Shown here: positions 1-64,000 of the stretch, piece after piece
Layout of the letters: each line of letters opens with the position of its first letter
How positions within the stretch are numbered: the stretch's first letter is position 1
From: Bacteroides sp.
GTDB lineage: Bacteria > Bacteroidota > Bacteroidia > Bacteroidales > Bacteroidaceae
Length of the DNA stretch: 64,000 nucleotides
Reading direction: 5' to 3'
NCBI GenBank assembly: GCA_020861095.1
Contig: JAJBTC010000196.1
Location: 1-64,000, forward strand
Notes under the pieces: generated by a model
Seen by the model: the letters and a program-made list of their open reading frames with translations, nothing else
What the model was told of the DNA's origin: nothing
The model's database searches: none
Made by a program: the position numbers and the translations under genes

Positions 1-1876
1 TTTCTTCATCGTCGGCGCGTACGATCTGTACCACAGGTCCAAACCGTCCGATCTTCACGGATACTGGCTTTCCACTGGCCGGATCTTGGCCCAGTACCCG
101 TTCGCCTACCTTATGCTCAGTTTTGGTGGCCAGCGTAGATTCTACGGAGGGGTGGAACTGGGTGTAAAATTGCTTCATCAGTTGGGTCCATTGCTTTTCG
201 CCTTCGGCGATCTCGTCGAACTCTTTCTCTACGGTAGCAGTAAAGTTGTAGTCCATGATCTCCGGGAAATACTGGATCAGGAAGTCATTCACTACGGTAC
301 CTATATCCGTGGGGAACAGTTTGGATTTTTCGGTTCCTACGGTCTCCGTCCGTGTCTGGTCATTGATCTGGTCCTGGTGCAGGGTAAGGACATTGAACTG
401 CCGTTCCGTACCTTCGCGGTCGCCTTTCTCCACATATTCACGGTTCTGAATGGTAGAGATGGTGGGGGCGTAGGTGGAAGGGCGCCCGATACCGAGTTCT
501 TCCAGTTTGCGTACGAGGCTGGCTTCGGTGTAGCGCGGAGGACGTTGTGTGAAACGTTCGGTGGCTACGATATCGTTGTGCCGCAACTGTTGTCCCTGTT
601 TCAGGGGTGGCAACAGATGGGCTTCGTCTTCCTGTTCGTGGTCGTCGTCGAAGGATTCGCGGTATACATGCAGAAAACCGTCGAATTTGATCACCTCTCC
701 GGTAGCGCTAAAGGTGTCTGTGTTGCTGCTGATGCTGATGGTGGCAGTGGTTTTCTCCAGTTCCGCCTCTGCCATCTGCGAAGCAATGGTACGTTTCCAG
801 ATCAGATCGTACAGTCTTTTTTCCTGGGAAGAGCCTTCGATGTTTTGAGTCTCCATATAGGTGGGGCGGATGGCTTCGTGTGCCTCCTGTGCCCCTTTGG
901 TTTTGGTAGCAAACTGGCGGGTCTTTACGTATTTCTCTCCCATCATGGAGGTAATGGCTGCTTTGCTGCCCTGGATGGCAAATTCGGAGAGGTTGACAGA
1001 GTCTGTACGCATATAAGTGATCAGCCCCGATTCGTAGAGTTTCTGGGCGATCATCATGGTTTGTGCCACGGTGAATCCTAATTTACGCGCGGCTTCCTGT
1101 TGCAGGGTCGAGGTTGTGAAAGGAGCGGCGGGGCTTTTTTTCACCGGGCGGGTGACAATGTCTTCGATAGTGAAGGCCGCGCCTTTGCAGCTTTCGAGGA
1201 ATTGCTGAGCTTCCGCTTTGGTCTTGAGCCGGCGGCTCAGTTCGGCTTTCATCTCTACCATCTTGCCATCGGCATCGGGAACCAGGAAAACGGCGGTCAC
1301 CCGGTAAGTGGCTTCGCTCCGGAATTGTTGGATTTCGCGTTCCCGTTCCACGATCAGGCGCACGGCTACCGATTGTACACGGCCGGCGGACAGGGCGGGC
1401 TTCACTTTCTTCCAGAGTACCGGCGAGAGTTCAAAACCCACAATGCGGTCCAGGATGCGGCGTGCCTGCTGGGCATTGACCAGATTGAGGTCGATGGAGC
1501 GGGGTTGTTCGATGGCTTTAAGTATGGCGTTTTTGGTGATCTCGTGAAAAACGATCCGTCTGGTGTTTTCGGGTTTGAGGCCCAGGACTTCATAGAGGTG
1601 CCAGGAGATGGCTTCTCCCTCCCGGTCTTCATCGGAAGCCAGCCACACGGTATCGGCCTGTTTGGCCTCTGTTTTCAGCTCGGTAACCAGTTTTTTCTTT
1701 TCGGCGGGGATTTCGTATTTGGGTTCGAAGTTGTTCTCCACATCGATACTGAATTCTTTCTTTTTAAGGTCGCGGATATGGCCGTAGCTGGAGAGAACTT
1801 TGAAATCCTTTCCGAGGAATTTTTCAATGGTCTTTGCTTTTGCCGGTGACTCGACTATCACAAGGTTCTTTTGCAT
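1..1876 (-). CDS. topA: DNA topoisomerase I, C-terminal part cut by window edge
   Basis: Type IA topoisomerase that relaxes negative supercoils by single-strand cleavage. About 625 residues lie in the window; the ORF runs off the left edge, so it is absent from the ORF track. The N-terminal Toprim domain is clear: VIVESPAKAKT near residue 6 and ASDEDREGEAISWHL near residue 85. The active-site tyrosine motif GLITYMRTDS lies near residue 285, followed by the GIGRPSTYA motif. ATG at 1876 begins MQKNLVIVESPAK, the normal family start. A TACTTTTG promoter box lies about 80 bp upstream. The large plus-strand ORFs over this stretch are antisense shadows. Identity is certain; only the C-terminal zinc or basic tail cannot be seen. 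Confidence 0.97.
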   Translation of the reverse strand, partial: MQKNLVIVESPAKAKTIEKFLGKDFKVLSSYGHIRDLKKKEFSIDVENNFEPKYEIPAEKKKLVTELKTEAKQADTVWLASDEDREGEAISWHLYEVLGLKPENTRRIVFHEITKNAILKAIEQPRSIDLNLVNAQQARRILDRIVGFELSPVLWKKVKPALSAGRVQSVAVRLIVEREREIQQFRSEATYRVTAVFLVPDADGKMVEMKAELSRRLKTKAEAQQFLESCKGAAFTIEDIVTRPVKKSPAAPFTTSTLQQEAARKLGFTVAQTMMIAQKLYESGLITYMRTDSVNLSEFAIQGSKAAITSMMGEKYVKTRQFATKTKGAQEAHEAIRPTYMETQNIEGSSQEKRLYDLIWKRTIASQMAEAELEKTTATISISSNTDTFSATGEVIKFDGFLHVYRESFDDDHEQEDEAHLLPPLKQGQQLRHNDIVATERFTQRPPRYTEASLVRKLEELGIGRPSTYAPTISTIQNREYVEKGDREGTERQFNVLTLHQDQINDQTRTETVGTEKSKLFPTDIGTVVNDFLIQYFPEIMDYNFTATVEKEFDEIAEGEKQWTQLMKQFYTQFHPSVESTLATKTEHKVGERVLGQDPASGKPVSVKIGRFGPVVQIVRADDEE

Positions 1877-1953
1877 AACGTTTGGTTTAAGGAGAATGAA
1901 AAGGTAACGTTGTCCTCACGGTGTTGTTGCCTTCTCATCCGAAAATTCGCCCG

Positions 1954-1961
1954 CAAAAGTA
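1954..1961 (-). promoter_or_regulatory. -7 promoter box of topA
   Basis: TACTTTTG on the minus strand matches the Bacteroidetes -7 consensus TAnnTTTG. It lies about 80 bp upstream of the topA ATG. No clear TTTG -33 box is seen. Confidence 0.55.
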
Positions 1962-2151
1962 GGAAAAATCGGTATCTCCACCTTATAATATAGAGAGTTT
2001 CTGTTCTTTTTTGCAAAAAAAGACTTTTTTTATCAATTTCATGGAAAGAGGAAATGGATTTATGAAGTATTCCTTCGTCATGACCATTATGAGATGATTA
2101 ATGCTAAGGAACGTTGAAAGATGAATATCTCAACAATGGTTATCATCCGTT

Positions 2152-2370
2152 TGTAGAGACGCACGGCGTGCGTCTCCGCGGTGCAGGTACAACAAAGTAT
2201 GTGTCAATTATTAAATGTATTTGGAGTATGTATTTCCATACACTATATAATTCCGTACATGTGTATCTCGGTTCTATATAAATGTTTCTGATCGGTTGTT
2301 TGACAAACCGAGCGATCAGATATATTTCTGTATTGGACATATATCGCGGAGATGTACGCCGTGCAGTGGT
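2152..2370. repeat. R1 palindromic repeat pair, right copy degenerate
   Basis: A left copy (GTAGAGACGCACGGCGTGCG, then CTCCGCGGTGCAGGTACAAC) faces a degraded right copy (TTGGACATATATCGCGGAGA) about 140 bp away. The DNA between is AT-rich and unlike that in other R1 pairs. No gene is seen. Confidence 0.75.
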
Positions 2371-2436
2371 GTCCGGAATAAATCGTTAGCATTTGAAATC
2401 ATATGCTTTATTTCAAATAGTTACATTTGATTTTCT

Positions 2437-2967
2437 ACCCGGAGGATTTCAAGCTATTACTTTTCCGGAAGCTATCCAAATGACACTCATGTACTCCGAT
2501 TTCCTCTGAAAACCCGGAGGGTTTAATGTGAACCCCCAGTGAAGCGAGAAAGGGCATAGCCCGTAACGAAGCGACTGGGGGTAGTCACGTATACACATCT
2601 CTATATTCAACCCCGAAGTGGGTTGAATATAGAGATACCCCTTCCCATATAGTATGAATGGTATTTTACATCGTTTTATACCTGAGAAAATCATTCAACC
2701 CACTTTGGGGTTGAAGATACAGGACGGATCCATACCCCCAGTCGCTCCACTATGCTACGCTTCACTGGGGGTTATGCAAATTAAAGCCCTTCAGGCTTTC
2801 AGAGTGGAATAAGTATCCTTTGAGATCCATTTCCATCCCCAGTCGCTTCGTTACGGGCAAGGCCCTTACTGCGCTTCACTGGGGGTTATTAGCTTTGCTG
2901 ACCGTTGGTTGACTGCGTCGACCGCTGGTTCACATGAAAGCCCTCCGGGCTTTCAGAGTGGATGAGT
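2437..2967. repeat. Mosaic of short palindromic repeats in a 1.3-kb gene-free stretch
   Basis: The stretch 1877-3170 has no credible gene. It holds three copies of a ~40-52 bp hairpin ending in CCCCAGT/ACTGGGG (2531-2582, 2734-2773, 2837-2888). Two hairpins of the type TTCAACCC/GGGTTGAA lie at 2605-2628 and 2694-2717. Two copies of a GGGCTTTCAGAGTGGA-type hairpin lie at 2783-2810 and 2937-2967, and an R3 motif at 2897-2933. The ORFs at 2143-2340 and 2449-2694 run through these repeats and are not genes. Confidence 0.75.
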
Positions 2968-3170
2968 GACCGTTGGATAGTTGCGTAAATATTAAATTCT
3001 TTTTCCGGACACTACTACTGTACGCCGTGCTTCTGTACAGGTAGATGATGGGGCTGGATTGTTTTTATATTCAGTTGTACATCCTCCAACGTTCCTTCGT
3101 GTTGACTATAAAATAATGATCATGATCGAAGGGAGTAATCGTAAATTTCCTGGTCTCTTCTGACATTTGC

Positions 3171-4856
3171 TTAGAACCGGAAACTAAGTCCGCCCAGGAA
3201 ATTGAACCCTTGTACCGGATAGTTCAGGTAATACTGGTTCTTTTTGTTCAGCAGGTTGTTGACATGGGCATAGATAGCGACTCCTTTGTAGAGATCGTAT
3301 GTCGCAGACAATCTGAGATCTTGTATCGCGGGTACCCGATAGAGATACATTCCCTGATCGGGTTTTACATGCCCGATGTATTCATAGCGGGCAGTAATCC
3401 ACAGCGGTTGTATGGGGCGGATGCCGGTTTCCGCTTCCAGGCGGAAAAGCGGTTTGAGATACAGAGCGTTTTCTATATCTGCATTCCAGTGATACCCTTT
3501 ACCTCCTATGGAAAGGGAAAACAGATCTTTGTAGTCGTACCCTGCTTCAACTCCTATGTAAAGGTTATTTGTATGAGTGACACTGTATGTATTGAAGAAG
3601 CCACTGGCTCCTCCTATCACATCTGTCGGTATGTGATACAGGTCATTTTTCAGATTTTGATATCCGCCGGATACATGAAACCATGTTCCGGTATATGGGC
3701 TTCCTTTCACACCAATGGCGGCATTGACCAGCTCGTAAGTATCGTCTGTTCTTGCTGTCCAGAGCTGCCCGTAAGGGGTGTTTTCTTCCATCCGCCGGAA
3801 GTCGTTGAGAAGTCTTCCTCCGGTGGCACGCGCATATACCCTGTAGGTTTCGGAGAAGGTATACCCGGCTTCTACATCCGGAGAGATGCGAAAAGTGGTG
3901 CCTGCTCCCAGTGAAAAATCCGTATTCACTCCTACACGCAGGTTCCATTCGTCTGTATCCCAGCGGTAGTAGGGATTGAGATCAAGGGTAGTGTAGTTGT
4001 CAGAGTTCATCTGTGAATTTCCGTAGTTGTAGAAGAGGTTGTTCATGGCAAAGCGAATACCTACATACTGATCTTCGCTGATCTCTCCGTTGACATCTGC
4101 CTGGGTACGGATGATCGTCTCTTTGTTGTCGGGACTGTTGATATCGTGCTGGCGGCTGTAGAGCATCAGGTTGGTTTCGGCCTGATAGTTTAGCATAGCG
4201 TCTTTATCGGTAGATTGTACCCCTACGTGTATGTCGCCGGACGTGAGCTTTTGTTTGGAGGAGATGCTGCCGGGGGCGAGGTTGAAGTTGCTGAGTCCGA
4301 AGTTGCCCTTCACATTCAGATCCAGTGGGTCGAACCGATGCTGATAGAAGGCCTTCGCACGTGTACGATAGTAGTAGGAAGACCACGCTACGGGTGTAAA
4401 AGTTGGGATTCCCGGCATAGTTACCTTTCCGTTCATCCCTTCCATCCGTAAGTTCAGGTCCAGCCGATCCCGTCCGGAGAGCCGGAACAGGTAATTGGCA
4501 AACAGATCCAGGTTGCCCCGGCTACCGTAGCCGGCACGCACATAGCCCGGGGTGTATCGTTGTTGCTCTTCCGGTGCCGTATAGGCACCTATGGGCTCTG
4601 CTTGCAGGGCTGTAGACGGATTCATTGTCGCGTCGTATTCCACCTCTCTGCGACTCACGGTAGGTTCTTCCACCGGAGGCAATAGGTTCACTTTGGAGGC
4701 ATCCGGGATATCGGGGTTGTACTCCTGCTCCACGACCACGGTGCGGTTCAGGGTGCTGTCGGCAGGTTGGATCTGTGCCTGTGCGAGGAGTGGGAAAGCG
4801 GTGCAGAGTATCCCTGCAAGTATATAGTGATTGCGTTTCATACGTCCTTTAATCAT
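3171..4856 (-). CDS. Outer-membrane beta-barrel protein paired with the TPR protein
   Basis: A 561-residue exported protein. Residues 6-28 (MKRNHYILAGILCTAFPLLAQAQ) form a signal peptide, so translation may begin at the second methionine (4841) rather than at 4856. The N-terminal mature part carries VVVEQEYNPDIPDASKVN. The rest alternates aromatic and polar residues as in a porin or TonB-receptor barrel and ends in the terminal phenylalanine typical of BAM substrates (SFRF). No plug or TonB box is evident, so it is barrel-like, not a full TonB-dependent receptor. Its start overlaps the end of the upstream TPR gene by 8 bp, which implies co-translation and a shared envelope complex. Specific function unknown. 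Confidence 0.8.
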   Translation of the reverse strand: MIKGRMKRNHYILAGILCTAFPLLAQAQIQPADSTLNRTVVVEQEYNPDIPDASKVNLLPPVEEPTVSRREVEYDATMNPSTALQAEPIGAYTAPEEQQRYTPGYVRAGYGSRGNLDLFANYLFRLSGRDRLDLNLRMEGMNGKVTMPGIPTFTPVAWSSYYYRTRAKAFYQHRFDPLDLNVKGNFGLSNFNLAPGSISSKQKLTSGDIHVGVQSTDKDAMLNYQAETNLMLYSRQHDINSPDNKETIIRTQADVNGEISEDQYVGIRFAMNNLFYNYGNSQMNSDNYTTLDLNPYYRWDTDEWNLRVGVNTDFSLGAGTTFRISPDVEAGYTFSETYRVYARATGGRLLNDFRRMEENTPYGQLWTARTDDTYELVNAAIGVKGSPYTGTWFHVSGGYQNLKNDLYHIPTDVIGGASGFFNTYSVTHTNNLYIGVEAGYDYKDLFSLSIGGKGYHWNADIENALYLKPLFRLEAETGIRPIQPLWITARYEYIGHVKPDQGMYLYRVPAIQDLRLSATYDLYKGVAIYAHVNNLLNKKNQYYLNYPVQGFNFLGGLSFRF

Positions 4857-7800
4857 TAAGTTTTCTCAATCTGAGTTCAATCATTCCGGAGATATTATCG
4901 TCTGCGTGATAGTTCTGTTGCAGGCTCAGCAGGTATTGCCGGGCATCGAGCTTGCGATCCATAGCCACATAAACGTCTGACAGCAGGATGAAACTCCGGG
5001 CCAGCCAGTAGGCGTGTGGCGTACTCTGATCGATATAGTTGAGTAGTTCGCTTTCGGCAGTAGGATAGTCTCCCGCGTCGTACAGCAGCTGTGCCAGCAG
5101 GTAGCGCGCTTCGGCTCCGTATATGTTGCGGGTATCCCGGGCCAGTTGACGCAGATCGGTCTGCGCGGCTTGTGTGGCCTGTTGGTTCAGATAAGCTTTG
5201 GCGCGGTAATAGGTGGCCTCGTTGGTCAGCTCCGGACTCAGTTTGCTGTCCGATAACAGGTCGTTGGCCGCATGGATGGCTTCTGCGTCGTTGTCGGTAA
5301 GGTAGGCTGTACGCAATACACCGATCTGTGCCATCTGGCGACGTTCGGGGCTGTCGGCTTTTTCCCGGATCAGCTTATAGGTAGTGAGCGCGTCGGCAAA
5401 TTGCTGACGCTGGTACTGTACCCCGGCACGCAACACGAGTCCTTCCATGGCAAACGGGTTGTCGGGATAGTCGAGAAGCTTCTCAGACTGTTGCAATACC
5501 AGGTCGTTGTCGTTCTGCTCTTTTCCGATGCGGGTGAGGTAGTAGCGGGCGTTGAGTCCGAATGCTCCGTCGGGGTAGCTTTGCAGGTAGCGCAGGAAGC
5601 TCTCCCGGGCTTCGCTTACCTGCCCGCGGGCATATACTCTTTCGGCGGCTACATAGGTGAGTGAATCCTGTTCGCTGGCATCGAACCGTACATCGCCCGG
5701 CAGGGTAGCGGCAAGGGAGGCAAATTCGTCGATGCGGTTGGTATCTACATAGATCGATTTCAGGTCGCGCAGGGCCAGGCGTGCCTCTTCACTGCCGGGA
5801 TAATTCTGTATCACCTGTTTGTAGGCATCGGTGGCTTCGTTGTAGCGTCCGGCCTGGTAATAGAGCAATCCGATCTCCGCGGCTGCCTTGCGACTGAGCG
5901 GACTTTCGGGATAGCTGTTGAGCAGTTCGCGGAAAGTATGTACTGCCTGCTGGGTATTTTCCATCAGCACATACGCGCGTCCTTTCTCATACAGAGCGCT
6001 GACTACATACGGAGAGGCGGGGTATTTACCGATCAGGCGGTTGAGCAGGTTGATCTTGCCGGCATAGTCTTTCTGCAATCCGGCTACCAGTCCCAACTGA
6101 TAGAACGCGTATTCTCCGCTGCCTTCATGGGTATTTTCGGCCAGTATGTAATAACGTTTGGCCTCTTCGAAGCTGCGGGTATGGAGGTAAGAGTCTCCGA
6201 TACGGTTATAAGCATCTGCCAGCGCGGAAGGGTTTTTTCCTTTTTCCAGCTCGGCATACCGCGTGAACCAGTTGCGGGCCTGCGCGTAGTTTTTCTGCCG
6301 GAAGGCGGTATATCCCAGGTTGTAATGTGCCAGCGCGTACATCTCACTACCGGTCTGCGCACTCTGGCGCAGGTATTCGCGGAAGTCGCGTTCGGCATCT
6401 GTCAGGCGGTCCATGCGGTAGTAACTCTCTCCCCGCCAGTAGTAGGCATCGGCACGGGTCTGCAGGTTGTACGATCCCAGTTCGAGCGACCGGTTGAAAT
6501 AGTCTGTCGCTTCCCGGAACGAGGCATTGGCAAAGGATTGTGTGCCGAGGTGGAACAAGATCTTTTGCTTGGCTTCTAAGATGCGGCTACCCGGGCGGGA
6601 GATGCGTTCGATGGAGCGCAGTGCCGCGTCGTAGCTACGGGTATTCATGTATACCTCTATCAGGTAGTCACTCACCTGATCGGCATGTTGCGACTGGGGG
6701 AATTCGTTGAGAAAACGCTCGAATACCGTTACCGATTCTCCGAAAGCAGAGTAGGAGGTCTCGTGCAGGGTAAGCGCATAGTTGTAGAAGGCCTGCTCTT
6801 GGATCTGCCTGTCGGCACCGGAGGCCGCTGCCTGTTCGAAAGCCATGCGGGCTTTGGGCTTGTCGGCCAGTTGCAGGTAAGAGAGTCCCAGGTGCAGGTA
6901 GGCATTTTGTGCCAGCGCGTCGTTGTTGGGCACGGTAGCTTGTCCGAGCGCGTCGGCCGCTTTCGAATAGACTGCGCTCTGGTAATAGGACATGCCCAGC
7001 ATGTAGAGGGCTTCCCGTGCCGGAGAGGCAGTACGGACGATGTAACTTTCCAGGGCGGGTATCACTTTGTGGTATTGCCCCATGCGGTAAGTGGCTTCTC
7101 CCAGTATCCGGTACATCTCACCGGTGTATGCGTGATCGGGGTAGGAAGAAAGATAACCTTCCGCTACGATCTCCGCTTTGTCGTTGTGGCCTTTGCGCAG
7201 GTAGCTGTCGGCAATGTAATAAGGAACCAGTTCGCGGTATTTGGCATCTGTCTGCAACGGCAGAAAACCTTGCAGCGCGTCGTCGTATCGTTGTTGGGTG
7301 TAGCGGATGTATGCCACATAGTACATGGCGTCTTTTTCGTATGTTTTGCTGCTGTAGCGCAGGGTCTCGAACCAGATGGCGGCTTCTCTGGCATTCCCTG
7401 TCTGCAGGTAAGAGATGGCACGCCGGTATACCATGTCGTCACGCTCTTCGTTGCTCAGCAGTTCCGGATCGCAGGCGTTGAAGAGTGCCAGTGCTTTGTT
7501 GTAATCCTCTTCAAAGAAAGCACAGGAGGCGATCAGCCCATAGATACGGTTGGCATGGGGCGTATCGGGATATCGCTCCAGGTAGTTCTGCAACAGATTG
7601 GCGGCCTCTTTTTCCTGCAGTTCGTAGGCGGTGCAGACAAGCATATATTCCGCTTCCTGCGGGTGGTGTACCTGTGGATGGTTAACATACTGCCGGAGAA
7701 GGGGAAGAGAGGCGGCGTAGTTTTTTCCGACGAATAGTTCGCGGGCTTCACGGTAGAGGTTTTCCGGCGAGGTAACAGGCTTGCTCTGTTGTGCATGGAT

Positions 7801-7857
7801 AGTCGGCGGCATGCAACAGATCCAGGCGCTTATCAGCAGGTAGAATCTTTTTTTCAT
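4849..7857 (-). CDS. Large periplasmic tetratricopeptide-repeat protein
   Basis: A 1002-residue protein with signal peptide MKKRFYLLISAWICCMPPTIHAQ. Almost the whole mature chain is TPR-type helical repeat (for example ADAYYWRGESYYRMDRLTDA, ARYYLAQLLYDAGDYPTAE), from about residue 30 to 990. TPR solenoids are protein-binding scaffolds, so a role in organising an envelope complex with the overlapping outer-membrane barrel gene is likely, but this is inferred. A TACTTTTG promoter box lies about 115 bp upstream. The plus-strand ORFs over this gene are shadows. Confidence 0.88.
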   Translation of the reverse strand: MKKRFYLLISAWICCMPPTIHAQQSKPVTSPENLYREARELFVGKNYAASLPLLRQYVNHPQVHHPQEAEYMLVCTAYELQEKEAANLLQNYLERYPDTPHANRIYGLIASCAFFEEDYNKALALFNACDPELLSNEERDDMVYRRAISYLQTGNAREAAIWFETLRYSSKTYEKDAMYYVAYIRYTQQRYDDALQGFLPLQTDAKYRELVPYYIADSYLRKGHNDKAEIVAEGYLSSYPDHAYTGEMYRILGEATYRMGQYHKVIPALESYIVRTASPAREALYMLGMSYYQSAVYSKAADALGQATVPNNDALAQNAYLHLGLSYLQLADKPKARMAFEQAAASGADRQIQEQAFYNYALTLHETSYSAFGESVTVFERFLNEFPQSQHADQVSDYLIEVYMNTRSYDAALRSIERISRPGSRILEAKQKILFHLGTQSFANASFREATDYFNRSLELGSYNLQTRADAYYWRGESYYRMDRLTDAERDFREYLRQSAQTGSEMYALAHYNLGYTAFRQKNYAQARNWFTRYAELEKGKNPSALADAYNRIGDSYLHTRSFEEAKRYYILAENTHEGSGEYAFYQLGLVAGLQKDYAGKINLLNRLIGKYPASPYVVSALYEKGRAYVLMENTQQAVHTFRELLNSYPESPLSRKAAAEIGLLYYQAGRYNEATDAYKQVIQNYPGSEEARLALRDLKSIYVDTNRIDEFASLAATLPGDVRFDASEQDSLTYVAAERVYARGQVSEARESFLRYLQSYPDGAFGLNARYYLTRIGKEQNDNDLVLQQSEKLLDYPDNPFAMEGLVLRAGVQYQRQQFADALTTYKLIREKADSPERRQMAQIGVLRTAYLTDNDAEAIHAANDLLSDSKLSPELTNEATYYRAKAYLNQQATQAAQTDLRQLARDTRNIYGAEARYLLAQLLYDAGDYPTAESELLNYIDQSTPHAYWLARSFILLSDVYVAMDRKLDARQYLLSLQQNYHADDNISGMIELRLRKLND

Positions 7858-7969
7858 ATGTATCTATTCTTTTTGGGCTTCGGATCGTAAAGAAAGGAAC
7901 ATCGCTTCCGCAGGTATATCGTATGTCCGCGCACGCGTGTACCCCTTTTGTTTGTCTGTAGTGTTTTCG

Positions 7970-7977
7970 CAAAAGTA
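7970..7977 (-). promoter_or_regulatory. -7 promoter box for the TPR/barrel operon
   Basis: TACTTTTG on the minus strand fits TAnnTTTG and would give a leader of about 105 nt. No clear -33 box. Confidence 0.5.
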
Positions 7978-8354
7978 GGTTTTTTTACGGAGACTGCCGC
8001 ACCGCAGGGACGGTTTCACAGGTTTTAACGGAAATCGCACTTTACGAACAGAGAAGGAAAGTGTGTAGAGATGAAAATGACATTGTGTCAAAATGATATA
8101 TCTACAAGCTGTAGTAGGCTTATTTCGGGCAGGGATTTTCCGGAACGGAAACAGGCTTGTAATTCCTGGTTTGCTGAGATCAGATAGATGTAGAAAATCC
8201 TTTTTAGCTATGTTTTTGTATGCAGAATTGGCTGTATGGTTTCCATGTGTGTTTGTTGTTTGTTTGGCGCTGGCATTTGTTTAGTTGGAAAGTGTGGACC
8301 TGTTTTCTCTTTTTAGAAAAATATTTCTTTTTTATTTACATATCTGGAAAGGTG

Positions 8355-8442
8355 CCGGTAAGGATTCGGAGTCTTACCGGTAAAGATTCGGAGTTTTACC
8401 GGGAGAACTCCGAATCTTTACCGGGAGAAGTCCGGTGTTTTA
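8355..8442. repeat. 22-bp tandem repeat, four units
   Basis: Four consecutive 22-bp units begin CCGGTA or CCGGGA at 8355, 8377, 8399 and 8421, with a degenerate fifth beginning TCGGGA. Inner bases partly invert between units (GATTCGGAGT, then ACTCCGAATC), so the array can also fold. It lies in the 800-bp gap 7858-8661, which has no convincing gene; the ORF 8220-8534 merely reads through the array. Confidence 0.85.
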
Positions 8443-8661
8443 TCGGGAAAAATCAGGTATATTTATTCAAAAATGCCTGTTTTTCTGCATTCTTATGTCA
8501 TATTTATCCGGATTGCTTATTTATTAAGGGTTGATGGGGGCTTGTGTGGAAAAGAGAAATGAGTAAAATAGCGACTTCCTGATCTGAAAATGGAGATTTC
8601 GCTAACAAAAAGTAACAGGATGTAAACAGGTAAATTTTGTATCGTTATCCTTTGCAAAATC

Positions 8662-9189
8662 TTATGGATTGGATTGGCTTAAAAATCGTTTGATTCCTTT
8701 CCGCATGGATGTAAGTCCGAATTCTTCGGGTCTGATCTGTGACAGGGGTATGAAGAACAGTTCTTCTACATCGTCCATAGGATGTAGTTGCGAGGTTTCT
8801 TCTGCCTGACACCTAAAGAACAGGTCCAGGGTATGTACATCGAACCCCGAATAGGGGTAGATGTTGGGCAGTGAGAAAAGGAAGGATATGGAGCTTAGTT
8901 CGAGGCCGGTCTCTTCGCGTACCTCTCTTTTTAACCCCTCTTCGGCAGTTTCGTAAGGGTCTGTAAAACCTCCCGGCAGATCCAGGGTGCCACGGGCGGG
9001 TTCGTGTGCCCTGCGCGCGACTAATAATTCCTGTTTTTCATTTATAATAATGGCTACGGTGGCTGCACACGGATTGAAGTAGTATACAAACTTGCAATCG
9101 CGACACTTTTTAGATTTGGCGTTATTTACAGTGAAACCATCGGAGCCACAACGGGGACAGTATCGGAAGGTATCGAGCGGGTGTGTCAT
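8662..9189 (-). CDS. NUDIX hydrolase with N-terminal zinc ribbon
   Basis: A 175-residue protein. An N-terminal zinc ribbon (CPRCGSDGF, then CRDCKFVYY) precedes a Nudix domain. The Nudix box is GGFTDPYETAEEGLKREVREE plus TGLEL, matching GX5EX7REUXEEXGU and holding the catalytic REVREE helix. Zinc-ribbon Nudix proteins of the NudC/YfcD type hydrolyse nucleoside-diphosphate derivatives; the substrate here is not evident. The ORF track starts at 9243, but a TATCTTTG promoter box lies inside that extension. The ATG at 9189 (MTHPLDTFRYC) is therefore the likely start. Confidence 0.88.
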   Translation of the reverse strand: MTHPLDTFRYCPRCGSDGFTVNNAKSKKCRDCKFVYYFNPCAATVAIIINEKQELLVARRAHEPARGTLDLPGGFTDPYETAEEGLKREVREETGLELSSISFLFSLPNIYPYSGFDVHTLDLFFRCQAEETSQLHPMDDVEELFFIPLSQIRPEEFGLTSMRKGIKRFLSQSNP

Positions 9190-9210
9190 GTATACTATTT
9201 TTTGATACAG

Positions 9211-9218
9211 CAAAGATA
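9211..9218 (-). promoter_or_regulatory. -7 promoter box of the NUDIX gene
   Basis: TATCTTTG on the minus strand, 22 bp upstream of the 9189 ATG, matches TAnnTTTG. It argues against the longer ORF start. Confidence 0.6.
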
Positions 9219-9351
9219 CATAAAAAAAGCTGACCGGATCCATCCCAGGATGGGGGAGATTTACTGGTTTACAATTTACTGATTTACGAACCAGCGGTCG
9301 ACGAAGTCAATTACGATTTGAAAACACAACTATCCTGGGGTTGTCACCTAC

Positions 9352-9557
9352 CTGTAGAGACGCACGGCGTGCGTCTCCGCGATATATGTCCAACAAAAAC
9401 ACAGGTCTGGGCGTGTATAAATTTTCTATCTTGTATTTTATAGCTGTTCCAATCAAGCCACTCAAGTGATATTTGATTCATCGAGGAAATTGTCGTACTT
9501 ATCATATATGTATGTTGGACCTGTACCGCGGAGACGCACGCCGTGCGTCTCTACAGG
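9352..9557. repeat. R1 palindromic repeat pair, facing copies
   Basis: The left copy (9352-9395) and right copy (9514-9557) are inverted relative to each other. Each has the palindrome GAGACGCACGCCGTGCGTCTC's core plus an inner arm ending TCCAACA or TGTTGGA. About 118 bp of unrelated AT-rich DNA lies between. It fills the gap 9244-9645 between two minus-strand genes; an R3 motif sits at 9289-9310. No gene is seen. Confidence 0.85.
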
Positions 9558-9645
9558 GGGATGATCTCGTTCAGATAATTGTATTTTCCAATCGTAAATC
9601 AGTAACTCAGCAGATCTCTTTAATTATTGTGCGAATACAACCGTA

Positions 9646-11064
9646 TTATTCCACCATGTATCCTCCCGCTTCGGCGATCTTTTTAGGTATATCCGTGATA
9701 TCCAGCCGTCCGTGGAACTGTTCTGCTCCGGCTCCGATGGCGTATACCGGAACATACGAGCCGGAGTGCGCGCCACTGGCCCAGCTCACCATGGCTATTT
9801 CGTTGAGAATTTCTTTGGCAGCTACGGCGATGGGTTCGTCCCGTTCGTAGAGGCTCTCTTTGAGTTCTACGGGCTGGTTGCTGAAGGTTTCTTCATATAC
9901 CTGTCTGAGTTTGGCTTCCTGTGCTTCGGTCAGGGAGACTTTGTCCCAGAATCCAAAATTCTCTGCCAATGAACCGCGTACGACTTCCCAGCTGACCTTG
10001 TTATTGTATTGCTTCCTGAGGTTGTTCACTACTTTGGTATAGCTGGCCTGGCTCATCTTCTGGTATTGCAAGACTGTGAGATTGAGTTCGTACTTGCCGT
10101 TACCGGGTATCATACCTCCTGTTTCGTGATCGGCAGTGACCACGATCAGGGTCTCTTCCGGGTGCTGGCGGTAAAAGTCGATAGCCAGTTCCATGGCTTC
10201 TGCCATGTCGATGGTCTCGTAGATAACGGTGGCCGCGTCGTTGCTATGGCCTGCCCAGTCTATCTTACCCCCTTCTACCATGAAGAAGAATCCTTGCGGC
10301 GCGTCTTTACTCAGGATATCGATCCCTGCTTCCACGATTTGTTTCAGCGAAAGATCAGCCTCTGTCCGGTCGATGGCATAGGGAAGTCCGTGATCCCCGT
10401 TGGCTCCCTGTGCAGGGAAGAGGATAAGTTTCTCCACATCCGCAGGTTGGTTTCTATACACGTCGTAACCTTCCGCTACCGTATAGCCTGCTCTGCGGGC
10501 AAGTACCAGCAGGTCTTCCTGTCCTTCTTGTCTTTTGGAGGTATGAAATCCGGCTCCGGCAAAGTAGTCGTATCCCGATGCCAGCATTTCAAGCCCTATC
10601 TGATAAGCATTGTAGCGGCTGGCACTGTGTGCATAGAAAGCCGAAGGGGTGGCGTCGTCTATAGCTACGCTGGTAGCAATCCCTACTTTCAGTCCTTTTT
10701 CTTTGGCATACACCGCGATGCTTTTCAGAGGGGTCTGTTTGTCGGGAAGCAGGCCCACGATGCTGTTGGCGGTTTTGCTTCCGGTAGAGAGTGCTGTGCC
10801 CGCAGCGGCAGAGTCAGTTACGCCGCTCGATGCGGAAAAGGTAGTGGCAAAGGTGGTGTGGGGAAATTCGGAGAAATTGAGTGCAACCGGGCCGATCCTG
10901 CCTTGCAGTTCGCCCAGATACATTTCCGTGATGTGCACATGGTTGAGGCCCATGCCGTCGCCGATAAAATAGAATACATATTTGGCCTGTTGTGCATACG
11001 CACTGCCGATAAACAGCAGCACAAACAGCCAGCTCATACCGATCTTCTTATGGAAAGTTTTCAT
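9646..11064 (-). CDS. Secreted alkaline phosphatase (PhoA family)
   Basis: A 472-residue periplasmic phosphomonoesterase. Signal peptide MKTFHKKIGMSWLFVLLFIGSAYAQ. Family motifs appear in order: the metal site in FYFIGDGMGLNHVH near residue 32, the nucleophile serine in VTDSAAAGTALSTGSKT near residue 80, EGGKIDWAGHSND in mid-protein, the metal-ligand motif TADHETGG, and a late SGAHSGSYVPVYAIG histidine site. The ATG at 11064 is preferred over the ORF start at 11145 because the signal peptide begins there. The gene lies 91 bp downstream of an interrupted SusD on the same strand. It could belong to that uptake operon and release phosphate from the imported substrate. Confidence 0.93.
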   Translation of the reverse strand: MKTFHKKIGMSWLFVLLFIGSAYAQQAKYVFYFIGDGMGLNHVHITEMYLGELQGRIGPVALNFSEFPHTTFATTFSASSGVTDSAAAGTALSTGSKTANSIVGLLPDKQTPLKSIAVYAKEKGLKVGIATSVAIDDATPSAFYAHSASRYNAYQIGLEMLASGYDYFAGAGFHTSKRQEGQEDLLVLARRAGYTVAEGYDVYRNQPADVEKLILFPAQGANGDHGLPYAIDRTEADLSLKQIVEAGIDILSKDAPQGFFFMVEGGKIDWAGHSNDAATVIYETIDMAEAMELAIDFYRQHPEETLIVVTADHETGGMIPGNGKYELNLTVLQYQKMSQASYTKVVNNLRKQYNNKVSWEVVRGSLAENFGFWDKVSLTEAQEAKLRQVYEETFSNQPVELKESLYERDEPIAVAAKEILNEIAMVSWASGAHSGSYVPVYAIGAGAEQFHGRLDITDIPKKIAEAGGYMVE

Positions 11065-11155
11065 TATATAGTGTATTAAAAGTGTTTTTTCTGAAACAAA
11101 GAAAGACACAGGGGTTGGAAGTATCCTGTGTCTTTCAGAGAACAAAGATAATAAA

Positions 11156-12847
11156 TTACCGGTAATCCGGATTCTGTGTCAGGTTCGGATTGGTCATAAA
11201 CTCATCCTGTGGGATGGGGAAGAGATTGTATTTATCGTCTACATCCTTGCCCATGTATGTATTGGCCGATCCGTCTCCGCCTTTCCAGTCCCAGTTGTAT
11301 CCTTTGGTAAATTTACCAAAGCGGACCAGATCTGTACGACGGATATTTTCCGTATAAAGCTCTCTCGCGCGTTCAAAAAGGATAAAGTCCAGATCCAGCT
11401 CACTTTCTGTAATTCTTCCATTTACCGGAACGGCATAGTCCACCGTGTAGTCTCCATACATATAGGCACGGTCTCTGATCGTATTGACATATCGGAGTGC
11501 CTCATCTTTACTGCCGCCACCGCCTCTGAGGATAGCTTCGGCTGCCATCAGGTAGGCATCGGCCGTACGGAACATAGGGTAGTCTATGGAACAATAGGTA
11601 CTACCGCCCGGAGTGAGCTCTTTGCGGTCTTTGGTCACGTTTCTCCACTTGATGACAGGATATCCGTAGGTGAAGTTCGCTTTGAACACACTGTCCGGTT
11701 GCCAGGTCTCTTTGGTATGATCAATGGTAAAGAACTGTGCCCGTTTGTCTTTCTTATTGTCTCCCCAGGTATCGTTTTCGTCAAAAGTCTGATCCGATGT
11801 ATCAAAGAGATCTACAAAAGCCGCCTTAGCAGTTCCGTTGCCCCAGAGATCTGTTACTCCGGTCTCATAATAGTTGTTCATCACTCCGTTTGCCAAAGCT
11901 TTAACCAGGAAATTGGTGCCTGCGCTTCCCTGGGCATTGTTGACGTCCTGTACTAATCCCTATATGATCTCAGAGCAGTTGTCGTTGTCTGCCAGGAAGA
12001 TATGACGATAGTCCGAAGCCAATGGATAGGTACCGTCGTCGATGATACGTTTGGCATACTGATAGGCTTTGTCGTAATCATTGACACCGCCCCAGATCGC
12101 TCCGTTGAGGTAGGTGCGTGCCAGCAGGAACCAGGCAGATACCCGGTCTACCCGTCCGTATTCGTTGCGTCCCGGCTCTTTCAGTAAGGTAGCCAGTTCT
12201 TCACCTTCGGAGATAATGTAGTCATATATCTCTTTATGGGTCTTTTGTTCCGGTATAGTACCCAGGATCATCTCATCGTCAATAAAAGGGGCAGATCCGA
12301 AGAGGTCACAGATCACACTGTAACAGTAGGCCCGGATCAGGCGTGCTTCGGCACGATAGAACTGATATTCATCTTTCAGCGCGTCGTATACACCGCGGTC
12401 TTTCATTTTGCTTTCCGTACACTCGCGCAGGAACTCGTTGCAATATCCGATAGCCATGTACAGGCGGTAATAGGAGTAGTTGATGATCTGGGTAGAAGAG
12501 TTCCAGTTCATATACAGTAGTGAACGGGTTCCATACCCACTACCGGAATTAAATACAATTTCATCGGTAGTAGCTTCCTGCAGGTAGAAGAGCGCACGGG
12601 TATAGCCTCCATACCCTTCGTCCATATTTCCGAGGTCATTGGAGTTGCTGCCACCCTGTCCGGTCAGGATCAGTGAGGCGTAACACTTGGCCAGTACCCC
12701 GATATATCCTTCGGGGGTCATATATACTTCTTCACCTACCAGTTGGTTGTCGTCTAGCGGCAACGTATCCAGATCACCCAGGCACGAGCTGAGTGAATAT
12801 ATACATAAGGTTGCTATGCAGAGATAGCTGAATAATTTTGTTTTCAT
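11156..12847 (-). pseudogene. SusD/RagB-family lipoprotein interrupted by an in-frame TAG
   Basis: Two ORFs (11960-12847 and 11156-11896) are one reading frame. Codons run CSEII-TAG-GLVQDVNNAQGS with no shift across the stop at 11960-11962. Joined, the protein is about 563 residues, the normal SusD length. It has a lipoprotein signal (LCIYSLSSCLGD), TPR-like helices, and the usual C-terminus LFPIPQDEFMTNPNLTQNPDY. SusD proteins cap SusC and bind ligand at the cell surface. The stop sits just after the family's conserved EII segment, where an aromatic residue is common; a TGG or TAT codon is one base away. It could be a mutation, a read error or a read-through site. It lies 17 bp downstream of SusC. 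Confidence 0.85.
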
Positions 12848-12864
12848 ATTGTATTCCTTTTCAA

Positions 12865-15807
12865 TTAGAAGTTAAGATTCAACCCTACCATATATACTCT
12901 CGGTCTCTGGTAAGTATTGTTATCGATACCGTTGTATATTTCCGGATCAATGCCGGAATAGGGAGTGAAAGTCACTACATTCTGTACGGCAAAGGAGACA
13001 CACAGGTTACTGCTGCTGTTCCAGAGTTTGTTAAATGTATATCCTAGGCGGATGTTATCGATACGCAGGAATCTTCCGTTTTCCAGGTAATGATCCGAGT
13101 AGAGTTGCTGGGTAGTGAACCCGTCTTTCAAGGTTGATCTAAGTATATTACCGGATGTGCCTTGTGCGCTGTAGAGTGATTCAAACGAATACCCGGCTTT
13201 TATATAATTGAATATATAATTTCCGAAACTACCGTGTGCGTTGATTCCCAGGTCCCAGTTTTTATAAGTAAGTTTGGTAGAGAATCCGTAGAAATAGGGA
13301 GCTTGTGAACTCTTACCGGTGATGTATTTGTTAGAGTCTTCTTCAGACTTGACAATTTCTCCGTCGGGGCTGATATATTCTCCATCCAGCGGATTGCCGT
13401 TTTCGTCATACGCCTGTTTCAACAGGAAGAAGGTATAGGGGGTCTCTCCCACTTTGTGGATCTGCAGGTATTTACCGGTACCTCCGGCATTTCCTGTCTT
13501 GATGTAGTTATCGTCCGTATCAATGGTATTGAGTTTAGTAATCTTGGAACTGTTCCAGGTAAAGTTTCCGCTGACTGACCATTCCCAATCACGGGTCTTT
13601 ACCGGGATAACATTGACGGCTACTTCCACCCCTTTTCCCTTCATATTACCAATGTTGGTATCAATGACATTAGTAAAGTTACTTCCTGCCGGTACATAGA
13701 TGTTATTGAGCAGATCTTTGGTTTTCCGGGTATAGAAATCCAGTGTTCCGGACAACCGATTGTTGAAGAAACCGTAATCCAATCCGATGTTGTAGGTAAT
13801 AGTTGTTTCCCATTTGATCTTGGGATCATATCCATCCGGACGGTAGGTGGTATACCAGGTATTGCCGAACTTGTAACGATTTTCGTTGTAAGAGGCCGTA
13901 TAGATAGATAGGTGCTGATAGTAGCTACCAATACTCTGTTGTCCCGTTTGTCCGTAACTCAGACGGAATTTCAGATCGGACAGGTTCTGGAAGTCCTGTA
14001 GGAAAGCTTCTTCACTGATACGCCATGCGGCTGCGGCAGATGGGAAATATCCCCAACGACTGCCCGGAGCAAAGCGGGAAGATGCGTCGGCACGTAAAGT
14101 AGCGGTCAATAAGTATTTATGATCATAGGAGTAGTTGGCACGACCGAAGAAAGAGATCAGGAACAGTTCCGCTTCATCGTGTTTGGGTGAGCTGAGTTCA
14201 TTTTCCTGAAGGTCGTGTGTCGAACTATTGTTGCGGTACCAGAACCGTTGCCAGCCGTATCCTCCCATCAGGCTCATGTTGTGTTTATTGAAATCTTTGC
14301 TATAATTGGCATACATATCCAGCAAGGTACTGCGGTTCTCATTCTTTTCGCGGTAGTTTTCTCCGGTTCCGTTTTTCTGATTACCGGTATACATACTGGG
14401 TGCCTTATCGGGAGTTACGTTGTGTGTATTGGCAACCTGTACATCGTAACCCATATTCACATTCAATACCAGGTCTTCCAGTCCATGTACTTTGTAGTTG
14501 AGCGCCATGTTACCGATGGAGCGTTTGGTATTTTTGTTACGGTCTGCCAGATAAATGGTGGAAACCGGGTTTACCGGTGCAATGGAGATAGGAATATCCC
14601 CTACTATCCATGTAAAATAGCCCAGACCAATGTTATCCGGATTTTCCTGATAGACCGGGCGGGTCGGGTCAAAACTGATTGCTGAACCGATTACACCGGT
14701 AGATACACTTCTGTTATGTTCATAAGATCCTTTCACGTTGATATCTACGGAAAGATGATTGTCAAAGAACTTGGGTGAAACTCCTACGCCCAGACTGGTA
14801 CGGTCGTAGTTGTTTTTTTTGATGATACCATCCTGGTTGGTATAACCGGCAGAAACACGGTAAGGCAGATTTTTGAGAGCACCGGTAACAGAGAGGTTAT
14901 GTTCCTGTCCGAACGCATCGCGGTAGATCTCTTTCTGCCAGTCGGTGTTTGCATCTCCCAGCGGGAATTCCGGATTGGTCGAATATTTATTAAAGACTTC
15001 CCGGTATTCTTTGGCAGAAAGTACGTCCATGTAGTCATATACGGTACTCAAGGTAAAGTTACTGGTATAGTTGACCCTTGGTTTGAGTTTTCCGTCGGCA
15101 TTTCCCTTTTTGGTGGTGATAATGATAACTCCGTTGGATGCACGTGATCCATAGATCGCGGTAGCGGAAGCATCTTTCAATACGGTAAAAGATTCAATAT
15201 CATTTGGATTGATCGAACTGATAGACGCATTGTGTACCGGAAAACCGTCAATCACGATCAACGGGTCGTTGCTGGCAGAGAGAGAGGCTCCCATACGGAT
15301 GCGGATGGTACCGCCCTCACCTGGTGCGCCTGATCCGGGAACTACATTCACCCCGGCAATCTTTCCTACCAACGCGTCTTCCGCCGTGATCTGGCTTCCT
15401 TTATTGAATTCGTCCGGTTTCACGGAGAGAACCGATCCGGTAGCATCGGATTTACGCACCTGTCCGTAACCAATAACTACCACCTCATCCAGCAATTCGC
15501 TGTCTTCCTTCATCACAATGTTAAGAGGAGATCCGTCGGTGACGTTCACCTCTATGGGTTGATAACCGATACAACTGATCACCAGAGTACTGTTGCTCGG
15601 AGCATCGATCCGGAAGTTTCCATCGAAGTCGGTAATGGTACCGTTGGTAGTGCCTTTTACAATCACATTGGCACCAATGATGGTTTCGCCGGTCGCGTCT
15701 TTGACTTGTCCTCTGACCTGGATGTTCTGCGCAGACACAGCAATTGAGATAAGTACTCCTGACATAAATAGAATACTCTTCAAAAGTTTAGCATACATGT
15801 TTTTCAT
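12865..15807 (-). CDS. SusC-type TonB-dependent outer-membrane receptor
   Basis: A 980-residue importer. Signal peptide MYAKLLKSILFMSGVLISIAVSAQ; the start may be the ATG of M1 or M4. Next come a carboxypeptidase-like CarbopepD_reg domain (QVRGQVKDATGETIIGANV, about residues 29-105) and the SusC signature EVVVIGYGQVRKSDATGSV. The plug domain contains SINPNDIESFTVLKDASATAIYG, and a 22-strand barrel follows, ending GLNLNF. It pairs with the interrupted SusD immediately downstream. The DUF6377-type regulator gene lies 1.26 kb upstream. Substrate unknown; the neighbouring phosphatase hints at a phosphorylated compound. Confidence 0.95.
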   Translation of the reverse strand: MKNMYAKLLKSILFMSGVLISIAVSAQNIQVRGQVKDATGETIIGANVIVKGTTNGTITDFDGNFRIDAPSNSTLVISCIGYQPIEVNVTDGSPLNIVMKEDSELLDEVVVIGYGQVRKSDATGSVLSVKPDEFNKGSQITAEDALVGKIAGVNVVPGSGAPGEGGTIRIRMGASLSASNDPLIVIDGFPVHNASISSINPNDIESFTVLKDASATAIYGSRASNGVIIITTKKGNADGKLKPRVNYTSNFTLSTVYDYMDVLSAKEYREVFNKYSTNPEFPLGDANTDWQKEIYRDAFGQEHNLSVTGALKNLPYRVSAGYTNQDGIIKKNNYDRTSLGVGVSPKFFDNHLSVDINVKGSYEHNRSVSTGVIGSAISFDPTRPVYQENPDNIGLGYFTWIVGDIPISIAPVNPVSTIYLADRNKNTKRSIGNMALNYKVHGLEDLVLNVNMGYDVQVANTHNVTPDKAPSMYTGNQKNGTGENYREKNENRSTLLDMYANYSKDFNKHNMSLMGGYGWQRFWYRNNSSTHDLQENELSSPKHDEAELFLISFFGRANYSYDHKYLLTATLRADASSRFAPGSRWGYFPSAAAAWRISEEAFLQDFQNLSDLKFRLSYGQTGQQSIGSYYQHLSIYTASYNENRYKFGNTWYTTYRPDGYDPKIKWETTITYNIGLDYGFFNNRLSGTLDFYTRKTKDLLNNIYVPAGSNFTNVIDTNIGNMKGKGVEVAVNVIPVKTRDWEWSVSGNFTWNSSKITKLNTIDTDDNYIKTGNAGGTGKYLQIHKVGETPYTFFLLKQAYDENGNPLDGEYISPDGEIVKSEEDSNKYITGKSSQAPYFYGFSTKLTYKNWDLGINAHGSFGNYIFNYIKAGYSFESLYSAQGTSGNILRSTLKDGFTTQQLYSDHYLENGRFLRIDNIRLGYTFNKLWNSSSNLCVSFAVQNVVTFTPYSGIDPEIYNGIDNNTYQRPRVYMVGLNLNF

Positions 15808-17071
15808 TCATTGAGAAATTTAATTATTAAATTAAGAAGTTTTTCCTGAAGAGGAACCGGGAGAATCTCCCGGTTCACTCCAATCTTTTATCCTACAGAC
15901 TAATTCCCTGAATTATTATTGTTAACTTTAAAAAATACGTGTACCTAACGTGTTTGTAAGGAAGAAAATGTCAGAAGTGGTTATCAGATGCAGGGGTACA
16001 TTCCGATCATTTCATTGATCCGGAGTTCTTATGGTGTATAGTGCAGTTATCAACAAAGGAAAAATAGATTAGAGGTAAGGTCTTAAATAATTCTACTCTG
16101 TTCATAATGAGGTTACATTAACTGCTGACAAAGATAGTTTTTGTTGTTTCCCTGCAAAGGAACAGGTAAAAGGGGAAAGTAAACTTTAATACCTTGTTGT
16201 TTGGGGTTAATAATTTTATTATTAGCTGGTTATTTGATTTTCATAAAAAGCATAAAGTAGATGATCGGATCAGAGAAAGGAGGTGATAAATCCATAATGG
16301 AGCAGTCGTTTCTTTATGATTGGGTAATATAAATAAATTTGTTACAGGTTTTACGTTTTTATTGCAGGAGTTGTTCTGTTCTGCGTATAGAAAAACCTGC
16401 ATAAATTACTCCTTTTAAAAAGCCGGATACACCACTCAGAATAATTCAGTGAGGGTTGTAAATGATTGTATGACTTTATAAGTAAGAGAAGTTGAGTATA
16501 AGTCCATTATTCATTGTATATATATATTTATTGCAGCATCTTGTAGAGACGCATATTTGCGTCTCAGCACACCGAATGGGAATAGATAGACCATGCGGAA
16601 TGCTTTTTTTGTTGGACCTGTACCGCGGAGACGCACGCCGTACGTCCCGTATGTTTGCATATAATAATTTTACGCTTAGGGATTTACAAAAAGATCCTTT
16701 CTGCCATTTTAATCGTAATTAACTTTACTGACCGCCTGGTTGGCTACGCCGATCTTCGATGGACTTCGTCGACCGTTGGTTCGTCCAATCGTAAATTTCT
16801 TTGCGTCTCGTATGTTTGCCTATAAAATGGTACGCATAGGGATTTACAAACATATTCTTCCTGCAATCGTACATCGTACATCTGTACATCGTAAATCTCT
16901 TTGCGTCTCTACAGGTAATCTCTTCCTTTGTAGAGAAAGGAAGAGAAACTCATGTGGTGGATGATACGCTGATAAATAAATAGTATATCCTCTCTCTACA
17001 ACATAACAGAGCATAACATATACCATTCATTAAGTACACTTACTTAAGAAATAAATTATCTATTTTAGAAT
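15808..17071. other. 1.26-kb intergenic stretch upstream of susC, with repeats
   Basis: No convincing gene. The part nearest SusC (15808-16480) is AT-rich and presumably holds the susC leader and control sites, but no box could be assigned. From 16540 it carries an R1 variant (GTAGAGACGCATATTTGCG), a TTTTTTTGTTGGACCTGTAC segment, an R1 right copy and an R3 motif pair (16723-16783). Degenerate R2 runs (TCGTACATCGTACATC) lie near 16862. The module at 16540-17010 resembles that at 33170-33520. Confidence 0.6.
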
Positions 17072-18698
17072 TTAACTTTCCAATCCGATGCGATGAATGG
17101 CATCTGAGAATTCTTTCCGACTGATACGGAGTTTGTTTCTCACCTTCATCCGGTAGTTGTATACTGTCTGTGGCGAATAGTGCAGAAAACTGGCAATCTT
17201 TGTGCTGTCCTGAATACCCAGCCTGACAAGCGCATAGATACGCAGTTCCGGAGTCAGCAATTCTCCTTCTTTCAGTACGATCGCTTCTTCGTCGCGCAGC
17301 AGGGTATTGAATTCTTTCACAAAGTTTGGATAGAGATTGAGAAAGATGGCATCGAAACTGCGGAACAGTTCTTTCAATTCATCGGCCACCAGCGAGGAAG
17401 ATCTGGTGATCCGGAAAATATCTTCTATCTGTCCTGTTTTTACTTTCCGATGCAGGTTCTTGCGGAAATCCTCCAGTTTATCGATGTAGGAGGAGCACAT
17501 ATTGAATACATACCCGATATATTCTTCTTTTACCTGATTGGACTCCCGGAGCTGGATATTGAGGTTGTTCAGCTCTTCGTTGGCTTTGTGCAGGTCTTCA
17601 TTCAGCGCTTTCATGGATCTTCTTGCTTCGGACAACTTTTTCACCTGTGCCCAGATAAAGCAGACAGCCAACAGCAGGATCAGGGAGAGTGCAGAGATCA
17701 GGATCAGTGAGGTGCGTATGCGTGTATTTTCCCGTTTCATTTTGATGTCATACGCCGAATTGATTATGGGAAGCATTTCGGAGATCTGCATGGCACGGTA
17801 ACGGGCGTTGCAGAATATGGCATCCTCTATGGAACATTTCATGTAGTTGTGGGCACGGTCTATGTCTCCTTCTTCGAAAAGCAGATGGGCCAGTTTCCAG
17901 AGTGACATATATTCCTTGACGCCGCTGCGCAGATCGGCCAGTGCAGAGAGGGTCAGGTATCTTCTTTCCATATCTTTGTCTCCCAGGTGCCGGTATATCT
18001 GGGCCAATCCATAGGCCGGAGAAGCTATATTCATGCCTTCTTCTACATATTCACCGTAACATTCCTGCATGTGGGAAAGTGCTTCCCGGTAGTTGCCGTT
18101 GAACAACTCTTTTCCGGCTATCATCATCCGATAATTCAACGAGCCCACAGGCTGGATAGAGAGGAGCGAATCTTTATAGTCGTTGACCAGACGTCGGTAG
18201 TCGTTTTTCATCTCTTCGGAAAACGCGTTATCTGTCATCAGGGTATAGATGGAATGATAAATATGATAGTAATAGGACCGGCGGCTGTGGTCGATGTGTG
18301 ACATATCCAGGTTATCCAGAATTTCCAACGCTTCTTTGTACATCCCTGCTCCCCCCCAATATCTCGGCCATATTCATACTGGAAGAGTTGATGTAATAGG
18401 GGTTGTTTATCTTACGGGCAATGGCCAGACGCTGGTCGGCTACCCAGAGGGCGGAGTCCATCCGGAAAGGGCGATAGGCTTCATAGAGACTGCGATAAAT
18501 GGTATAATGGGCAGAGTCATTTGTCGTATGGGACAATTCTTTTTTCAGGCTGTCGATCCGGTGTTGGCGGTCGCTGTGATAGATGCCACGTTCCTGGATC
18601 ACCCGGTCTACTATTTTTAACAAAGAGTCGGTATTTGTTGTGGCAGACCCCGGCAAGAGAAAAAACAATAAGAGTAGCAAGAGACCGATGTGTTTCAT
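17072..18698 (-). pseudogene. DUF6377-type (SusR-like) membrane regulator, frameshifted at a G7 run
   Basis: The ORFs 18312-18743 and 17072-18343 are one gene split in a run of seven G (minus strand, about 18351-18357). With one G fewer the frame reads MNMAEILGGAGMYKEALEIL without a break, giving about 540 residues. Layout: signal peptide MKHIGLLLLLLFFLLPGSA; TPR-like helices; a single membrane helix (SLILISALSLILLLAVCFIW); a coiled coil (LNEDLHKANEELNNLN); and a C-terminal LuxR-like helix-turn-helix (DSTKIASFLHYSPQTVYNYR). This matches Bacteroides regulators next to sus-like loci that sense a periplasmic signal and act on DNA through the cytoplasmic domain. The ATG at 18698 is chosen for the signal peptide. 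Phase variation and a read error are both possible. Confidence 0.8.
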
Positions 18699-18903
18699 GT
18701 TGCAATGTGGGTATTTATCTGTTGTTCCTAACCAGAGGCACAAGGGAGATTGTGTGCATATTAAGATACAAGAACCTCATATATTAATTACGCGCGTGCA
18801 ATATTCGAAAAAATAATCAACATTTCCAAATCTTATGGAAACCGATTGATGAGGTTGGGGTGGGAAAATATATGTTTGACTGGGTTGTTACATTGCTATT
18901 TCT

Positions 18904-18911
18904 TATCTTTG
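18904..18911 (+). promoter_or_regulatory. -7 promoter box of the IMPase-like gene
   Basis: TATCTTTG lies 23 bp before the ATG at 18935, with TTTG at 18875-18878 as a loosely spaced -33 candidate. Its position inside the longer ORF supports the internal start. Confidence 0.55.
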
Positions 18912-18934
18912 CTTCCAAACTCTTACCCATATCT

Positions 18935-19759
18935 ATGCAAGTAAATAGTTATGATCTGCCTCGTCTGACGACGGAAGTCTGCCGGATAGCTAAGGAAACC
19001 GGAGCATTCCAGCGCCGGGAACAACTCTGTTTTCGCAGCGAGGAGATTGAATTCAAAGGTACGCACGACTATGTTTCGTATGTAGACCGCCGCTCCGAAG
19101 AAATGTTGGTGAGTGAGTTGGCTGCTTTGTTGCCGGAGGCCGGATTTATCACCGAAGAGGGGTCGGCTGGCCATGCAGGGGAAGAACTGCTGTGGATCGT
19201 TGACCCGCTGGATGGTACTACTAATTTTGTACATCATTATTCGCCGTATGGTGTGAGTATCGCTCTTTGCCGGGGCAGGGAGTTGCTGCTGGGAGTGGTG
19301 TATGAAGTAACGCGTGACGAGTGTTTCTATGCCTGGAAAGAGGGTCCGGCCTGTCTCAACGGCCAGCAGATCTGTGTATCGGATACCTCCACGGTAGAGG
19401 GTGCTTTCCTGATCATGGAATTACCCTATGATTATGACGCCTATAAGCCCACTGCCTTGTATTTGATAGATGCTCTTTACGGTGTCGCGGGTGGGATCCG
19501 TATGAACGGATCGGCTGCCGTGGCCTTGTGTGAGGTAGCTGCCGGCAGGTGCGATGGCTGGATGGAGGCGTTTGTTAAGCCCTGGGACCACGCTGCGGGT
19601 ACATTGATCTTACGTTGTGCCGGAGGTCGGGTCACTGATTTTCTGGGCCGGGAAGATACCGTATTCGGATCTCATATCGTGGCAACGAACGGAAAGATAC
19701 ACCAGGGGATTTACGATCTGCTGATGTACGATGTACGATTGAGAGAACTACTCGAGTAA
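18935..19759 (+). CDS. Inositol monophosphatase family protein
   Basis: A 274-residue member of the FIG/IMPase superfamily of metal-dependent sugar-phosphate phosphatases. Motif A is WIVDPLDGTTNFVHHYSPYG, with metal-binding aspartates. Other family signs are the EEGS segment just before it and WDHAAGTLILRCAGG (motif B) near residue 220. ORF track start 18860 would add residues that overlap a promoter box, so MQVNSYDLP at 18935 is preferred. Substrate could be inositol phosphate, 3'-phosphoadenosine 5'-phosphate or a sugar phosphate; the sequence does not decide. The last ~20 codons (IYDLLMYDVRLRELLE) are read from DNA resembling the R2 heptamer repeat. Confidence 0.9.
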   Translation: MQVNSYDLPRLTTEVCRIAKETGAFQRREQLCFRSEEIEFKGTHDYVSYVDRRSEEMLVSELAALLPEAGFITEEGSAGHAGEELLWIVDPLDGTTNFVHHYSPYGVSIALCRGRELLLGVVYEVTRDECFYAWKEGPACLNGQQICVSDTSTVEGAFLIMELPYDYDAYKPTALYLIDALYGVAGGIRMNGSAAVALCEVAAGRCDGWMEAFVKPWDHAAGTLILRCAGGRVTDFLGREDTVFGSHIVATNGKIHQGIYDLLMYDVRLRELLE

Positions 19760-19902
19760 CCAAAAGGAGGGATGGATCTGTTTTCTCTATAGATATGGTA
19801 TTTCTTTTCTTACTATATGTGCAGAAAAACAAAATAAACAGCAAGAAGATCGCTCGTAACCCAATGATTGAATAGAAGAGCCACTTGTTATCCGGAGAAA
19901 AA

Positions 19903-19935
19903 AATCGTAAATCGTAAATCAGTAAATCGTAAATC
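19903..19935. repeat. R2 heptamer run upstream of comF
   Basis: Four CGTAAAT-type heptamers (AATCGTAAATCGTAAATCAG and onward) end 6 bp before the comF ATG. The same run occurs at 42000-42031 and 44008-44038. Confidence 0.8.
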
Positions 19936-19940
19936 CCTTC

Positions 19941-20627
19941 ATGTTTTTGTTTTCTTCTTTACTGTCTCTTTTTTTCCCTTCCTGTTGCCTGGTGTGTGGC
20001 CGGGGGCTGGTGGAGAGTGAGCACTGGATGTGTGTCACCTGCCACGTGGGATTGCTTGTGGTGCCCTCTTTTTACGATCTGCCAGACCGGATCGAGTCTT
20101 TCCTGCAAGGAGTAGTACCTCTGGTGAGTGCCCGTGCCTGGCTGGGCTATCAGAAAGAAAGCAAGTATCGCCAGCTTATTTTTCATCTGAAGTACAAGGG
20201 CAATCAGGAGGCCGCCGAGTCTCTGGGCAGGTGGATGGCTGTAGCTTTCCAGGCAGAGAACTTTTTCGAAGGGATTGACCTGCTTGTACCGGTGCCTTTG
20301 CATAGCCGTCGGTACAAACAGCGCGGATACAATCAGAGTGAACGGATCGCCCAGGGAGTATCCGCAGTCACAGGTATTCCCTTATTGGCCGATCTGATTC
20401 GTCGTACACGGCATACCTCCACACAAACCCGGCTGGATGCTGATCATCGCTGGGAAAATGTGAAAGATGGTTTTGAATTGCAAGAGCCTTTGATGGCAGA
20501 AGAAAAACATATCCTGCTGATAGATGATGTGTTCACGACAGGGGCTACGGTGGCCTCCTGTGCGATGGCTTTCCAAGGGGTGAAGGGTGTGAAAGTGAGT
20601 GTACTGACCCTTGCTGTGGCTTTATAG
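19941..20627 (+). CDS. comF: ComF-family phosphoribosyltransferase-like protein
   Basis: A 228-residue protein. N-terminal cysteines CCLVCGRGL and CVTCHVGL form a probable zinc finger. The phosphoribosyltransferase domain follows, with the PRPP-binding motif LLIDDVFTTGATVASCA near residue 195 and the family motif RGYNQSERIAQGVSAVTG near residue 130. ComF proteins are linked to DNA uptake and recombination in competent bacteria; the biochemical role in Bacteroidota is unproven. An R2 run abuts the start codon, so the promoter is not recognisable. Confidence 0.9.
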   Translation: MFLFSSLLSLFFPSCCLVCGRGLVESEHWMCVTCHVGLLVVPSFYDLPDRIESFLQGVVPLVSARAWLGYQKESKYRQLIFHLKYKGNQEAAESLGRWMAVAFQAENFFEGIDLLVPVPLHSRRYKQRGYNQSERIAQGVSAVTGIPLLADLIRRTRHTSTQTRLDADHRWENVKDGFELQEPLMAEEKHILLIDDVFTTGATVASCAMAFQGVKGVKVSVLTLAVAL

Positions 20628-20949
20628 GAACGCAAAGAGAGTTAAGTCTCTATAGGAGGACTCTCTCGACCACGGCTGAGGGCGTATTGGAATAGAAAAA
20701 TGAGAATATCTTCTGCCGCTGTAAGTCAGGGTGTTTGGCATAGGGTTTCTTTGTGACTGGAAAACCCTATCCAATAAACTCATCTTATTTTGTAACTCCA
20801 TTCTATGTCCGTATCGGCAAGATTCTTTTTTGATGCAGATAGGGTATCAGGAACCTCCTGATATTCCATACAAAGTGTATCCTCTTTACAGGACATTCCA
20901 TTTTACAGGTATCCTTTTTTATACGGTATTCCCTTTATCAATGATCCGG

Positions 20950-21236
20950 TTTACAATGTATCTGTAGTGCTGCAGGCACGTTCGATTCCAGCCCAGGGCA
21001 AGGAAGCGCAGGGTATCGGAGCGACCGCCACCCTGGGGTGCGAACCGCACACGAAAATGGAATGCTGAAGGCATGATCGAAATATGTATACTTCACTTTC
21101 TTTCGGTCGTCCCTGCGGCACTCACTTTCATGTGCGGTTCGTACCTCAGGGCAGCGTTTGTTTCTCCTCCGCTATCGCTACGGATACACTGCACTTGCCC
21201 TGGGCCAGAATCGGTCGTACCTTCAGAATTAGCAAA
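20950..21236. repeat. R4 MITE-like palindromic element, fullest copy
   Basis: A ~250-290 bp element with inverted ends: TTCGATTCCAGCCCAGGGCA near 20990 and GCCCTGGGCCAGAATCGG near 21210. Internal inverted segments are GGTGCGAACCGCAC and GTGCGGTTCG. It encodes nothing. Related copies lie at 35533-35815 and 36405-36545. The remaining gap (20628-21622) shows no gene. Confidence 0.8.
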
Positions 21237-21622
21237 ATGACTTACTCATGTAAAGCGGTTGAAAAAGGTTATATCCTCATGAAGTAAGATCTATGGTGAG
21301 ATACTCTTTTCTCTCTTTTTCCGGGTTGTATTCTCCTGGATACGTAGGTTTTAATTAATAATGAGAATCTCGGTCAACCCCTGTCTTTAAACCATTCCGG
21401 AATTTTATTGTTTTAGGAAATAAACGGTATCGGACGGATATATAAAGCATCCCGATCCGGTGCGGTATACTGTAAATAAGATAGATTTAAGTGTAGTATG
21501 ATGGTTTAATAAACAGGCAGCGGAATGTGAATAATGTATTTTCCGTCTTTTTTATTAAAATCCCTTCCATCATACCTGTCTCTAATTGCTTTGTGAGGGA
21601 AAAGCAGCATAAGTATAACGGT

Positions 21623-22030
21623 ATGACAAAGAAATTTTTAGGTATAGCTTTTCTGGCTATGGCTCTGTGTGTGGGTTTTGCTTCCTGTAGTGATGACGAT
21701 GAAGTGAAGACCGATCGTCTGGTAGGTAAATGGTACGTGACCCATGTAGAAGGTTGGTACATGGAAGATGGTGATAAAAAAGACTATTCCTGGGGTGTGA
21801 ATGATGTATGGACCTATCAGTTCAATTCAGACAATTCGGGAACCGAAGTGGAGCGCGGTGGAGATTCTTATTCTTTTACCTGGAGTGTGCCCAATGATAC
21901 ACATATCAGAATGGCTTTTTCCGGAAAAACGGATGAAACGGTAGAGGTGAGCAAACTGACCAAGTCTACTTTCATTTACAAATATGAAACTTCCGATGAG
22001 TACAGAAGGGTGACCATGGAAAAAAGATAG
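21623..22030 (+). CDS. Small lipocalin-like lipoprotein
   Basis: A 135-residue exported protein. The lipoprotein signal peptide MTKKFLGIAFLAMALCVGFASC is followed by acidic DDDE, the usual Bacteroidetes surface-export-type context. The mature part (RLVGKWYVTHVEGWY, then a short beta-rich stretch) resembles the lipocalin-like folds common in Bacteroides lipoproteins (DUF4923/DUF5004 style); no exact family was recognised. The start at 21623 is set by the signal peptide; the ORF track start at 21527 is too early. It is followed by two strong hairpins that separate it from the convergent GHL10 gene. Confidence 0.8.
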   Translation: MTKKFLGIAFLAMALCVGFASCSDDDEVKTDRLVGKWYVTHVEGWYMEDGDKKDYSWGVNDVWTYQFNSDNSGTEVERGGDSYSFTWSVPNDTHIRMAFSGKTDETVEVSKLTKSTFIYKYETSDEYRRVTMEKR

Positions 22031-22117
22031 TACGCTGTATAGGGAAGAAGAACGGTGGATCGAAAACCAGAGAGCAACAGGTGGGAGATCCGGTGTGTAA
22101 CTTTTTCCATACGATAT

Positions 22118-22163
22118 AAAAGAGCCGTTGTTTACCTGCTAACAGGTAAACAACGGCTCTTTT
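22118..22163. terminator. Bidirectional hairpin terminator
   Basis: A perfect 18-bp stem (AGAGCCGTTGTTTACCTG) with a 4-nt loop, flanked by A and T tracts, lies between convergent genes. Confidence 0.85.
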
Positions 22164-22176
22164 GTGAATAGTGCTA

Positions 22177-22241
22177 CAGAACCTTGAAAAAGGGGGAAGC
22201 GGCTCAGGACCGTCTCCCCCTTTTTCAAGGTTCTGTTTTTT
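22177..22241. terminator. Second hairpin terminator
   Basis: A perfect 21-bp inverted repeat (CAGAACCTTGAAAAAGGGGG arm) around a 17-nt loop, followed by TTTTTT on the plus strand. The arm AAAAAGGGGG is distinctive and could make the hairpin bidirectional. Confidence 0.75.
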
Positions 22242-22287
22242 CATAGAAAGGGTCAGGTTAAAGTCTTGTCTGATGAAGAGGATGTGT

Positions 22288-23775
22288 TTACGGATAGGTT
22301 ACTACTTCCGAAAGGCGGCTTTCGACCTGATCTTTGTTGACTGCCGAAACCGCGTATCTCCCTTTTCCGGGCAGTTGGAAGGAGACATCCCGCGTGATCT
22401 CCAGAAGTTGTGCCTGCTGATCCTCTATCTGGTATACCGCGTATCGCAGATCGCCGTTGCCAGCCTGCCAGCGGAGCACTCCTCCGTCTGTCTGCACGTG
22501 CGCAGGAGTGGAAGGCTCCGCTACTGTTTTTCTTCCCATAAAGGGGATCAGGGATTGATTGCCGTACACTTTTCTGAGTGTAGCAAGGATGTCGATGCGG
22601 TTGGCTGTGAACGCGGTTCCATTGAACAGCATGGCACCTGTTACCTTTTCCTGTTTGCGGGCATAGAAGAATTGAGTTTCCAGCTCTTCGGGCTTCATAA
22701 AAATATCTCCTTCCCTGGGGTTGCCGAATTTGTAGAGACCGTATCCGATCAGTACGGGTACATCGAAACTGTTTGCCGGCCACCAGTCACACAGGTGTAT
22801 GAAGTTGAGCGCGATGTTCTGTGTGCTGGCGTAGAGCTGGGGAGTGACATAGTCTATCCATCCCTTCTCGCACCAGAGGCGGATGTCCGCGTACAGGTCG
22901 TCGTAGTTGCTGATGCCGCTCGTTTCCGAACCGTTCGGGTCCTGTGATCGGTGTCGCCAGGCTGCATACGGACTGATACCGAACAGGATATCGGGGCGCA
23001 CGCGTACCACCAATTGGTGGATATCTTCGATCATCGTATTTACATTCCCGCGCCGGAAATCCTCTACATTCGTATAGTCTTGTCCGTATATCCGGAAATC
23101 TTCCGCATCGTCTATCTCCACGCCGGCTTGCGGATAAGGATAGAAATAGTCGTCGAAATGGATCCCGTCTACATCGTACCGGGTGATGAGATCTTCGATT
23201 ACATCCAACAGGTGTTGCCTGGCCTCCGGAATAGCCGGGCGGTACATCAACAGGTTACCGTAACGCATTTTCCACTCCGGACGGTCTTCTCCCGGATAGC
23301 CGGGGGTGGGCGTGAAACTACCCGCCGAGTTGGAGATACGGAACGGATTCATCCAGGCATGGAACTCCAATCCTCTTTTGTGGGTTTCATCGATCAGGAA
23401 TTGCATCACGTCGTAGCCCGGCGATTGGCCCCGTGTGCCTGTGATGTACTCACTCCAGGGTTCGAGTGCGGATTCGTAGAAGGCATCCGCGGTAGGGCGT
23501 ATCTGCATGACCACCGCGTTGAGGTTGTATTCCACGAAAGTATCCAGGTAGCGGATGTACTGTGCTCTCTGCGCCTCTGTATCGGACGTGTTTGCCGGCC
23601 AGTCCATTCTGCCTACGGTGGCTACCCAGGCGGCGCGGAACTCTTTCCGGGGCATCCGGATCTCGTCTTTCTCTTCGGGAGGAGGCCCGTCTGTAGGGCT
23701 GTCGCTGCATGCGTGCAATGCCAGGGCGTTGAGTAGGCAGATTGCTGATAGTAAGAATGTTTTTATCTGTTTCAT
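22288..23775 (-). CDS. GHL10/DUF187-family glycoside-hydrolase-like lipoprotein
   Basis: A 495-residue lipoprotein (signal NALALHACSD). Residues ~25-340 form the GHL10 (formerly DUF187, YngK-like) TIM barrel. Its hallmarks are FRAAWVATVGRMDWP, NAVVMQIRPTADAFYES, FHAWMNPFRI and the acidic-site motif DVDGIHFDDYFYPYP. A C-terminal fibronectin-III-like domain (VLRWQAGNGDLRYAVYQI) follows. Such proteins are predicted glycosidases, probably on the cell surface; substrates are poorly defined. ATG at 23775 is chosen because the signal peptide starts there. It is the last gene of uptake locus 2 and the only obvious hydrolase in it. Confidence 0.9.
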   Translation of the reverse strand: MKQIKTFLLSAICLLNALALHACSDSPTDGPPPEEKDEIRMPRKEFRAAWVATVGRMDWPANTSDTEAQRAQYIRYLDTFVEYNLNAVVMQIRPTADAFYESALEPWSEYITGTRGQSPGYDVMQFLIDETHKRGLEFHAWMNPFRISNSAGSFTPTPGYPGEDRPEWKMRYGNLLMYRPAIPEARQHLLDVIEDLITRYDVDGIHFDDYFYPYPQAGVEIDDAEDFRIYGQDYTNVEDFRRGNVNTMIEDIHQLVVRVRPDILFGISPYAAWRHRSQDPNGSETSGISNYDDLYADIRLWCEKGWIDYVTPQLYASTQNIALNFIHLCDWWPANSFDVPVLIGYGLYKFGNPREGDIFMKPEELETQFFYARKQEKVTGAMLFNGTAFTANRIDILATLRKVYGNQSLIPFMGRKTVAEPSTPAHVQTDGGVLRWQAGNGDLRYAVYQIEDQQAQLLEITRDVSFQLPGKGRYAVSAVNKDQVESRLSEVVTYP

Positions 23776-23865
23776 AGATCGTGATAGTAAAGATCTGTTA
23801 TTTCTGGATTGTATCGTATTACGTACTATGTGATTCCACTTGCTATTCGCCATTTTCCAGGGATG

Positions 23866-23974
23866 GTTGGACATATATCGCGGAGACGCACGCCGTGCGT
23901 CTCTACAGGCGGACGATTGCTTTAGAATATGTGTATTTCAAATCGTAAATCGTAAATGGTCCATTCGTCAATCA
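23866..23974. repeat. R1 right copy and R2 run inside the uptake-locus operon
   Basis: A single R1 right copy (23866-23909) and heptamer-like runs (AATCGTAAATCGTAAATGG near 23940) fill most of the 196 bp between the DUF4623-like gene and the GHL10 gene. The upstream gene's TGA (23972-23974) abuts the run. Confidence 0.75.
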
Positions 23975-25648
23975 TTCGATCTCCGTATTTTTCGGGAATT
24001 CCACCACAATGAACCCCGCTCTTACGGCCGCTCCGAAGATACGCAGGTTCTCATGGACCACTCCCCAACCCGTGTTGGCAGAGAAGGCGGAGGCCGGAGC
24101 TCCGTTGAGTTCGTAAGAGAACAAAGGTATCCTATCTCCCTCCTCGAACTGAGTGAGTGCCTGCACGGTATTTGCTCCGGCGGACAGGTCGTAGAGGTAG
24201 ACCGTCTGTACCGGCTTGCCGGCAGCACGGGCGGTGGTCATCAGCATATATCTTTCGTTGTTGTAGTTAAATATACGGATGTCTGTCCCCTCTATCGGAA
24301 TGCTTTCCGGATCCATCCGGTACAGTACATTCCCCTCTCTGTCTATCAATACCGCTATGGCCTGTGTACTGGTCAGAATAAATTCGTTGTCCGAACCCTG
24401 AACCTGATTCACAGAGGAATAGTACGAGGCCGTCACAGGCGGTGTGATCATCCGGGGATTGTCTACCTGTGTGAAGTTTGTCACATCTAAGCGCAGCATC
24501 TCCGTACCGTCCTGGGTAAGAAGGAAGATGGTTCCGTTGCCCTGTTCATCGAGACAGACAGAGAGGTTGTCTCCAAAGCGTCCGGAGGTGATCCGGGTTC
24601 CGTTGTGCGTACCGTCGAAGCTGAATACCGTTTCCGCTGTGGCATATTCATCGGCCCAGTGGTAGATCTTCAATCTGCCCGTACCGCTATCGGCCACTCC
24701 CGTAGTCAGGTTGGCAATGTAGATGTGGTTGTGGCTGAGGCGTCCGGCACTGATCAGATAGGTACCATCGGCCACTCCTGTTATGTCTAAGATCTTTGCG
24801 TTGCCTGCGTTCCCGTTCCTGAGATCGTCGTAAGAGAGGATCTTCGGATAGTTGCCCCCTTCCCGGGAAACGATCAATACTTTGTTCCCGTCGAAGTCGG
24901 CACTACGGGTATTCTCGGCAGAGAAATCTCCCGGCATAGCGAATCCGGTGTCCGAGGCAGAATAGTCTAACAGCAACGGCGAAAAGAAGTCCGCTCCAAA
25001 CGTCGGGGTGGGCTCAAAAGAGAGGTGATAAGCAGACTCTAAACCCAGAAAGTCCAGTATCACCTCTCCGGGGTCATCCCGCCAGATCTTTCCGTCGCGC
25101 AGGTTGGTAAATCTATACGTCGATCGTTTGGGAAGGCCCGATACGGCAGTAATCTCCACGCTGTTGCTCTGAGGTGCATTGAGGTACACCGTCTGGCTGG
25201 CATGGTGTATATAGCCCGTAGCCAGGTCGCCATCCTCTTTTTGCAGGGACACTGCTTGCAGGATCGGATGTTCCGTGGCCGCTGCCAGAGCAATGTTCAC
25301 CTGGTAAATACGTTGGTTCCCGCCGTTCACCACCTCCATCTGCTGTGTCGGTTGCCGGGAGAAGTTGTACACTTCTTCTGTCAGCGAAGCACCTAAAGAG
25401 AGTTTCCCGCCGAAGCGGATGGCCTCCACATCCGTCTCCGCCGCTATGTAGAAGTTCACGCTTTGGTTCTCTTGGTCCACCGTACCCGCATAGTTAACAT
25501 TTCCGGCCAGTCCGCCATTGGTCACATTCAGTGTATAAATAAAGGTCTCTCCGGAAGGGTTCTCCACGATCCCGTCGTCGGAGCAACTGTGAGACACTGC
25601 CGCGAGCAGCATCCCCAGGGTGATGTATACTATATATAATCGTTTCAT
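23972..25648 (-). CDS. DUF4623-like surface lipoprotein of uptake locus 2
   Basis: A 558-residue lipoprotein with signal MKRLYIVYITLGMLLAAVSHSC. The mature protein starts SDDG. An N-terminal beta-rich domain (~30-130, TYTLNV-like strands) is followed by a longer region with repeated blade-like segments (NKVLIVSREGGNYPKILSYD, GTYLISAGRLSHNHIYIANL). This fits the Bacteroides DUF4623 family and a beta-propeller fold. Function is unknown; its place after SusD is where surface glycan-binding proteins usually sit. The ORF track start (25810) overlaps SusD; 25648 is the signal-peptide start, 32 bp after the SusD stop. Confidence 0.72.
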   Translation of the reverse strand: MKRLYIVYITLGMLLAAVSHSCSDDGIVENPSGETFIYTLNVTNGGLAGNVNYAGTVDQENQSVNFYIAAETDVEAIRFGGKLSLGASLTEEVYNFSRQPTQQMEVVNGGNQRIYQVNIALAAATEHPILQAVSLQKEDGDLATGYIHHASQTVYLNAPQSNSVEITAVSGLPKRSTYRFTNLRDGKIWRDDPGEVILDFLGLESAYHLSFEPTPTFGADFFSPLLLDYSASDTGFAMPGDFSAENTRSADFDGNKVLIVSREGGNYPKILSYDDLRNGNAGNAKILDITGVADGTYLISAGRLSHNHIYIANLTTGVADSGTGRLKIYHWADEYATAETVFSFDGTHNGTRITSGRFGDNLSVCLDEQGNGTIFLLTQDGTEMLRLDVTNFTQVDNPRMITPPVTASYYSSVNQVQGSDNEFILTSTQAIAVLIDREGNVLYRMDPESIPIEGTDIRIFNYNNERYMLMTTARAAGKPVQTVYLYDLSAGANTVQALTQFEEGDRIPLFSYELNGAPASAFSANTGWGVVHENLRIFGAAVRAGFIVVEFPKNTEIE

Positions 25649-25680
25649 CTTAGTTGTTATTAGATTCCTGATTCCTGCTT

Positions 25681-27390
25681 TTATTCTCTCCACTCTTTCG
25701 TTTGTGTCAGGGTATATCCATTCTCCAGATAAAGTTGTATCTGGTTGGAAGGCACTGGGTTGATGTAGTTCCGCGGCAGAGGAGCAGCCCTTTCGTTGCC
25801 CCGGTTGCACAGGATATATCCTTCATCTGCTCCGTCTGCGATGTAAATATCGCTCCGGCTCACTTTCGGGTAGTCCGCGTAGCGGATATAAGCCCCGTAG
25901 CGGATGTCCGGATTGGCTCCGTTGTACATATAATCCATCTTTTTCCAGCGTTTCAGGTCGTTGAGGCGGAATCCTTCCAGTACCAGCTCCACCCTTCTCT
26001 CACGTCGTATTTCCCAGAGCATGGCCGGTACGTCCGGATCCCGTTTGGGATCGTCGTAGACCGTACCGTTTACTGCCGGTTCCCCTCCGATGACCTGCAA
26101 AGCAGGAAGGGTCATTCCCCGGCGGCCACGCAACAGGTTGACGGAGATATCCAGATCGTCCTGTGTCAGTAGTCCCAGTTCCCAGGTAGCCTCCGCGTAG
26201 TTGAGAAGTACCTCTCCCAGGCGTACTACCGGGGCATCCGTAATGTTCTGGGTAGAGAAGTATTTCAGATCCGGATGGTCGGCCTGCTCGTCGTCCATGT
26301 ATTTCCGCAGCGAGAAGCCTGATGTGGAATAGTCGAAAGGGCTGCAATCTTCTCCGCGCAGGAAATACCTGTCGCGGAAGGTAGCCGTGAGCCGTGGGTC
26401 GCGGTTACTGAAGAACTGTTCCGCGGTGATGGCTTTCCATTCCGGATCGGTCGCGTATACCGGCAGCCCGTCTTTGGTCAGGTAGCTTTCCAGGAGCGAA
26501 CGGGTAGCTCCCGTCTGGGCCTCTTTGTTGGTATAGGTGAGCGTAGAGTGCGACAAGATACCCGCCTGGTATTTGCGGTAGAAGATCACCTCTGTGTTCG
26601 AAGAGAGGTCTTCCGAAGAGAACAGCGCGTTGTAACTGTCCGACACAAAGAACCTGCGCGCGTTCATTATTACCAGCGCCGCCTTCCGGGCAGCCGTCAG
26701 GCATTCTATGGCCAGTTCCTGGTCGATGTCGTGATACTTCAGGAAAGTCCCTTCGCGCAGCAACAGGCGTGAAGCCACGGCCGCCACCACATATTTATTG
26801 AGATTCAGCGTCCCGTCGTTCTCCCGGGTGTTCTCTATCGCGAAGGTAAGATCCTCCAGTATCTTCCGGACTACCTGTGTACGCGGGTCGCGGTCTTTGA
26901 ACAGTTCGTCTTTCTCATCGGTAGCCAATACCCTGTCGTACCAGGGCACATCTCCATACGTAAAGACCAAGTTGGCATATTCCGTCGCGCGGAAGAAGCG
27001 TGAGATGCCGAGCCAGTGATTTCTGGCCTCCTCTTCCAGTTCCTCCATCCCTTCTACTTGTTCCAGCATATAGTTGGCTTTTCTCACTGTGGTAAAGGTC
27101 CAGCCACTGTCTGTTTCGGGAATACGCAGGGGGGTGAAGTCGTTCTGCACATTGTGAGCAATATCGTCGTTCAGGGTTTGTCCCAGGAAGAAGGGCCCGT
27201 TGGAGCCACCCGATCCGTATCCGGCGAAATAGCGGGTATAGAATCCATAGGAATAAGTACGTACATGACTCTCGGTTTTCCAATAGTCGGCATCGGAGAT
27301 CACATCGAGCGGTTGTCTGTCTAAAAAGTCGTCGCAGGCTGTGAGCAGCAGCAACAACGGGCAGAAAAGCAGAGATTTGATACGTTTCAT
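25681..27390 (-). CDS. SusD/RagB-family ligand-binding lipoprotein
   Basis: A 569-residue outer-membrane lipoprotein. Signal MKRIKSLLFCPLLLLLTAC, then DDFLDRQPLDVISDADYW, the typical SusD opening. Helical TPR-like scaffold residues follow (ARNHWLGISRFFRATEYANL). The C-terminal RagB/SusD domain contains LGEVLLNYAEATWELG and EIRRERRVELVLEGFRLNDL, and it ends NPVPSNQIQLYLENGYTLTQ. The start at 27390 is set by the lipoprotein signal. It lies 23 bp after the SusC stop. SusD caps the SusC channel and delivers oligomeric substrate. Confidence 0.95.
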   Translation of the reverse strand: MKRIKSLLFCPLLLLLTACDDFLDRQPLDVISDADYWKTESHVRTYSYGFYTRYFAGYGSGGSNGPFFLGQTLNDDIAHNVQNDFTPLRIPETDSGWTFTTVRKANYMLEQVEGMEELEEEARNHWLGISRFFRATEYANLVFTYGDVPWYDRVLATDEKDELFKDRDPRTQVVRKILEDLTFAIENTRENDGTLNLNKYVVAAVASRLLLREGTFLKYHDIDQELAIECLTAARKAALVIMNARRFFVSDSYNALFSSEDLSSNTEVIFYRKYQAGILSHSTLTYTNKEAQTGATRSLLESYLTKDGLPVYATDPEWKAITAEQFFSNRDPRLTATFRDRYFLRGEDCSPFDYSTSGFSLRKYMDDEQADHPDLKYFSTQNITDAPVVRLGEVLLNYAEATWELGLLTQDDLDISVNLLRGRRGMTLPALQVIGGEPAVNGTVYDDPKRDPDVPAMLWEIRRERRVELVLEGFRLNDLKRWKKMDYMYNGANPDIRYGAYIRYADYPKVSRSDIYIADGADEGYILCNRGNERAAPLPRNYINPVPSNQIQLYLENGYTLTQTKEWRE

Positions 27391-27413
27391 AGATGTAAAA
27401 TTTATGTTTTCAA

Positions 27414-30400
27414 TCAAAAAGATACTTGCAGACCCAAAGACGTGGTTCGCGTATACGGATACGAGCGTCCGATGTATCCGCCGTCTCCGGTGGAAATATT
27501 GGTCTCCGGGTCGATGGGTATATGGCCCAGGTGATGGAATTCGAACAGGTTCTCCAGGTTCAGATAGACACGCAGGTTCCTGATATGTGCCTTGCGTACG
27601 ATCTTCTGGGGCAACGTATACCCTATGGTCACGTTCTTCACACGGCAATAAGCCATATTCAGCAGATACTTGGTCTGTATCACGAAATTCATGGTGTTAT
27701 TAGACTGACCCGTAGGAGTGAGGCGCGGGTAGAACGCGTTGGGATTTTCCGGTGTCCAGTAGTCTTCCTGGTGGGTATACCAGGCTGCGGTGTGCGCGAA
27801 TCCCGGAACGAAGATAGATCCGCTGCTCCACAGCTGGCGTTTTCCTACCCCTTGCAGGAATACGCCGAGGTCTATCCCTTTGTAGTCCATGCCCAGACGC
27901 AGGCCGTATTCATAGCGGGGGGTAGAATTTCCGATCACCTTCATATCTCCCGGATTGTCTACCGTATTGTCTCCTTTATCAATTTTCCCGCTGCCATCCA
28001 GGTCTTTGAACTTCACATCCCCGGGGCCAAACCGGAACCAGCTCTGCCCGCTTCCGCTGGAGATATAACTCTGATCGGCCAGGTGGCTTTTCAATACATA
28101 CGTCCCGTCCGGAGCGATGTCGAAATCATCCTCGGTGAAGAAACGGTCGGTCACGTATCCCCAGATCTCTCCATAGGTCTTTCCTTCGTAGATATCGGTC
28201 ACTAACCGCGATCCGGAGCGGTATTTGGTATATTTGATCCTGGCATCGTACAGAGAAGCCATCGCGTTGATACCCCATCCGTTGGTAAAGCGGTGCCGGA
28301 AATCGACCGCAATTTCCCAGCCTTTGGTGGTGAGTTCACCGAAGTTCACTCTCGGAGCGGTGTTGCCGAAGGTAGAAGGGAGTGCCTCGCCACTGGTGAT
28401 CATGTTGCTGGTGACGCGGGTGAAACGATCGAAGGTTACTCCCAGCCTGTCATTGAAAAGGCGCAGGTCTGCTCCGATGTTGGTAGTGGTCACTTTCTCC
28501 CAGGTGAATCCGCTGCTGATGGCTCTGGGCAGACCGAAAGTACGTTCCGCAGTTTCCCCTCTTACCCATTCCGAAGAGGTAGAGGTGAGGATAGGCAGGA
28601 AGACATACTTCTCCGAAGAGCTCTCTACGTCCTGGTTACCGATCGTTCCCCGGGAGGCGCGGATCTTCACATGGCTCAGCCAGGGTTTCACAGGCTGCAT
28701 AAACGCCTCTTCGGATACGATCCAGCCGGCAGAGGCCGAAGGGAAGAATCCCCACAGGTTGTTTTGTGGAAAACGGGAAGAACCATCCATGCGCCCGTTC
28801 AGTTCCAGCAGGTAGCGCCCGTTGTACGCGTAGTTGATCCGGCCGAAATAGCCCAGACAGGCCCAGTGGCCGTGGTAGCCCGAAGCAAACTGATCGCCGG
28901 TGGCTAAGCTGAATTCTGGTTTAGAGGGGTCGACTAAGTCTCTGCGTTCGCCTGTCAGTCCGGTGTTGGTATAGTACTCAATATTCATTCCCGCCAGGGC
29001 GTTCAGCGTATGTTTGCTCCATTCCTTGTTGTAGCGCCCTACGACATTACCTACGTGGAAATCGCTCTGGTCGGTGGCGTTCCTCACCATGTTCTTACTG
29101 GCCGGTGTCCATACCTCATGGGTCAGCCCTCCGTTCCAGAAGTTCCATCCCGACACCTCTCCTCCGTTGGTACGGGTGAGCCTGTCAGTCCGGGTATATA
29201 CATAATCCATATCTACGCTCAGGCCTTTGACAAGATGTATAGTCGTTCCTAAGGAGATGCGCGTGTAGTTGTTGGTACGGTTGTTGCGGTTGGCCTGTTC
29301 GGTCTCCGTCACCGCGTTGCGGAAAGGAATGCCCTGGTAGGTGCCATAAGGCATGATGCGCGGCCAGCGGTAGAGGTAGTACCAGGAGTTGTAATTGTCT
29401 GAGGTAGAGTATTCGTACGGAGTCTCCAGGATGGTTTTGGAGAAAATGAGCTTGGAACGTACATTCACCCGGTCGTTGACTTTCGTAGAGGTGCCGAACG
29501 TTACGTTGTAGCGCTGGAATTTGTCTGTATTCACTTGGATCACTCCCTCCTCTTCCAGGTATCCCAGGCTCAGGTTGTAGGAGGTTTGTGACACCGTCCC
29601 GCTGACAGATAGGTTGTGAGTCTGCTGGAATGCGTTTTTGTTGATGTATTTGTCAGGGGCATCGAAGCTCCGGTAGAAATAGAGCTTGTTATCGATCATT
29701 TCAAAATCGCGCCCCAATACCATTTCATTGCTCAGTTTCATGTGGCCATATACCCGTTCCCACTCGCGCATACGCTCGATAGACTCCGGGTTCCAGTAGA
29801 GGAAGTTGTCGCTTCGCTGCTCCTGCAGGTTGGGGTTCGAGCGCAGTCCGGCCTCCCAGGACATTTCGGCGCCTTTCACGGCACTGGATATGGTGGGGGT
29901 GACGGTAGGGCGCCTCCAGGAGAAGTTGTTGGAGTAGTTGATCGTGAACTTTTCTCCTTCCCTGGCCTTTTTGGTGGTGATGAGTACCACACCGAAAGCC
30001 GCGCGTGTACCGTAGATAGAGGTGGAGGCCGCGTCTTTAAGGATGGAGATACTTTCCACATCATCCGGGTTGATGATCTGCAGGCTCGATACCTCGGCGT
30101 TGTCTACCAGGACCAACGGGCTGGAACTTCCGTTGACCGAGCCTATGATCCCGCGCACCCGTATGGAGGCATCCGTACCGATGGCCCCGGTATTGGTGCG
30201 GATCGTCAGCCCCGGTGCACTTCCCTGCAAACCGCGCGCGATATCGGGAATGGAACGTCCGGTGAGCTGATCTTTTACATTCACCGTAGAGACAGACCCG
30301 GTGAGGTTTTCTTTTCGTTGGGTACCGTAGCCCACAACCACTACCTCGTCTAAGGTTTTGTAGTCTGTGCGTAGGGTAATGACTAAGTGGTTTTGCTGTC

Positions 30401-30995
30401 CGACGCGTACCTCCTGGGTCTTCATACCGATGTAAGTGACGACTAAGACCGATCTTTCGTCGAAATCTCCGGTGAGGCTGAAATTCCCGTTGACATCGGT
30501 GATTGTACCGTGGACCGTCCCTTTCAGGGTAACGTTGGCACCGATCAGTTCCTCTCCGCTTTCATCGACTACTTTGCCTGTAAGGGGCTTCCGGACTTGT
30601 GTGACAGATGGCTTCTCGTCTGCCTGGGCAGAAGTGGTAAGAAGAATGTAGGAGCCCTCGATGCTGTACTTTACATGGGTTTTCGCAAATATACCAGTCA
30701 GTACTTCCGGAACAGGTTTCTCTTTCGCATATACACTTACTTTCTGCCGGAGGTCTACAGTGGAGTTGACCACAAACAGGTAGTGGGTCTGTTGCTCAAT
30801 CTCACTCAGTACCTGTTCCAACGGACAGTTGCTGCGGGAAAGAGTGATCTGTGTGTTTTGACTGTGGCTATTCTCTGCATAGACGGAGAGAATCGGGAAA
30901 AAAGCCAGGAACCAGGTGATCTTCATCGTTCTGAATACGTGTCGGGTTTGTGTTTTTCGGGGCGGGAGTGTACCCCACAAAGAAAATTTATTCAT
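27414..30995 (-). CDS. SusC-type TonB receptor with STN signalling domain
   Basis: A 1193-residue TonB-dependent importer and transducer. The hydrophobic export signal MKITWFLAFFPILSVYA starts near residue 24, so the ORF start may include a 23-residue extension, which is common in this group. An STN domain (ITLSRSNCPLEQVLSEIEQQ, ~residues 50-115) marks a FecA-like receptor that signals to an anti-sigma factor. Then come the carboxypeptidase-like domain (LTGKVVDESGEELIGANV), the SusC signature EVVVVGYGTQRKENLTGSV, plug and barrel, ending GLQVSF. The FecR and ECF sigma genes directly upstream are its expected partners: ligand binding would activate transcription of the operon. Confidence 0.96.
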   Translation of the reverse strand: MNKFSLWGTLPPRKTQTRHVFRTMKITWFLAFFPILSVYAENSHSQNTQITLSRSNCPLEQVLSEIEQQTHYLFVVNSTVDLRQKVSVYAKEKPVPEVLTGIFAKTHVKYSIEGSYILLTTSAQADEKPSVTQVRKPLTGKVVDESGEELIGANVTLKGTVHGTITDVNGNFSLTGDFDERSVLVVTYIGMKTQEVRVGQQNHLVITLRTDYKTLDEVVVVGYGTQRKENLTGSVSTVNVKDQLTGRSIPDIARGLQGSAPGLTIRTNTGAIGTDASIRVRGIIGSVNGSSSPLVLVDNAEVSSLQIINPDDVESISILKDAASTSIYGTRAAFGVVLITTKKAREGEKFTINYSNNFSWRRPTVTPTISSAVKGAEMSWEAGLRSNPNLQEQRSDNFLYWNPESIERMREWERVYGHMKLSNEMVLGRDFEMIDNKLYFYRSFDAPDKYINKNAFQQTHNLSVSGTVSQTSYNLSLGYLEEEGVIQVNTDKFQRYNVTFGTSTKVNDRVNVRSKLIFSKTILETPYEYSTSDNYNSWYYLYRWPRIMPYGTYQGIPFRNAVTETEQANRNNRTNNYTRISLGTTIHLVKGLSVDMDYVYTRTDRLTRTNGGEVSGWNFWNGGLTHEVWTPASKNMVRNATDQSDFHVGNVVGRYNKEWSKHTLNALAGMNIEYYTNTGLTGERRDLVDPSKPEFSLATGDQFASGYHGHWACLGYFGRINYAYNGRYLLELNGRMDGSSRFPQNNLWGFFPSASAGWIVSEEAFMQPVKPWLSHVKIRASRGTIGNQDVESSSEKYVFLPILTSTSSEWVRGETAERTFGLPRAISSGFTWEKVTTTNIGADLRLFNDRLGVTFDRFTRVTSNMITSGEALPSTFGNTAPRVNFGELTTKGWEIAVDFRHRFTNGWGINAMASLYDARIKYTKYRSGSRLVTDIYEGKTYGEIWGYVTDRFFTEDDFDIAPDGTYVLKSHLADQSYISSGSGQSWFRFGPGDVKFKDLDGSGKIDKGDNTVDNPGDMKVIGNSTPRYEYGLRLGMDYKGIDLGVFLQGVGKRQLWSSGSIFVPGFAHTAAWYTHQEDYWTPENPNAFYPRLTPTGQSNNTMNFVIQTKYLLNMAYCRVKNVTIGYTLPQKIVRKAHIRNLRVYLNLENLFEFHHLGHIPIDPETNISTGDGGYIGRSYPYTRTTSLGLQVSF

Positions 30996-31142
30996 ATCTT
31001 TGCATGGATTTGATGGGTTAATAGTAAATGGATCAAGTAATTATCGTGTGAAGTCGAATGTCGGCAAGTTGGGTGTCGCGTGCCCCCATTCTTTGTCTGA
31101 TTAAGGAGGAGTTCCTTACTTCATTTTTTCCATAGGCCTGAA

Positions 31143-32078
31143 CTATTTGATGTGGATAAGGGGACGGCCCGGTTCACGCGTGTAGGTGAAGCGAAGGTCC
31201 TTTTGTAATATCTTCAGAGCGGCTTCGATACCGTCTTCCTGACGGAACTTTCCGCTGTATCGCCGGCTGGTATCGGTGCCAGGTTGCAGATGGATCTGTA
31301 CGTTGTAGTATTTCTCCAATTTTTTCAGGATCTGCCCGAAAGATTCGTTATCGAAGCAGATCAATCCTTCTTTCCAGCGATACGTATGGAGACCGGTGAT
31401 GGGAGAGATCGTTAATTTCCCTTCTGACAAACGGACGGCCTGGTCAGGCTCCAATACGATGGTTTCTTCGTCGCGTGTTACCTGTACCGATCCTTCCAGC
31501 AGGGAAGTGGTGAAGGAGTCATCCTGTGAATAGGCCTCTACATTGAACGTGGTTCCCAGCACTTCTATATCTCCATATACGGTATGTACCACAAAGGGTT
31601 TTCCGGGCTGGTGTGTCACTTCGAAATAGGCTTCTCCGTCTAAGGTAATCTCCCGCGACTTCTCTGTAAATAGTCCCGGATACTCCATCTTCGAACAGGA
31701 ATTGAGCCAGACAGAGGTTCCGTCGGGCAGCGTAACGTGTATCCGTTGGCCGATAGGGACTTCTAAGGAGAGCATTCCCGGTTCGGGAAGAGGGTCGTTC
31801 CCGAGAAGCCATATAGAAACGAAGAAGGTGATGGCTACGGTAGCTGCTGTTTGCAGCAGGGTACGCATGGGAATGGAGGCACGAAGACGCTGTCTCCGGG
31901 AAGCCGGTCTGACTCTCTTCCGGGGATCATACACCAGCAGGCAAGTATCGAACAACTTTCGCTCCCGCAACAGGATATCACGATGGGCCGGAGAACTTTC
32001 CAGCCATTTTCTGATCTCTGATTCTTCTTCCGGGGAGGTAGCACCCTCGAAAAAACGGTATAATGTCTCTTTATCCAT
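31143..32078 (-). CDS. FecR-family anti-sigma factor
   Basis: A 311-residue inner-membrane regulator. A cytoplasmic N-terminal segment (MDKETLYRFFEGATSPEEES) binds the sigma factor. One membrane helix follows at ~residues 75-95 (TVAITFFVSIWLLG). The periplasmic FecR domain has VPIGQRIHVTLPDGTSVWLN and GEAYFEVTHQPGKPFVVHT. The C-terminal DUF4974 domain (ESFGQILKKLEKYYNVQIHL) contacts the receptor's STN domain. It lies between the ECF sigma gene and the STN-bearing SusC, the standard order. Confidence 0.95.
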   Translation of the reverse strand: MDKETLYRFFEGATSPEEESEIRKWLESSPAHRDILLRERKLFDTCLLVYDPRKRVRPASRRQRLRASIPMRTLLQTAATVAITFFVSIWLLGNDPLPEPGMLSLEVPIGQRIHVTLPDGTSVWLNSCSKMEYPGLFTEKSREITLDGEAYFEVTHQPGKPFVVHTVYGDIEVLGTTFNVEAYSQDDSFTTSLLEGSVQVTRDEETIVLEPDQAVRLSEGKLTISPITGLHTYRWKEGLICFDNESFGQILKKLEKYYNVQIHLQPGTDTSRRYSGKFRQEDGIEAALKILQKDLRFTYTREPGRPLIHIK

Positions 32079-32375
32079 ACGTCTGTCTCGAAAGAAACCG
32101 ATCGGGCTTTGTGTGGCTTCTTAGTAGGATAGCAGATGAAGGAGCTTTACCCCTAGTGGAAAAATGTATTTTTTTCTAAAAAACGAAAAAAGAATCCCGG
32201 TCCCGGCCAGAACCTATAGCAGGTGTATACACAAAGACGGTCATATAGAAAAGAGGTAGGAGCGGTAAATGTGCAGGTAAACAGAGTTGCTGAGGTAAGC
32301 TTTCTCTCCGGCCGGGAAACATCCGGTTACGCCTGTCTGTCCGTGAAGTCATCCCGATCTTTCAGCAAAACGACT

Positions 32376-32936
32376 TCAATGCATAAAATAAAAAAGAAAA
32401 AGGGGCAGATAGTCTTTGAGCTCTATCCGCAACTCTTTGAGAGCTTTGGAAATATGGAACTCTACCCCTTTGACAGACATATGCATGTGTTGGGCGATCT
32501 CTTTCTGAGAGATATTTTGCATGCGGTTCATCAGAAATATCCGGCGGGTGCGTTCGGGCAGCCTGGCTAAGGCGCGTTCTACCAGCTGCTCTGCTTCGGC
32601 AGTGAAGATCTCATACGGTTCGCAGGCCTCCAGGGTAGAGATACGGGTAGATAATTCCCATTGGGCATGTGCGATCAATTTATCTTTCACCTCTTCCTGC
32701 AACTTTTTGTGTTGCAGGTAGTTGAGGCATTTGTGTTTGATGATGGTAAGCACATAGGCGGGTATGTTCCTCTCGTTCTCTAAGCGGTGCCTGTTTTCCC
32801 AGTAATAGAGCAGCGCATCGATCACATAATCTTCGGCAATGTCCGGATCCCGTACATAGGTCTGCGCGAAACGAATGAACCGTTCTTTGTAAGAGAACAG
32901 ATGATTGAATGCGGCCAGTTCGTTTCGTGTACTCAT
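32376..32936 (-). CDS. ECF sigma-70 factor
   Basis: A 186-residue extracytoplasmic-function sigma factor. Region 2 covers about residues 5-75 (FNHLFSYKERFIRFAQTYVR, AEDYVIDALLYYWE). Region 4 covers about 115-170, with the helix-turn-helix ISQKEIAQHMHMSVKGVEFH. The ORF starting at 32999 includes a TACTTTTG promoter box, so ATG at 32936 (MSTRNELAAF) is preferred. It is expected to be held by the FecR protein and to drive locus 2. The ~300 bp between this gene and fecR shows no gene and no clear promoter. Confidence 0.95.
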   Translation of the reverse strand: MSTRNELAAFNHLFSYKERFIRFAQTYVRDPDIAEDYVIDALLYYWENRHRLENERNIPAYVLTIIKHKCLNYLQHKKLQEEVKDKLIAHAQWELSTRISTLEACEPYEIFTAEAEQLVERALARLPERTRRIFLMNRMQNISQKEIAQHMHMSVKGVEFHISKALKELRIELKDYLPLFLFYFMH

Positions 32937-32955
32937 AATAGGGGTATTTTCCAAA

Positions 32956-32963
32956 CAAAAGTA
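32956..32963 (-). promoter_or_regulatory. -7 promoter box of the ECF sigma gene
   Basis: TACTTTTG on the minus strand, 20 bp before the 32936 ATG, fits TAnnTTTG. It suggests the sigma gene is itself read by the primary sigma factor. Confidence 0.55.
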
Positions 32964-33169
32964 ATAAAATAAATCAGGAAAAAAGCAGGGATCCGGCAAC
33001 TCTTCTGGTGTTCCCGTAACCCGATGGAGAAAAAAGAGACAGTTCGGGGCTTTGGGTATAAAGCTGATAAGCAGGAAATATCTGAATTATTTACGATGTA
33101 CGGACGAATGATTGGCAACCGGAATTGCATCTGAGTATGTATAAATCCTATATATACTTCTATCTCCGA

Positions 33170-33520
33170 TAACTTGTAGAGACGCATATTTGCGTCTCCA
33201 TATTTGCGTCTCAGCACACCGAATGGGAATGTATATACTCTGTGGTATGCTTTTTTTGTTGTACATATACCGCGGAGATGCACGCCACCTGCATCCCGGA
33301 GACGCACGCCTCTGTGTTGGACGTACACCGCGGAGACGTAAATATGGAGACGTAAATATGGAGACGTAAATATGGAGACGCACATATGGAGACGCACATA
33401 TGGAGACGCAAATATGGAGACGCAAATATGCGTCTCTACAGGGCATCCTCTTCTCTGTACATGATATGATAGGAACGTATGTGGTGGATGAGTGTATAGA
33501 CAAATAGTATACCGCTTGTC
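33170..33520. repeat. R1-variant repeat module with 14-bp tandem array
   Basis: R1 variants (GTAGAGACGCATATTTGCGT) are followed by AGCACACCGAATGGGAAT, TTTTTTTGTTG and a right copy, in the same order as at 16540-17010. Inside, 33332-33429 is an exact array of seven 14-bp units (GGAGACGTAAATAT, drifting to GGAGACGCAAATAT). It lies in the 975-bp gap 32937-33911, which has no credible gene. Minus-strand ORFs over the array translate the repeat in three frames. Confidence 0.85.
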
Positions 33521-33911
33521 TTCGGACCGATACGGGAGTATATATACAATTCATGGATGAATACTTACTTATCATCGTAAATCGTCACGACCCTTGGGTG
33601 GCAATGCGCTGACCAGAGTCATGAGACAGCCCTATCTCCTGAATAACTTTCGATGGCTCAGCATTGGCCTTTCCGGAATTACCGTACTGAACCAGGGGTC
33701 GGTGAAGCTAATCCAGGAAAAGGTAAAAGGGGAATGGATGCTAAACTTTTTAAACATTATTTTGTTAATGTAAAATGAAGGTAAGTGTTTCCTTTTCGTA
33801 AATCATCTGCTTTTTTGTACAGATCTGCATGGTAACATAGTACATATACAGGATGAAAGTTTTTACGGGAAGACACGGACTGTACTTTTATCTGATTAAT
33901 CCGTTCTATAC

Positions 33912-34865
33912 ATGAAGAAAATTTGTTTATCTCTCTTTTTTCTGACGCTCTTTTCACAGGGTTTCTCTCAGGTCCAGGCGCAATACTATGAATTTACCAC
34001 GGAGGCCCTGGGGCTTTTCGAAGAAGAAAAATACCTGCAGGCGGCACGCCTCTATTCCAAAGCTTTCTCTTTGCCTGAGGCTCCTGTCGCCGATACGGAT
34101 CGCTACAACGCGGCTGCCTGCTGGTCCATGGCAGGCCGGATAGATTCGGCTTTTGTTCAGTTGTATAAGATCGCGGGCAATGGAGATTATGAAATGCTGG
34201 AATATATCAACGGAGATACGGATCTGGACAATCTCAGATCTGACTATCGCTGGGATGAGGTAATGAGTCTGCTGCGTACCAATAAATTGCGTGCGGATAT
34301 CCGCCTGAACCGTCCTTTGATGGCGAAACTGGAAAAGATCTACGATGATGTATTGCTGTATCGGAATCAGTATCAGGAAATACGACAGCAATACGGTCCG
34401 CAGTCCGACCTGCTGGTGGCACAATTGGATCTGATGCGCGAACAGGATTCTATCCAGCTTGCCGAGGTCACCCAGATCTTAGACAAGCGCGGATGGTTGG
34501 GAAAGGAGATCGTGGGCCGGAAAGGAAATCGCGCATTCTTTATGGTATTGCAATATGCCGACCCGGAGGTGCAGGAGAAGTACCTGCCTATGATGCGGGA
34601 GGCGGTAAAGGCAGGAGAAGCCTATCCGGCCGATCTGGCTCAGCTGGAAGATCAACTCTCTATAGAGAAGCATGGCAAACAGTTGTATGGGACTCAGATC
34701 GGATACGATGCGGAGAGCGGCAGGTATTATATATATCCTGTGGAAGATCCTTACCGATTGAATGAAAGGCGATCGGCAGTAGGGCTCAACCCGATGCAGG
34801 ATTATCTGAATCTGTTTGGCCTGGTGTGGAACCCGCAATTGTACGGCCCTGCTTCGGAAGAATAA
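33912..34865 (+). CDS. Exported DUF6624-like protein with short TPR region
   Basis: A 317-residue protein with signal peptide MKKICLSLFFLTLFSQGFSQVQA. Residues ~25-90 form a TPR-like pair of helices (ALGLFEEEKYLQAARLYSKA, DRYNAAACWSMAGRIDSAF). The C-terminal part (ILDKRGWLGKEIVGRKGNRAFF, LPMMREAVKAGEAYPADLAQL, YGTQI) matches the DUF6624 family. The YGTQ motif and conserved histidine-rich turn (SIEKHGKQLYGTQ) are its hallmark. Biochemical role unknown. Followed by a hairpin terminator shared with the convergent tRNA gene. Confidence 0.78.
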   Translation: MKKICLSLFFLTLFSQGFSQVQAQYYEFTTEALGLFEEEKYLQAARLYSKAFSLPEAPVADTDRYNAAACWSMAGRIDSAFVQLYKIAGNGDYEMLEYINGDTDLDNLRSDYRWDEVMSLLRTNKLRADIRLNRPLMAKLEKIYDDVLLYRNQYQEIRQQYGPQSDLLVAQLDLMREQDSIQLAEVTQILDKRGWLGKEIVGRKGNRAFFMVLQYADPEVQEKYLPMMREAVKAGEAYPADLAQLEDQLSIEKHGKQLYGTQIGYDAESGRYYIYPVEDPYRLNERRSAVGLNPMQDYLNLFGLVWNPQLYGPASEE

Positions 34866-34946
34866 AGAGTAAAAAATAAAAAAGTGATGGGGATGCTATT
34901 GTGCTCTTTTTAGATAAGAGTTTGTCAATCAGACGTTTTTTAAATG

Positions 34947-34988
34947 AAAAAACCGGATATAAAGGAAATTCCTGAATATCCGGTTTTT
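34947..34988. terminator. Bidirectional terminator between DUF6624 gene and tRNA-Asn
   Basis: Stem AAAAACCGGATAT / ATATCCGGTTTTT with A and T tracts on both sides. It ends transcription from either direction. Confidence 0.8.
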
Positions 34989-34990
34989 CG

Positions 34991-35064
34991 CTCTTCCTCT
35001 TGGACTTGAACCAAGGACCCTCTGATTAACAGTCAGATGCTCTAACCAACTGAGCTAAGGAAGA
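34991..35064 (-). tRNA. tRNA-Asn (GTT), copy 1
   Basis: A 74-nt cloverleaf. Acceptor stem TCTTCCT pairs with AGGAAGA; D stem GCTC/GAGC; anticodon arm TCTGA-CTGTTAA-TCAGA gives anticodon GTT (Asn); T arm CTTGG-TTCAAGT-CCAAG; discriminator G. No CCA is encoded. The sequence is identical to the copy at 37570. The upstream promoter has TACTTTTG, with ATTG 20 bp further up. Confidence 0.97.
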
Positions 35065-35085
35065 ATGTTTGTTTCAATGCGATTG

Positions 35086-35093
35086 CAAAAGTA
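35086..35093 (-). promoter_or_regulatory. -7 promoter box of tRNA-Asn copy 1
   Basis: TACTTTTG with ATTG at 20-bp spacing. The same arrangement is found upstream of copy 2. Confidence 0.65.
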
Positions 35094-35354
35094 ATAGCTT
35101 ATTTTGATATATGCAATTTTTGAGAAATAAAAAATAGGAATTAAATCGTTAGCCGCTGGTTTATAGATAGATGGTGACTTTCACTATGGACGTCCGGAAA
35201 GTGACGGATCGTGGGGCGGTGAGATCCGTACCACGTTCTGCATATTCAAAAGTGTACCTACGCTCCTTCGGAAATTATTTACTTAAAGTTTTTGTATTTT
35301 CTGCCTTCACACCTTCACAGGGATATATAAGGTGTTGTATACGAAACTATTAAA

Positions 35355-35403
35355 TGTGAAGGCAGACTGTTTTTTATGCTTTCACCTGCTTTCACGCCTT
35401 CAC
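35355..35403. repeat. Left member of ~50-bp inverted repeat pair
   Basis: About 49 bp (TGTGAAGGCAGACTG... to ...TTTCACGCCTTCAC) recurs in inverted orientation at 37274-37322, with differences only around the T tract. A shorter copy of its end (TCTGCCTTCACA, 35300-35311) makes a local hairpin. It lies in the gene-poor segment between the two tRNA-Asn genes. Confidence 0.85.
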
Positions 35404-35532
35404 CGTGTATCGTCCGGGTTTGGGTTGACTGGTTGGAATGTATTCATCCTGTTACAGATAGTTCTCTCTTCCCTTTTGTTGAAAGAAAAAAAATGGTGAG
35501 TTGTTATCTGTATGATCTACTGGAAGTTCTGT

Positions 35533-35815
35533 AAGCACGTTCGATCCCAGCCCGACTTGTCCCGATTTATCGGGAGGGTAAGGAGAAGTGCAGGGAACCG
35601 GAGCGAGCCGCCACCCTGGGTATACACAGATGCGAAACAAAGAGTGCTGAAAGTACGACCGAAACTTAAGATGTTCCATTTCTTTCGATCGTACTTTGAC
35701 TGCGTCTACCGTTGGTTCAGCACTCACTTACGTATGCGGTTCGCAGCCCAGGGTGGTGTCAGACTACACTGCGTTTTGTCTTCCTGACCCTGGGCTGGAA
35801 TCGGCCGTGTTTCCA
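35533..35815. repeat. R4 MITE-like element with inserted R3 motif
   Basis: Ends GTTCGATCCCAGCCCG and CCCTGGGCTGGAATCGG are inverted relatives of the 20950 copy. Relative to that copy it has gained an R3 segment (GACTGCGTCTACCGTTGGTT, 35697-35723) and a small hairpin (TCCCGATTTATCGGGA), so repeats have inserted into repeats. Confidence 0.75.
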
Positions 35816-35867
35816 GCACTTAGAGATAGACCGATTTTTCCATGTGGAGACCGCTTCTTTTCCTGCT

Positions 35868-36131
35868 TTATAAATCTGCTGGTTTTATAATAAGCAGATT
35901 GTTATCTACGATTACATCTACCTGGCTGTTAATGGGAAAACCTACCCGATCGAGCCATACTCCCATCAGTCGCAGAAAAGGAATGGATTTGAGTCCGTTG
36001 CTGCTTTTTTTGTTGACTACGCTTTGGGAAGAGACAGTAAGCCGCCTGAGGTGCAGACTTTCATCTGAATTTTTGATCTTTAAGACTTTGGCTTTGAGAG
36101 ACTTTTTACCGGAGGCTTTCGCCGGGTTCAC
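35868..36131 (-). CDS. SymE-like toxin-family protein
   Basis: An 87-residue protein. The C-terminal half, IPFLRLMGVWLDRVGFPINSQ then VDVIVDNNLLIIKPA, matches the SymE_toxin domain (L-G-x-WL-xx-GF-xxG-xx-V-x-V-x-x-x-L-I-I). SymE is an AbrB-fold nuclease/RNA-binding toxin of type I systems. The basic N-terminus (KKSLKAKVLKIKNSDESLHL) carries a second strand-like segment. No ATG is in frame; a GTG at 36131 is the probable start, 19 bp from leader arm 3. It sits alone between two tRNA-Asn genes behind a structured leader and a TATCTTTG promoter. Similarity is recognised by eye, so the family call is probable, not certain. Confidence 0.68.
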   Translation of the reverse strand: MNPAKASGKKSLKAKVLKIKNSDESLHLRRLTVSSQSVVNKKSSNGLKSIPFLRLMGVWLDRVGFPINSQVDVIVDNNLLIIKPADL

Positions 36132-36345
36132 TTTTTTGGTAGTTCTTTTTAAACTGTTCGGTATAACAAAAAAATTAAAGGGTGAATAAAGAAAGGCAGG
36201 TCTCGCCGAACAGTTTACAATAACATAATATTATATATGTCACCAAAAAAGTTTCGGGACTTGCACCCGTAAGCCTGCCTTGTTTTCTTTTAAAATCTGA
36301 GAATGACATGTTATTAATATTATTTATATGTAAACTTATTCGGTA
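36132..36345 (-). ncRNA. Structured leader RNA of the SymE-like gene (predicted)
   Basis: Transcription from the box at 36349-36356 would begin near arm 1 and give a leader of about 210 nt. Arm 1 (36304-36345), arm 2 (36206-36242) and arm 3 (36150-36161) are related. Arm 2 can pair with arm 1 over most of ~37 bp, or with arm 3 as a perfect 12-bp stem (AAACTGTTCGG core). A loop hairpin with a 7-nt loop (ACGGG-TGCAAGT-CCCGA) resembles a tRNA T arm. An extra 8-bp match (36193-36200 with 36274-36281) would form a pseudoknot with the arm 1-2 fold. Regulatory role is inferred; no known riboswitch family was recognised. Confidence 0.5.
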
Positions 36346-36348
36346 CTG

Positions 36349-36356
36349 CAAAGATA
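36349..36356 (-). promoter_or_regulatory. -7 promoter box of the SymE-like leader
   Basis: TATCTTTG on the minus strand matches TAnnTTTG, with ATTG 21 bp upstream as a weak -33 box. The predicted RNA starts at leader arm 1. Confidence 0.6.
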
Positions 36357-36404
36357 GGAAATAGTTACCAAAATCTGCAATAAAATCTTTCATTAATGAT
36401 CAGG

Positions 36405-36545
36405 TATTTAGTTTACAATGTATCTATAGTGCTATAGACACGAGCGATTCCAGCCCAGAGTAAGGTGAAGTGTAGAGGAACGGAGCGAGCCGCCACACTG
36501 GATATAAAAATGATGATAAAAAGTGAGTGCTTCCAGCACTTTTCA
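36405..36545. repeat. R4 element, partial copy
   Basis: The left part of the R4 element (GTTTACAATGTATCTATAGT, then GCGATTCCAGCCCAGAGTAA, GAGCGAGCCGCCAC) matches 20950 onward; the right half is missing or degraded. A second shared segment (GTTTGGGTTGACTGGTT) lies at 36659 and again at 35418. Confidence 0.7.
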
Positions 36546-36987
36546 TATTTGCTGGTCAGATCTATCCATTGCCTGGTTGACTTCGTAAATCTGCGATTCA
36601 GGAGTCTTTTATAGGAAATTGTGTCTGATCTCCTTCCACTAAAGAGAAGAAAAACCGTTTGGGTTGACTGGTTAAGTGTATTCATCCTATTATAAAGAGG
36701 GGGCTTCATCACTTTGGTTGAAAGTCAGTTTGATAGAAAGCCTACCCTTCCTGCTTTCCGAAGCAGTGATCGATGTAGTAATCGAATAGTAAACGACGAA
36801 ACTATATATGGAAGCGATATACGATAGAGAAGAACTTATCACGTACACTCTGCGCCCTGAGAGGGGTATACCCAACAGACATAGTGGTTTGCGACTTGTT
36901 CCGACTGTCCTGTAGGTGTGTAGGCATTACTGTATCCGGGTGTTCTTTACAGGATAGGGTATTGTTTATTCCATGGTATCTTAGTAA

Positions 36988-37075
36988 TCCCATGCCATGG
37001 GACAATACGTCCCGCGGCGTGAAACGATATATCCCACGTCGTGAAACAATAAATCCCACGGCGTGGGATCAGGAA
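36988..37075. repeat. 22-bp tandem repeat, four units
   Basis: Units start at 36988, 37010, 37032 and 37054. The form is TCCCACGGCGTGAAACAATA plus two bases, with the first and last units closed into palindromes (CCCATGCCATGGG, CCCACGGCGTGGG). There are no unique spacers, so it is not a CRISPR. No gene is seen from 36405 to 37569; the ORFs there are read through repeats. Confidence 0.85.
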
Positions 37076-37273
37076 TGTATCTGTATACGTGCAGATGGTT
37101 TCCTGTGTGTTGACAGCCGTTCAACAGTGTTTTTCTTCGCTTTACCTGAAAGAGTCCGGGTATCTCTCTCATGAACTCTTCCGGAACAGGGAATTGTATA
37201 TGCGTTTGGTTATTTTGTTGAAGTAATTGATTGATAATTAATTGAATATTGTATTTAGGTAAGCTGTTTATGT

Positions 37274-37322
37274 GTGAAGGCGTGAAAGCAGGTGAAAGCA
37301 TAAAAAAGTAGTCTGCCTTCAC
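37274..37322. repeat. Right member of ~50-bp inverted repeat pair
   Basis: Reverse complement of the segment at 35355-35403 with about two differences. The pair encloses roughly 1.97 kb containing two R4 copies, the SymE-like gene, its leader and the 22-bp array. Confidence 0.85.
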
Positions 37323-37569
37323 ACATAAAGAACTGATATAAAGTTATTTCGTGCTATCGGTGAAGGCGTGAAGACAATAATCATAAAAAATCTAAGTAGA
37401 AAATCCGGAGGAATGGTACATGAAGGAAAAGGAATGAAAAGTCCGGTAGATAGTATAGAAAGAAATTACAGGATATTCCGGAGTCTGTTTACCCGGACGG
37501 TGGTACGCTGCAAAGCGGAAGAGATACTTTTCATAAAAAAAGTACGACCACCGGGTCATACCTTTTTTG

Positions 37570-37643
37570 CTCTTCCTCTTGGACTTGAACCAAGGACCCT
37601 CTGATTAACAGTCAGATGCTCTAACCAACTGAGCTAAGGAAGA
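37570..37643 (-). tRNA. tRNA-Asn (GTT), copy 2
   Basis: Identical over 74 nt to copy 1 at 34991, with the same anticodon arm and no encoded CCA. The upstream ~50 bp is also similar to copy 1, including TACTTTTG (37665-37672) and ATTG at 20-bp spacing. Here that region also holds the divergent promoter of the PfkB kinase gene. Confidence 0.97.
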
Positions 37644-37664
37644 ATGTTTTTCTCAAATGCGATG

Positions 37665-37672
37665 CAAAAGTA
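37665..37672 (-). promoter_or_regulatory. -7 promoter box of tRNA-Asn copy 2
   Basis: TACTTTTG with ATTG 20 bp upstream, the same as for copy 1. Confidence 0.65.
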
Positions 37673-37695
37673 ATAGGATATTTTGAAATATGCAA

Positions 37696-37703
37696 TATCT
37701 TTG
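37696..37703 (+). promoter_or_regulatory. -7 promoter box of the PfkB kinase gene
   Basis: TATCTTTG 16 bp before the ATG at 37720. It overlaps the -33 region of the divergent tRNA promoter. Confidence 0.6.
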
Positions 37704-37719
37704 CAGAAAATTTCTAAGA

Positions 37720-38706
37720 ATGGACAAAATTATTGGACTGGGGAACGCCCTGGTGGATGTACTTGCAACACTGACAGACGACTCAATATTACAACAAATG
37801 GATCTTCCGAAAGGAAGTATGCAATTGATAGACAGCGATAAATTACAGCAGATCAATCAGGTCTTCAGTCGTATGCAGACTTATCTGGCAACCGGTGGAT
37901 CGGCAGGCAATACCATACTCGGTCTGGCGTGTTTGGGAGCAGGTACCGGATTTATCGGTAAGATCGGTGAGGATGCTTACGGTGAGTTTTACCGGAACCA
38001 TCTTGTCCGAAACGGGATCGAACAGAAATTGCTGGTTTGTGATCTGCCCTCGGGAGTGGCTTCTACCTTTATTTCTCCGGACGGTCAGCGGACATTCGGC
38101 ACCTTTCTCGGGGCTGCTTCTACACTGAAGGCCGAAGACCTCTCTCTGGATATGTTCAAAGGATACTCGTATCTGTATATAGAAGGATATCTGGTACAGG
38201 ATCATCAGATGATCCTGAGGGCCATCGAACTGGCTAAAGAGGCCGGCTTACAGGTCTGTATGGACCTTGCCAGCTACAATATCGTAGAAGGTGATCTGGA
38301 ATTCTTCTCTATGCTCATCAATAAATATGTGGATGTGGTCTTTGCCAATGAAGAAGAGGCCAAAGCATTCACGGGAAAAGAACCCGAAGAGGCACTGGAT
38401 CAGATCGCGCATATGTGCAGCATAGCTGTAGTGAAGGTAGGCGCGGGCGGTTCTTATATCAAAAAGGGAACGGAGACAGTGAAAGTGTCGGCAATCCCTG
38501 TGCCCCAGGTGCTGGATACCACAGGCGCGGGAGATTATTTCGCAGCCGGATTCCTGTATGGACTCACCAGTGGCTACTCCTTAGACAAATGTGCTAAAAT
38601 TGGTTCCATTCTGGCAGGGAACGTTATACAGGTGATCGGTACAACGATTCCTCAGGCTCAATGGGATGAAATAAAGTTAAATATTAATGAGGTTCTGTCG
38701 GAATAA
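37720..38706 (+). CDS. PfkB-family sugar or adenosine kinase
   Basis: A 328-residue ribokinase-fold kinase. N-terminal MDKIIGLGNALVDVLATLTDD, the glycine-rich substrate loop ATGGSAGNTILGLACLG near residue 58, and the C-terminal PfkB signature DTTGAGDYFAAGFLYG near residue 265, whose aspartate is the catalytic base. The sequence type matches Bacteroidetes proteins annotated as adenosine kinase or ribokinase; substrate cannot be fixed by eye. The ORF start at 37690 lies upstream of a TATCTTTG box, so ATG 37720 is used. Confidence 0.92.
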   Translation: MDKIIGLGNALVDVLATLTDDSILQQMDLPKGSMQLIDSDKLQQINQVFSRMQTYLATGGSAGNTILGLACLGAGTGFIGKIGEDAYGEFYRNHLVRNGIEQKLLVCDLPSGVASTFISPDGQRTFGTFLGAASTLKAEDLSLDMFKGYSYLYIEGYLVQDHQMILRAIELAKEAGLQVCMDLASYNIVEGDLEFFSMLINKYVDVVFANEEEAKAFTGKEPEEALDQIAHMCSIAVVKVGAGGSYIKKGTETVKVSAIPVPQVLDTTGAGDYFAAGFLYGLTSGYSLDKCAKIGSILAGNVIQVIGTTIPQAQWDEIKLNINEVLSE

Positions 38707-38808
38707 ATCCGGAATACATTATTTTTACACTTCAGAAACTGCTTTGATTTTACTCGTTTTTTTGTTTGGTCTTATTTTTAGTCAGATCTTTCTGTTTCGG
38801 ATGCGATA

Positions 38809-38952
38809 ACCAACGGTCAGCAAAGTCAATAACGGACCATGTAGAGACGCATAGTTGCGTCTCCATATTTGCGTCTCCATAGCTGCGTCTTCCTGTTTTC
38901 ATCTGAAAGAAGACAGGAAAAGATAACAACCAGGCGGTCAGCGAAGCTAAAA
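38809..38952. repeat. R3 motifs and R1-variant units in a 330-bp gap
   Basis: Between the kinase and the S41 protease lie two R3 motifs (AACCAACGGTCAGCAAAGTC and AACCAGGCGGTCAGCGAAGC). Between them are three R1-like units (GTAGAGACGCATAGTTGCGT and relatives). No gene or clear promoter. Confidence 0.75.
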
Positions 38953-39038
38953 AGAAGACAGAACAAAAAGCGAAGAATACAAGGTTCAGTCATTCGTGGA
39001 AAATCAGAATAGTTTCTTTAACTTAACCGAAATAGAGA

Positions 39039-40724
39039 ATGAAAAAAATATGGAATAAACAGACTCTTCTTCTCCTTGCTGTAGTGGCTGTGGTTACCGG
39101 TTTTCTGGGGTTTAAAGCCGCGGATAACCGGAATTTTCAGGTTGCCAAGAACCTGGATATTTTCAGCGCGATCGTCAAGGAGTTGGATATGTTCTACGTA
39201 GATACGATAGACCCCAATAAAACCATCCGTGAAGGGATCGATGCGATGCTTTATTCACTCGATCCTTATACCAATTATTTTCCGGAAGAGGATCAGAGCG
39301 AACTGGAGCAGATGATCAAAGGCTCCTACGGAGGGATCGGTTCGTTGATCACGTACGACCAGACACTCAAACGTTCGGTGATAGCCGAACCTTATGAAGG
39401 TATGCCCGCGGCTGAGGTTGGCCTCAAACCCGGTGATGTGCTTCTGGAAATTGACGGGCAGGATCTGGCCGGGAAGAACAATCAGGAGGTCAGTGATATG
39501 CTTCGCGGGCAGATCGGTACCGATTTTATCCTGAAGGTGAAACGGCCGGGTACGGAACATCCGATGGATTTCCATATCGTGCGCCGGTCTATTCAACTGC
39601 CTACCGTACCTTATTACGGAGTGATTGAGAACGGTGTCGGATATATCAATCTGAATAGTTTTTCAGGAAGTCCTTCCAAAGTGTTTAAACAGGCGTTCCT
39701 GGATCTGAAACAGAATCAGGGTATCACCTCTCTGGTGATTGATCTTCGTAACAACGGGGGCGGATTGCTGGATGAGGCGGTGGATATAGCCAATTTCTTT
39801 TTGCCACGCGGACAGACCTTAGTGACTACGCAGGGAAAGATCAGACAGGCCGATCAGACGTATAAAACCTTGCGGGAGCCGTTGGATACGGAAATTCCGA
39901 TAGCTGTGTTGGTGAATGGGGGTACGGCTTCTTCTTCAGAGATCCTCGCGGGTGTTTTGCAGGATCTGGACCGGGCAGTCATCATCGGAACCCGTACCTT
40001 AGGTAAGGGGCTGGTACAGGTACCTCGTGCGTTGCCTTACGGAGGAACGTTAAAGATCACGACATCTAAATATTATATTCCCAGTGGAAGATGTGTACAG
40101 GCGATTGATTACAAACACCGGAATGCCGATGGGATCGCTACCCGTGTACCGGATAGTCTGACCCAGGTGTTTCATACCCGTGCCGGCAGAGAGGTGCGTG
40201 ACGGAGGAGGTATCAACCCGGATATTATCGTGGATCAGGAACGGTATGCGAATATTCTGTTTTATTTAGTCAATGATAATCTGATCTTCAACTATGCCAC
40301 TCAGTATGCGCTCAAGCATCCGACCATTGCTCCGGCAGAGAGTTTTGAACTTTCGGATACGGACTATGCGGATTTCAGGGAAATGGTGAAGAACGCGGAT
40401 TTCAAATACGACCAGCAAAGTTCCAAGATCTTGAAGACGCTGAGAGAGGCAGCGGAGTTTGAAGGCTGTCTCGAGAGTGCACAGGCGGAATTTGCCGCGT
40501 TGGAGCAAAAGCTGGAACACGACTTAGACAGGGATCTGGATCATTTTTCCAAAGATATCAAGAGCCTTATTTCCGTAGAGATCGTGAAGCGTTACTATTA
40601 CCAGCGTGGAAGCATCATTCAGCAGTTGAAGGATGATGAGGATCTGGAGGCTGCTCTGAAGATACTGAAGGACCAGATGGCCTATCAGGAGACTCTGAGG
40701 CCTGTGGCATTGGCCAGAGAATAA
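39039..40724 (+). CDS. S41-family C-terminal processing peptidase
   Basis: A 561-residue protease with a single N-terminal export or anchor helix (QTLLLLAVVAVVTGFLGFKA). A PDZ domain (residues ~95-180, GSYGGIGSLITYD, GLKPGDVLLEIDG) precedes the S41 catalytic domain. That domain shows VIDLRNNGGGLLDEAV, the nucleophile serine in VNGGTASSSEILAG and the lysine in GTRTLGKGLVQVP, a Ser-Lys dyad. A charged helical C-terminal tail follows. CtpA/Prc-type enzymes trim or degrade periplasmic proteins. A hairpin terminator follows 22 bp after the stop. Confidence 0.95.
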   Translation: MKKIWNKQTLLLLAVVAVVTGFLGFKAADNRNFQVAKNLDIFSAIVKELDMFYVDTIDPNKTIREGIDAMLYSLDPYTNYFPEEDQSELEQMIKGSYGGIGSLITYDQTLKRSVIAEPYEGMPAAEVGLKPGDVLLEIDGQDLAGKNNQEVSDMLRGQIGTDFILKVKRPGTEHPMDFHIVRRSIQLPTVPYYGVIENGVGYINLNSFSGSPSKVFKQAFLDLKQNQGITSLVIDLRNNGGGLLDEAVDIANFFLPRGQTLVTTQGKIRQADQTYKTLREPLDTEIPIAVLVNGGTASSSEILAGVLQDLDRAVIIGTRTLGKGLVQVPRALPYGGTLKITTSKYYIPSGRCVQAIDYKHRNADGIATRVPDSLTQVFHTRAGREVRDGGGINPDIIVDQERYANILFYLVNDNLIFNYATQYALKHPTIAPAESFELSDTDYADFREMVKNADFKYDQQSSKILKTLREAAEFEGCLESAQAEFAALEQKLEHDLDRDLDHFSKDIKSLISVEIVKRYYYQRGSIIQQLKDDEDLEAALKILKDQMAYQETLRPVALARE

Positions 40725-40746
40725 GTAGGTATATACTGATAGATAG

Positions 40747-40783
40747 AAGGAGTTGTTTGCAGGTAGCAGGCAACTCCTTTTTT
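40747..40783 (+). terminator. Rho-independent terminator after the S41 protease
   Basis: Stem AAGGAGTTG...CAACTCCTT followed by TTTTT. Confidence 0.85.
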
Positions 40784-40871
40784 GTATCGGCAGGTGTGGT
40801 TCTTACTCTGTCGGAACATTATAGAGGTAGAATTTAGACTTGTTTTCTTCTGTAATTTGTAAGAGAATGAT

Positions 40872-40879
40872 TAGCTTTG
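40872..40879 (+). promoter_or_regulatory. -7 promoter box of the esterase gene
   Basis: TAGCTTTG matches TAnnTTTG, 35 bp before the ATG at 40915. No well-spaced -33 box. Confidence 0.5.
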
Positions 40880-40914
40880 CATGTATCAATAACTGCATTT
40901 AATCTTAATTATAC

Positions 40915-41682
40915 ATGAAAAGACTTGCTTGGATGGGTTTGCTGATCTTCCTGGCGGGTACTATCTATGCGCAGGGAGAATATGAAAAGAAACAGTTCGT
41001 ATCGCAGGGAGATACACTCAACTATCGTTTGTTGCGGCCGGAACCCGGACAGCAACAATATCCGCTTGTTCTGTTTCTGCATGGCGGCGGTGAGCGGGGC
41101 AGTGACAACGAAAAGCAGTTGTCACATGGTAGCGAGATGTTTCGCAATCCTGTTAACCGTGAGAAATATCCGGCGTATGTGCTCTATCCGCAATGCCCCG
41201 AAGAGGGGTATTGGGCCTACCGCAACCGTCCGGAGACCTTCACTCCGGCGGAGATGCCTTCCGGTGTACCTATCTCACCCGTCATGGAACTTGTTGTAGG
41301 ACTGCTGGACGAATATTTGCTCCGGCCGGATGTAGATATCGATCGTGTGTATGTGATAGGACTTTCTATGGGAGGCATGGGTACCTTCGACCTGGCTTGC
41401 CGCTATCCGGAATTAGTAGCTGCCGCGATACCCATTTGCGGTACGGTCAATCCGACACGTCTGGAAGCAGCAAAGGATGTACATTTCCGTATTTTTCATG
41501 GCGACAAAGACTCTACGGTCCCGGTCAGTGGCTCACGCGAGGCGTACAAAGCCTTGAAACACATAGGTGCTGATGTGGAATATATAGAATTTCCCGGAGT
41601 GAATCACGACAGCTGGACCCCGGCTTTCAACTATCCCGATTTTATGGAGTGGTTGTTTGAGAAGAGAAGAAAAACAAGATGA
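40915..41682 (+). CDS. Secreted alpha/beta-hydrolase (esterase/carboxylesterase-like)
   Basis: A 255-residue exported hydrolase. Signal peptide MKRLAWMGLLIFLAGTIYAQ. The oxyanion-loop motif FLHGGGERGSDNEKQL is near residue 55. The nucleophile elbow GLSMGGMGT is near residue 148, the acid is likely in FHGDKDSTVP near 197, and the histidine is in PGVNHDSW near 227. This is the Bacteroidetes predicted-phospholipase/carboxylesterase type, often acting on acetylated or feruloylated glycans; substrate not evident. The stop TGA is the first three bases of an R2 heptamer run (TGATTTACGATG). Confidence 0.9.
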   Translation: MKRLAWMGLLIFLAGTIYAQGEYEKKQFVSQGDTLNYRLLRPEPGQQQYPLVLFLHGGGERGSDNEKQLSHGSEMFRNPVNREKYPAYVLYPQCPEEGYWAYRNRPETFTPAEMPSGVPISPVMELVVGLLDEYLLRPDVDIDRVYVIGLSMGGMGTFDLACRYPELVAAAIPICGTVNPTRLEAAKDVHFRIFHGDKDSTVPVSGSREAYKALKHIGADVEYIEFPGVNHDSWTPAFNYPDFMEWLFEKRRKTR

Positions 41683-41724
41683 TTTACGATGTACGGATGT
41701 ACGATTGGGAAGATAAGATACCTA

Positions 41725-41966
41725 TGTAGAGACGCACGGCGTGCGTCTCCGCGATGCAGGTCCAACATACATCCATGCAAGTCTAACCTACATACACGCA
41801 CGTAGAAGAAGTACGACCCTTTCTGTGATGAATACATCAAATGTGGGTTGGGTCGTTGATCGTATCCGTTACACAATCCAGGTAGGTTATAACATTCTTA
41901 TCTGTCCATATATGTATTTGTGTTGGACGTATATCGCGGAGACGCACGCCGTGCGTCTCTACAGGT
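41725..41966. repeat. R1 palindromic repeat pair, facing copies
   Basis: Left copy 41725-41766 and right copy 41922-41966 are inverted copies of each other over ~44 bp, including the inner arms ending TCCAACA and TGTTGGA. The ~155 bp between is unrelated to the cargo of the 9352 pair. The gap 41683-42028 has no gene. Confidence 0.85.
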
Positions 41967-41999
41967 GGATGATTACATGGATATACTAGTATTTCCAAA

Positions 42000-42031
42000 T
42001 TGTAAATCGTAAATCAGTAAATCGTAAATCA
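42000..42031. repeat. R2 heptamer run abutting the ispG stop codon
   Basis: Heptamers of CGTAAAT (GTAAATCGTAAATCAGTAAA and onward). On the minus strand the ispG TGA begins the run (TGATTTACG). Confidence 0.85.
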
Positions 42032-43867
42032 CTTATAGTCTCCATTGGCCTTGATCAGTTCGATCAGCTTTTCTACCGCTTCCTCTTCCGGGATGTTCTT
42101 CTCGATACACTCCTTCTTTTTATAGAGGCTTATCTTTCCTCTTCCGGCGCCTACGTAGCCATAGTCGGCATCGGCCATCTCACCGGGACCATTTACGATA
42201 CATCCCATGATACCGATCTTGAGTCCTTTCAGGTGCGAGGTCGCCGCTTTGACGCGGGCAATAGTGGTTTGCAGATCGAATAAGGTACGTCCGCACCCCG
42301 GACAAGAGATATATTCCGTTTTACTGGTACGTACCCGTCCGGCCTGTAAGATGCCAAAAGCTGTGGTATCCATCACGGTGTGCGGTATGCAGCCGTGGTT
42401 GTAGAGGAAGATACCGTCGCAGAATCCGTCTAAAATCAGTGCTCCCATATCTGCCGCGGCTTTGATCTGTAGATCTTCGGTATGCTCCTCCGTATAGTGC
42501 TGGAAGAACACAACCGGATTTTCGATTCCCGCGTTCATCAGGCTATGTACCAAAGCCCGGTGCTCTCCCAGACGATTGGCATGTGTGCTTTGTGAGATGA
42601 TCACTACTTCCGGATGTGTGCTGAGGCAAGCCAGGATCTCTTCCGTAAGTACCGGGTACGGGAGGAAAAAGAACTTCTTTTCCGCGGTATTCGTATGCAG
42701 TTGTTGCAGTTGCTTGTAGTGGAAAGCAGGCCAGGTGTGCGGAGCTCCTGTCCATGCATCCGCATCCAGAATATACTCCGTATCCGGCAATCTGTTCTCT
42801 GGCAGCCCTCGTCCGGTGTACATATAATCCGGCCGGAATTGCGGATCTGTTTCCTGCGAATGATCCATGCGGACCGATATGACTACAGGTAGATTTCCTC
42901 CTCCGATCTTGCCGACCGCATGGGTCTTTCGCCGTGTGGGAGAGAGATAGCTGAACGCGGGCGACGGCGTAGCCGCTATCGGAGGGTGGTTCTGACGGGA
43001 AAGTATATGATCGAGCAGTTTGCGTGCCACCGGGATCTCTGCTTCCGGCTCTTCGCTGAGAGAGACACGGATGGTATCTCCCAGACCGTCGGCCAGCAGG
43101 GCTCCTATGCCCAGCGCCGATTTGATGCGACCGTCTTCTCCGTCACCGGCTTCCGTGACACCCAGGTGCAGGGGAAAAGCCATACCTTCCTGTTCCATTA
43201 CCTGTGCCAGCAGTCGTACGGTCTTTGCCATGACTACCGTATGAGAGGCTTTGATGGAGATCACTACATCTGTGAAATGCTCTTCTACACAGATCCGCAG
43301 GAACTCCATGCAGGATTCGACCATCCCTTCCGGAGTGTCTCCGTAGCGCGACAGGATCCGGTCCGACAGAGAGCCGTGATTCACGCCTATACGGATCGCT
43401 GTGTAGTTGGCTTTGCAGATATTCAGGAACGGCACAAAACGGTCCCGTATTTTCTGCAGTTCCGCGGCGTATGCTTCGTCGGTATATTCCCGCTCCCGGA
43501 ACGTGCGGGCGCTATCTACATAGTTGCCCGGATTGATCCGCACCTTTTCCGCATACAGAGCAGCTACCTCTGCTACTTTGGGGTTGAAGTGTACATCAGC
43601 CACCAGCGGAGTCATGTATTTCTCTCTGCGAAGGTGGGCATTGATATTTTTCAGGTTTTCGGCCTCCCTGATCCCTTGTGTAGTGAGACGGACATATTCT
43701 CCGCCTGCGTCTGTGATACGTATGGCTTGCGCCACAGACCCCTCTGTGTCCGTGGTAGAGGTATTGGTCATGGATTGCAGGCGGATGGGATTGGCACCCC
43801 CCAGGGGGGTAGCACCGATATGAACCACGGATGTTTTTCGCCGGGAGTAATTGAATAAATCAAACAC
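42029..43867 (-). CDS. ispG: 4-hydroxy-3-methylbut-2-enyl diphosphate synthase, long form
   Basis: Seventh enzyme-step protein of the MEP isoprenoid pathway: it reductively opens 2-C-methylerythritol cyclodiphosphate with a [4Fe-4S] cluster. At 612 residues it is the three-domain form seen in Bacteroidetes, Chlamydiae and plants, with an inserted domain at about residues 290-480. N-terminal TIM barrel motifs are PIRLQSMTNTSTTD and ADVHFNPKVA. The C-terminal cluster domain carries cysteines in SCPGCGRTLFD and GIMGCIVNGPGEM. It is last in a minus-strand series after gcvH and purE; R2 runs lie on both sides. Confidence 0.97.
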   Translation of the reverse strand: MFDLFNYSRRKTSVVHIGATPLGGANPIRLQSMTNTSTTDTEGSVAQAIRITDAGGEYVRLTTQGIREAENLKNINAHLRREKYMTPLVADVHFNPKVAEVAALYAEKVRINPGNYVDSARTFREREYTDEAYAAELQKIRDRFVPFLNICKANYTAIRIGVNHGSLSDRILSRYGDTPEGMVESCMEFLRICVEEHFTDVVISIKASHTVVMAKTVRLLAQVMEQEGMAFPLHLGVTEAGDGEDGRIKSALGIGALLADGLGDTIRVSLSEEPEAEIPVARKLLDHILSRQNHPPIAATPSPAFSYLSPTRRKTHAVGKIGGGNLPVVISVRMDHSQETDPQFRPDYMYTGRGLPENRLPDTEYILDADAWTGAPHTWPAFHYKQLQQLHTNTAEKKFFFLPYPVLTEEILACLSTHPEVVIISQSTHANRLGEHRALVHSLMNAGIENPVVFFQHYTEEHTEDLQIKAAADMGALILDGFCDGIFLYNHGCIPHTVMDTTAFGILQAGRVRTSKTEYISCPGCGRTLFDLQTTIARVKAATSHLKGLKIGIMGCIVNGPGEMADADYGYVGAGRGKISLYKKKECIEKNIPEEEAVEKLIELIKANGDYK

Positions 43868-43876
43868 GGTGTTTGG

Positions 43877-43907
43877 ATTTACGATTTACGATTTACGATT
43901 TACGATT
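43877..43907. repeat. R2 heptamer run upstream of ispG
   Basis: Four and a half perfect ATTTACG heptamers lie 10 bp before the ispG ATG. Confidence 0.9.
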
Positions 43908-44007
43908 GGGATATGAAATTTGATACATTTTATAAATATCTCTCATTTATCCTGGTTCTATTTCTATGAAAGTCAGACAAGAGATTGTGGTATCAGGTAA
44001 TTTCAGT

Positions 44008-44038
44008 CGTAAATCGTAAATCAGTAAATCGTAAATCA
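44008..44038. repeat. R2 heptamer run containing the purE stop codon
   Basis: The run CGTAAATCGTAAATCAGTAA and onward ends in TCA, whose complement is the purE TGA (44036-44038). Confidence 0.85.
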
Positions 44039-44542
44039 ATTGGTTTTATACTCAAATTTCACCTCTTTCAGGGCTTCATTGGCTTCTACGATTTTCTTTT
44101 TCAACCCTTCTTTGTAGGCGATCAGTTTCTGCTCCAGTTCCTTGTTTTCCAGAGAGAGCATTTGTACGGCGAGGATGGCGGCGTTGAGCGCTCCGTTGAT
44201 ACCCAATGTGGCAACAGGGATACCCGGAGGCATTTGTACAATGGCCAACAGTGCATCCACACCCTCTAAAGAAGCTTTGATGGGCACACCGATCACCGGC
44301 AGGTGTGTAGAGGCTGCGATGACTCCGGGTAGGTGAGCAGCCATTCCTGCTGCTGCGATGATTACCCGGATACCGCGTGCATGTGCGTTTTTGGCAAATT
44401 CTTCTACAGCTTCCGGCGTGCGGTGAGCCGAAAGAGCGTTGATCTCGAAAGGAATGTGCATCTCGTTGAGAAGTGCGGCAGCTTTTTCCATGACCGGAAG
44501 GTCGGAGGTACTACCCATGATGATACTGACAATAGGCAACAT
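44036..44542 (-). CDS. purE: N5-carboxyaminoimidazole ribonucleotide mutase
   Basis: A 168-residue class I PurE, moving the carboxyl group from N5-CAIR to CAIR in purine synthesis. The active-site motif IMGSTSDLPVM is at residues 8-18, then SAHRTPEAVEEF near 38 with the catalytic histidine, and AAGMAAHLPGVIAA near 65. A charged C-terminal helix ends the protein. It lies 159 bp downstream of gcvH and 168 bp upstream of ispG; the spaces are occupied by R2 runs at 44549-44580 and 43877-43907. Confidence 0.97.
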   Translation of the reverse strand: MLPIVSIIMGSTSDLPVMEKAAALLNEMHIPFEINALSAHRTPEAVEEFAKNAHARGIRVIIAAAGMAAHLPGVIAASTHLPVIGVPIKASLEGVDALLAIVQMPPGIPVATLGINGALNAAILAVQMLSLENKELEQKLIAYKEGLKKKIVEANEALKEVKFEYKTN

Positions 44543-44548
44543 AAAGGG

Positions 44549-44580
44549 ATTTACGATTTTACGATTTACGATTTACGATT
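44549..44580. repeat. R2 heptamer run upstream of purE
   Basis: Four ATTTACG-type heptamers, one with an extra T, lie 6 bp before the purE ATG. Confidence 0.85.
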
Positions 44581-44701
44581 TTTTTCTCTGATCAGTTAAA
44601 AAGATTAATTTGTAATTTATGAATGTTCTATTTACGATTTACATGTGGAATATCTCTGTGTGTAAAGAGGTAATTTCAATCTAAATAGTCTAATCGTAAA
44701 T

Positions 44702-45082
44702 CTATTGGTTGATCAGCGCCTTATAGGCTTCCGCATCCAACAGGTTGTCCAGATCGGAAGTCTGTTCGGGGCGTAGCCTGATCAGCCAGCCTTTGCCGTA
44801 GGGATCCTGGTTTACCAGTTCCGGTGTATCTTCCAGGGTCGGGTTGATCTCCAATACTTCTCCGGCTACCGGCAGAAAGAGGTCGGAGATCGTCTTTACT
44901 ACCTCAATGGTACCAAATATGTCTCCGGCAGCTAAGGTCTCTCCTTCGGTCTGGATATCTACGAAAACAATGTCTCCAAGTTGTTGCTGCGCATAGTCGG
45001 TGATACCTACATACGCTACATCGCCGTCGAGCCGTATCCATTCGTGCTCTTTGGTGTACTTCAGGTCTTGTGGAAAATTCAT
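44702..45082 (-). CDS. gcvH: Glycine cleavage system H protein
   Basis: A 126-residue lipoyl carrier shuttling the methylamine group among the P, T and L proteins. The lipoyl-lysine motif [12 protein letters not shown] places the modified lysine at residue 63. [20 protein letters not shown] is the family N-terminus. P, T and L genes are not in the window. It follows the PAP2-like gene by 29 bp. The TAG stop is followed directly by ATTTACGATTAG, a degenerate R2 unit. Confidence 0.97.
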
Positions 45083-45111
45083 GTCAGATGGATTAATAGT
45101 TTATATTCGGA

Positions 45112-45843
45112 TTAAAATAATTTCTCCATATAAAACGTAAAGAATGCGAGCGAAGGGATACGCAGCACCAGCATGGCGGTGAAGAAGCCTGTCAGGTAGC
45201 CGAAGATCACTTCGTAAAAGGTGTGTCTTCCCAGAATCATACGTGAGGTACCCAGAAGTCCCGACAGCAGGATCAGGCCGCAGAGAGCGAGAGTCTGATT
45301 TTGTCCGAAAAACAGGCTGACGGCCACCAGCATCCCGGTAGCTCCTCCCATACCAGCCATATGTACGCTGATCTTCCATTTCAGGTTGACCAGGAAACAG
45401 ATGATAAGACAGATCAGTACGGAAAGTATGATCCCGCTCATGAGATACCCATATACAACGTGCCGTGCTATGCGGTGTATCAATGCCAGACAGAATCCGT
45501 AGGAGATGATGGTCACCGCATACGGCACGAATCGTATCCGACGCAGAAGAAGATCGTCCCAACTGAGCCGGTGCATGGTTTTATATAAAAAAATAGTGAG
45601 GGACGGCAACAAGATGGTAAAACAGAAAATGATACCGAACAGGATGAGCAGTACAGGGAATCCTGCCAACGGAACCGATGTGACCGGTGGGAACATATAA
45701 CGTAGCTGGGTACCGTATATGAGGCATACGAAAGCAATGAACGGAATGATCATGGGAGTCAGCACTACGGACAGGAATTTGGCTCCGCCTATCATCCACC
45801 CCGGTGGGGTATACATTTTTTCTTCCGGAATTGTTTCTTCCAT
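45112..45843 (-). CDS. PAP2-superfamily membrane protein
   Basis: A 243-residue integral membrane protein with about six hydrophobic segments. The C-terminal part keeps PAP2 features: SVHMAGMGGATGM in place of the PSGH motif, and SRMILGRHTFYEVIFGYLTG matching the SR...H...(D/E) motif 3. The first motif, KxxxxxxRP, is not obvious, so catalytic ability is uncertain. Such proteins hydrolyse lipid phosphates or polyprenyl pyrophosphate. It is 20 bp after rpoN and 29 bp before gcvH, in one apparent transcript. Confidence 0.75.
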   Translation of the reverse strand: MEETIPEEKMYTPPGWMIGGAKFLSVVLTPMIIPFIAFVCLIYGTQLRYMFPPVTSVPLAGFPVLLILFGIIFCFTILLPSLTIFLYKTMHRLSWDDLLLRRIRFVPYAVTIISYGFCLALIHRIARHVVYGYLMSGIILSVLICLIICFLVNLKWKISVHMAGMGGATGMLVAVSLFFGQNQTLALCGLILLSGLLGTSRMILGRHTFYEVIFGYLTGFFTAMLVLRIPSLAFFTFYMEKLF

Positions 45844-45863
45844 ATCTTCAGAGATTCAAATGA

Positions 45864-47330
45864 TTATTTACGCAACCGCGCAACGGGGATATTGAGTTGA
45901 TCCCTGTATTTGGCTACTGTACGACGGGCGATCGGATACCCTTTCTGTTTCAGTTGTTCGGCCAGCTCATCGTCCGTATAGGGCTTCTTTTTGTTCTCTC
46001 CTTCCACGATCTCCAGCAGGATGCGTTTGATCTCCCGTACCGATTTCTCTTCTCCATCTTCGGTGGTGTATCCGTCGCCAAAGAAATATTTCAGGGAGTA
46101 AATACCGTAATTGGTCTGTACATACTTGCTGCTGGTCACCCGGGAGATGGTGGAGATATCCAGTCCCGTACGTTCCGCCACGTCTTTCAGGATCATAGGG
46201 CGTAACAGAGACTCGTCTCCTTCCAGAAAGAAAGGGCGTTGCAGCTCGATGATGGCCTGCATGGTAGACATGAGGGTATGCTGACGTTGCCTGATGGCGT
46301 CGATGAATCCTTGTGCGGCATCCATCTTTTGTTTGAGGAACATCAATGCTTCCCGCGACTCTTTGGACTGATTGGCCCGGTTCCGGGTATGTTCCTCCAC
46401 CAGTTCGGTGAAATCCCGGCTCATGCGCAGTTCGGGCATATTGCGGTTGTTCAGGCTGACCTCAATGGTACCATCGTCGTATGTATCTACAACAAAATCG
46501 GGTATGATCTGTTGCATGTTCCGTCCGAGCGTTTCTCCCAGGGAAGCTCCCGGTCGCGGATTGAGCCGCGTGATCTCCGCGATAGCCTCCTGCAAAGTCT
46601 CTTCACTGAGACTGAGTTTCTGCATGATCTTGTCCCAGTGTTTCCGGGTAAACTCCTCGTAGCAGGTATCAATGATCCTTTCTCCTACAGACAATAACGG
46701 ATTTTGCTTTTCCGCCTCTTCTTTCCGACGGATCTGGATCAGCAGGCATTCGCGCAGATCGCGGGCACCGATGCCCGGAGGATCAAATTCCTGTATCATC
46801 CGCAGGATCTCTTCCAGTTCTTCTTCATTCGTGGAGACACCGGCATAGATAGCCAGTTCATCGTTGATGTTTTCTAAGGATTTACGTAGCAGTCCGTCGT
46901 CGTCCAGAGAACCTATCAGGTATTCGGCCAGCTCTCTCTGATGATCGGATAGTTTCAGTTCGCTGAGTTGCTGACGAAGCATTTCATAGAAAGAGGTCGC
47001 TTCGGAAAAGGGGATCTCTTCTACCTTTTCTCCTTTCGAGCGGTTGTTCTCCTGCAATTTATAGTCGGGAATGTCGTCTTCGCTGAGATAGTCGTTCAAC
47101 GAATCGTATTCCACTTCATTCTCTGTATCTGAAGAGACCTCTTCTGCTTCATTTTTTGCCTCGTCACTGCCCTCTTCCAGCGCCGGGTTTTCCAATAGCT
47201 CTGCCCGTATACGGTCTTCCAGTTCTACCGCCGGCAGCTCCAGTAGCTTGACTACCAGTATCTGTTGCGGGGAAAGGGTTTGTACCTGTTGTTGTACCTG
47301 CGATTGTACCTGTCGGGAAACTTGTGCCAT
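45864..47330 (-). CDS. rpoN: RNA polymerase sigma-54 factor
   Basis: A 488-residue sigma-54. Region I is glutamine-rich (QVQSQVQQQVQTLSPQQILV) with the ELLENPALEE core contact. An acidic region II covers about residues 50-115. The central core-binding domain contains DPPGIGARDLRECLLIQI. The helix-turn-helix is DVAERTGLDISTISRVTSSK, and the C-terminal RpoN box is ARRTVAKYR. It requires an AAA+ activator, none of which lies in the window. First gene of the rpoN-PAP2-gcvH-purE-ispG series; a TATTTTTG box is about 30 bp upstream. Confidence 0.97.
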   Translation of the reverse strand: MAQVSRQVQSQVQQQVQTLSPQQILVVKLLELPAVELEDRIRAELLENPALEEGSDEAKNEAEEVSSDTENEVEYDSLNDYLSEDDIPDYKLQENNRSKGEKVEEIPFSEATSFYEMLRQQLSELKLSDHQRELAEYLIGSLDDDGLLRKSLENINDELAIYAGVSTNEEELEEILRMIQEFDPPGIGARDLRECLLIQIRRKEEAEKQNPLLSVGERIIDTCYEEFTRKHWDKIMQKLSLSEETLQEAIAEITRLNPRPGASLGETLGRNMQQIIPDFVVDTYDDGTIEVSLNNRNMPELRMSRDFTELVEEHTRNRANQSKESREALMFLKQKMDAAQGFIDAIRQRQHTLMSTMQAIIELQRPFFLEGDESLLRPMILKDVAERTGLDISTISRVTSSKYVQTNYGIYSLKYFFGDGYTTEDGEEKSVREIKRILLEIVEGENKKKPYTDDELAEQLKQKGYPIARRTVAKYRDQLNIPVARLRK

Positions 47331-47360
47331 ATACTGCTATTCTCTGAACGGTTTCTGCTA

Positions 47361-47368
47361 CAAAAATA
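47361..47368 (-). promoter_or_regulatory. -7 promoter box of rpoN
   Basis: TATTTTTG on the minus strand fits TAnnTTTG, 30 bp before the rpoN ATG. Confidence 0.5.
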
Positions 47369-47469
47369 ACCAAATTTGATGAATGAAAGGTATATTTATC
47401 GGTTACGTTTGAAATTAGTTAAGAATTTTATGGTTACTCATTTTTTAGGAACTTAACTTCCGGATAACA

Positions 47470-47500
47470 TTTGAAAAGTGAAGAGTTGTATTTATCTTTG
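47470..47500 (+). promoter_or_regulatory. Complete Bacteroidetes promoter of the aminopeptidase P gene
   Basis: TTTG at 47470-47473, a 19-bp spacer and TATCTTTG at 47493-47500 make a textbook -33/-7 pair. The leader would be about 25 nt. Confidence 0.75.
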
Positions 47501-47531
47501 TTAAATCAATATTTATTAAATAAAAGATCTT

Positions 47532-48905
47532 ATGTTTTCTAAAGCCACCTACATTGCCCGGCGGGCACAACTTAAAAAACGAATGGGCTCCGGTCTGTTG
47601 TTTTTTCTGGGAAATGACGATCAGGGATTACATTATGAAGAGAATGCTTTCCGGTATCGTCAGGATTCCACCTTCCTTTACTATTTTGGTATCTCGGCTG
47701 CCGGACTTGCTGCGGTGATCGATGTGGACAACGACCGGGAGATCCTTTTCGGCGATGAACTCACTATGGATCATATCATCTGGATGGGCACACAACCTAC
47801 GCTCAGGGAACGCAGTCAGGAGGTCGGTGTGGAAGATACACGTCCGGCAAGGGAGATCAGTGTGTATCTGCAACGGGCAAAAGCACAGGGGCAAGTGGTC
47901 CATTTCCTTCCTCCTTACCGGGCCGAGCATCGCATCAAGCTGATGGAGTGGCTGGGACTACCTTTGTCTGCACAGGAAGCATCCGTTCCCTTTATCCGCG
48001 CCGTTGTTGCTCAACGCAACTACAAAAGTGCCGAAGAGGTGGTAGAGATAGAGAAAGCCTGTGATATCACAGCCGATATGCATCTGACCGCCATGCGTAT
48101 GATCCGTCCGGGCATGAAAGAGTATGAAGTAGTGGCTGCGATGGAAGCGGTAGCAGCGGCAGCCGGAGGGGCTACCTCTTTCCCGACCATTGCTACGGTC
48201 AACGGGCAGACGCTGCACAACCATTATTATGGCAACACCATCCGGAGTGGGGATCTGTTCCTGATAGACGCAGGCGCAGAGACAGCGATGGGGTATGCAG
48301 GAGATATGTCTTCGACCGTGCCGGCAGATAAGACTTTTACTACCCGCCAGCGTGAGGTATATGAGATACAGAACGCCATGCACCGGGCTTCGGTGGGGGC
48401 GTTGCGTCCGGGTATTCCGTATGAGCAGGTATATGATCTTTCGGCCCGTGTGATGGTAGAAGGGCTGAAAGGTCTGGGATTGATGAAGGATAGTCCGGAA
48501 GATGCCGTACGTGAGGGAGCTCATGCACTGTTCTATCCGCATGGGCTGGGCCATATGATGGGACTGGATGTACATGATATGGAGAATCTGGGAGAGATCT
48601 GGGTCGGATACGACGGCCGTCCCAAAAGTACACAGTTCGGCAGGCGCTCCCTTCGTCTGGCAAGGACCCTGGAACCGGGATTTGTGATCACTGTAGAGCC
48701 GGGAATCTATTTCATCCCGGAACTGATCGATCTGTGGCGTGGAGAAAACAAACTGGCCGATTTTATCGATTACGATAACGTGGAAGTGTATAAAGATTTC
48801 GGAGGCATCCGCAACGAAGAGGATTTTCTGATCACGGAAGAGGGTGCCCGCCGGCTGGGCAAAAAGATACCGCTGACACCGGAAGAGGTGGAAGCTCTGC
48901 GGTGA
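47532..48905 (+). CDS. pepP: Xaa-Pro aminopeptidase (M24B)
   Basis: A 457-residue cytosolic metallopeptidase that removes an N-terminal residue before proline. The N-terminal creatinase-like domain (DSTFLYYFGISAAGLAAVID) precedes the pita-bread domain. The five metal ligands are visible: aspartates in FLIDAGAE and YAGDMSST, histidine in HGLGHMMGLDVHD, and glutamates in TVEPGIYF and RNEEDFLI. A full TTTG-N19-TATCTTTG promoter precedes it and a hairpin terminator follows. Confidence 0.95.
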   Translation: MFSKATYIARRAQLKKRMGSGLLFFLGNDDQGLHYEENAFRYRQDSTFLYYFGISAAGLAAVIDVDNDREILFGDELTMDHIIWMGTQPTLRERSQEVGVEDTRPAREISVYLQRAKAQGQVVHFLPPYRAEHRIKLMEWLGLPLSAQEASVPFIRAVVAQRNYKSAEEVVEIEKACDITADMHLTAMRMIRPGMKEYEVVAAMEAVAAAAGGATSFPTIATVNGQTLHNHYYGNTIRSGDLFLIDAGAETAMGYAGDMSSTVPADKTFTTRQREVYEIQNAMHRASVGALRPGIPYEQVYDLSARVMVEGLKGLGLMKDSPEDAVREGAHALFYPHGLGHMMGLDVHDMENLGEIWVGYDGRPKSTQFGRRSLRLARTLEPGFVITVEPGIYFIPELIDLWRGENKLADFIDYDNVEVYKDFGGIRNEEDFLITEEGARRLGKKIPLTPEEVEALR

Positions 48906-48939
48906 GATCCACGTGGTTGTCATCCTCATACTTTTTTGA

Positions 48940-48988
48940 TTCCCACCGACCCGGACCACTCCGGCGGGCCGATGGGAATTTTGTTTTT
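48940..48988 (+). terminator. Terminator after pepP
   Basis: An imperfect stem TTCCCACCGACCCG / CGGGCCGATGGGAA followed by TTTTGTTTTT. Confidence 0.75.
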
Positions 48989-49101
48989 ATTCCATCTGAT
49001 TGAATGAAAGGCGATGGTTTGTTATAAGTCCTTTCAGAATGTTGACATTCTGACGGTTTTTTTGTTATTTTGCAGAAGAATCTGATTAAACAACCCGATT
49101 G

Positions 49102-51246
49102 ATGAACTGGCTGCATATTGAATTTGATCTTCCGATAACCGATCCGACCTGGATATTCTTCCTGGTGTTGATCATTATTCTTTTCGCGCCTATGCTATTG
49201 GGCAGGTTGCGTATACCCCATATTGTGGGTATGATACTGGCGGGTATACTGATCGGGGAAGACGGTTTCAATATTCTGGAACGCGACAGTAGCTTCGAAC
49301 TTTTTGGAAAGGTAGGACTGTATTACATCATGTTCCTTGCCGGTCTGGAAATGGACATGGAGGATTTTAAAAAGAACCGTTTCAAATGTTTTGTCTTCGG
49401 GATGTTTACTTTTTCGATCCCCATGCTACTGGGAGTATGGAGTAGTATGACCCTGCTGGATTACAACCTGACCACTTCTGTACTGCTGGCCAGTATGTAT
49501 GCTTCACATACCCTGATCTCTTATCCTATTGTGAGCCGTTACGGTCTTTCCCGGTTGCGTAGTGTGAGTATTACTATCGGAGCCACTGCCATCACTGTGG
49601 CATTGGCACTGTTGGTGCTGGCTGTGATCGCCGGTGTGTATCGGGGAGAGATCAATTCGATGTTCTGGATCTCTCTTTCCGTGAAAGTAGTATTGGTCTT
49701 TTGTCTGATCATTCTGCTGTTTCCATGGATCGCGCGTTGGTTTTTCCGCAACTACGACGATAACATCATGCAATTTATTTTTGTGCTGGCTATGGTGTTC
49801 CTTGGGGGCGGATTGCTGGAACTGGCGGGCCTGGAAGGTATTTTAGGCGCATTTCTGGTAGGTCTGGTCCTGAACAGGCTCATACCTAATCTCTCTCCGT
49901 TGATGAATCGTCTGGAGTTTGTGGGAAATGCTCTTTTCATTCCTTATTTTCTGATCGGAGTAGGGATGATCATTGACGTACGTACCCTGTTCACCGGTGG
50001 AGAAGCATTGAAAGTGGCCATTGTGATGACGGTAGTGGCCACACTTAGTAAGTGGCTGGCAGCCTGGCTCACGCAAAAATCTTTCCGGATGCAGGCTGCG
50101 GAACGAACGATGATGTTTGGCTTGAGTAACGCACAGGCGGCAGCTACACTGGCAGCCGTATTGATCGGTAATCAGATCGAGATCTCTCCGGGAGTGCCGC
50201 TTCTGAATGACGATGTGCTCAACGGGACGGTAGTGATGATCCTGTTTACATGTATCATCAGTTCGGTGGTGACTGAACGTGCCGCCAGGAAATTCGCAGT
50301 CAGTGACCAGATGAGTGATCTGACAGACAAACCGGTAGAGGAGGAAAGAATACTGATACCGGTGGCGAATCCGGAAACGATCGAAAACCTTGTGGGGATG
50401 GCACTTGTTATGAAAGATCCCAAAAAGACAGATGGCTTGATCGCGGTGAGTATCGTGAATGACAGTAATGATTCGGAAGCCCGGCAGATACAGGGACAGC
50501 GCTCTCTGGAACGTGCCGCCCGTGTAGGAGCCGCGGTGGATGTCGAGATAAACACAGTCAACCGGTATGATCTGAGTATTGCTTCAGGGATTATTCATAC
50601 ATTGAAAGAGTACGATGCCACAGAGGTGATTATCGGTCTGCACCGAAAAGCCAACCTGATGGATTCTTTTTTGGGAACCATGACGGAAAATCTGCTTAAG
50701 GGCACCTATAGGCAGGTGATGATCGTAAAATGCCTCATGCCTGTGAATACCTTACGCAGGATTGTAGTGGCTGTACCTCCTAAGGCAGAATTTGAGGTGG
50801 GATTCTACAAGTGGGTAGAGCGTTTGTGTCGTATGGGGAGTCAGCTGGGATGTCGGGTACACTTTTATGCCCATCCGGATACACTGCGTTACCTGAAAGG
50901 CTATATCGGTAAGAAATACAAAGGAGTGAGAGGGGAATACTCCGAACTGGATAGCTGGGAAGATCTGTTGCTCCTGACAGGTGTGGTAAGTTACGATCAT
51001 CTGTTGGTGATTGTAAGTGCCCGCCGGGGATTTATCTCTTATGACCCGTCGTTTGAAAAGCTGCCCGTGCAGATCACCAAATATTTTTGTGACAATAGTT
51101 TGGCTGTTCTTTACCCCGATCAGAACGGAGACCCGCAAGAGAGTATTTCTTTCTCTGATCCCGGACATTACAGTGAAAATCAACGTTACGATAGCATGGG
51201 TAAGTCTATGGGAAAATGGCTGTATAAATGGTTTAAAAAGAATTGA
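49102..51246 (+). CDS. Cation/proton antiporter (CPA2) with C-terminal Usp-like domain
   Basis: A 714-residue membrane protein. About 12-13 helices in residues 1-400 form a Na+/H+ exchanger domain (PHIVGMILAGILIGEDGFNI, GLYYIMFLAGLEMD, LEGILGAFLVGLVLNRLIPN). A cytoplasmic tail (~410-714) resembles universal-stress-protein folds (ILIPVANPETIENL, EVIIGLHRKANLMDSFLG). Ion specificity is not evident. The ORF track starts at TTG 49099; the ATG at 49102 is preferred. The TGA stop overlaps the next gene's ATG (TGATG), so the two are coupled. Confidence 0.9.
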   Translation: MNWLHIEFDLPITDPTWIFFLVLIIILFAPMLLGRLRIPHIVGMILAGILIGEDGFNILERDSSFELFGKVGLYYIMFLAGLEMDMEDFKKNRFKCFVFGMFTFSIPMLLGVWSSMTLLDYNLTTSVLLASMYASHTLISYPIVSRYGLSRLRSVSITIGATAITVALALLVLAVIAGVYRGEINSMFWISLSVKVVLVFCLIILLFPWIARWFFRNYDDNIMQFIFVLAMVFLGGGLLELAGLEGILGAFLVGLVLNRLIPNLSPLMNRLEFVGNALFIPYFLIGVGMIIDVRTLFTGGEALKVAIVMTVVATLSKWLAAWLTQKSFRMQAAERTMMFGLSNAQAAATLAAVLIGNQIEISPGVPLLNDDVLNGTVVMILFTCIISSVVTERAARKFAVSDQMSDLTDKPVEEERILIPVANPETIENLVGMALVMKDPKKTDGLIAVSIVNDSNDSEARQIQGQRSLERAARVGAAVDVEINTVNRYDLSIASGIIHTLKEYDATEVIIGLHRKANLMDSFLGTMTENLLKGTYRQVMIVKCLMPVNTLRRIVVAVPPKAEFEVGFYKWVERLCRMGSQLGCRVHFYAHPDTLRYLKGYIGKKYKGVRGEYSELDSWEDLLLLTGVVSYDHLLVIVSARRGFISYDPSFEKLPVQITKYFCDNSLAVLYPDQNGDPQESISFSDPGHYSENQRYDSMGKSMGKWLYKWFKKN

Positions 51247-51956
51247 TGGATAACTGGACGCAACGAACTTCGCTACTGTTTGGTGAAGAAAAAATGCAAA
51301 GGCTTGCCCAGGCGCATGTGCTGGTGGTTGGCCTGGGAGGGGTGGGCTCGTATGCCGCCGAGCTCATCTGCCGGGCCGGAGTAGGAGCTATGACTATTGT
51401 AGATGCCGACACGGTACAGGCAAGTAACATCAACCGTCAGCTACCCGCCTTGCATACGACAATCGGAGAAAGTAAAGCGGAGGTTGTGGCCCGTCGACTG
51501 CAGGCGATCAATCCGGAACTCCGGCTGACTGTTTGTCCTGTATTTCTGAAAGACGACAATATACCGGAACTCTTAGATAGTGCATCGTTTGATTTTGTGG
51601 TGGATGCCATCGATACATTGAGTCCGAAATGCTACTTGATCTGGCAGGCGTTGCAGCGTAAGTTGCGTATTGTGTCCAGTATGGGTGCCGGTGCGAAAAG
51701 TGACATTACGCAGGTACGGTTCGCGGATATCCGTGATACTTATCATTGCGGATTGAGCAAGGCTGTCCGGAAAAAGCTCCGGAAGATGGGGCTTCGCAGG
51801 AAATTGCCGGTGGTATTCAGTACGGAACAAGCTGATCCGAAAGCGGTTTTTGAGATCCATGACGAGAAAAACAAGAAATCCACCTGTGGTACTGTCAGTT
51901 ATATGCCTGCTGTGTTTGGCTGTTACCTGGCAGAGTATGTACTGAAACGTTTGTAA
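51246..51956 (+). CDS. tcdA: tRNA threonylcarbamoyladenosine dehydratase (ThiF/E1 family)
   Basis: A 236-residue protein that cyclises t6A to ct6A at position 37 of ANN-decoding tRNAs, using ATP. The nucleotide-binding motif VVGLGGVGSYAAELICRAGV is at ~28-47, then IVDADTVQASNINRQLPA, and the C-terminal CGTVSYMPAVFG. It lacks ubiquitin-activating extensions, so TcdA (CsdL) is preferred over MoeB. ATG 51246 overlaps the antiporter stop. Confidence 0.92.
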   Translation: MDNWTQRTSLLFGEEKMQRLAQAHVLVVGLGGVGSYAAELICRAGVGAMTIVDADTVQASNINRQLPALHTTIGESKAEVVARRLQAINPELRLTVCPVFLKDDNIPELLDSASFDFVVDAIDTLSPKCYLIWQALQRKLRIVSSMGAGAKSDITQVRFADIRDTYHCGLSKAVRKKLRKMGLRRKLPVVFSTEQADPKAVFEIHDEKNKKSTCGTVSYMPAVFGCYLAEYVLKRL

Positions 51957-51985
51957 ATATACCCATCTGTAAATAATCTGCCCGT

Positions 51986-52648
51986 ATGATACAATTAGAG
52001 CAAATAACAAAGAGTTTCGATTCGCTCCAGGTCCTCAAAGGAATTGATCTTTTTATTGAGAAAGGAGAGATCGTAAGCATTGTAGGGCCCAGTGGTGCCG
52101 GAAAGACAACGCTGCTTCAGATCATGGGCACATTGGATACGCCGGATACGGGAATCGTGTGTATAGACGGAGTAGAAACCGGAAAAATGAAAGAGAGAGC
52201 GCTGTCGGCATTCCGCAATAAACACATCGGGTTTGTGTTCCAGTTCCATCAGTTGCTGCCGGAATTCACTGCTCTGGAGAATGTGATGATCCCTGCTTTT
52301 ATAGCAGGTGCTTCCGGTAAACAGGCAGAAAACCGGGCCATGGAATTGCTGGATTATATGGGACTCAAAGAGCGGACTACCCATAAGCCCAATGAACTTT
52401 CCGGAGGAGAGAAACAGCGGGTGGCTGTGGCCCGTGCGCTGGTCAATAATCCTTCTGTGATCCTGGCGGATGAACCGTCGGGCAGCTTAGACACACAGAA
52501 CAAAGAAGAACTGCATCAGCTTTTCTTTGATCTCAGAAAACAGTTTGGACAGACATTCGTGATCGTAACGCACGACGAAGGTCTGTCGCGTATTACAGAC
52601 CGTACCATCCATATGATAGATGGTAGTATTGTTGAGTCTGTTCCCTGA
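51986..52648 (+). CDS. lolD: ABC transporter ATP-binding protein, LolD type
   Basis: A 220-residue ATPase: Walker [10 protein letters not shown] near residue 36, Q-loop in [18 protein letters not shown], signature [15 protein letters not shown] near 137, Walker [13 protein letters not shown] and the switch histidine in IVTHDE. The FQ[13 protein letters not shown] pattern is typical of LolD (lipoprotein release) and the wider MacB/FtsE class. Its LolC/E permease is not in the window. Start ATG 51986 begins [11 protein letters not shown]. Confidence 0.88.
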
Positions 52649-52713
52649 ATCCTGTAATTTATGTGTCAGTAACCTGTGTGAGAAGTTCTTCAGACCGGTA
52701 GTTCTTCCTCCTT

Positions 52714-53634
52714 CTATTCATAAGAGAGATAAGGAGCGATACGTTCGAGCTCTTCCGTTGTAAACTCTTCATACAACCTGAGTTCCTGTATATCTTTGAT
52801 ATACCCTCGTTTGCGTCGGTGCTCCACCATGACTTTAGCCTGATAAAAGTTGAGATAGGGATGTGCCCGAAGTCTCTCCACACTTACCCGGTTGATCTGT
52901 ATCTTCCGTAAAGAGTCGGTCTCTATCGTGAACCATCTTAACATATCGGAATGTATGTGCTCCAGTTCCAGGAGTTGCTCTGTCGAGTGGAAACCTCCCA
53001 GGCGTTGACGGTAACTGACGATTTGCCAGGCTATGCCGCTTCCGATACCGGGAATGTATTTGAGCATGGTGGTATCGGCACTGTTCAGATCCACTACTGT
53101 ACCTTCGGGATATTTGATTGTCGGAGGGTAGAAGAGAGGCTTCTCTTCCGGTGAATCTATGTCGGACGTATCCGCTTTCTGTTGAGCAAGAACGTGCTGA
53201 TCTGTTTGTATATGGATAAAAGGCGAAAGCTGATGATAGAGCTCATCTGTCATTCCGTATATTTTCCGGAAGCTCTCCGCATCCCGGAAACGTCCGCCGC
53301 TTTCTCTGTAGCGTATCACATTGCGTGCCATCCATCCGGGTAGGCCCAGGCGCGTAAGGGACAGCGAGTCGATCCGGTTCGGATCAAAAGGAAAAAGCAC
53401 AGTCGGTTGTTTATCGGCCTGGGCAGAAGGATAGATCCTTTCCGGATCTCTTTCGTTCAAGGATCCCATAAAATCTGCATACTCTCTTACCAGTTGCTCC
53501 GGATCCAGAGCAACCAATACGGCACGGCGGGCAGGTATCCACTCCCCTGTCACTATAAACAGAATGATCAGGGTGATGAGTATCCATATTCCCCGGCGCT
53601 GTCTGCGGGTAAAATAGAGGTACTCCCTCCACAT
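52714..53634 (-). CDS. ComEA-like helix-hairpin-helix protein
   Basis: A 306-residue protein with an N-terminal membrane helix (GIWILITLIILFIVTGEWIPA). Several HhH-type repeats follow: LTRLGLPGWMARNVIRYRES near 90, VVDLNSADTTMLKYIPGIGSGIAWQI near 195, and INRVSVERLRAHPYLNFYQA near 250. HhH motifs bind the DNA backbone non-specifically; in ComEA they take up DNA during competence, but the Bacteroidetes multi-copy form is of uncertain role. Convergent with lolD and directly downstream (9 bp) of the SNF transporter on the same strand. Confidence 0.85.
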   Translation of the reverse strand: MWREYLYFTRRQRRGIWILITLIILFIVTGEWIPARRAVLVALDPEQLVREYADFMGSLNERDPERIYPSAQADKQPTVLFPFDPNRIDSLSLTRLGLPGWMARNVIRYRESGGRFRDAESFRKIYGMTDELYHQLSPFIHIQTDQHVLAQQKADTSDIDSPEEKPLFYPPTIKYPEGTVVDLNSADTTMLKYIPGIGSGIAWQIVSYRQRLGGFHSTEQLLELEHIHSDMLRWFTIETDSLRKIQINRVSVERLRAHPYLNFYQAKVMVEHRRKRGYIKDIQELRLYEEFTTEELERIAPYLSYE

Positions 53635-53643
53635 CAGGTCAGG

Positions 53644-55011
53644 TTATTTCAAAAAACCAAGTTCATTGATAAATATGACAGAGATAGCTACAGGAGCTAT
53701 GTATTTCAGGATAAAGATAATCAATTTATAGATAGGAACGCGGAGTGTACCGTTGTTTGTTATTTCTGACCAGATAATTTTCTTATCTAAGTACCATCCG
53801 GTGAAGACAGATATGAGCAACCCGCCCAATGGCAACATGATCTTGGCGGTGACGAAGTCGAACAGGTCAAACGCACCCATCCCGAAAAGGGTAATGTCTT
53901 TGGTAGGACCCATGGAGAGTGAGCAGAATATACCCAGAAACATACAACCACCTGTTACAATACGGGCGGCCTTGCCACGGGTAAAGCCAAATTCCTCATG
54001 CAGGTAGGCTGTTGCCACCTCGTGCATAGAAATGGTAGAGGTGAGGGCTGCGACAGCCAGGAGCACATAAAACATCACTGAAAAAACATAAGCCAGTATG
54101 GGCGCGCCGCTAAAGGCTTGCTGAAACACATTGGGAAGGGTGATAAAGATCAGGCTGGGGCCAGCATCTGGCTGTATACCTACAGAGAACGCCGCCGGGA
54201 AAATAATGAAGCCGGCCAGGATGGCGATGAAGGTATCTATCAATCCGACACTGAATGCGGTTTTGGTCAGGTTGGTGTCTTTACCAAAGTAGGAAGCATA
54301 GGTACACAGACAACCCATTCCCAGACTTAACGAAAAGAAGGCCTGTCCCATAGCGCTCAGAAAGACCTGGCTATCTACTTTGCTGAAATCGGGTTTCAAC
54401 AGGAACTCGATCCCTTTTTCCGATCCGGGCAGGCTGACAGAGCAGGCAACCAGGATGATAATAATGACAAACAGGGTAGGCATCATGATCTTGGAATATT
54501 TCTCAATTCCCTTTTCTACTCCTTTGACAATGATGTAATGGGTACCCAACAGAAAGAGTATCAGCCAGAATATCGGACGGAAAGGATTGCCGGAGAACTT
54601 CTGGAAGGATTCGATAAATTCCGGGGCACTTTTTCCGGAGAACTTATTGGTTACTGCCTCTACCACATATTCCAGTGTCCATCCGGCCACAACGGAATAG
54701 TAGCTTAATATCAGGAATCCTGCCAGTACTCCCATCCGGCCTACCCAGCGCCACGGAGTGCCGGGGGCAAGCACCTGATAGGCCCGTGCCGTGTTGGCGC
54801 GGGAATGTCGCCCGATCAGGAATTCAGAGATCATGATCGGCAATCCCAGCAGTAAAATACATCCCAGATAGATCAGGATAAAAGCCGCCCCTCCGTTATT
54901 ACCCGTTTCGTAAGGGAATCTCCAGATATTACCTAATCCTACGGCAGATCCGGCCGAAGCCAGGATCACGCCTATTTTACTACCAAAGTTTGCTCTGTCA
55001 TTTTTTGCCAT
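53644..55011 (-). CDS. Sodium-dependent transporter, SNF/SLC6 family
   Basis: A 455-residue membrane protein with about 11 helices of LeuT fold. The first helix motif is VGLGNIWRFPYETGNNGGAAF, which holds the Na+ and substrate contacts. Further family signs are SEFLIGRHSRANTARAYQ and AFFSLSLGMGCLCTYASYFG (helix 6). These transporters import amino acids with Na+; the substrate is not decided. A TAATTTTG box lies about 50 bp upstream. Confidence 0.95.
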   Translation of the reverse strand: MAKNDRANFGSKIGVILASAGSAVGLGNIWRFPYETGNNGGAAFILIYLGCILLLGLPIMISEFLIGRHSRANTARAYQVLAPGTPWRWVGRMGVLAGFLILSYYSVVAGWTLEYVVEAVTNKFSGKSAPEFIESFQKFSGNPFRPIFWLILFLLGTHYIIVKGVEKGIEKYSKIMMPTLFVIIIILVACSVSLPGSEKGIEFLLKPDFSKVDSQVFLSAMGQAFFSLSLGMGCLCTYASYFGKDTNLTKTAFSVGLIDTFIAILAGFIIFPAAFSVGIQPDAGPSLIFITLPNVFQQAFSGAPILAYVFSVMFYVLLAVAALTSTISMHEVATAYLHEEFGFTRGKAARIVTGGCMFLGIFCSLSMGPTKDITLFGMGAFDLFDFVTAKIMLPLGGLLISVFTGWYLDKKIIWSEITNNGTLRVPIYKLIIFILKYIAPVAISVIFINELGFLK

Positions 55012-55061
55012 ATATTGTGGACCTTTCTGTCAATTCGTTATCAGATATTGTTTCTGGAATG

Positions 55062-55069
55062 CAAAATTA
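55062..55069 (-). promoter_or_regulatory. -7 promoter box of the SNF transporter
   Basis: TAATTTTG on the minus strand fits TAnnTTTG. The rest of the gap 55012-55335 shows no gene. Confidence 0.45.
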
Positions 55070-55302
55070 CATAATAATCTCTATATCAGCATACATTCTA
55101 CCTAAAAATAACTAAAATCCATTTTAACAAAGAAAGTGGTGTCCGGTTTGCCGGTTTCCTGGAAAACAGACGGAGAAAGAAGCGGCTTATGGTACCATGT
55201 GGGAGGGGCTTACGGTGAAAAGGGAGTAACAGGTCTGCGACGAAACTTTTTGATTTTTACAAAGTTTACCATTTCTATTCTTTCCCGGGATCGGCTATTT
55301 TC

Positions 55303-55310
55303 TATCTTTG
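55303..55310 (+). promoter_or_regulatory. -7 promoter box of the vanZ-like gene
   Basis: TATCTTTG 25 bp before the ATG at 55336. Confidence 0.55.
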
Positions 55311-55335
55311 CATGCGAATTTAATGAACTGAATAT

Positions 55336-55747
55336 ATGATTTCTTATATAAAAAAATATCCCATATCCCTGTTGGTAATCTTAGTGGTGATCTATCTCTC
55401 TTTTTTTCGTCCCCCTTCCATCGGGGGGGGTAGAGATCCCTTACCTGGATAAACTGGTTCATTTTTGCATGTATTTTGGAGTATCGGCCATGCTCTGGCT
55501 GGAATTCTTTCGTTCTCACCCATGGCCTCTGCCCGCTATGCGTGCCTGGATAGGTGCTTGTCTGTGCCCGATACTTTTTAGTGGTGCGGTTGAGATCTTG
55601 CAGGAATACGCGACAGACTACCGGGGCGGTGAATGGTTGGATTTTGCTGCCAACAGCCTGGGTGCACTGACTGCCAGCCTATTGGCCTGGTATATCGTAG
55701 CTCCCTGGTTTGGACGTACATACCGCGGTCGGGCGGCTCAGAGCTGA
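55336..55747 (+). pseudogene. VanZ-family membrane protein, frameshifted at a G8 run
   Basis: The ATG at 55336 opens MISYIKKYPISLLVILVVIY, then runs into eight G (55423-55430) and stops. With one G fewer the frame continues RPPSIGGVEIPYLDKLVHFC into MYFGVSAMLWLEFF, the ORF-track fragment 55469-55747. The whole would be about 136 residues, the normal small VanZ-like length, with several membrane helices and the family motif ILQEYATDYRGGEWLDFAAN. VanZ-like proteins are linked to glycopeptide tolerance in some Gram-positives; in Bacteroidetes the role is unknown. It overlaps the convergent murF by 10 bp. Confidence 0.8.
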
Positions 55748-57033
55748 TTGCCCAGTGTGGTGAGCCGCGTACTGTTGGAACCCTTGATGAGGATCGTGGA
55801 TCCGGTGAGTGGTTCCTGTCTGAGGTACTCCGCAAAAGTTGCCACATCCGGGAATCCTTCGAAGGGATGACGGACCTGATTGAATTCGTTCCCGATCAAT
55901 ATCACCCGCTGGAAACCAGAGGTGGAGAGCAGGTCTGCAATCTTCTGATGTTCCTGACGGCTTTCTTTGCCCAATTCTTTCATATCTCCCAGGATCACTA
56001 CTTTCTGAGGCGCTTCCATCTGGCGGAAATTGTCTAAAGCAGCCTGCATACTGGTGGGGTTGGCGTTGTAGGCATCCATGATGATCAGGTTGTGAGCCGT
56101 CTGGATCAGTTGGGAACGGTTGTTCGTAGGCTGGTATCCGGCAAGTGCCGTGTCAACCTCCGCAGCCGGAATACCGAAATAGAGTCCGACCGTGATAGCT
56201 GCCAGTGCATTGGGGAAATTATAGGAGCCGATCAGCTGGGTGGTTGTCGCATGAGTCGTTGTTTCTCCGGATTCTTTCCAGCAGAGAGACAGATAAGGGG
56301 AATTGCCCGTGATCTCTCCACAGACGAAACACTCCTGTGTGGTGCCATAGCGTACCAGAGAAAGGTCGTGTGCGATGTCTCTTAACAGCGGGTTGTCCTG
56401 ATGGATAAACACCACTCCTTCTTTTTTCCGGAGGTAGTCATACAGTTCGCCTTTTGTCCGGATCACTCCTTCCAGCGAACCGAATCCTTCGAGGTGTGCT
56501 TTGCCTATGTTGGTGATCAGACCGTAGTCCGGATCTGCTATCTCCGCGAGTTCCCTGATCTCTCCGGGATGGTTGGCACCCATTTCTATGACAGCCAGCG
56601 TATGTTCTTTTCTGAGCCGTAACAAGGTAAGCGGTACACCGATGTGATTGTTCAGGTTCCCTTCGGTGTATAATACCTGATGACGCCTGGCCAGTACGCC
56701 GGAGATCAACTCTTTCGTGGTGGTTTTTCCATTGGTCCCGGTGATGCCGATCACCGGTATAGCCATCTGCTGCCTGTGATAAGCAGCCAGTTGCTGGAGT
56801 GCCCGCAGGCAGTCATCCACCCGGATATACCTGCTATCCTCTGCCGGCTGGTAAGCCGGATTGTCTATGACGGCATACCTGCTTCCTTTATCTAATGCCT
56901 GTGAAGCATACTGATTCCCATCAAACGAGCTCCCCTTCAGGGCGAAAAAGAGAGAGTTTTCCGGACAATGACGACTGTCTGTGGTAACGGAACCGCATTG
57001 CAAAAAAACTTCGTAAAGAGAAGATAGATCCAT
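55738..57033 (-). CDS. murF: UDP-N-acetylmuramoyl-tripeptide-D-Ala-D-Ala ligase
   Basis: A 431-residue Mur ligase that adds D-Ala-D-Ala to the cytoplasmic peptidoglycan precursor. N-terminal substrate domain (SVTTDSRHCPENSLFFALKG); ATP-binding P-loop VIGITGTNGKTTTKELI near residue 95; central-domain motifs EMGANHPGEIRELA and LITNIGKAHLEGFG; C-terminal domain with DAYNANPTSMQAAL. It stands alone, away from the dcw cluster, as is common in Bacteroidetes. A TATATTTG box is about 25 bp upstream. Confidence 0.96.
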   Translation of the reverse strand: MDLSSLYEVFLQCGSVTTDSRHCPENSLFFALKGSSFDGNQYASQALDKGSRYAVIDNPAYQPAEDSRYIRVDDCLRALQQLAAYHRQQMAIPVIGITGTNGKTTTKELISGVLARRHQVLYTEGNLNNHIGVPLTLLRLRKEHTLAVIEMGANHPGEIRELAEIADPDYGLITNIGKAHLEGFGSLEGVIRTKGELYDYLRKKEGVVFIHQDNPLLRDIAHDLSLVRYGTTQECFVCGEITGNSPYLSLCWKESGETTTHATTTQLIGSYNFPNALAAITVGLYFGIPAAEVDTALAGYQPTNNRSQLIQTAHNLIIMDAYNANPTSMQAALDNFRQMEAPQKVVILGDMKELGKESRQEHQKIADLLSTSGFQRVILIGNEFNQVRHPFEGFPDVATFAEYLRQEPLTGSTILIKGSNSTRLTTLGNQL

Positions 57034-57057
57034 AGAGGCTCATTCTTTAAATAATGG

Positions 57058-57065
57058 CAAATATA
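57058..57065 (-). promoter_or_regulatory. -7 promoter box of murF
   Basis: TATATTTG on the minus strand fits TAnnTTTG. Confidence 0.5.
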
Positions 57066-57163
57066 AAGCATTCTGTTGGAAAAAGGAATCGTTTTCTGAG
57101 GTTTGATCCCCTGAATGTCTGTAAAAAAGCCCCGGATTGTGAGTGAACTGAATATTTTTTGTT

Positions 57164-57171
57164 TATTTTTG
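57164..57171 (+). promoter_or_regulatory. -7 promoter box of folP
   Basis: TATTTTTG lies 24 bp before the folP ATG at 57196, inside the longer ORF. Confidence 0.5.
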
Positions 57172-57195
57172 CGTCAGACTATACCGACGATATAT

Positions 57196-58050
57196 ATGAA
57201 TCCCGAACAATCCCTCTTCATCAATGTAAACGGTTCTTTGCTGGATCTTTCTACTCCTCAGGTGATGGGGATCTTGAATGTGACCCCTGATTCCTTTTTC
57301 GCGGGGAGTCGTATGCAGACTGAACACGAGATTGCCGACAGGGTAGAGCAGATCCTGGCCCAGGGAGGAAGTATCATTGATGTGGGAGCCTACTCTTCCC
57401 GGCCCGCGGCGGAACACATTTCCGCGGAAGAGGAGAGGAAACGTTTGCAGGTTGGCCTGGAGGTGATCCGTAGAGATCATCCGGAAGCGATCGTATCGGT
57501 AGATACGTTCCGGGCGGAGGTCGCCGAATGGTGTGTCAGGGAATATCAGGTAGCCATCATCAATGATATATCGGGTGGAGAAATGGACGCTCGTATGTTT
57601 GAAACGGTGGCCCGGCTGAATGTCCCTTATATCCTGATGCACATGAAAGGCACTCCACAGACGATGCAGCAGGAACCTTACTATGAGAATGTAGTGAAAG
57701 AGGTGTTTCTGTATCTGGCCGGAAAGATAGATGAACTTCAGCAGCTGGGTGTAAAAGACATTATTATCGATCCCGGGTTCGGCTTTGGAAAAACGGTGGA
57801 CCATAACTATGCCCTGATGAATTATCTGGAAGATTTTCATCTGTTTGATCTGCCATTGCTGGTAGGTGTTTCCCGGAAATCCATGATCACCCGATTGCTG
57901 GAGACAGGGGCAGTGGATGCGTTGAACGGGACTACGGTATTGCATACGATCTCCCTGATGAAAGGAGCGCATATATTGCGGGTACATGATGTGAAAGAGG
58001 CTGTAGAAGCAGTGAAGATCGTAGGGAAGGTACGATCAACTTTTTCGTGA
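57196..58050 (+). CDS. folP: Dihydropteroate synthase
   Basis: A 284-residue TIM-barrel enzyme joining p-aminobenzoate to dihydropterin pyrophosphate; it is the sulfonamide target. Motifs: MGILNVTPDSFFAGSR near residue 22, VGAYSSRPAAEH near 62, DTFRAEVAEW, NDISGGEMD, MHMKGTPQTMQ and IIDPGFGFGKTVDHNY, then LLVGVSRKSMI. The ORF track start at 57115 precedes a promoter box; ATG 57196 is used. It is followed after 51 bp by cdaA, a pairing typical of Bacteroidetes. Confidence 0.97.
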   Translation: MNPEQSLFINVNGSLLDLSTPQVMGILNVTPDSFFAGSRMQTEHEIADRVEQILAQGGSIIDVGAYSSRPAAEHISAEEERKRLQVGLEVIRRDHPEAIVSVDTFRAEVAEWCVREYQVAIINDISGGEMDARMFETVARLNVPYILMHMKGTPQTMQQEPYYENVVKEVFLYLAGKIDELQQLGVKDIIIDPGFGFGKTVDHNYALMNYLEDFHLFDLPLLVGVSRKSMITRLLETGAVDALNGTTVLHTISLMKGAHILRVHDVKEAVEAVKIVGKVRSTFS

Positions 58051-58101
58051 AGTCACGGTGAGAGTGAAATTTAATTTTAAAATAATAGAGTTTATAAGAA
58101 C

Positions 58102-58869
58102 GTGTTTATTAGTTTTGGTATAAAAGATTTTATCGATATCCTGCTGGTCGCCTTGTTGCTTTTCTATACGTATAAGTTGATGAAGGTGTCCGGTTCGATC
58201 AATATATTTACCGGGATCCTGGTTTTTATATTGTTGTGGCTGATCGTCTCTCAGGTATTGGAAATGCGTTTGCTGGGCTCCATATTCGATCAGTTGGTGC
58301 AGGTAGGTGTACTGGCCCTCATTATTCTTTTCCAGGATGAGATCCGGCGTTTCTTAGTGACACTGGGTACACACAGACATGCCAGTGCGCTGATACGCTT
58401 TTTCACAGGGAATAAAAAGCAGAAGGTAGCCAATGAAGATATCATGCCGGTAGTAATGGCCTGCCTGAGTATGTCTAAACAAAAAACAGGAGCGCTGATC
58501 GTGATCGAGAATCAGCTCCCGCTGGATGAGGTGATACGCACCGGTGAGGTGATTGACGCGGATATCAATCAGCGACTGATCGAAAATATTTTTTTTAAGA
58601 ACAGTCCGTTGCACGACGGGGCTATGGTGATCAGGAAAAAACGGATCAAGGCAGCCGGGTGCATCCTGCCGGTTTCGCACAACCTGAATATCCCCAAGGG
58701 ACTCGGATTGCGACACAGGGCGGCTATGGGTATCTCCCAGGAGTCGGATGCTTACGCCATCATTGTATCCGAAGAGACGGGATCTATTTCGGTGGCATAC
58801 CAGGGACAATTTCACCTGCGGCTGAATGCCAAAGAATTGGAAAGTATCCTGACGGAACAACAGAATTGA
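58102..58869 (+). CDS. cdaA: Diadenylate cyclase, CdaA type
   Basis: A 255-residue membrane enzyme making cyclic di-AMP. Three N-terminal hydrophobic segments (residues ~8-75, DILLVALLLFYTYKLM and LVQVGVLALIILFQDEIRRF) lead to a DAC domain. The catalytic DGA motif is in NSPLHDGAMVIRKKR near 170 and the GLGLRHRAAMGISQESD nucleotide motif is near 205. The start is GTG at 58102; no in-frame ATG exists upstream, and the next internal ATG would remove the first membrane helix. The usual CdaR and GlmM neighbours are absent, as is usual here. Confidence 0.94.
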   Translation: MFISFGIKDFIDILLVALLLFYTYKLMKVSGSINIFTGILVFILLWLIVSQVLEMRLLGSIFDQLVQVGVLALIILFQDEIRRFLVTLGTHRHASALIRFFTGNKKQKVANEDIMPVVMACLSMSKQKTGALIVIENQLPLDEVIRTGEVIDADINQRLIENIFFKNSPLHDGAMVIRKKRIKAAGCILPVSHNLNIPKGLGLRHRAAMGISQESDAYAIIVSEETGSISVAYQGQFHLRLNAKELESILTEQQN

Positions 58870-58921
58870 TCCTTTGTGTGAATTACACAAAACACATAAT
58901 TAATTAATTATTTAATCGGAT

Positions 58922-60460
58922 ATGGATAGACGAAGTTTTCTAAGAACCGGAGGGATGGCCCTGTTGGGCTCAGTAGCGGCTTCTTCCTTCGCTACCCCGA
59001 CAGCAGTCAGGGGGGCATTGGGAGGTGGGGATCCACAAGGGCAGGTGGCTTCCGCGCTGGCTCATTTCGTAGTGACCGAAGAGCAATTGCGTAAAGTACT
59101 TGCTGCCGCATTGGAAAAAGGAGCGGATTACGCCGATCTCTTTTTTGAGCATACATTTAACAACCACATCGGTCTGCAGGACGGTGCGGTAAATCGTTCT
59201 TCCTCGAATATCGACTTTGGAATGGGAGTCCGTGTGCTTGCCGGAGACCAGAGTGGATATGCCTATGTAGAAAGTGTCTCATTGGACGAGATGGTGCGGG
59301 CAGCCCGTACGGCCGCTCGTATTGCTACCGGCAGTCAGAGCAGCATCCCTGCCGCATTGACAGAGAAACCGATCTCTAAAAGTTATTATTCGGTAGTTAC
59401 ACCCTGGGATGAGGTGATCCTGAAAGATAAGATGCCCTATCTGCAACGGCTCAATGATCAGATCTTTGACATGGACAGACGTGTGGAGAAAGTGTCGGCT
59501 TCACTGAGCGACTCTACTTCTCATATCCTTTTCTGCAATTCGGAAGGTGTTGTTTATTACGACTACCGTCCGATGGTGATCCTGGGCACTTCATGTACCA
59601 TGCAGGAGAATGGGAAATACGAGAACAGCGGCTCGGCCCGCGCCTATCGCAAAGGATATGAATTCCTGACTGACGATATCGTAGATATTCTCGCGCGGGA
59701 AGCGGTGGATAATACAGCTATCCTTTTCCAGGCAGTGAAACCCAAAGGCGGTGAAATGCCGGTGGTCATGGGTGCCGGAGGATCGGGTATCCTGCTGCAC
59801 GAAGCGATCGGCCATGCGTTTGAGGCGGACTTTAACCGTAAGAATGTCTCTATCTTCTCCGATATGCTCGATACAAAGATCTGTAATGAGAACATTACCG
59901 TCATAGATGATGGTACCATACCTTTCAACCGGGGCTCGGTCAATGTGGACGACGAAGGTACGGAAGGACAGAAAACGTACATTGTAAAGGACGGTATACT
60001 GACCAGTTTCCTGCACGACCGCATCAGCGCGCAACATTATGGCATCGCCTCTACCGGAAACGGACGTCGCGAATCATTCCGCCACGTACCTATCCCACGT
60101 ATGCGCGCTACGTATATGGAACCGGGAAATATGAGGGAAGAAGATATCATCGCTTCGGTAGATAGAGGTATTTTTGTAGACAAATTTACCAATGGTCAGG
60201 TACAGATCGGTGCTGGAGATTTTACCTTCTTCGTGAAATCGGGTTATCTGATCGAGAATGGTAAACTGACCCAGCCTGTCAAGGATATCAATATCATTGG
60301 TAACGGACCGCAGGCACTGGCGGATATCACGATGGTAGCGAATAACGATAAGATCGACAACGGTTCCTGGACCTGCGGAAAGGACGGACAAAGCTGTCCG
60401 GTTACCTGTGGCATGCCATCGGCCCTGGTCAGCAAACTTACAGTTGGTGGAGAGAGTTAA
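58922..60460 (+). CDS. tldD: TldD metallopeptidase with twin-arginine signal
   Basis: A 512-residue zinc metalloprotease. The active-site motif LLHEAIGHAFEADF (HExxxH) lies near residue 290. The N-terminus MDRRSFLRTGGMALLGSVAA is a twin-arginine (Tat) signal with an RRSFLR box and hydrophobic stretch, then ASSFATPTAV. Most characterised TldD proteins are cytosolic and work with TldE on microcins, antitoxins or RiPP precursors. Here export is predicted for this subunit only. It is 30 bp upstream of tldE. Tat genes are not in the window. Confidence 0.93.
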   Translation: MDRRSFLRTGGMALLGSVAASSFATPTAVRGALGGGDPQGQVASALAHFVVTEEQLRKVLAAALEKGADYADLFFEHTFNNHIGLQDGAVNRSSSNIDFGMGVRVLAGDQSGYAYVESVSLDEMVRAARTAARIATGSQSSIPAALTEKPISKSYYSVVTPWDEVILKDKMPYLQRLNDQIFDMDRRVEKVSASLSDSTSHILFCNSEGVVYYDYRPMVILGTSCTMQENGKYENSGSARAYRKGYEFLTDDIVDILAREAVDNTAILFQAVKPKGGEMPVVMGAGGSGILLHEAIGHAFEADFNRKNVSIFSDMLDTKICNENITVIDDGTIPFNRGSVNVDDEGTEGQKTYIVKDGILTSFLHDRISAQHYGIASTGNGRRESFRHVPIPRMRATYMEPGNMREEDIIASVDRGIFVDKFTNGQVQIGAGDFTFFVKSGYLIENGKLTQPVKDINIIGNGPQALADITMVANNDKIDNGSWTCGKDGQSCPVTCGMPSALVSKLTVGGES

Positions 60461-60489
60461 TAAACACGAACAGCTAAGAATCAAGAACT

Positions 60490-61809
60490 ATGATATCAGA
60501 TAGTAACAAGAAACTGGCACAATGGGCCATGGATTATGCCCAGAAAAACGGTTGCCAGGCATCCAGGGTCACTTTGCATTCCGGTTCGAATACTTCGTTC
60601 GAATTGCGTGATGCTAAAATGGACAGACTGAAGCAGTCTGCGGAAAACAGATTGAGCATACAGTTGTTTGTCGATGGCAGATACGGAAGCTACTCCACCA
60701 ATCGTTTAGACAAAAAAGAGTTGGAATCATTTATCCGGAACGGAATAGATGCTACCCGTTATCTGGCGGAAGACCCGGCGCGGGTGCTTCCGGATGCGGC
60801 ACGCTATTACAAAGGAGGGAAGCCTGATCTGCAATTGCTCGACCCGAAACTCAATGTTATAGAGCCCGACGATAAGGTCGCACTGGCACGCGCCGTCGGA
60901 GAGGAAGCGTTGGGGAAAGACCCCCGTATCCTCTCGGTGGAGTCTTCTTACAGCGACGGGGAGAACTTTTCTTACCGCTTAGCCAGCAATGGTTTCGAGG
61001 GGGAATCTCAGAACTCCTGGTTTTCTCTGGTGGCCAGTGTGAGCATCAAAGGGGATGGCGATGCCCGCCCTTCCTCGTATTGGTACGATTCTTCTCTGTA
61101 CTATGACAAATTGGTGAGAGAAGGTATCGGAGAGAAAGCATTGGAACGTGTACTGCGTAAACTCGGTCAGCAGAAAATAGCATCCGGTAAGTACACCATG
61201 GTATTGGATCCGACAGTTTCCAGCCGTATGGTAAGCCCGATGATCGGTGCTTTGTACGGAAGTGCTTTGCAACAAAAGAATTCTTTCCTTCTGGATAAAA
61301 TGGGTGAGACGGTAGGTAGCAGTCTGTTTACTCTTATGGACGAACCCCATCTGATCCAGGCTTCCGGTGCCCGTTATTTCGACTCGGAAGGGGTTGCTAC
61401 AGAAAGAAGACCCGTGTTTGAGAACGGTGTGTTGAGAACCTATTATATAGATACCTACAGTGGTCAGAAAATGGGTGTTGAACCTACCATTTCTAATCCT
61501 TCTATATTGGTACTTCAACCTGGGAGCAAGGATGTGGACGGAATGGTTGCTGATGTGGACCGGGGTATCTTAGTGACCGGTTTCAATGGAGGTAACTGCA
61601 ACAATACTACCGGAGATTTCTCTTACGGGATCGAAGGTTTCCTGATCGAGAATGGAAAGCTGACACAGCCGATATCCGAAATGAATATCACAGGAAATAT
61701 GATCACTCTCTGGCAGTCTCTGGTAGGTGTGGGGAATGATGCCCGCTTGTCTTCTTCGTGGAGAATACCTTCCCTGGCATTTGAGGGAGTGGATTTCAGC
61801 GGACTTTAA
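60490..61809 (+). CDS. TldE/PmbA family protein
   Basis: A 439-residue partner of TldD that lacks the HExxxH zinc motif, as expected for the TldE/PmbA subunit. N-terminal MISDSNKKLAQWAMDYAQKN, no export signal. The C-terminal region DRGILVTGFNGGNCNNTTGDFSYGIEGFL is the family hallmark. Heterodimer with the upstream TldD is likely. Followed by a hairpin terminator. Confidence 0.93.
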   Translation: MISDSNKKLAQWAMDYAQKNGCQASRVTLHSGSNTSFELRDAKMDRLKQSAENRLSIQLFVDGRYGSYSTNRLDKKELESFIRNGIDATRYLAEDPARVLPDAARYYKGGKPDLQLLDPKLNVIEPDDKVALARAVGEEALGKDPRILSVESSYSDGENFSYRLASNGFEGESQNSWFSLVASVSIKGDGDARPSSYWYDSSLYYDKLVREGIGEKALERVLRKLGQQKIASGKYTMVLDPTVSSRMVSPMIGALYGSALQQKNSFLLDKMGETVGSSLFTLMDEPHLIQASGARYFDSEGVATERRPVFENGVLRTYYIDTYSGQKMGVEPTISNPSILVLQPGSKDVDGMVADVDRGILVTGFNGGNCNNTTGDFSYGIEGFLIENGKLTQPISEMNITGNMITLWQSLVGVGNDARLSSSWRIPSLAFEGVDFSGL

Positions 61810-61832
61810 TAGAGACTTTATAACATTCGGAG

Positions 61833-61862
61833 AAGGTGATCCTGCAAAGGGTCACCTTTTTT
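61833..61862 (+). terminator. Terminator after the tldD-tldE pair
   Basis: Stem AAGGTGATCC / GGGTCACCTT with TTTTTT after it. Confidence 0.8.
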
Positions 61863-61915
61863 GCGGGTTCGCCTCATCCGTAACTAAAGAACAGATAATG
61901 TATGATGAGAGGTCG

Positions 61916-62929
61916 TCAGTTCAGCATGAGACTCATGTAGGGAGACAGCGGAGAAAGTATATGATCTGTGAGTCCGGCGACATCCATTTCTATATAAGTC
62001 GCGCCGTCTTTTACCTCCGAATAGATACATTCTCCCTTCCTGATCTGGTAATAACCACTGTTGGGCGGCAGTTGCGCATCCGTCAGATGAACATATAATT
62101 CTGCATGCGGATGGCAGGAAGCCCATACGGAGAGCACTTGTCGCGTATGGATGATCCGTGCCATTCCCAGCTTAAATGTGGAACATCCTTCGGATACCGG
62201 TTGTATTACGGTCAGGGAACCGCATGCGTTCTCCTGCCCTATGGCCGAAAGCAACAGCTCTTTTTCTTCCTGCGAATTTCCCAGGAGTTCTTTTACCTGC
62301 AACTTCCCCTTTTCTTTATAAATGATAGCTAAGGCTTTTATTTGTTTATCCTCACTCAGCCAGTAGACCCGCCCCTCTGCCAGGGACATATCTGCCAGCA
62401 CCACCGCAAAGTCTGCTTCCAGGTGCTGAACACAACAGGGACGCTCCAGCATCTTCAACCGGAAATAATCGTATACCTCCTCAACCAGGTCGGTGGTTGA
62501 ATGTATCTGGTAGGTAGTGGGTAAAAGGGCAGCCCCTGAAACGGGAACCGTACATTCCGAATAGTGGAAGACAGTGGAATATCCCAATCTGTTGTAATAG
62601 TCGAACAACCAGGGCTCAGCGGGGATAAGTGTACTGAACGCCACTTTCTGCTGATACATCCGTTCAAAAGACTGTGTCAGGAGTTCTTTCATAAAACCAT
62701 GACTGCGCTCTTCCGGATGGGTACAGGCGCCGGAAATATACGAGGTGTCAACGATCTGTTCACAAAATGTCATGGGATAAGGGATCATCTGCAGAGCGGA
62801 GACAACCTTCCCCTTTTCTCGTATAGCCAGATTGAGTTCTTCCCGGTAACGCAACGAGAAATACATATCCATAAACTCGTCGCTATCCGTAAAGCAGAGT
62901 TTCCACAGGTTTTTTACTTGTTCTTTCAT
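61916..62929 (-). CDS. GNAT-family acetyltransferase, Eis-like
   Basis: A 337-residue protein. N-terminal GNAT core (LAIREKGKVVSALQMIPYPM, then TSYISGACTHPEERSHGFMKEL) contains the acetyl-CoA loop, in which ERSHGF replaces the usual QxxGxG/A. A C-terminal half resembles sterol-carrier-like domains of Eis-type enzymes. The acceptor is not evident. It begins 4 bp after the DUF2156 gene ends, so the two are co-transcribed. Confidence 0.82.
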   Translation of the reverse strand: MKEQVKNLWKLCFTDSDEFMDMYFSLRYREELNLAIREKGKVVSALQMIPYPMTFCEQIVDTSYISGACTHPEERSHGFMKELLTQSFERMYQQKVAFSTLIPAEPWLFDYYNRLGYSTVFHYSECTVPVSGAALLPTTYQIHSTTDLVEEVYDYFRLKMLERPCCVQHLEADFAVVLADMSLAEGRVYWLSEDKQIKALAIIYKEKGKLQVKELLGNSQEEKELLLSAIGQENACGSLTVIQPVSEGCSTFKLGMARIIHTRQVLSVWASCHPHAELYVHLTDAQLPPNSGYYQIRKGECIYSEVKDGATYIEMDVAGLTDHILSPLSPYMSLMLN

Positions 62930-62933
62930 GCGA

Positions 62934-63833
62934 TCAGACGTCGGGATTCTTCAGAATAGCCATATATTTTTCCAGAATGGTGATGGGCTGGTAAGAGAGT
63001 TTGGCTTTTCGCAGGCCTTCCAGTCCCAGATCCTCCTCCCGGTTGATGTAAATATATTTTTCGGGAATACGGGACGCAAATTCCTGATTGATGGTGGCAT
63101 ACGCCCCATTCACACGGGTATCCGCTTTCTCTACATGCACTCCGAATGTTTCCTGGTTAATGGGCATTCCAAAGGTAAAGGCAACAATCTGATCTTCTAC
63201 ATACAGTACACCTCCCGTCAATCCCAATGCTTCAAAGTTTCTCAATGCGTACCGGACTGCCCGGCGTTCGTAGGCTGTACCGTTTTCCTGATTGCAATCG
63301 TTCACACGGCACCATTCATCTTCCAGTTCCAGGCAGGCAGGGATATGTTGGGGCATAAGCAGTTCGTAGTGAGAATTGTATTCTTTACGGAACTTGTTGA
63401 TGTGGTTGCGTTTGGACTGGAATTTCTTTCCTTTAAGTTCAGCTAAGTCTGTCCGCAGGTAGATGTAATCCGCATAATCCCGGTCGGCAGAGAATTCAAA
63501 CTCTCCCGGCATACACTGTTCGATCTGTGCCACGCATTCCGAACAAACCCCTAACAGACAGAAGAGTTGTCCTTCCTTGCGGGCATCTTCTCTTAATTGG
63601 ATGAGAACAGATTTCAGATCTCCTTCACCTACAGGAAGCATATACGCAAGTCGTTCATCTGTCCAGAATTTGAAGATGAGAAAATCTTCAATTACTGCCA
63701 GTTGGGTTTTATATAAAAACTTCCAACTGCACAGATTGGAGAAGGAAAGATCGCAGTTGCGTCTTTTGCTTTTCATGGTAAAAGACGTAACAAGTTCTTT
63801 GTCCTGTATGGTAAGTTCTTTAAAATCAATCAT
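62934..63833 (-). CDS. DUF2156-family protein (phosphatidylglycerol lysyltransferase-like)
   Basis: A 299-residue soluble protein of the DUF2156 (LPG_synthase_C) family: LSFSNLCSWKFLYKTQLAVI near residue 30, ELKGKKFQSKRNHINKFRKEYNSH in mid-protein and the C-terminal EDLGLEGLRKAKLSYQPIT. The related MprF domain transfers aminoacyl groups to phosphatidylglycerol, but MprF's membrane flippase half is absent. The acceptor is therefore unclear. Start at 63833 gives MIDFKELTIQDK; a TATTTTTG box is 35 bp upstream. The remaining 130 bp to the window edge hold no gene. Confidence 0.87.
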   Translation of the reverse strand: MIDFKELTIQDKELVTSFTMKSKRRNCDLSFSNLCSWKFLYKTQLAVIEDFLIFKFWTDERLAYMLPVGEGDLKSVLIQLREDARKEGQLFCLLGVCSECVAQIEQCMPGEFEFSADRDYADYIYLRTDLAELKGKKFQSKRNHINKFRKEYNSHYELLMPQHIPACLELEDEWCRVNDCNQENGTAYERRAVRYALRNFEALGLTGGVLYVEDQIVAFTFGMPINQETFGVHVEKADTRVNGAYATINQEFASRIPEKYIYINREEDLGLEGLRKAKLSYQPITILEKYMAILKNPDV

Positions 63834-63867
63834 ATTTACGGGTTCACAAGATGTGTCAGAGAGTTAA

Positions 63868-63875
63868 CAAAAATA
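63868..63875 (-). promoter_or_regulatory. -7 promoter box of the DUF2156-GNAT pair
   Basis: TATTTTTG on the minus strand fits TAnnTTTG. Confidence 0.5.
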
Positions 63876-64000
63876 CAAAGTTTTTGTTAGAGCTGAAGAC
63901 AAGAATGAACTTTAGAGATGTTAAAAAAGAGAAACGAATTAAATTCCATTGCTTATCTGTGAAAAATATCCTGTAGACTGTGAATTGGGACAAAAGGTGA

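Follow-up and report, generated by a model that had tools for sequence, protein, structure and literature searches.

A non-autonomous, MITE-like element between two tRNA-Asn genes of Bacteroides sp. and its probable kinship with VapE helicase elements

RESULTS

The tRNA-Asn locus and the ends of the enclosed element

In the window (the whole 64-kb stretch of Bacteroides DNA that was analyzed), two tRNA-Asn(GTT) genes lie on the minus strand in direct orientation, 2579 bp apart start-to-start, the orientation and spacing being those given by the first-pass annotation. They are a distal copy (34990 to 35064) with its own promoter copy upstream, and a proximal copy (37569 to 37643) whose promoter region adjoins a PfkB gene. 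Each is part of a 134-bp direct repeat made of the tRNA-Asn gene and its promoter (34984 to 35117 and 37563 to 37696), and the repeats are 91 to 94% identical. The DNA between them had been described as two R4 repeats, a SymE-like ORF, and a 22-bp array bracketed by an inverted sequence of ~49 bp, with no integrase or transposase. We found all of these features between the inverted ends, and neither an integrase nor a transposase in the ORF list of the island. In an Rfam search, tRNAs were the sole credible matches; PADLOC gave no defense-system match except a CRISPR-associated PrimPol domain, and a search of plasmid and phage collections with the element gave no match.

The ~49-bp inverted pair is present at 35355 to 35403 and 37274 to 37323; identity is 96%, with no mismatch over a 34-nt core. 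A 26-nt core of the sequence had two matches in the window and none in 100 shuffles. The pair is only a part of the true ends. In an alignment of 14 ends, the conserved sequence was ~128 bp long, and therefore the window element, which we call E1, spans 35277 to 37401 (~2.1 kb), between both tRNA-Asn genes. Its left end (35277 to 35404, plus strand) has the outer TTTACTTAAAG, the word CCTTCACA CCTTCAC, the reverse complement GTGAAGG at +53, and the word again at +75, +85, and +93; the right end (37273 to 37401, minus strand), identified by an end-model match and the end alignment, is an inverted copy of the same design. An inner box, GTATCGTCCGGGTTT, lies at 35407 to 35421 (plus strand) and is a variant of (T)GTCTCGTCCTGRTTT. 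Across the aligned ends, the order was the outer TTTACTTAGAGTTTTT, GCCTTCACGCCTTCAC, then GTGTGAAGGC ~45 bp on, and finally TTTCACC-TTTCAC-GCCTTCAC; in general form, a word stands twice, its reverse complement follows, and the word then recurs two or three times. The inverted ends are putatively two facing iteron clusters.

The core of E1 has a GC-rich palindromic tandem array of 22-bp units (37002 to 37065, plus strand, or 36996 to 37075 in a broader delimitation). Similar arrays were found in E2 and E5, and different ones in the other copies. GC-rich palindromic arrays of ~22 bp with locus-specific units were also seen inside gene-less elements (L044, 3000 to 3075; L045, 2775 to 2860; L048, which holds E5, 2610 to 2690; L049, 490 to 570), and outside the ends in the rumen VapE elements L110, L111, and L114.

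The SymE-like gene lies in a nested insert

E1 was colinear with its sister element E5 except for 35485 to 36656, a nested insert missing from E5 that contains an R4 copy (35575 to 35624, plus strand), the SymE-like ORF, and a second R4 copy (36457 to 36506, plus strand). The insert is flanked by a direct duplication on the plus strand, with copy 1 (~66 bp) at 35418 to 35484 and copy 2, ~78% identical to it, at 36657 to 36724. The SymE-like ORF (35868 to 36131, minus strand; 87 aa read from GTG) matches the SymE toxin family (PF08845; E 5.8e-6) but at 26.7 bits, just under the curated 29-bit cut-off. The genome has further SymE modules, on C182, C76, and C104, whose DNA is 83 to 86% identical. 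Among the element copies that we read, SymE was found only in E1 and in the orthologous copy of the sister species G048. Located within the nested insert and with copies elsewhere in the genome, SymE is thus a passenger. The first-pass annotation had suggested a non-autonomous toxin-bearing element; non-autonomous is supported by the facing end pairs elsewhere and the empty sites described below, while toxin-bearing is misleading for a gene carried by a nested insert.

The R4 repeat is dispersed independently of the element ends, at ~60 places genome-wide, and the R4/SymE region had 61 matches in its own genome. The apparent original start codon of SymE (36162 to 36164, minus strand) is ATA, the corresponding codon being ATG in paralogues, which are intact copies elsewhere in the genome. 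The SymE leader (36195 to 36285, minus strand) has AAGGCAGG...CCTGCCTT together with a T-arm-like ACGGGTGCAAGTCCCG hairpin, and this is kept in the G048 copy; its folding scored a z of only -1.9.

Copies of the ends occur at nine loci of the source genome

The ~49-bp sequence had 13 copies in a genome-wide search of the source genome (G000), and a profile built from the aligned ends recovered 15 ends at nine loci. Six of these loci are two-ended (contigs C187, C91, C181, C106, C105, and C1), with the ends facing each other in all six, and the enclosed DNA is 0.5 to 1.9 kb long and differs among the loci. The genome-wide check that the first-pass annotation had proposed turned up five more loci where the ends face each other around other cargo. 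No VapE or HU remnant was detected by tblastn in E1 to E5 or E7; the window copy, without VapE between its ends, is hence non-autonomous. These elements resemble MITEs in having several copies with matching inverted ends, no mobility gene of their own, and empty sites in relatives. The island ORFs lack the integrase, with att sites, that marks a SaPI-type phage satellite. A tRNA-targeted genomic island would have a short att repeat at the tRNA 3′-end; here, the repeat is the whole tRNA plus promoter, 134 bp, and there is no integrase.

No target-site duplication was found around E1 to E5, E7, or the VapE elements tested, and only E1 has the 134-bp tRNA repeats. The idea that long flanking duplications characterize the whole family was rejected, as they are confined to the tRNA copy. 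The absence of target-site duplications argues against a standard DDE transposase, yet decay would give the same picture. Element positions are shared between the source genome and G048, which makes these copies old, and neither a fresh transposition event nor a circle was seen; mobility rests on the copies and the empty sites. In the G048 orthologue of E5 (L103), the left outer end was lost by a deletion running into the neighboring VapE gene.

Empty sites in relatives

The first-pass annotation had also called for a search for an empty site at the tRNA-Asn/PfkB junction, and relatives do have one. Almost every genome of the genus with an intact locus has a tandem tRNA-Asn pair, spaced 17 to 40 bp, upstream of PfkB, and its short spacer holds neither an island nor a second promoter; the exceptions are a few genomes with a single tRNA-Asn gene at the locus or a contig edge there. 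The split pair with the island was found only in the source genome and G048. The tandem pair is ancestral across the genus, the lineage-specific part being the second promoter only, and the proposed origin in a tRNA duplication that became a repeat trap is not supported, since the pair is the genus rule. An own promoter copy and terminator for each tRNA-Asn gene was likewise seen only in the source species and G048. A second, cleaner empty site lies between an exonuclease gene and mnmE, which are adjacent in G017 and G077 and have E4 between them in both the source genome and G048. Taken together, the island is a real non-autonomous element, neither a toxin island nor a tRNA-born repeat trap.

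A shared end design at a subset of VapE loci

The end model also had weaker matches in further members of the genus. These, too, were facing pairs, and the pair in G023 had a 393-aa VapE/DUF3874 gene between its ends. We then used a word-blind detector that requires a word, the same word 7 to 9 bp on, its reverse complement at 42 to 63, and the word at least twice at 62 to 106. It gave 70 matches in 474 kb of sequence (the window plus element and VapE loci), against zero in 2.05 Mb after shuffling; in the window, there were exactly two matches, 35304 (plus) and 37374 (minus), which are the ends of E1. A relaxed version gave 37 matches in 326 kb of VapE loci and 1 in 936 kb of shuffled sequence. 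In 331 kb of other real sequence, it gave 20 matches, 16 being ends of this element family and 4 looking like chance.

The 393-aa VapE set comprised 50 named loci from Bacteroidaceae and Prevotella, and the relaxed-detector matches at these loci were almost all less than 900 bp from the VapE gene. Inverted ends around the gene had alignment scores above 40 at 18 of 47 loci (null 95%, 32; the null tail reaches up to 77 because some loci share words), and the downstream end often began 0 to 10 bp past the gene. For the 690- to 700-aa genes of gut Bacteroides that encode BT4734_N, VapE, and DUF3874, inverted flanks exceeded the null 99% level (38) at 14 of 42 loci, with words including GATCTAGC, ATCTGCAAC, TATTGTCACT, and CTGTCACC. 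Words vary among elements (CCCTAC, CCTTCA, TCTTCA, CTCTAC, CCGACA, ACCTCC, and others), and the two ends of one element agree. The word was common to VapE pairs with at least 80% identity (6/6) but not to pairs at 70 to 80% (0/4). Both ends were recognizable at fewer than half of the VapE loci, and at several loci (L202, L213, L225, and L219), a short facing pair lay beside, not around, the VapE gene. Inside the inspected elements, we saw neither a transposase nor an integrase; such ends were found with VapE genes repeatedly and with no transposase. The 393-aa VapE protein matched PDB chain 7pds, "Similar to D. nodosus vapE," with an E value of 1.4e-7.

Three VapE elements of gut Bacteroides (L254, L263, and L267) also enclose an HU-HIG (PF18291) gene, so that they contain two genes and no recombinase. 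At their inner edge, the window-type ends have the box GTCTCGTCCTGRTTT, which was also present at the inner edge of both ends of one of these, L263 (G021), and at no other scanned locus. At the site of L263, the relative G060 retains a degenerate end remnant, and we accordingly rejected it as a precise empty site. Compared with the ends of VapE elements of other species, the window-type ends share the design and the inner box, the sequences not being identical. The source genome has only two VapE genes. One of them has a window-type copy, E5, ~80 bp away, but E5 is only beside the gene, and no element of the window-word family in the source genome has a VapE gene between its ends. A second end family, with the word TCTCTCAC, was seen next to a lone CTTCAC-type end in the source genome (L109, contig C129, 1 to 1230); the same word brackets the VapE gene of G048 C24 (L264), an orthologue of that on C153 of the source genome.

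DISCUSSION

We consider the island to be, probably, a non-autonomous copy, MITE-like in form, of a mobile element; the self-encoding relatives of this element would carry a VapE-family (primase-)helicase, not a transposase. For VapE-domain proteins, a role as replicative helicases of mobile elements is predicted (PMC5862659), and the staphylococcal helicases SaPI Rep and SCCmec Cch2 bind origin iterons beside their own genes and start replication there (PMC7581432). In the simplest model, drawn by analogy with these staphylococcal helicases, an element-specific VapE helicase might bind the iterons of both ends, and unwind and copy the DNA between them. The copies would then re-enter the chromosome, gene-less copies such as E1 being moved in trans. 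The SymE/R4 block came in later as a nested insert. Helicase-driven movement is inferred, as is the route of re-insertion; VapE helicases are not known to have strand-transfer activity.

A more static reading has no mobile element: the facing iteron clusters would be fixed replication-start or regulatory sites related to VapE, spread by ancient duplication and maintained by vertical descent. The elements shared by the source genome and G048 at the same sites would fit this, and the facing pairs located beside a VapE gene at L202, L213, L225, and L219 resemble a SaPI origin (PMC7581432). We nevertheless regard it as unlikely, as ends at nine unrelated loci in a single genome, a clean empty site at exonuclease/mnmE, variable interiors, and one end design in copies with and without a gene are what mobile families typically show. 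Slightly less plausible again is that the island is an ordinary MITE dependent on a conventional insertion sequence, whose DDE transposase would move it in trans, as for BrickBuilt/MITEPgRS. Size, intergenic sites, copy number, and the internal ~22-bp tandem array are all BrickBuilt-like; what speaks against it are the ends, which are 128-bp multi-word clusters rather than 12 to 22 bp and recur with VapE genes and with no transposase, and the lack of a target-site duplication. That a tRNA-Asn duplication trapped unrelated repeats would account for the 134-bp direct repeats flanking this copy only and for the dispersed R4 and SymE repeats nested here, but it is very improbable, since nearly all relatives have the tandem pair without an island and since, at loci remote from tRNA genes, these ends surround other DNA; the other eight loci largely refute it.

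Beyond the window element as a copy related to VapE elements, we tentatively raise a broader possibility, to which we give less than even weight: an undescribed class of Bacteroidales transposable elements without transposase or recombinase, in which the sole gene in common would be that of a self-loading VapE (primase-)helicase, sometimes accompanied by an HU-HIG protein. This helicase may recognize the iteron word specific to its element in both mirrored ends and move itself as well as gene-less copies such as E1. We found no VapE transposable element in the freely accessible literature searched, and the family looks new among searchable published elements. In gut Bacteroides and Prevotella, VapE genes are numerous, and their annotation says no more than "virulence-associated." Mirrored iteron ends with a word specific to each element would provide a function for these genes and would explain a class of intergenic repeats. 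They may also bring to light mobile DNA whose spread relies on a helicase and not on a transposase, and the end word versus the helicase reading it would be a clean, swappable test system.

Among known repeats of the same order, PINSR of Prevotella intermedia (PMC4755523) is also a highly repeated intergenic sequence, but it is 188 bp long, has ~180 copies, and lacks terminal inverted repeats, and we rejected it as the same family on its ends. BrickBuilt/MITEPgRS (MITE464) of Porphyromonas gingivalis (PMC4596501) is closer, being a protein-free, intergenic Bacteroidales element with ~10 to 20 copies, inverted ends, and internal 22- to 23-bp tandem units. Its ends, however, are ~12 bp and match IS5-family elements, whereas those described here are 128 bp, consist of repeated words, and match VapE helicase elements; membership was rejected because the end alignment, set against the published table, showed no ~12-bp IS5-type GAGACC..GGTCTC ends. 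SaPI Rep and SCCmec Cch2 (PMC7581432) and the VapE/VirE primase-helicases (PMC5862659) share with the present elements an AAA+ primase-helicase beside short repeated words. SaPIs and SCC have dedicated recombinases and a one-sided origin, in contrast to the elements inspected here, which have no recombinase and carry mirrored clusters at both ends.

Follow-up and report, generated by a model that had tools for sequence, protein, structure and literature searches.

The c4 RNA of the phages P1 and P7 is a trans-acting RNA of 77 nt. This RNA (RF01695, with the a1b1 element) is encoded in the leader before an anti-repressor operon, the translation start of which is covered by complementary segments. 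In P1/P7 heteroimmunity, the specificity of c4 differs between relatives (PMC12197685), and the a1b1 motif has been listed alongside c4 (PMC2864571). In Escherichia coli, the SymE-family gene symE is repressed by SymR, an RNA that pairs over the 5' end of the gene and whose promoter lies inside symE on the opposite strand (PMC1891008). In the type I toxin mRNAs timP (PMC11228461) and aapA1 (PMC6733600), alternative folds gate translation. The active fold of timP has a pseudoknot (PMC11228461). Some type I toxin mRNAs contain upstream open reading frames (ORFs). The leader described here, which precedes a SymE-like gene in a 64,000-nt stretch of Bacteroides DNA (the window), resembles each of these systems in some of these respects.

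The leader lies on the minus strand (Table 1). The elements that a preliminary description had listed for it were all found: a promoter box, which is of the Bacteroidota type with the -7 box TATCTTTG; a long imperfect helix between arm 1 and arm 2, which is the predicted minimum-energy fold; a perfect 12-bp helix between the cores of arm 2 and arm 3; a T-arm-like hairpin; and a pseudoknot match between the strands a and a'. The -7 box was called from the general Bacteroidota promoter consensus, and the transcript presumably starts at about 36345. Among the relatives, TAnnTTTG is found upstream in 45 of 48 instances, and arm 1 begins about 6 nt past the box. Between arm 2, which ends at 36206, and a', the window copy reads GGCGAGA. 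The folding energy of the window leader is ordinary in comparison with shuffled sequences (z = -1.0), so the minimum-energy z-score was dropped as evidence, and the case for a real element rests on the comparison among relatives.

Table 1. Leader features at the window locus, and instances of the second core
Feature	Position	Strand	Sequence, partner or basis
Whole leader	36345-36150	-	Promoter box just upstream; ~210 nt
Bacteroidota-type promoter	36349..36373	-	TTTTGG 36373-36368; -7 box TATCTTTG 36356-36349
Arm 1, predicted transcript 5' end, helix b included	36304..36345	-	Core CCGAATAAGTTTACAT 36342-36327; covarying partner of arm 2
Helix b, 5' strand	36304..36310	-	CATGTCA; partner b' 36242-36237; covaries
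Upstream ORF, 44 aa	36175..36309	-	ATG 36309-36307 within helix b; passes through arm 2 and a'
Pseudoknot strand a	36274..36280	-	AGGCAGG; compensatory changes with a'
T-loop hairpin P3	36255..36270	-	ACGGGUGCAAGUCCCG, ACGGG-UGCAAGU-CCCG; loop consensus UGNRAGU
Arm 2 and b'	36206..36242	-	Core TAAACTGTTCGG 36217-36206; partner arm 1 or arm 3
Conserved GNGACC and pseudoknot strand a', then U-rich tract	36194..36204	-	a' CCTGCCT 36200-36194; a:a' covariation
Arm 3 and ancestral start-codon site	36150..36164	-	CCGAACAGTTTA 36161-36150; start-codon site 36164-36162; relatives, covariation
SymE-like coding frame, 98 codons counted from ATA	35868..36164	-	PF08845 comparison
Second-core instances	L125, L138, L155-L181, L182-L193		Bacteroidota phages including P. 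gingivalis prophages

The start of the window gene differs from the one first proposed. In most intact instances, the main ATG is located at the 5' edge of arm 3, and the window copy carries ATA at that site; the GTG at 36131, to which the start had been assigned, lies 11 codons downstream of the ATA in frame and is consequently not the ancestral start. The protein of the window scores 26.7 bits against PF08845, below the cut-off of 29, whereas four paralogues in the same genome score 34-41 bits, so the membership of the window copy in the SymE family rests on the paralogues. Three further copies (L003, L005, and L008) retain an intact leader with the SymE frame out of register with the start. 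The ATA codon and these out-of-register paralogues suggest that the toxin may decay while the leader is retained. Several SymE copies are frameshifted, and some copies may be relics; given its ATA start, the window copy may be a weakened allele.

The window genome contains six leader matches, of which one is partial and degenerate; one congener has a further set. The homologous unit, which takes in the SymE gene, spans about 540 bp and occurs in multiple copies. For every SymE hit, 5/5 in the window genome and 7/7 in the congener (G032), the leader precedes the SymE domain by approximately 100-250 bp. As observations on the surroundings of the window copy, two tRNA-Asn genes (within a 134-nt direct repeat, 91% identical, 34984-35117 and 37563-37696) and a perfect 34-nt inverted repeat (35370-35403 and 37274-37307, 1870 nt apart) enclose the region of the SymE unit. 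A 50-nt repeat (84% identical, 35575-35624 and 36457-36506) flanks the unit, parts of it recurring beside other copies, and a run of short palindromic repeats of TCCCACGNCGTGRRA-like units occupies 36980-37070.

A wider search with two covariance models of the leader also retrieved it from other Bacteroidales families, from Runella, and from IMG/VR phage contigs. It is present in at least about 10 of the 395 Bacteroidia genomes sampled, with eight candidates per genome scored, and the Bacteroidia genomes and IMG/VR phages together yield more than 50 instances, all of these prevalence figures being lower bounds. Class-1 leaders had no match in the INPHARED phages, the SymE unit had none in plasmids, and other Bacteroidales SymE genes lack this leader. 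Six candidates (L039, L053, L055, L070, L078, and L085) and most of the GC-rich viral pattern matches were rejected as chance, three others (L111, L119, and L124) are plain terminators, and L016 has decayed, its arms being mismatched.

In 36 distinct arm sets, the mean pairing energy of arm 1 with arm 2 was -20.4 kcal/mol within a leader versus -7.5 kcal/mol for arms taken from other leaders or shuffled, and that of arm 2 with arm 3 was -17.1 versus -7.5 kcal/mol. For either helix, none of 20,000 permutations reached the self values, although the instances are partly related and these counts are not strict probabilities. The arm1:arm2 helix comprises about 17 bp with 11% G-U pairs, and the arm2:arm3 helix about 12.5 bp with 5%. 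The arms shift jointly as triplets, reading CCGAA/TTCGG/CCGAA in some copies and CCCAA/TTGGG/CCCAA in others, and the phage arms, for example GCGACACA or CTTAGCA, are quite unlike these. Even between copies that are 88% identical within one genome, a C-to-G change is carried in concert through all three arms.

The core of the leader behaves differently from the arms, being near-invariant across phages and hosts (GGCnnACGGkUGNRAGUmCCG ... GNGACC). Both-sided, compensatory changes occur at 5/7 pairs of the a:a' pseudoknot, and the apical pair of the T-loop hairpin is GC, UA, or AU across instances; 99% of the cells of a:a' and this apical pair are paired, and the a:a' signal is lost when the partner strand is slid. 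The stem of hairpin P3 is fully paired in 45/45 rows, and its loop is always UGNRAGU, T-loop-like. In addition, b:b' is a fourth covarying helix (self -9.1, other -5.3 kcal/mol; 0/20000 permutations). The eight nucleotides after a' have a T fraction of 0.76 and are terminator-like. The preliminary description had proposed that compensatory changes in all three arms be sought among homologues, and they were found with very strong support; the idea that control is built into the leader through alternative pairing is likewise supported by the three-arm covariation. These sequence comparisons confirm that the leader is a real RNA element, in which arm 2 is predicted to pair either with the transcript start or with the gene start.

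No Rfam family matched the leader at the gathering thresholds, at which only tRNAs were detected in the window, and scans below these thresholds (E up to 10 in the window and up to 5 in six phage loci) returned only chance-level hits. A second core, taken up below, likewise matches no Rfam family, and neither core is described in the open-access literature searched. The leader appears to be a structured RNA class absent from Rfam.

The stabilities of the two folds were compared by constrained folding with penalties, the pseudoknot energy being left out of the totals. For the window leader, the two folds amounted to -36.3 and -34.5 kcal/mol. Over 43 leaders, the energy difference averaged -1.5 kcal/mol (sd 3.1), and the folds were less than 5 kcal/mol apart in 35. 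Since arm 2 is in neither helix in the predicted fold of 9 of the 43, this near-equality in the folding model is suggestive only. Taken together, the comparative and thermodynamic data, with the pseudoknot energy excluded, predict mutually exclusive folds of similar stability, one of which contains a pseudoknot, as in timP.

We favor, with a probability of roughly two in three, an autosilencing mRNA leader in which arm 2 would cover the start codon unless arm 1, at the 5' end, captures it. Transcription would start at arm 1, and arm 2 would act as a built-in antisense segment on the same strand. When paired with arm 3, arm 2 would bury the start codon and turn the gene OFF; when paired with arm 1, with the help of helix b and of the a:a' pseudoknot next to it, it would leave the main start codon free, the latter fold presumably being ON.

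The genes behind the leader are SymE genes (PF08845), Bro-N/ANT and Rha-like phage anti-repressors, and genes for small proteins without known function. The leader is not an element specific to SymE. The protein of L112 was judged Rha-like by eye, and that of L169, which has the second core, matches Rha-like and anti-repressor families in PHROGs. At L082, a small ORF is followed by an ORF that looks by eye like an anti-repressor, an arrangement reminiscent of icd-ant of P1. Small proteins of 65-80 aa directly follow anti-repressors in phages (L065, L069, and L075). Leaky expression of these downstream genes is likely to be costly, and the purpose of the leader would presumably be the tight silencing of hazardous genes, namely SymE toxins and phage anti-repressors.

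The differences per site among four related Bro-N phages amount to 0.52 in arm 2 and 0.50 in arm 3, versus 0.21 in the coding region and 0.10 in a'. In the group of genome G1476, the arms (0.46 and 0.53) exceed the core (0.20) and the spacer (0.22), and the coding region, at 0.43, is not exceeded. The SymE copies show a weaker contrast (arm 2, 0.25; arm 3, 0.16; coding region, 0.15; a', 0). The arms are hypervariable and yet change in concert between close relatives. In the complete genome G1476, four paralogous copies (L113, L120, L122, and L123) have four arm sets, each pairing best with itself; the four proteins behind them, of about 90 aa, are likewise paralogous. Self-pairing is also mostly the strongest among the SymE copies in the window genome and those in G032, with some residual cross-pairing.

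A cis switch alone does not readily account for such concerted diversification, which suggests trans-acting specificity, as in c4 of P1/P7. Arm 2, contained in a short terminated or processed RNA, would probably also silence other transcripts with the same arm 3, which would explain the diversification. In the fullest form of this explanation, to which we give slightly less than an even chance, the leader up to the U-tract would be freed as a short RNA resembling c4, and arm 2 would silence transcripts with a matching arm 3, and arm 1, conferring immunity or antitoxin specificity. The preference of copies for themselves, the anti-repressor targets, as in P1 c4 (PMC12197685), and the U-rich tract after a' all fit this explanation. 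Conversely, arm 1 or arm 3 of the same transcript should capture arm 2, and some copies still cross-pair substantially, at -14 kcal/mol in one example. A trans-acting RNA of this kind is compatible with the autosilencing cis switch.

In 38 of 41 instances, an ATG precedes the hairpin by 30-56 nt, compared with 6-12 instances for neighboring intervals. Of these 38 ATGs, 33 have a frame that remains open across arm 2 and GNGACC, the other two frames being open in 5 and 8. The frame in use mostly avoids the stop codons in the TGTAA loops. Among these upstream ORFs, each of the three possible frames relative to the core is used, so coding conservation of the upstream peptide was rejected; what seems to be conserved is translatability, not the peptide. 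As the upstream ATG lies within helix b:b', the arm1:arm2 fold would bury it and expose the main start. When the upstream ATG is free, ribosomes on the upstream frame would cross arm 2 and could melt the arm2:arm3 helix; the upstream ORF would be a further input to the autosilencing leader, and we infer a role of the upstream ribosome in switching.

The same ORF could instead belong to a translational attenuator, in which ribosome traffic would set a:a' and termination at the U-tract against masking of the start by arm 2. The conserved, open upstream frame with its avoidance of stops is in keeping with an attenuator, which can still be considered because the U-rich tract follows a'; however, the peptide is not conserved and all three frames are in use, a 7-bp stem with over 70 nt in its loop makes a poor terminator, and a few copies (L004, L057, and L079) have no open upstream frame. 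We regard the attenuator as rather unlikely.

In genome G508, two SymE genes lack the first core and have another, CCCYGUGUGGAGYGUUAAUGCRCC, in its place, again with a promoter, arm 1, arm 2, a:a', and arm 3. This second core was found in 27 further viral contigs by a pattern scan and in Porphyromonas gingivalis prophages. Its arms likewise covary: the arm1:arm2 pairing energy is -28.6 versus -13.7, and that of arm 2 with the start region -19.8 versus -15.0 (0/20,000 permutations). At one locus of the P. gingivalis prophages, three concerted arm alleles, GCATTCCAC, GCCTTACAC, and GTCATACAC, occur with a nearly constant core, which also speaks for the c4-like trans-acting RNA. Annotated hypothetical proteins in these prophages read straight across the second core; hypothetical proteins annotated over such leaders in phage genomes may carry misannotated starts.

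The leader had also been suggested to be riboswitch-like. If it sensed a ligand, the T-loop hairpin and the pseudoknot would form the aptamer and arms 1-3 the expression platform, for which the near-invariant core would speak. A resemblance to the cobalamin riboswitch (RF00174) was seen by eye, in a GGUGNRANUCC hairpin and a GAGACCUGCC box pairing with GGCAGG, but scans with RF00174 gave no hit, either in the window (E up to 10) or in the phage copies (E up to 5), and the rest of the aptamer is absent, so the resemblance is attributed to chance. No metabolite is common to the toxin, anti-repressor, and other phage genes, which are unrelated; a different core does the same job with the same logic; an expression platform would not usually have such hypervariable arms; and no Rfam family matches. 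Metabolite sensing is thus unsupported, and we consider it improbable. The notion that the inverted repeats are an AT-rich coincidence or mobile-element ends, to which the multicopy block and the shuffle-like folding of the window leader might point, is practically eliminated by the permutations and the covarying helices, by the fixed position between promoter and start codon, and by the occurrence before unrelated genes in unrelated phages.

On the best reading, the autosilencing leader would be functionally like the c4 RNA of phage P1 and the type I toxin mRNAs. As in c4, a segment complementary to an anti-repressor translation start is found, in the covariation of arm 2 with arm 3 and the Bro-N/ANT/Rha genes downstream; the covariance model RF01695, however, had no match in any scan (E up to 10 in the window and up to 5 in six phage loci, the second core also being scanned). 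Unlike c4, the leader has a core of T-loop hairpin and pseudoknot, a Bacteroidota promoter, and a conserved upstream ORF, and it is also found before SymE genes. In contrast to SymR, the antisense segment here is on the same strand, within the leader. For a SymR-like antisense promoter over the start region, no clear enrichment was seen: TAnnTTTG occurs there at 0.47/kb on the antisense strand and at 0.34/kb on the sense strand. The likeness to timP and aapA1 is drawn at the level of function. Here, the two folds have arm 2 in common, arm 2 covaries with each of its partners, and anti-repressors make up many of the phage targets.

The Bacteroidota phages and the chromosomal SymE loci may have a common, undescribed RNA specificity system, with at least two dissimilar cores in the same three-arm design. 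Concerted change of the arms would create new immunity types, and a resident copy would silence an incoming anti-repressor or toxin only on an arm match; we hold this larger view tentatively, at somewhat less than an even chance. To our knowledge, few regulatory RNAs have been characterized in Bacteroidota. The leader class connects the control of phage lysogeny with type I toxin control in these bacteria, and if the arms set specificity, swapping three short matched segments should alter which copies silence each other.
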